Shown piece by piece: positions 1 to 14,464 of a DNA stretch of 14,464 nucleotides. The stretch spans positions 1 through 14,464 of the forward strand of contig JACQVT010000502.1 of the NCBI GenBank assembly GCA_016209665.1. The letters are read 5' to 3'. Positions within the stretch are counted from its first letter, which is position 1; each line of letters begins with the position of its first letter. The notes under the pieces were generated by a model. That model made no database searches. It was not told where the DNA came from and worked only from the letters and a program-made list of their open reading frames with translations. Position numbers and translations under genes: made by a program. Source of the DNA: Planctomycetota bacterium (GTDB taxonomy: Bacteria; Planctomycetota; Phycisphaerae; UBA1845; PWPN01).

Positions 1-187
1 CGAGCGGCTTGTCCAGCCCGTAGATCCGCCGCTGCTCCTCGACGTATTCCTGAGGAATCCGCGGGTCGGCCCTGAGCTGCGTGAAGTAGTCACCGGGTGC
101 GGCCTTGAGAATCAAGAACGCCATCAGCGAGGCCGCCAGCAGCAGCAGGACGCTCAACAGCAGGCGACGAATCACGTAACTGGTCAT
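1..187 (-). CDS. ABC transporter permease, DppB-like (N-terminal fragment)
   Basis: Only the first 62 codons are in the window; the gene continues past the left edge. The protein starts MTSYVIRRLLLSVLLLLAAS and has one clear hydrophobic segment (about residues 8-28), followed by a soluble stretch ending IYGLDKPL. That beginning, a short basic N-terminus, one transmembrane helix and then a periplasmic segment with a GLDKPL-type motif, is typical of the first permease subunit (DppB/OppB type) of peptide or oligosaccharide ABC importers. The start is the ATG at 187, 22 nt after the stop of the solute-binding protein gene, on the same strand and so very likely in the same operon. No Shine-Dalgarno sequence precedes it. 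Substrate cannot be told from the fragment. Confidence 0.85.
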   Translation of the reverse strand, partial: MTSYVIRRLLLSVLLLLAASLMAFLILKAAPGDYFTQLRADPRIPQEYVEEQRRIYGLDKPL

Positions 188-209
188 GGGAGCGTCTCGG
201 CCGCGGATC

Positions 210-2054
210 TCACTCGAGGGGGTACCCCTCCTTGATGAAGATCTCCTCGATGTTCCAGCTCGTCGCCTGGCGATAATACCCGGCCAGGGGAGTGGGATAG
301 ACGTTTTCAAACTTGTTCCGTATGGCCGCCATACCCATGGCCGCCGTCGTCCAGATGAAGGGCTGGTGTTCGTTGGCGATGGCCTGCCACTCGTCGTACA
401 GGACCTTGCGTTTCGCGGGATCCATCTCCTTGATGCCGGCCGCGAAGATCTCGTCGATGCGCTTCTCCCAGTCGGTGCTCGGCGCCGGCTCGCGGGGGAA
501 CCACATATGGTTGCGGGCGCCGGATGGCCAGACATTGGCCCCGTCGTGCGGCTCGGGACTGCCCGTCAGGCCCATCACGATGGCGTCCCATTCGAACGTC
601 TCGTCCAGCTTACTGATGAGCAGGTTGAATTCGATGTACTTCAGGTCGACTTTGATCCCCAGTTTCGTCATGTCCTTGCGGGCAATCTCGGCCGTCTGCT
701 CGCGGATGTTGTTGCCCGAGTTGGTCATGAGCGTGAACTGGACGGGGTGGCCATCCGCGTCCTCGATGACGCCGTCACCGTCGCGGTCCTTCAGACCGAT
801 TCCCTCAAGCAGTGCCCGGGCCTTGTCGAGGTTGTAGTCGTATGGCTTGAGGTCGGGATTGTAGAAGTAGCCGGTGCTCGGGCTCTCCGGCCCGTACTGG
901 GGGAAAGCCAGGCCGTTGTGCACCGTCTTGACGAGTCCCTCGCGGTCGATGGCGTGCGAGATCGCCTGGCGGAATTTGGTCTCGCGGAACCACTTGACCT
1001 TGTAGGGTTCGATGTAGGGTTGACCCGTGTCCTTGTTTTTTCCCGGATTCTGGTTGAAGCAGAGGAACTCCGAGCCGAAGAGCGGCCCCAACTCGTAAAT
1101 CTTGAAATCCCCCTGCTTCTCGAGCGGCTTGAGAATCGGATAATCGGTCCCCCGCAGACCGTAGCCGTCGGTCTCGCCGGACTTGAAGTTGAGCATCATG
1201 TTGTCGACGGTCTGCACCCAGAGGACGACCATGCCGTCCAGATACGGCAACGGGTTTCCGGCCGCGTCCTTCTTCCAGTAATGCGGGTTGCGCTTCAAAT
1301 ACAACCGCTGGCCCGGCACGTATTTGTCGAGCATGAACGGGCCCGTGCCGACCACCTGCCCGGATGTGGCATCCGCCCCCAGGAAGGAGTTGAAGGTACC
1401 CGCCTGGTAGGCCGCCTCGCACGCCGACTTGCAGACGATCACCATGTCCGTCACCGACGCGAGCCGAGTCAGAAAAACCGCGTACGGGCCCGGAAGCGTG
1501 AAGCGCACAGTGTGGTCGTTGACTTTCTCGATCTTCCAAGGCTGGCCGTCCACCAGCAGGCCGTCCCGCGCGCTGCAGGCGATCTTGGGGTCGTAGATGA
1601 GCTGAAACGTGAACAGCACGTCGTCGGCGGTGAATGGCGCGCCGTTGTTGAACTTCACGTCCTTACGGAGGTGAAACGTCCAGACCAGGTAATCGTCGCT
1701 ATGCTCCCACGACTCGGCCAGCCAGGGCCTGATGTCGCGGGTCCACGGGTCCTCCTTGACCAGCGGCTCGTAGATCCGGGCCGTGTAATCCGTCGTGGAG
1801 GTCTCGCTGGCCGTGATCGGGTTGAAGCTCTTCAGTCCTTCGCCGAACGACGAGATCACGAACCGGCCGCCCCGCCGGCCGATCTTCGGGTGGTAGGACT
1901 CCTTGGGGGCAGGGCCGTACTTGACCACCTCGCCCCCCGCCGGTTGCGTGGTGCCACTTTCTTTTCCACAGCCGGCCAGACCTGCCGTCAGAACCACAAT
2001 CAACAGCCAGGTTCTCGTACCGTGCCGCCGTCTGCTCGTTCGATTGACGGTCAT
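210..2054 (-). CDS. ABC transporter solute-binding lipoprotein, family 5 (SBP_bac_5)
   Basis: This 614-residue protein is the extracytoplasmic binding component of an ABC importer. A basic N-terminus (RTSRRRHGTR), a hydrophobic stretch and a lipobox LAGC with Cys29 predict a lipid-anchored protein. The mature part has family-5 hallmarks: an early Y-x-x-L-x-x segment (ARIYEPLVKED), the LAESWEHSDDYLVWTFHLRK block at about residues 113-132, NGAPFTADDV, GTGPFMLDKY and HAIDREGLV. The acidic DRDGDGVIEDADG stretch resembles a calcium loop and recurs in this family. The start codon is 1 nt after the stop of the upstream oxidoreductase, so the two are translationally coupled, and a permease gene follows 22 nt downstream. 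Family 5 proteins bind peptides, nickel or oligosaccharides; the oxidoreductase neighbour hints at a sugar-derived ligand, which is inference. Confidence 0.93.
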   Translation of the reverse strand: MTVNRTSRRRHGTRTWLLIVVLTAGLAGCGKESGTTQPAGGEVVKYGPAPKESYHPKIGRRGGRFVISSFGEGLKSFNPITASETSTTDYTARIYEPLVKEDPWTRDIRPWLAESWEHSDDYLVWTFHLRKDVKFNNGAPFTADDVLFTFQLIYDPKIACSARDGLLVDGQPWKIEKVNDHTVRFTLPGPYAVFLTRLASVTDMVIVCKSACEAAYQAGTFNSFLGADATSGQVVGTGPFMLDKYVPGQRLYLKRNPHYWKKDAAGNPLPYLDGMVVLWVQTVDNMMLNFKSGETDGYGLRGTDYPILKPLEKQGDFKIYELGPLFGSEFLCFNQNPGKNKDTGQPYIEPYKVKWFRETKFRQAISHAIDREGLVKTVHNGLAFPQYGPESPSTGYFYNPDLKPYDYNLDKARALLEGIGLKDRDGDGVIEDADGHPVQFTLMTNSGNNIREQTAEIARKDMTKLGIKVDLKYIEFNLLISKLDETFEWDAIVMGLTGSPEPHDGANVWPSGARNHMWFPREPAPSTDWEKRIDEIFAAGIKEMDPAKRKVLYDEWQAIANEHQPFIWTTAAMGMAAIRNKFENVYPTPLAGYYRQATSWNIEEIFIKEGYPLE

Positions 2055-2055
2055 G

Positions 2056-3108
2056 TCACCTGATCTCCACCGGCCGGCCGGACTTCGCCGACTCGTAGAT
2101 CGCCAGGATGACCCGCACCGCCTTGCGGGCCTCGGCCCCGGAGATGGTCGGCTGGCGCTTCTGATCGAGGGCCTCGAGGAAGTCGGCGAAATTGGCCTGA
2201 TGCAGGGCCGGCGTCATGCCCGCCGACGGGTTGGCCGCCCCCACCGACACCTTCGGGAACTCCAGATACTCGGCCCGGATGTGGTTGTCGTCCTCCGTCT
2301 CCTCGGCGAACTGCCAGAAGATGAACTTCGCGTCGGCCAGGCCGATCGTGCCCCGCTCGCCGGCCACCTCGATGATTCGGAAATGGCCCGGCCACATGCT
2401 CGTCGTGCAGGCGATCGTGCCCAGCGCGCCGCTCCTGAACTCCACCGCCACCGCGCCGGTGTCCTCGACCTCGATCCGCTGATGGCACAACGTCCGCGCG
2501 AACGCCGAGACCTGCCTGACCGGCCCCATCAGGTACTGGAGCATGTCGATGGTGTGGATGCCCTGGTTCATCAACGCCCCCCCGCCGTCCACGTCCCACG
2601 TGCCCCGCCAGCCGCCCTGGTCGTAGTACGACTGCTCGCGCCACCACGGGCCGTAGGCCATGCCGAACGTCATCCGGCCGAAGCGTCCTTCATCGACGGC
2701 CTTTTTGGCAAGCTTCGTCGTCGCCTCGTACCGCATGTTGAAGATGCCGCCCACCGTTGTGCCCGCCTTGTCGTGGGCCTCGAGGATGGCGTCGATCCGC
2801 GGCAGCGTGATCTCGATGGGTTTCTCGACGATGCAGTGCTTGCCGTGCCTCGCCGCCGCCACCGCCACGTCGCGGTGCATGCCGCTGGGCGTGGCCACGG
2901 TGATGACGTCGATGCGGCCGTCGTCGAGGAACTTCTCGAGGTCCTCGTAGCACTTGCAGCCGTGCTCGGCGGCGAACTTCTGCCCCCGCTCGGGCACCTG
3001 CTCGCACACGGCGATCAGTTCCGCGTTCGCCAGTCCCTTGATCGCCCGGGCGTGGAAGTTCCCGATCATCCCCGCCCCGACCACGCCGATTCCGTATTTC
3101 CCGGCCAT
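2056..3108 (-). CDS. Gfo/Idh/MocA family NAD(P)-dependent oxidoreductase
   Basis: A 350-residue cytosolic dehydrogenase, the normal length for the family. The N-terminal Rossmann fold shows GVVGAGMIGNFHA (glycine motif at residues 11-16), the conserved VATPSGMH stretch, and the catalytic EKP motif at 95-97. The C-terminal half has GGGALMNQGIHTIDML at 175-190, the usual substrate-side histidine/aspartate motif. Members oxidise or epimerise sugars, inositols and related polyols with NAD(P). The ATG at 3108 is preceded by a good ribosome-binding site, GGAGGG on the minus strand (3117-3122, 8 nt spacing), so it is probably the first gene of the operon. It is followed after 1 nt by the binding-protein gene, suggesting that it processes the imported solute. 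The exact substrate is not readable from sequence. Confidence 0.93.
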   Translation of the reverse strand: MAGKYGIGVVGAGMIGNFHARAIKGLANAELIAVCEQVPERGQKFAAEHGCKCYEDLEKFLDDGRIDVITVATPSGMHRDVAVAAARHGKHCIVEKPIEITLPRIDAILEAHDKAGTTVGGIFNMRYEATTKLAKKAVDEGRFGRMTFGMAYGPWWREQSYYDQGGWRGTWDVDGGGALMNQGIHTIDMLQYLMGPVRQVSAFARTLCHQRIEVEDTGAVAVEFRSGALGTIACTTSMWPGHFRIIEVAGERGTIGLADAKFIFWQFAEETEDDNHIRAEYLEFPKVSVGAANPSAGMTPALHQANFADFLEALDQKRQPTISGAEARKAVRVILAIYESAKSGRPVEIR

Positions 3109-3163
3109 CCGACAGTCCCTCCTGGCTCAGAATGACTGACAGGGTGCAACCTGACGAACGAGC

Positions 3164-3182
3164 CGCGGGCTTCATCCCCGCG
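3164..3182. repeat. GC-rich hairpin between converging reading directions
   Basis: CGCGGG (3164-3169) and CCCGCG (3177-3182) form a 6-bp stem with a 7-nt loop. It lies about 55 nt upstream of the oxidoreductase start and just past the stop of the doubtful small ORF on the same strand. There is no U-tract on either strand, so an intrinsic terminator is not supported. It may be a REP-like palindrome or chance in GC-rich DNA. Confidence 0.35.
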
Positions 3183-3208
3183 CATCCTTCGTCCCAGAAC
3201 CGCCATTA

Positions 3209-3415
3209 TCAGTCTCCACGCCGGATTCGCAACCACCGCCCCCGCAGACGGTCGCGCAGAAATGTCGTCATCCGCAGTCCCAGCCCCGCCGCGTCCGTCC
3301 GGTACGACAACCGCTCGGCTCGCCGCCGGGCATCGTCCCGGTCCGCCCGCCCGCCGACCAGGCGGATAGCCAAGTCCGCCACAAACGAAAACAGTCCTCG
3401 TCGTCGCGCGTTCAT
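3209..3415 (-). CDS. doubtful small Arg-rich protein, unknown
   Basis: A 68-residue open frame from an ATG at 3415, starting MNARRRGLFSFVADLAIRLV. It has a short amphipathic or hydrophobic stretch near the N-terminus and an arginine-rich remainder ending RWLRIRRGD. I do not recognise it. In its favour: third codon positions are GC-rich like real genes here, and it lies 90 nt downstream of the hypothetical gene on the same strand. Against it: no Shine-Dalgarno sequence, small size, high arginine (common in spurious frames of GC-rich DNA), and a heptamer array in between. It could equally be non-coding. Confidence 0.33.
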   Translation of the reverse strand: MNARRRGLFSFVADLAIRLVGGRADRDDARRRAERLSYRTDAAGLGLRMTTFLRDRLRGRWLRIRRGD

Positions 3416-3469
3416 AACGAACAAGCCACTGTCGTCCGACGATAGCCGGTACAGCGTCCGCCTCCTCCA

Positions 3470-3501
3470 GTCTCCATTCTCAATTCTCCATTCTCCATTC
3501 T
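3470..3501 (-). repeat. solitary heptamer array (half of a heptamer hairpin element)
   Basis: On the minus strand this reads as tandem 7-mers of the type GAGAATG/GAGAATT ending in GAGAC. Its last 20 bases are identical to the left arm of the cysS-ruvC element. It begins a few nt after the stop of the hypothetical gene (3506-3508). No matching right arm is found within the next few hundred bases, so this is a half-copy. It belongs to the same family as the elements at 7740-7837 and 8393-8494. Confidence 0.8.
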
Positions 3502-3505
3502 TCTC

Positions 3506-4132
3506 TCATCCCGCCATCTTTCGCTGCACGGGCAGATGCGTCGTCGCCAGCACTTCCTCCGCCGGCCGCGACGTACCCGCCGCCGGCCACCACTGCCGCC
3601 GCTCCAGCACCGCCGCCCCACTCGCATAGTAGTCGGTCACCGCACTGATGCCGCCCTCGACGCAATCGCCGCCCCGGTAAGACGCGTCGCTCAGCCACCG
3701 CGACACCTCGCGCGAATATTCCGCCGGGTAGATGATCACGGTGGCATATACGGCCCTTGCCTGGCCCCGTGTGGGACCGGCATCCTGCCGGTCCTTCATT
3801 CTCGCCAACTGCGCTTTCATCCGACAGGGCGGCGGTGTCCGCGCGACCAATTGATCGAGGTCTTCAAGATCACGCCGGGCCAACTCCAGGTCGCCGCGGT
3901 AGAAGAACATCGCCTCCTCGGCCGCGAAGCGCTCCCGGGCGACGCCCAGCAGTTCGATCGTCCCGTCGGGCAGCGCCCGGTGGATGCGATACACCTTGCC
4001 GTCGCGGTACCGCTCCGACTCCAGCAGCACCGCGATCTCGTCGGCCGTATACCCCACCGCCACCTGCCCGCCGAAATCGAACACGTACAAGCCGGTGTAC
4101 TTTGCCGGGTTTTCCAGTTCTGGCAGTCTCAT
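3506..4132 (-). CDS. hypothetical protein co-transcribed with tyrS
   Basis: A 208-residue soluble protein, starting MRLPELENPAKYTGLYVFDF, with no signal peptide or membrane segment. I do not assign a function. Visible features are an acidic N-terminal half containing VGYTADEIAVLLES and a C-terminal half containing VIIYPAEYSREVSRWL and GGDCVEGGISAVTDYY. My impression is that similar proteins occur as conserved hypotheticals in planctomycetes, but I could not check this. It starts 15 nt after the tyrS stop on the same strand, so it is probably in the tyrS transcript. A short stretch, residues about 112-122 (DRQDAGPTRGQ), is encoded by a perfect palindrome and looks like an in-frame repeat insertion between otherwise gene-like segments. 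A heptamer array begins right after the stop codon. Confidence 0.8.
   Translation of the reverse strand: MRLPELENPAKYTGLYVFDFGGQVAVGYTADEIAVLLESERYRDGKVYRIHRALPDGTIELLGVARERFAAEEAMFFYRGDLELARRDLEDLDQLVARTPPPCRMKAQLARMKDRQDAGPTRGQARAVYATVIIYPAEYSREVSRWLSDASYRGGDCVEGGISAVTDYYASGAAVLERRQWWPAAGTSRPAEEVLATTHLPVQRKMAG
3774..3794. repeat. intragenic REP-like palindrome
   Basis: GGACCGGCA (3774-3782) and TGCCGGTCC (3786-3794) form a perfect 9-bp stem with a TCC loop. It lies inside the hypothetical gene and encodes DRQDAGPT in frame on the minus strand. Palindromes with this look (GGGACxGGCATCxTGCCxGTC) are, to my recollection, repetitive in some planctomycete and verrucomicrobial genomes. That is memory, not a search result. 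Confidence 0.6.
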
Positions 4133-4147
4133 AGTGTGTCCGCCCGA

Positions 4148-4497
4148 TTAGTCGTGCATTGTTCTCACTTCAACCTCCACAAACCGTCTCTTCCCGCGTT
4201 GCAGAGTGTCGCCCGTAACCAGTTCTATGACGCCATTGGGGTCAGTCACGACGACACCATTGTGTCTGAAACCGCCTTCCATGATAAGCCGCTTCGCCTC
4301 GCTATTCGTCGCCGCAAAATCGAGATCCACTAGTAGCCGAAGCTTCAAGAAGCGACCTATTCGCCTGCTTCCATCAACGAAGATGTTCGCTGTTCTGACA
4401 ATTCTGTGCTCCCGGTCGGCGGGCACAATGACTGCCGTTGCAGCTCCTCCAATTGTAGAAGCCGATGTGGAGATAGAGCGAGACCACTTCTTCTGAT
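4148..4497. other. compositionally distinct 3' segment of tyrS
   Basis: By eye, G+C is near half in these 350 bases, against roughly two thirds in the rest of tyrS and in the genes on either side. The change is abrupt at about 4497, coinciding with the codons for IHQKKWSRSISTSAST. The frame is intact and the S4 domain it encodes looks normal, so the gene is probably functional. Confidence 0.6.
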
Positions 4498-5461
4498 GGA
4501 TGGCCTCCCACTCCCGACGGGCCTGCTCGACAGCCTCACGCGGGTGGAACTGTGACGCCACCTCCACGGCCAGCGTCTTCTTGGCCTCCATCGGATGTGT
4601 CGTGTCCGGATCCACCAGCGTCTTGATCTGGGCCTCCGGGATGGCCGTCAGCAGCGTCAGGTAGTTGGCCATGCACGGGTCGGAGACGCTCATCAGCTTG
4701 CCGAACATGTCGTGGGCCCCCTCGGTCACACCCACGTAGTTGCCGAGCGACTTGCTCATCTTCTCGTGCCCGTCGAGCCCGACCAGGATCGGCATGGTGA
4801 TCACCACCTGCGGCTTTCGCCCGGCATTGCGCTGCAGGTCCCGCCCCACCAGATTATTGAACGTCTGGTCCGTGCCGCCCAGTTCCACGTCCGAGTGAAT
4901 GCACACGCTGTCCCAGCCCTGCATCAGGGGGTACATCAGCTCGTGCACGCCGATCGGCGTCTCGGCCTGGTAGCGGTTGGCGAAATCCTCCCGCTTGAGC
5001 ATCTGCCCCACCGTCATCTGCCCGGCCAGCTTCAGCACGTCGGCGAACCGCATCGGCTCCAGCCATTCGCTGTTGTAGCGGATTTCCAGCCTGTCCGTGG
5101 CTCGGTCCAGCACCTTGCCGGCCTGGTCGAAGTACGTCTGTGCATTCTTCTCGATGGTGGCGTCGTCGAGCACCGGCCGGGTCTTGCTGCGGCCCGAGGG
5201 GTCGCCGATCTTGGCGGTGTAGCTGCCGATGATCAGCACCGCCTTGTGCCCCAGGTCCTGAAACTGCCGCATCTTCCGCAGGACAACGGTATGCCCCAGG
5301 TGAATGTCCGGGGCGGTCGGGTCCAGACCCAGCTTGATCCGCAGGGGTCGCCCCGTCTCCCGCGATGCGGCCAGCTTGGTCCGCAGCTCGTCGAGCGTGT
5401 CGATCCGCTCGCAGCCCCGCGTCAGAACCTTCAACTGCTCTTCAACGCTCGCAAACGCCAT
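4148..5461 (-). CDS. tyrS: tyrosyl-tRNA synthetase
   Basis: A 437-residue class I synthetase that charges tRNA-Tyr with tyrosine. The HIGH motif is HLGH at residues 54-57 in PDIHLGHTVVL, and KMSKS lies at 234-238 in HEKMSKSLGNYVG. Between them are QMTVGQMLKREDFANR and LGGTDQTFNN, which mark the TyrZ-type tyrosyl enzyme rather than a tryptophanyl one. The C-terminal part (about 370-437) is an S4 RNA-binding domain (NSEAKRLIMEGGFRHNGVVV, GKRRFV). The frame stays open to 5602, but MAFASVEEQL at 5461 is chosen because homologous sequence starts there and GAGG sits 5 nt upstream. Codons after about residue 321 (4148-4497) are clearly less GC-rich than the rest. The hypothetical gene follows after 15 nt, and ispF diverges upstream. 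Confidence 0.95.
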   Translation of the reverse strand: MAFASVEEQLKVLTRGCERIDTLDELRTKLAASRETGRPLRIKLGLDPTAPDIHLGHTVVLRKMRQFQDLGHKAVLIIGSYTAKIGDPSGRSKTRPVLDDATIEKNAQTYFDQAGKVLDRATDRLEIRYNSEWLEPMRFADVLKLAGQMTVGQMLKREDFANRYQAETPIGVHELMYPLMQGWDSVCIHSDVELGGTDQTFNNLVGRDLQRNAGRKPQVVITMPILVGLDGHEKMSKSLGNYVGVTEGAHDMFGKLMSVSDPCMANYLTLLTAIPEAQIKTLVDPDTTHPMEAKKTLAVEVASQFHPREAVEQARREWEAIHQKKWSRSISTSASTIGGAATAVIVPADREHRIVRTANIFVDGSRRIGRFLKLRLLVDLDFAATNSEAKRLIMEGGFRHNGVVVTDPNGVIELVTGDTLQRGKRRFVEVEVRTMHD

Positions 5462-5583
5462 ATGACCTCGCCTTCCTGCACCAGGTGGGACCGGTTCGCC
5501 CAGGCGAATCTCGCCGAAGGTGGACATCTTGCCGGTCCAGCCGCGTAGGCCAACCCACCATCCCGCGCGGGCGTAACCATTCG

Positions 5584-5612
5584 ATGCTATCGACCGCTCC
5601 AACCCGACGCAA
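5584..5612 (-). promoter_or_regulatory. candidate sigma70-type promoter for tyrS
   Basis: On the minus strand a TTGCGT -35 (5607-5612) and a TAGCAT -10 (5584-5589) are separated by exactly 17 nt. The -10 keeps the three key positions T, A and final T. It would give a leader of about 115 nt before the tyrS ATG at 5461. That leader contains a short hairpin, TTCGCC/GGCGAA (5495-5508). Confidence 0.35.
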
Positions 5613-5616
5613 CTGG

Positions 5617-5645
5617 TTGATTTTGCGCGGGTTGACGCTTAGCTT
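5617..5645 (+). promoter_or_regulatory. candidate sigma70-type promoter for ispF
   Basis: TTGATT (5617-5622) and TAGCTT (5640-5645) are spaced 17 nt apart. The -10 to ATG distance (11 nt) implies an almost leaderless ispF message. The -35 lies only 4 nt from the -35 of the oppositely oriented tyrS promoter candidate, so the two would share one face of the DNA. This is motif matching only. Confidence 0.33.
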
Positions 5646-5655
5646 ACCGGTCGGG

Positions 5656-6156
5656 ATGGCGATCGACCGGGTTGGCATCGGGACGGACCTGCACCGACTG
5701 GCGCCGGGACGCAAGCTGGTCCTGGGCCACGTGGCCATCGACCACGACAAAGGGCCGGTGGGCCATAGCGACGGCGACGTGGTGCTGCACGCGGTCATCG
5801 ACGCAATCGCCGGAGCGGCCGGGCTGCCGGACATCGGCGAGATGTTCCCCGACACCGATCCGGCCTACCGCGGGGCCGACAGCGGGACGCTGCTGGCCGC
5901 GGCGCTCCGCCGGGTCGTCGAGGCGGGTTATGCGGTGGTCAACGTGGACGTGACGATCCACGCCGAACGCCCCAGGCTCAGTCCGCACAAGGCCGCCATC
6001 CGGGCCGAGGTGGCCCGCCTGCTCGGCGTGGCGAATGAAGCGGTGAGTATCAAGGCCAAGACCAACGAGGGCCAGGACGCAATCGGCCGCGGCGAGGCCA
6101 TCGGGGCCACCGTGGTGGCGGGATTGAGGAAACTCGAAGTGAGAAGTGAGAAGTGA
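5656..6156 (+). CDS. ispF: 2-C-methyl-D-erythritol 2,4-cyclodiphosphate synthase
   Basis: A 166-residue enzyme of the non-mevalonate (MEP) isoprenoid pathway. It cyclises CDP-methylerythritol 2-phosphate to the cyclodiphosphate, releasing CMP, and normally works as a homotrimer. The metal ligands are visible: D11 and H13 in GIGTDLHRL and H45 in GHSDGDVVLHAVIDAI. The loop DIGEMFPDTDPAYRGADS and the C-terminal KAKTNEGQDAIGRGEAIGA are family signatures. The ATG at 5656 fits the usual start. The last residues, EVRSEK, and the stop codon are written by a tandem GAAGTGA heptamer array, so the natural C-terminus has been rewritten by a repeat. It diverges from tyrS and is followed by cysS in the same direction. 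ispF-cysS adjacency is common in bacteria. Confidence 0.96.
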   Translation: MAIDRVGIGTDLHRLAPGRKLVLGHVAIDHDKGPVGHSDGDVVLHAVIDAIAGAAGLPDIGEMFPDTDPAYRGADSGTLLAAALRRVVEAGYAVVNVDVTIHAERPRLSPHKAAIRAEVARLLGVANEAVSIKAKTNEGQDAIGRGEAIGATVVAGLRKLEVRSEK

Positions 6157-6224
6157 GAAAGAGTGCAGGCGAAGGCGAGGTCGTGTCTTAACTTCTCACT
6201 TCGTATTTCGCACTTCTCACTTCG
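6135..6224. repeat. GAAGTGA heptamer hairpin element between ispF and cysS
   Basis: The left arm is tandem GAAGTGA 7-mers (6136-6159) and the right arm carries their complement. An outer 14-bp perfect stem (6135-6148 with 6211-6224) and an inner 10-bp perfect stem (6150-6159 with 6193-6202) are separated by an asymmetric bulge; the inner loop is 33 nt. The left arm contains the ispF stop codon, and the right arm ends 13 nt before the cysS ATG. Confidence 0.85.
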
Positions 6225-6237
6225 TCTCGAACGAATC

Positions 6238-7743
6238 ATGGGCATACGGATCTACAACACACTGACGCAGAGGAAAGAACCGTTCGAGCCGGTGAACCCC
6301 GGCCGGGTGGGCATGTACGTCTGCGGACCGACGGTCTACAAGCCGAGCCACATCGGCCACGCCGTCGGGCCGATCATCTTCGACACCGTCAAGCGATGGC
6401 TGACGCACCAGGGCTATGCCGTCACCTGGGTGGTCAACATCACCGACGTGGACGACAAGCTGATCGTCGAGGCCAAGGCCCAAGGCTGCCCCGTCGACGA
6501 GCTGGCCGAGCGCGTCACCAAGAACTACCTCGTCGCCCTGGACCAACTCGGCGTCCGCGGCATCGACCACATGCCCAAGGCCAGCGAGCACATCGCCGAG
6601 ATCATCGACATGTGCCAGCGGCTCATCGCCAAGAACGCGGCCTACGTGTCCCACGGCGACGTGTACTTCGACGTCTCCTCCTGCCGCGACTACCTCAAGC
6701 TGTCGCACCGCAAGGTGGACGATCAGCAGGCGGGCACGCGGCAACTGGCCGGCGGCGAGAAGCGCAATCCCGGCGACTTCGCCCTGTGGAAGGCGGCGAA
6801 GCCCGACGAGCCGCCCGAGGTGCAGTTCGACTCGCCCTGGGGCAAGGGCAGGCCAGGCTGGCACATCGAGTGCTCGGCGATGAGCAGCAAGTACCTCGGC
6901 CAGCCGTTCGACATCCATGGCGGCGGCGAGGACCTGATCTTCCCCCACCACGACAACGAGATCGCCCAATCGGAGGTCTGCTTCGACAGGCCGTTCGCGA
7001 AATACTGGATGCACAACGGCCTGACCCGGTTCAACACCAAGAAGGTCAGCAAGTCCGACCCCGAAATGGCCAAGCTGATGCAGCAGTTGGTGCTGTCCCA
7101 CCTGCTCACGAAGTACCCGGCGGAGCTGCTGCGGTTCGTGGTGCTGAGCACCCACTACCGCCGGCCGATCGAGTTCTCCGACGAGGAGATCGCGGCCAAG
7201 AAAAAGGGGCTCGACTCGTTCTACCGACTCTTCGAGCGGATCGAGCGGGTCACGGGGAGCGACCCTTACGCGGGCGGAGCGACGTTGGACAATCTGTTCG
7301 CCCCGGTCACCGTGAGGGTCGAGACGTTCCAGAAGCTGATCGCCGAGCACGCGGCACGTTTCGCCGAGGCGATGGACGACGACTTCAACACCGGCGGAGC
7401 GATCGGCGTGTTGTTCGAGATCGTGCCGGCCATCAACCGCTTCCTCGATGAGCAGCAGTTGGAGGCGGGCGGGAACGTCGAACTGAAGCCCGTGGCCGCG
7501 GCGGCGGTGCAGAGCCTGCGGTCGATGACCGGGCTGCTGGGCCTGTTCGAGAAACGACCGCCGGCCGAGACCAGCATGGCGGACACGATGGTCGACTCCC
7601 TGATGGACGTGCTCATCCGCGTCCGGGCCGAGGCCCGCAAGGCCAAGCAGTACACCTTGTCGGACATGGTCCGCGATCAGTTGGGCAGCCTCGGGATCGT
7701 CCTGGAGGACCGGCCGGGCGGAACAATCTGGAGAAGGAGTTGA
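6238..7743 (+). CDS. cysS: cysteinyl-tRNA synthetase
   Basis: A 501-residue class I synthetase that charges tRNA-Cys. The HIGH motif is HIGH at 38-41 (KPSHIGHAVGP). Zinc ligands expected for the family are present: C29 (MYVCGPTVY), C212 (WHIECSAM), H237 and E241 (FPHHDNEIAQSE). The second signature reads KVSKS (269-273) rather than KMSKS. The C-terminus ends LEDRPGGTIWRRS, a typical family ending, so the gene is full length. The start ATG at 6238 is chosen from the family's N-terminus (GIRIYNTLTQRKEPF); no Shine-Dalgarno sequence precedes it, as the upstream bases are the pyrimidine-rich arm of a repeat. The stop codon is the first TGA of the next heptamer array. It lies between ispF and ruvC on the same strand. 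Confidence 0.96.
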   Translation: MGIRIYNTLTQRKEPFEPVNPGRVGMYVCGPTVYKPSHIGHAVGPIIFDTVKRWLTHQGYAVTWVVNITDVDDKLIVEAKAQGCPVDELAERVTKNYLVALDQLGVRGIDHMPKASEHIAEIIDMCQRLIAKNAAYVSHGDVYFDVSSCRDYLKLSHRKVDDQQAGTRQLAGGEKRNPGDFALWKAAKPDEPPEVQFDSPWGKGRPGWHIECSAMSSKYLGQPFDIHGGGEDLIFPHHDNEIAQSEVCFDRPFAKYWMHNGLTRFNTKKVSKSDPEMAKLMQQLVLSHLLTKYPAELLRFVVLSTHYRRPIEFSDEEIAAKKKGLDSFYRLFERIERVTGSDPYAGGATLDNLFAPVTVRVETFQKLIAEHAARFAEAMDDDFNTGGAIGVLFEIVPAINRFLDEQQLEAGGNVELKPVAAAAVQSLRSMTGLLGLFEKRPPAETSMADTMVDSLMDVLIRVRAEARKAKQYTLSDMVRDQLGSLGIVLEDRPGGTIWRRS

Positions 7744-7837
7744 GAATGGAGAATTGAGAATGGAGACAAGGCTGATCGCCGCCGGAACGCCTCCGGCTCC
7801 GGACGATGTGTCTCCATTCTCTATTCTCCATTCTCCA
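7740..7837. repeat. GAGAATG heptamer hairpin element between cysS and ruvC
   Basis: Two 29-nt arms (7740-7768 and 7809-7837) are inverted copies with 27 of 29 positions matching. Each arm is made of tandem 7-mers GAGAATG/GAGAATT ending in GAGACA. The 40-nt spacer contains its own hairpin, GCCGGA/TCCGGC (7781-7786 with 7792-7797). The left arm begins on the cysS stop codon. The whole 98-nt unit could fold as one long cruciform or RNA hairpin. Confidence 0.9.
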
Positions 7838-7853
7838 GTCAAGGACGATCCGT

Positions 7854-7859
7854 GGGAGG
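7854..7859 (+). promoter_or_regulatory. ribosome-binding site that sets the ruvC start
   Basis: GGGAGG stands 7 nt before the GTG at 7867. This favours the GTG at 7867 over the in-frame GTG at 7852, and it gives the family's usual first residues (VIICGFDPG). It is one of the few clear Shine-Dalgarno sites in the window. Confidence 0.7.
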
Positions 7860-7866
7860 CAAGGAC

Positions 7867-8388
7867 GTGATCATCTGCGGTTTCGACCCCGGCCTGCGAC
7901 AGACGGGCTACGGCATCATCTCCGTCGACGAGGACGATGCGATCAAGCTGATCGAGGCCGGCGTGCTGCGGGCCGACCCACACGCCCCGCTGGCCATCCG
8001 GCTGGCGGAACTGGCCGCGGGGGTGGACGAGGTGCTCGACGAGCATGACGTGGGCCTGGTCGCGGTCGAGCAGATCTACTCGCACTACCAGCGGCCGCGG
8101 ACGGCGATCCTGATGGCCCATGCCCGCGGCGTGATCCTGCTGGAGGCGGCCCGACAGAACATCAACGTCGTCCACCTGCCCGCCACGACGATCAAAAAGC
8201 ACGTCACCGGCAACGGCCGGGCGACCAAGGAGCAGATGCAGCGGGCGGTCTGCCAGGCCCTGTCGCTGCGGCGGCTGCCCGAGCCGCCGGACGTGGCCGA
8301 CGCCCTGGCGGTCGCGATGTGCGCGAGCGCGGTGTCGCGCCGCCCGGCGAAACTGGCGGCGAACAACGATGACCTCCTTACTGCGTAG
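7867..8388 (+). CDS. ruvC: Holliday junction endonuclease RuvC
   Basis: A 173-residue resolvase that cuts Holliday junctions symmetrically, working with the RuvAB branch-migration motor. The four catalytic acidic residues of the RNase H-like fold are in place: D7 (GFDPGL), E68 (VAVEQIY), D142 and D145 (PPDVADALAVA). The segments RTAILMAHARGVI and VTGNGRATKEQM are family signatures. It starts at a GTG with a good GGGAGG site; length matches E. coli RuvC (173 residues). The gene is sandwiched between two heptamer hairpin elements, 29 nt after one and 4 nt before the other. It is followed by ruvA on the same strand. Confidence 0.95.
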   Translation: MIICGFDPGLRQTGYGIISVDEDDAIKLIEAGVLRADPHAPLAIRLAELAAGVDEVLDEHDVGLVAVEQIYSHYQRPRTAILMAHARGVILLEAARQNINVVHLPATTIKKHVTGNGRATKEQMQRAVCQALSLRRLPEPPDVADALAVAMCASAVSRRPAKLAANNDDLLTA

Positions 8389-8392
8389 GAGG

Positions 8393-8494
8393 AATTGAGA
8401 ATGGAGAATGGAGAATGGAGACACCGCCTACCGCGGCCGGAAGGCCTTCGAGTTAGGATTGCCTGTCTCAATTCTCCATTCTCAATTCTCCATT
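8393..8494. repeat. GAGAATG heptamer hairpin element between ruvC and ruvA
   Basis: Two 31-nt arms (8393-8423 and 8464-8494) match as an inverted repeat at 28 of 31 positions. All three mismatches fall at the same variable G/T position of the 7-mer unit. The spacer is exactly 40 nt, as in the cysS-ruvC element, and shares a core reading GCCGGAA-N-GCCT-N-CG. The element begins 4 nt after the ruvC stop and ends 4 nt before the ruvA ATG. Confidence 0.9.
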
Positions 8495-8498
8495 GCTA

Positions 8499-9131
8499 AT
8501 GATTGCTCGTTTGACCGGCATCCTGGCGGAAGTGGCCCAGACCCATGCCATTGTCGATCTCGACGGCATCGGCTACGAGGTGCTGGTCTGCGGTTTCGCC
8601 GTCGGCGAGCTGACCGCTCAGCGCGGCCAGCAGGTGACCCTCCATACCATGCAGTACCTGGAAGGCACGTCGGCGGGCGGCAACATGATCCCCCGGCTGG
8701 TCGGCTTCCTGCACCCCGAGGACCGGGCGTTCTTCGAGCGATTCATCACGGTCAAGGGCATCGGCGTCAAGAAAGCGCTCAAGGCCCTGGTCATCCCGAC
8801 GGGCAAGCTGGCGGCGGCGATCGAGGCCGGCGACGCCAAGGCCCTGGCCAGGCTGCCGGGGGTCGGAGCCCGGGCCGCCGACCAGATCATCGCGGAACTC
8901 AAGGGCAAGGTCGGCGATTTCGCGATCGGGCAGACCGCCGACGGCGCCCCGCCGGCGGCCGCTGTCACCTGGACCAGCGCCCAGCGCGACGCCCTGGAGG
9001 TTATGATCGCCCTGGGTGAACGGCGGTCCGACGCCGAGCGCTGGCTGGCTCGGGCGATGCAGTTGTCCCCGGACACGGCCACGGCGGACGAGTGGGTCCG
9101 GCTGGCGTACCGGATAAGAAGCGGCATGTAG
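8499..9131 (+). CDS. ruvA: Holliday junction branch-migration protein RuvA
   Basis: A 210-residue protein that binds Holliday junctions as a tetramer and loads the RuvB helicase. The N-terminus MIARLTGILAEV is the classic RuvA start and fixes the ATG at 8499. Domain I (about 1-65) is the OB fold. Domain II carries two helix-hairpin-helix motifs, FITVKGIGVKKALKAL and LARLPGVGARAADQIIAELK. A flexible linker (about 140-155) leads to the small domain III that contacts RuvB. No Shine-Dalgarno sequence precedes it; the upstream bases are the right arm of a heptamer element. In many bacteria ruvB follows directly, but here a restriction-modification pair intervenes, starting 86 nt after the stop. 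Confidence 0.95.
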   Translation: MIARLTGILAEVAQTHAIVDLDGIGYEVLVCGFAVGELTAQRGQQVTLHTMQYLEGTSAGGNMIPRLVGFLHPEDRAFFERFITVKGIGVKKALKALVIPTGKLAAAIEAGDAKALARLPGVGARAADQIIAELKGKVGDFAIGQTADGAPPAAAVTWTSAQRDALEVMIALGERRSDAERWLARAMQLSPDTATADEWVRLAYRIRSGM

Positions 9132-9136
9132 GGCGA

Positions 9137-9145
9137 GGCTGCGTC
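9137..9145 (+). repeat. left 9-bp direct repeat of the R-M insertion
   Basis: GGCTGCGTC, 5 nt after the ruvA stop codon. The identical copy lies at 11488-11496. Confidence 0.6.
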
Positions 9146-9154
9146 TCGGGTGCA

Positions 9155-9170
9155 GCGACTCGCGCGCCCG
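9155..9170 (+). repeat. left inverted repeat of the R-M insertion
   Basis: GCGACTCGCGCGCCCG is, apart from one extra base, the reverse complement of 11432-11446. It lies 9 nt inside the left direct repeat. Confidence 0.5.
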
Positions 9171-9188
9171 ACATTGGGGCGGTCGTGT

Positions 9189-9199
9189 ACTCAGGGAGT
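9189..9199 (+). promoter_or_regulatory. possible operator palindrome upstream of the endonuclease gene
   Basis: ACTC-AGG-GAGT is an interrupted palindrome ending 17 nt before the endonuclease ATG. Such sites can act as autoregulatory boxes in restriction-modification systems. No controller (C) gene is visible, and the methyltransferase lacks an N-terminal helix-turn-helix extension, so the role is speculative. Confidence 0.2.
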
Positions 9200-9216
9200 C
9201 ATGACAGGGTGGTACT

Positions 9217-10206
9217 ATGGAGTATGGGGATACGGAAGCTGCCGAAGCCTTGCTCGCTTTGCTGGGCGACGTTCCTTGGGAAGCCGTCGAACTAGCCAGG
9301 GGGTACCTGGCTCTTCGTCAGTCCGGCGATGTCGACGCCGCCGCTCGGGAGGTCTTCCGAAACCGCATCCTGACCCTTACCCAAAGCCGGACTCTTATTC
9401 AGCGAACGATGACTGAAGGCTTTCTGGCGGTCCTTTCGCCACGGACGTTAATGCGTTCATCTGAGAACCCTATCACCAAGCTCTTTCCCGCGACCATAAC
9501 CGAGCAGCGGTTCCTCGAGTTGATAGACCAGCTTCAGCGCGCTAGGGCCGATCTGCAGTACTCAGATGATCGGGCCTCCGGCCACACCCTCGTCGACTTC
9601 ACCCTGATGGAAGGCGAGCACGAGCTTCCCATCAACATCAAGAACGCTGGAACAAGGTTTGAGAGCGCCAGGCAACTCGTTGACCTGGATCCCGACGACT
9701 GTGTTCCGATCCCGGCCTACAAGGCCTATGCGGCAGTCGAGACCGTCCCTAATCTCCTCTACGTCGTCTCGGTGGATTACACCCTCGTGTCGCGAATCAA
9801 CGACCTGCTCGCCACCATCCTCTCGCGGCAGGAGAGAATCGTGTGGGACTTGTTGACCCGTTTCCGGGGAGCACACCTCCGAAAGGCTGAGGACGCCTTC
9901 ATTCAGAAAACCGTCCTCAAGTATTGGGACTGGATTGAAACCCGGGTGGCTTGCCCGCCGTTTCACGTGGCGTCCGCGCGAAAGTCGATTCGGGTCCTTC
10001 AAACAAAGCCCCACCGTACCCCCGGCATCGGCCTTCGGGCCTGGGGTAATCGCGCCAATGCCGAGGTGAATGTCCATCTCTCGATCAGGGATGATATGAC
10101 GCCCTGGGAAAGCGTCAGCTTACGAATACTCAAGAGTGGATTGCAGGATATAATTCAAGCTGTGAACCGTCGTCGTCAGGAATGGGTGTATGATCCGGAA
10201 ATCTAA
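9217..10206 (+). CDS. probable type II restriction endonuclease
   Basis: A 329-residue cytosolic protein, identified mainly by its overlap with a DNA cytosine methyltransferase. It has a plausible PD-(D/E)XK nuclease core: D127 in TLVDFTL, a short hairpin, then INIKNAG with K142, in which Asn140 stands where an acidic residue is usual. Other notable stretches are LDPDDCVPIPAYKAYAAVE, LLYVVSVDYTL, RTPGIGLRAWG and AEVNVHLSIRDDMTPWE. The recognition site cannot be read from sequence, and I cannot tie it to a named enzyme. The ATG at 9217 has a modest AGGGTGG site just upstream. The gene overlaps the methyltransferase by 17 nt. Base composition is less GC-rich than ruvA, consistent with horizontal acquisition. 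A short cassette leader (9132-9216) separates it from ruvA. Confidence 0.78.
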   Translation: MEYGDTEAAEALLALLGDVPWEAVELARGYLALRQSGDVDAAAREVFRNRILTLTQSRTLIQRTMTEGFLAVLSPRTLMRSSENPITKLFPATITEQRFLELIDQLQRARADLQYSDDRASGHTLVDFTLMEGEHELPINIKNAGTRFESARQLVDLDPDDCVPIPAYKAYAAVETVPNLLYVVSVDYTLVSRINDLLATILSRQERIVWDLLTRFRGAHLRKAEDAFIQKTVLKYWDWIETRVACPPFHVASARKSIRVLQTKPHRTPGIGLRAWGNRANAEVNVHLSIRDDMTPWESVSLRILKSGLQDIIQAVNRRRQEWVYDPEI

Positions 10207-11485
10207 CAGCCGGCTCACGAATCGCCGGAATTACTCGCTCGTGAGCCTCTTCACCGGAGCTGGTGGTCTCGATTATGGTTTCGAGGCGGCCGGGTTCTCG
10301 ACCTGCCTTGCTCTGGAAATGGACCGTGACTGCCGCGAGACCCTGAGAAAGAATAGGCTCTGGCCGCTGATTAGCGAGGATATTCATCAAGTCTCATCAG
10401 AACGTATCCTCCACACCTCGGGTCTGCGGAAGGGCGAGGTTGATGTACTCGCAGGCGGTCCCCCTTGCCAACCGTTCTCGAAGTCCAGCTACTGGGCAAC
10501 CGGGGATGCCCGACGCCTCGGCGACCCACGCGCCAACACATTGTGTGCCTACATGAGGTGTGTGCGCGATCTTCTGCCGCGTGTGTTCGTGCTCGAGAAT
10601 GTTCACGGAATAAGCTACACGGGCAAGGAAGAGGGCTTACTTCTGATTGCCCGGCTCACCGAAGGGATTAATAGATCCGAGAAAGTGCAGTACTCGCTTA
10701 CGTCGAAAGTTGTGAACATGGCACACTATGGTGTGCCGCAGATCCGACAACGCTTCTTTCTTGTAGGCTGTCGGGACGGTCATCGATTCGCCTTCCCGCC
10801 AGAAACACACGTCGTTGCCTCCGAGACGGATCAGTTCCCGATGGTCGCACCTATCGGCCACCCAGCAACCACGGCATGGGACGCCATTGGCCATTTGGAA
10901 CGAGAGAAAACCGACGAGGATTTGAGGGTCAAGGGCAAATGGGCCGACCTTCTGCCGTCCATTCCCGAAGGCGAAAACTATTTGTGGCATACCAACCGTA
11001 AGGGCGGCGAACCACTTTTTGGATGGCGAACCCGGTATTGGAGCTTCCTTCTGAAGCTGGCAAAGAACCGGCCTGCCTGGACCATTCAGGCCCAACCTGG
11101 ACCAGCTATCGGCCCGTTTCACTGGAAGAACAGGCTGCTAAGCAGCCGTGAGATGTGCCGGCTCCAGACGTTCCCAGAGGACGTCACCCTATCCGGCGCC
11201 CGCTCGGCAATTCAGCGGCAACTCGGGAACGCCGTTCCTTCCCTGTTTGCTGAACTCCTCGGAAGGGCTATTCGATCTCAGGTTTTCGGGGATCCCGTCG
11301 TCGGCGCCCCTCGGCTCTTGGTGCGCCACCAAAGTGACACCCCGCCGCCGGAACCTCTTCGGCCAGTGCCGCCCGAGTTCTTGTCGCTCGTCGGCGAACA
11401 CGCTGAGCACCCCGGCACAGGAAAAGGAGTACGGGCGCGGAGTCGCATCCGGACGCGCGATTGTGGACTCTTCTTTGGACGGTAG
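10190..11485 (+). CDS. DNA (cytosine-5-)-methyltransferase of a type II R-M system
   Basis: A 431-residue enzyme that methylates C5 of cytosine and should protect the host from the adjacent nuclease. All major motifs are present in order: I LFTGAGGLDYGFEAAGF (20-36), II LALEMD, IV GGPPCQPFSKS with catalytic C93, VI FVLENVHG (ENV 136-138), VIII QIRQRFFLVG, IX SSREMCRLQTFPED and X RQLGNAVPSLFAE (GNAVP 346-350). The target-recognition region is about 195-310. The C-terminal tail (about 415-431, RARSRIRTRDCGLFFGR) runs through the right inverted repeat and ends 2 nt before the right direct repeat, so its last residues may be junction-encoded. It starts within the endonuclease gene. There is no N-terminal helix-turn-helix. 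Sequence specificity is unknown. Confidence 0.95.
   Translation: MIRKSNSRLTNRRNYSLVSLFTGAGGLDYGFEAAGFSTCLALEMDRDCRETLRKNRLWPLISEDIHQVSSERILHTSGLRKGEVDVLAGGPPCQPFSKSSYWATGDARRLGDPRANTLCAYMRCVRDLLPRVFVLENVHGISYTGKEEGLLLIARLTEGINRSEKVQYSLTSKVVNMAHYGVPQIRQRFFLVGCRDGHRFAFPPETHVVASETDQFPMVAPIGHPATTAWDAIGHLEREKTDEDLRVKGKWADLLPSIPEGENYLWHTNRKGGEPLFGWRTRYWSFLLKLAKNRPAWTIQAQPGPAIGPFHWKNRLLSSREMCRLQTFPEDVTLSGARSAIQRQLGNAVPSLFAELLGRAIRSQVFGDPVVGAPRLLVRHQSDTPPPEPLRPVPPEFLSLVGEHAEHPGTGKGVRARSRIRTRDCGLFFGR
11432..11446 (+). repeat. right inverted repeat of the R-M insertion
   Basis: CGGGCGCGGAGTCGC is the reverse complement of 9155-9170 with a single-base gap. It lies inside the methyltransferase 3' end, 41 nt before the right direct repeat, so the two repeat pairs are not symmetrically nested. 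Confidence 0.5.
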
Positions 11486-11487
11486 AT

Positions 11488-11496
11488 GGCTGCGTC
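11488..11496 (+). repeat. right 9-bp direct repeat of the R-M insertion
   Basis: GGCTGCGTC, 2 nt after the methyltransferase stop and 15 nt before the ruvB ATG. It is identical to 9137-9145. Confidence 0.6.
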
Positions 11497-11511
11497 AATG
11501 GTACAGTCGAC

Positions 11512-12561
11512 ATGGCACGCGAGCGCATTATTTCGGGTTCGGCCGGCGGCAACGACGAGGAGCGATTCAACGAATCCCTGCGTCCGGAGCGGATCGTTGA
11601 CTGCGTCGGCCAGGAGCGGATCGTCGAGCAGTTGCTGATCGCGATGAAGGCGGCCGAGCAGCGGGCCGAGCCGCTGGAGCACGTGCTGCAGAGTGGCCCG
11701 CCGGGGCTGGGTAAGACGACGCTGGCCCATGTGATCGCTCGCGAGATGGGGGCAATCCTCCGCATCACCAGCGGCCCTGCCATCAGCAAGCCGGGCGACC
11801 TGATGCACTGGCTGACGGAGATGAAGCGCGGCGACGTGCTGTTCATCGACGAGGTCCACCGCCTGAGCCGCACCGTCGAGGAGTTCCTGTACGCGGCCAT
11901 GGAGGATTTCCGCGTCGATTTCACGATCGACAGCGGGATCAGCGGCCGCACCGTCAACATCGCCCTGCAGCGGTTCACCCTGATCGGGGCCACGACGCGG
12001 ACGGGCCTGCTGACGGCGGCCATGCGCGACCGTTTCGGCTTGCAGTTTCATTTCGAGTTTTACTCGGTCGAGGAGCTGACGGAGATCGTCCGGCGATCGG
12101 CCCGCAAGCTGAAGGTCAAGGCCGACGACGGCGCCCTCGGCCTGATCGCCTCGCGATCCCGGGGCACGCCGCGGGTGGCCAACCGGCTGCTCAAGCGGAC
12201 GCGGGACTACGCCCAGGTGCGAGGCGACGGCACACTGTCACGCAAGACCGTCGAACAGGCCTGCGAGATTCTGCAGATCGACGCCCTGGGTCTGGATGAA
12301 CTGGACCGCTCGCTGCTGCGCTCGCTCATCCAGACCTACAACGGCGGCCCGGCGGGCATCGAGGCTCTCGCCGCCACGCTCGGCCAGGAGCGCGACACAC
12401 TCGAGGACGTCGTCGAGCCCTACCTCCTGCAGATCGGGTTTGTCATCCGCACGCGCCAGGGCCGCTGCGCCACCAAGGCCGCCTGCGACCACCTCGGTTT
12501 GCCCTTTGCCGGGCCGAAGGCGCCCCCTGAGGAGCAAGGCAGTCTGTTCGACGAGGATTGA
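11512..12561 (+). CDS. ruvB: Holliday junction branch-migration helicase RuvB
   Basis: A 349-residue AAA+ ATPase that forms hexameric rings and drives branch migration with RuvA. The Walker A motif is GPPGLGKT (62-69), Walker B FIDEVH (111-116), sensor 1 GATTR (159-163), and the arginine-finger segment is MRDRFG (171-176). The C-terminal winged helix (about 265-335) includes NGGPAGIEALAATLGQERDTLE. The start at 11512 is set by the family N-terminus MARERIISG followed by FNESLRPERIVDCVGQE; an in-frame start at 11461 would add residues read from the insertion junction. No clear Shine-Dalgarno sequence precedes it. The gene begins 26 nt after the methyltransferase stop and is now separated from ruvA, so its transcription may run through the R-M genes. 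Confidence 0.96.
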   Translation: MARERIISGSAGGNDEERFNESLRPERIVDCVGQERIVEQLLIAMKAAEQRAEPLEHVLQSGPPGLGKTTLAHVIAREMGAILRITSGPAISKPGDLMHWLTEMKRGDVLFIDEVHRLSRTVEEFLYAAMEDFRVDFTIDSGISGRTVNIALQRFTLIGATTRTGLLTAAMRDRFGLQFHFEFYSVEELTEIVRRSARKLKVKADDGALGLIASRSRGTPRVANRLLKRTRDYAQVRGDGTLSRKTVEQACEILQIDALGLDELDRSLLRSLIQTYNGGPAGIEALAATLGQERDTLEDVVEPYLLQIGFVIRTRQGRCATKAACDHLGLPFAGPKAPPEEQGSLFDED

Positions 12562-12572
12562 TCGCCTGTCGT

Positions 12573-12673
12573 CAGCGTGTGGACGTATGAACGTATGAAT
12601 GTATGAACGAAGACTCGAATACCGAGCGTTCGTTCACACTATCACGTTCACACGTTCACACGTTCACACGCTG
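12573..12673. repeat. octamer hairpin element between ruvB and the beta-helix gene
   Basis: The left arm has three tandem 8-mers GTATGAAC/T (12585-12608) and the right arm three CACGTTCA 8-mers (12643-12666). The ends pair perfectly, CAGCGTGTG (12573-12581) with CACACGCTG (12665-12673). The centre pairs AACGAA with TTCGTT and CTCG with CGAG around a 5-nt loop. The arm units differ by one transition, which gives G-U pairs in the minus-strand RNA, so folding is better in that transcript. It separates two convergent genes and could stop or stabilise their messages. No U-tract is seen. Confidence 0.85.
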
Positions 12674-12678
12674 CCCAA

Positions 12679-14464
12679 TCACAAACCCGCACAGTTCGGG
12701 TCGCCCGCCCCGTCGGCGCCGCTGATACACCGCTGGAAGCGGGCGAAATCGGCGGAATCCACGTCGTTGTCGCCGTCGAGGTCGGCCCAGGCGCAGTCAG
12801 GTGCCGGCGGGCCGATGCTGGGACCCGTCCCGCAGTTGATGAACGCGGCCAAGTCGGCGTCGTCCACGTCGCCGTCATGGTCGCTGTCGCCGGGAATCGC
12901 CGGCACGTATTCGTAGGCCCCGCGGTCGACGGTGCCGCTCAGGATACGGGGACCGCCGTCAAGATCAGTGGTGGTGCCGCCGGGCAAGGCGGCGTTGTTG
13001 CCGGTGTTCACACAGGGCGAGGCCGCCTGCAAGCGCGGATTGTCGTCGGCGGTGCCGTAGACGTTGTCCGGCCCGTCGGCGTCGACGAACTGCGGATTGG
13101 TGCCGTTGTTGGCGGTGCCGCCCAGGCCGCCGGTCCAGCTCTGCACCGTGCAGTACTGCAGGGTGGGGGTACCGCTGGCCATGTAGATCTGACTCCACTC
13201 AATGGTGCCGTTGACGTCGTTGTTCGCCCACAGGATGCAGTTGGCCAGCGTCGGGGCCGACGAGTCGCCGTAGAGCCCGGCCGCGAAGCCGGCCTGGTTG
13301 CCGACGATCGTGCAGTTCACGAAGTTGATGTTGCTCGAAGCGAACATGGTGACGGCGGCGCCGAAGTCGGCGACGTTGCCGCTGAACAGGCAGTTGGTCA
13401 GGGCCACGTTGCAGTTGGAATACGTGTCGACGCCGGCCCCGCCGCCGGCGGCAACGTTGGCGCGGAACACGCAGTTGGTGATCGCGGGGCTGCAATCGAA
13501 GGCGTTACCGATGGCGGCACCATAGTCGGCCTGGTTGGCGGTGAAGGTACAGGAGCCGATCGCCGGGCTGGAGTTCGTGTAGTTGTAGATCGCCCCGCCG
13601 TTCTGGTTCACGCCCGTGGTCGAGTTCTGGTCGAACGTGCACCCGGTGATGGTGGGACTGGAGGTAAAGGCGTTCAGGATCGCCCCGGCGAACACGGCCG
13701 AATTCGACTGGAAGGTGCAACCGGTGATTGTCGGGTTGCAGAGCGAGTAGTTCAGGACCGCCCCGCCGGCATACTCGCCGCCGGAGTTGCTGTCGAACGT
13801 GCAGTTCGTGAGCGTCGGGCTGGCCTGGTGGTTGCCGACCGCCCCGCCGCCCTGACCGGCATAGTTGCCGACAAAAACGCAGTTGGCGATGGTGGGCGCG
13901 CCGTTCTCGACGAGCAGGCCGCCGCCGGTGTTGCCAGGGAAGTCGGCGGTGTCCACGTAGCCGCCGGTGATCGTGAAGCCGTCCAGCACCGCGGTGGCAT
14001 CCGTACCGCTGCCGACCACGACGTGGTAAGAGTTGTCGGTCGCGACGCCCGCGGTGCCGATGTCGCCGCTAAGCGTGGTCACGTGGGCCGCGGGATCACG
14101 CTGATCTCGGCTGATCTCGGTCCCGACGAACCCGCCGTACAGCGCAATGCCGTTGGCCAGGATGAAGCCGACATCGCGACGGCCCGTGCCGGCATCCGGC
14201 CGGTACGTGCCCTGGGACACCCATATTTCCTGGACCGCGCCGTTCGAGCCGCCGGCCCGGCACAGTGCCCGCTGGATGTCGTTGAACGCCGTCGCCCAGC
14301 TCAGCCCGTCTCCGCCGGAAGGCGCCGACGACCGAACGTGCAGCACCGCCGGAAGCCCGGCAACGAACGTGGATCGGAAGTTGGCGACGAACGTGCGAGT
14401 CTCGTTGATCGTCAAGGCGATGTCGCACGGCAGCGGGTCGCCGACCGGCACGCCCGTCGGGCCG
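12679..14464 (-). CDS. secreted-type parallel beta-helix protein with C-terminal dockerin-like domain (partial)
   Basis: The frame is open to the window edge, so the N-terminus (and any signal peptide) is missing; 594 residues are visible. The first about 30 (ALTINETRTFVANF) resemble the end of an InlB-type bacterial repeat. Then SSAPSGGDGLSWATAFNDIQ and VSQGTYRPDAGTGRRDVGF lead into a right-handed beta-helix: about ten coils with recurring NCTF/GCTF, GGAV and SSPTITG/TNC units, as in polymorphic outer-membrane and pectate-lyase-like proteins. The last about 75 residues carry two EF-hand-like loops, GDSDHDGDVDDADLAAF and ADLDGDNDVDSADFARF, a dockerin type I-like pair common in planctomycete exported proteins. 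It is probably extracellular or surface-bound, with unknown ligand. It converges on ruvB across the octamer hairpin. Confidence 0.85.
   Translation of the reverse strand, partial: GPTGVPVGDPLPCDIALTINETRTFVANFRSTFVAGLPAVLHVRSSAPSGGDGLSWATAFNDIQRALCRAGGSNGAVQEIWVSQGTYRPDAGTGRRDVGFILANGIALYGGFVGTEISRDQRDPAAHVTTLSGDIGTAGVATDNSYHVVVGSGTDATAVLDGFTITGGYVDTADFPGNTGGGLLVENGAPTIANCVFVGNYAGQGGGAVGNHQASPTLTNCTFDSNSGGEYAGGAVLNYSLCNPTITGCTFQSNSAVFAGAILNAFTSSPTITGCTFDQNSTTGVNQNGGAIYNYTNSSPAIGSCTFTANQADYGAAIGNAFDCSPAITNCVFRANVAAGGGAGVDTYSNCNVALTNCLFSGNVADFGAAVTMFASSNINFVNCTIVGNQAGFAAGLYGDSSAPTLANCILWANNDVNGTIEWSQIYMASGTPTLQYCTVQSWTGGLGGTANNGTNPQFVDADGPDNVYGTADDNPRLQAASPCVNTGNNAALPGGTTTDLDGGPRILSGTVDRGAYEYVPAIPGDSDHDGDVDDADLAAFINCGTGPSIGPPAPDCAWADLDGDNDVDSADFARFQRCISGADGAGDPNCAGL

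Follow-up and report, generated by a model that had tools for sequence, protein, structure and literature searches.

A probable insertion of a Type II restriction-modification gene pair between ruvA and ruvB in a Planctomycetota genome

The ruv locus and its contents

The window, which is the whole stretch of DNA that was analysed, is an entire contig of 14,464 nt from a Planctomycetota MAG (4.87 Mb in 940 contigs, 77.55% complete). Its plus strand carries, in order, ispF, cysS, ruvC, ruvA, an ORF for a putative restriction endonuclease, an m5C methyltransferase gene and ruvB (Table 1); the names ispF and cysS are ones that we take from the look of the sequences, with no family search behind them. 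The window's ruvA can be aligned with the RuvA of a same-genus relative up to its C-terminus, and the ATG of ruvB follows the methyltransferase stop after 26 nt. No gene besides the endonuclease and the methyltransferase was seen in the window's ruvA-ruvB gap, and no transposase or integrase ORF lies within it. The first-pass annotation had described a restriction-modification (R-M) pair as the sole content of this interval, and that description holds: the two genes stand alone on one strand, and the genes that flank them are intact.

Spacers in the window often hold stuttering repeats of 7-8 bp, for example CTCCATT, GAGAATG and CACGTTCA, and the ruvA-ruvB spacers of two other genomes (G001 and G007) resemble these in kind.

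Table 1. Positions of the features of the ruv locus in the window, with the evidence for each
Feature	Position	Strand	Evidence or remark
ruvC, Holliday junction resolvase	7864..8388	+	PF02075, E=5.4e-38; 81% identical to same-genus copy (locus L031)
ruvA	8499..9131	+	TIGR00084, E=2.1e-39; 77% to same-genus RuvA over residues 1-209 of 210
ruvA-to-endonuclease spacer, 85 nt	9132..9216	+	GC 0.67, host-like; taken as holding the left junction
Left copy of GGCTGCGTC	9137..9145	+	Exact match
Gapped inverted repeat, left arm	9141..9170		24 of 30 columns matching
Putative restriction endonuclease	9217..10206	+	Helical N-terminus and predicted PD-(D/E)XK-like domain
DNA (cytosine-5) methyltransferase	10190..11485	+	PF00145, E=1.9e-49; 17-nt overlap with endonuclease ORF
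Gapped inverted repeat, right arm	11432..11456		
Right copy of GGCTGCGTC	11488..11496	+	Exact match; 2 nt past methyltransferase stop
ruvB, intact	11512..12561	+	NF000868, E=4.9e-135; 83% to same-genus RuvB over residues 1-349
Stuttering-repeat sites	3465-3501, 6136-6159, 6191-6224, 7740-7766, 7811-7837, 8392-8421, 8466-8494, 12583-12609, 12631-12670		

The methyltransferase and the endonuclease

The motifs FTGAGG, PPCQPFS, ENVHG, QIRQRF and GNAVPS are all present and intact in the methyltransferase, where we take them to play their usual roles. The part of the protein that is conserved in its family ends at HPGTGKG (11428), and the last 18 codons are not conserved in an alignment of 17 sequences. 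Solved relatives include 8yf3_A (E=9e-26) and M.HaeIII (1dct_A, E=1.6e-22). The catalytic motifs are common to the window's enzyme and to M.HaeIII and M.HhaI, but the matches to these two span only about residues 16-209 of it, and a target sequence is for that reason not transferable from them.

The endonuclease matched no family at E<=0.001 in Pfam, in NCBIfam or in PADLOC, and a comparison with PDB sequences gave a single meaningless match (E=0.46). Its structural model (pLDDT 87.9) matches structures of the PD-(D/E)XK type, with no Foldseek hit at E<=0.001, and the domain is accordingly given here as a predicted PD-(D/E)XK-like one. In 30 aligned homologs E96, D127 and K142 are invariant and N140 is present in 29, which gives the pattern D-x12-N-x-K. 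PD-(D/E)XK nucleases usually have E or D before x-K, whereas the window's endonuclease has N there, as well as an extra helical N-terminus; the N-x-K form is that of MspI. No sequence similarity was found between the endonuclease and archaeal Hjc resolvases, the fusellovirus nuclease D212, RecU or EcoRV-type enzymes. An Hjc-like fold is widespread among nucleases. The idea that such a fold ties the endonuclease functionally to the ruv genes was considered and rejected, since resolvases and restriction enzymes are both among the fold matches and no ruv gene was found in the sister-locus flanks searched.

A methyltransferase gene adjoins the endonuclease gene in 21 of 22 sister loci, the remaining one being cut by a contig end, and the two genes are on the same strand in 20 loci and on opposite strands in one (L054). 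By their record titles the paired loci belong to Bacillota, cyanobacteria (Hormoscilla), Omnitrophota, Planctomycetota, Verrucomicrobia, KSB1, deltaproteobacteria, Nitrospirae and Chloroflexi, and the neighbourhoods of the pair vary among these phyla. Searches of plasmids and phages gave no match to the endonuclease, and of 23 pattern matches in viral contigs not one could be confirmed. The opposite-strand locus, from a Chloroflexi MAG (L054, 6001-7718), holds a distant relative of the endonuclease (36% over residues 127-329). In a Syntrophaceae MAG (L040, 5515-5979) an ORF directly upstream of the pair is presumably Vsr-like, to judge from its sequence pattern. The least expected part of the locus is this endonuclease family, which has no match in the libraries searched (Pfam, NCBIfam and PADLOC).

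Relatives, composition and the case for insertion

In the same-genus relative (G001) ispF, cysS, ruvC, ruvA and ruvB are colinear with their counterparts in the window, at 77-83% protein identity, and the ruvA-ruvB spacer is 78 nt long and holds no R-M match. This empty form, in which ruvA stands directly before ruvB with no match to either the endonuclease or the methyltransferase, was found in all 10 testable members (the same-genus relative included) of a set of 12 from the family, with spacers of 1-471 nt; in the other two (G002 and G011) a contig end interrupts the locus.

The spacing of ruvA and ruvB was compared across 57 of 61 genomes, two of which (G016 and G020) entered with partial RuvB matches. 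The two genes share a contig and a strand and are no more than 2.4 kb apart in 49 of the 57 (the window included), at a median spacing of 105 nt by match ends, and the widest gap among these 49 is that of the window, at 2383 nt. The genes are on different contigs or far apart in the other eight, some of which perhaps reflect mere contig breaks; in one of them (G024) ruvA lies at a contig edge. In G043 the two genes are far apart on one contig.

Other ORFs were also observed in the ruvA-ruvB gap of some members of the order, and their names were read off the sequences rather than obtained from a family search. Two related ORFs of secreted type fill a 1.9-kb gap in G030 (L059, 1642-3218), and a zinc-ribbon protein of membrane type separates ruvA from ruvB in genomes of two genera that belong to the same family (G055, L061, 1574-2275; G028, L020, in a 675-nt gap). 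The gap of G021 holds ORFs of unclear kind.

The endonuclease is rare: it was present in two of the 297 genomes searched, one being that of the window. The other carrier (G054), from the same order, has the endonuclease on one contig (C9) and ruvB on another (C50). No close donor was found, the best endonuclease match being at 61% and the best methyltransferase match at 67%.

The GC content and GC3 of the endonuclease gene (0.576 and 0.682) and of the methyltransferase gene (0.588 and 0.648) are lower than those of ruvA (0.689 and 0.891) and ruvB (0.672 and 0.886), as the first-pass annotation had said of GC. The mean GC3 of a sample of ORFs from the genome was 0.84. This sample took in ORFs of 150 aa or more, drawn from the rest of the window and from 13 stretches elsewhere in the genome, with crude ORF picking and a non-random choice of stretches, and GC3 was as low as in the R-M genes in five of its 86 ORFs, so that composition by itself is not decisive.

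The proposal that the R-M pair was inserted into a once continuous ruvA-ruvB cluster is well supported by the empty form in every testable relative, by the rarity of the endonuclease and by the deviant GC3 taken together, and the simplest reading of these comparisons is that the pair was gained on the lineage of the window. We estimate a probability of about 0.85 that the locus holds a Type II R-M pair, intact in appearance and gained by horizontal transfer, which was inserted into the ruvA-ruvB spacer after the split from the same-genus relative. In such an event the pair would have entered the spacer with neither ruvA nor ruvB being broken; the methyltransferase would then mark cytosines in its own recognition sites, and the endonuclease would cut incoming DNA that is unmethylated. 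The sequence that is seen could have arisen in any of three ways: by illegitimate recombination, by joining through microhomology at GGCTGCGTC, or by an event akin to transposition that duplicated 9 bp.

The 9-bp repeat and the mechanism of insertion

The sequence GGCTGCGTC occurs exactly twice in the window. The stop of ruvA ends at 9131 and the ATG of ruvB begins at 11512, which places the copies 5 nt past ruvA and 15 nt short of ruvB, and collapse of the repeat leaves 5+9+15 = 29 nt between the genes. These distances agree with the first-pass annotation, which had picked the repeat after the fact and proposed that it is a target-site duplication.

The chance expectation for such a repeat was computed from pairs of real segments drawn from the window and the same-genus locus, and from mononucleotide-shuffled spacers. 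At least 9 bp were shared by 325 of 20000 real pairs of 85 x 26 nt (1.6%) and by 953 of 20000 of 85 x 72 nt (4.8%), and by 118 of 20000 (0.6%) and, with the wider right segment, 475 of 20000 (2.4%) of the shuffled pairs. In the genome as a whole there are 68 forward and 74 reverse sites for GGCTGCGTC, against 53 and 57 for the reversed control. The repeat exceeds chance weakly.

None of 25 ruvA-ruvB junctions from relatives contained GGCTGCGTC, a result that counts weakly against a duplication under the refutation test set by the first-pass annotation. Divergence of the spacers prevents their alignment even between members of one genus, some of them consisting of short stuttering repeats, and the power of the test is low because even the same-genus spacer, 78 nt of such stutters, has no recognizable likeness to that of the window. 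The test began with 30 loci, from which five with no ruvA in reach were dropped (L012, L014, L017, L028 and L001, the window's own short piece).

A gapped inverted repeat is also present (Table 1). Among mononucleotide shuffles 3 of 4000 reached its score, and among random pairs of real segments 53 of 4000 did. The left arm runs into the left GGCTGCGTC, while 31 nt separate the end of the right arm from the right copy, so that the two repeats do not abut. Direct and inverted end repeats were not exceptional in 16 of the 22 sister cassettes, the ends of which were set roughly from match ends; the fraction of 300 shuffles that equalled the observed value was never below 0.12. Three of the 16 (L035, L047 and L052) derive from Hormoscilla genomes that are related to one another, so that they do not count as independent, and in another (L040) the left edge may be further out, since the Vsr-like ORF abuts the pair. 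The remaining six (L044, L046, L051, L053, L054 and L055) were dropped for an incomplete flank or cassette or for opposite strands.

An imperfect direct repeat of greater length (19 of 24 columns) was rejected as unexceptional, its score being reached by 159 of 4000 random real pairs and 82 of 4000 shuffles, and the same 2.5 kb contain two longer direct repeats whose copies are less alike. The cassette ends were likewise considered as copies of a genomic repeat and rejected, there being no second copy in the genome and one 16-nt match at E=0.47.

These results bear on one mechanism within the preferred explanation, namely that the pair came in as an R-M unit by a transposition-like event, with GGCTGCGTC as the 9-bp target-site duplication that this left. 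The exact repeat falls inside both possible junction intervals (9132-9216 and 11429-11511), a common 9-mer turned up in no more than 0.6-4.8% of the random or shuffled pairs used for comparison, the inverted repeat is rare among shuffles, and a review describes R-M units that are flanked by short target duplications and have inverted repeats of imperfect match (PMC3874152). However, the inverted repeat is less rare among real pairs, its arms do not abut the duplication as transposon ends should, the sister cassettes and the empty junctions offer no parallel, the cassette ends occur once in the genome, and the gap holds no gene for a transposase or integrase. What stands of the earlier proposal is the exact repeat; its status as a duplication is not borne out by the junctions, at their low power, or by the 16 sister cassettes, in which there is no comparable repeat. 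A 9-bp target-site duplication is possible, and the transposition-like mechanism is a tentative reading that we expect to be wrong rather than right.

Comparison with known systems

Chromosomal insertions of stand-alone Type II R-M units were reportedly described by Furuta, Abe and Kobayashi in 2010 and by Nobusato et al. in 2000. Like the insertion in the window, such units are bare chromosomal pairs that lack mobility genes, are absent from relatives and have a short flanking direct repeat. The window differs from them in that there is no near-identical empty site to compare, the duplication is a candidate only, and the inverted repeat does not abut the direct repeat. In the IS-linked movement of the PaeR7I R-M genes in E. 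coli, where some products had a 9-bp target duplication (PMC3031569), R-M genes likewise entered the chromosome, but no IS lies in or beside the insertion in the window. A literature search of titles and abstract openings found no report of R-M genes between ruvA and ruvB.

It is improbable that a bare two-gene R-M unit, with its endonuclease of unnamed family, moved itself into the ruv spacer without a transposase, generating a 9-bp duplication and bringing restriction and repair into co-transcription. With short target duplications beside R-M units already on record, even this bolder reading would add one more example to a known kind of event. The insertion itself is taken to be real and of an ordinary kind.

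A misassembly of the contig, in which an R-M fragment from elsewhere would have been joined wrongly to the MAG's ruv genes, is also improbable, for although the MAG is fragmented and incomplete, the GC3 of the R-M genes is deviant and the arrangement is seen in the window genome only, the joins lie outside ruvA and ruvB, both of which align over nearly their whole length with the same-genus copies, and a chimaera would require two clean joins inside spacers.

Transcription and the link to ruvB

A consensus scan of 8400-11600 for terminator-like sites and for promoters of the sigma-70-like type found such sites on the minus strand only, and none on the plus strand. Because the genes lie on one strand with no forward terminator-like site in between, ruvC, ruvA, the endonuclease gene, the methyltransferase gene and ruvB may be on a shared transcript, and the gene layout makes it plausible that transcription starting ahead of ruvC-ruvA would continue through the pair as far as ruvB.

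The first-pass annotation had remarked that the insertion would put ruvB, which repairs the kind of break that a restriction enzyme can cause, downstream of such an enzyme and perhaps under co-expression with it. The layout is as described and co-transcription is possible, but apart from position nothing supports the repair link. That the pair came to lie, and stayed, between ruvA and ruvB for the benefit of co-expression with a Holliday-junction helicase, which would help the cell to repair the breaks made by its own endonuclease, is very improbable, since the shared strand, the 26-nt spacing and the lack of a forward terminator-like site are set against the flanks of 22 sister loci, at most 6 kb long and in several cases far shorter, in which tblastn with the window's RuvA, RuvB and RuvC found no ruv gene, against the other ORFs that occupy the same gap in G030, G028 and G055, and against the wide separation of ruvA and ruvB in G043.

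Implications

The locus shows clearly, for a group that has had little study, how a conserved cluster of repair genes can gain a bare R-M pair in its interior while the genes of the cluster stay unbroken. It also exposes an endonuclease family that stands beside one type of m5C methyltransferase in many phyla and is unmatched in the libraries searched. If the duplication is true, the locus would in addition join the cases which suggest that R-M pairs move without a carrier element.
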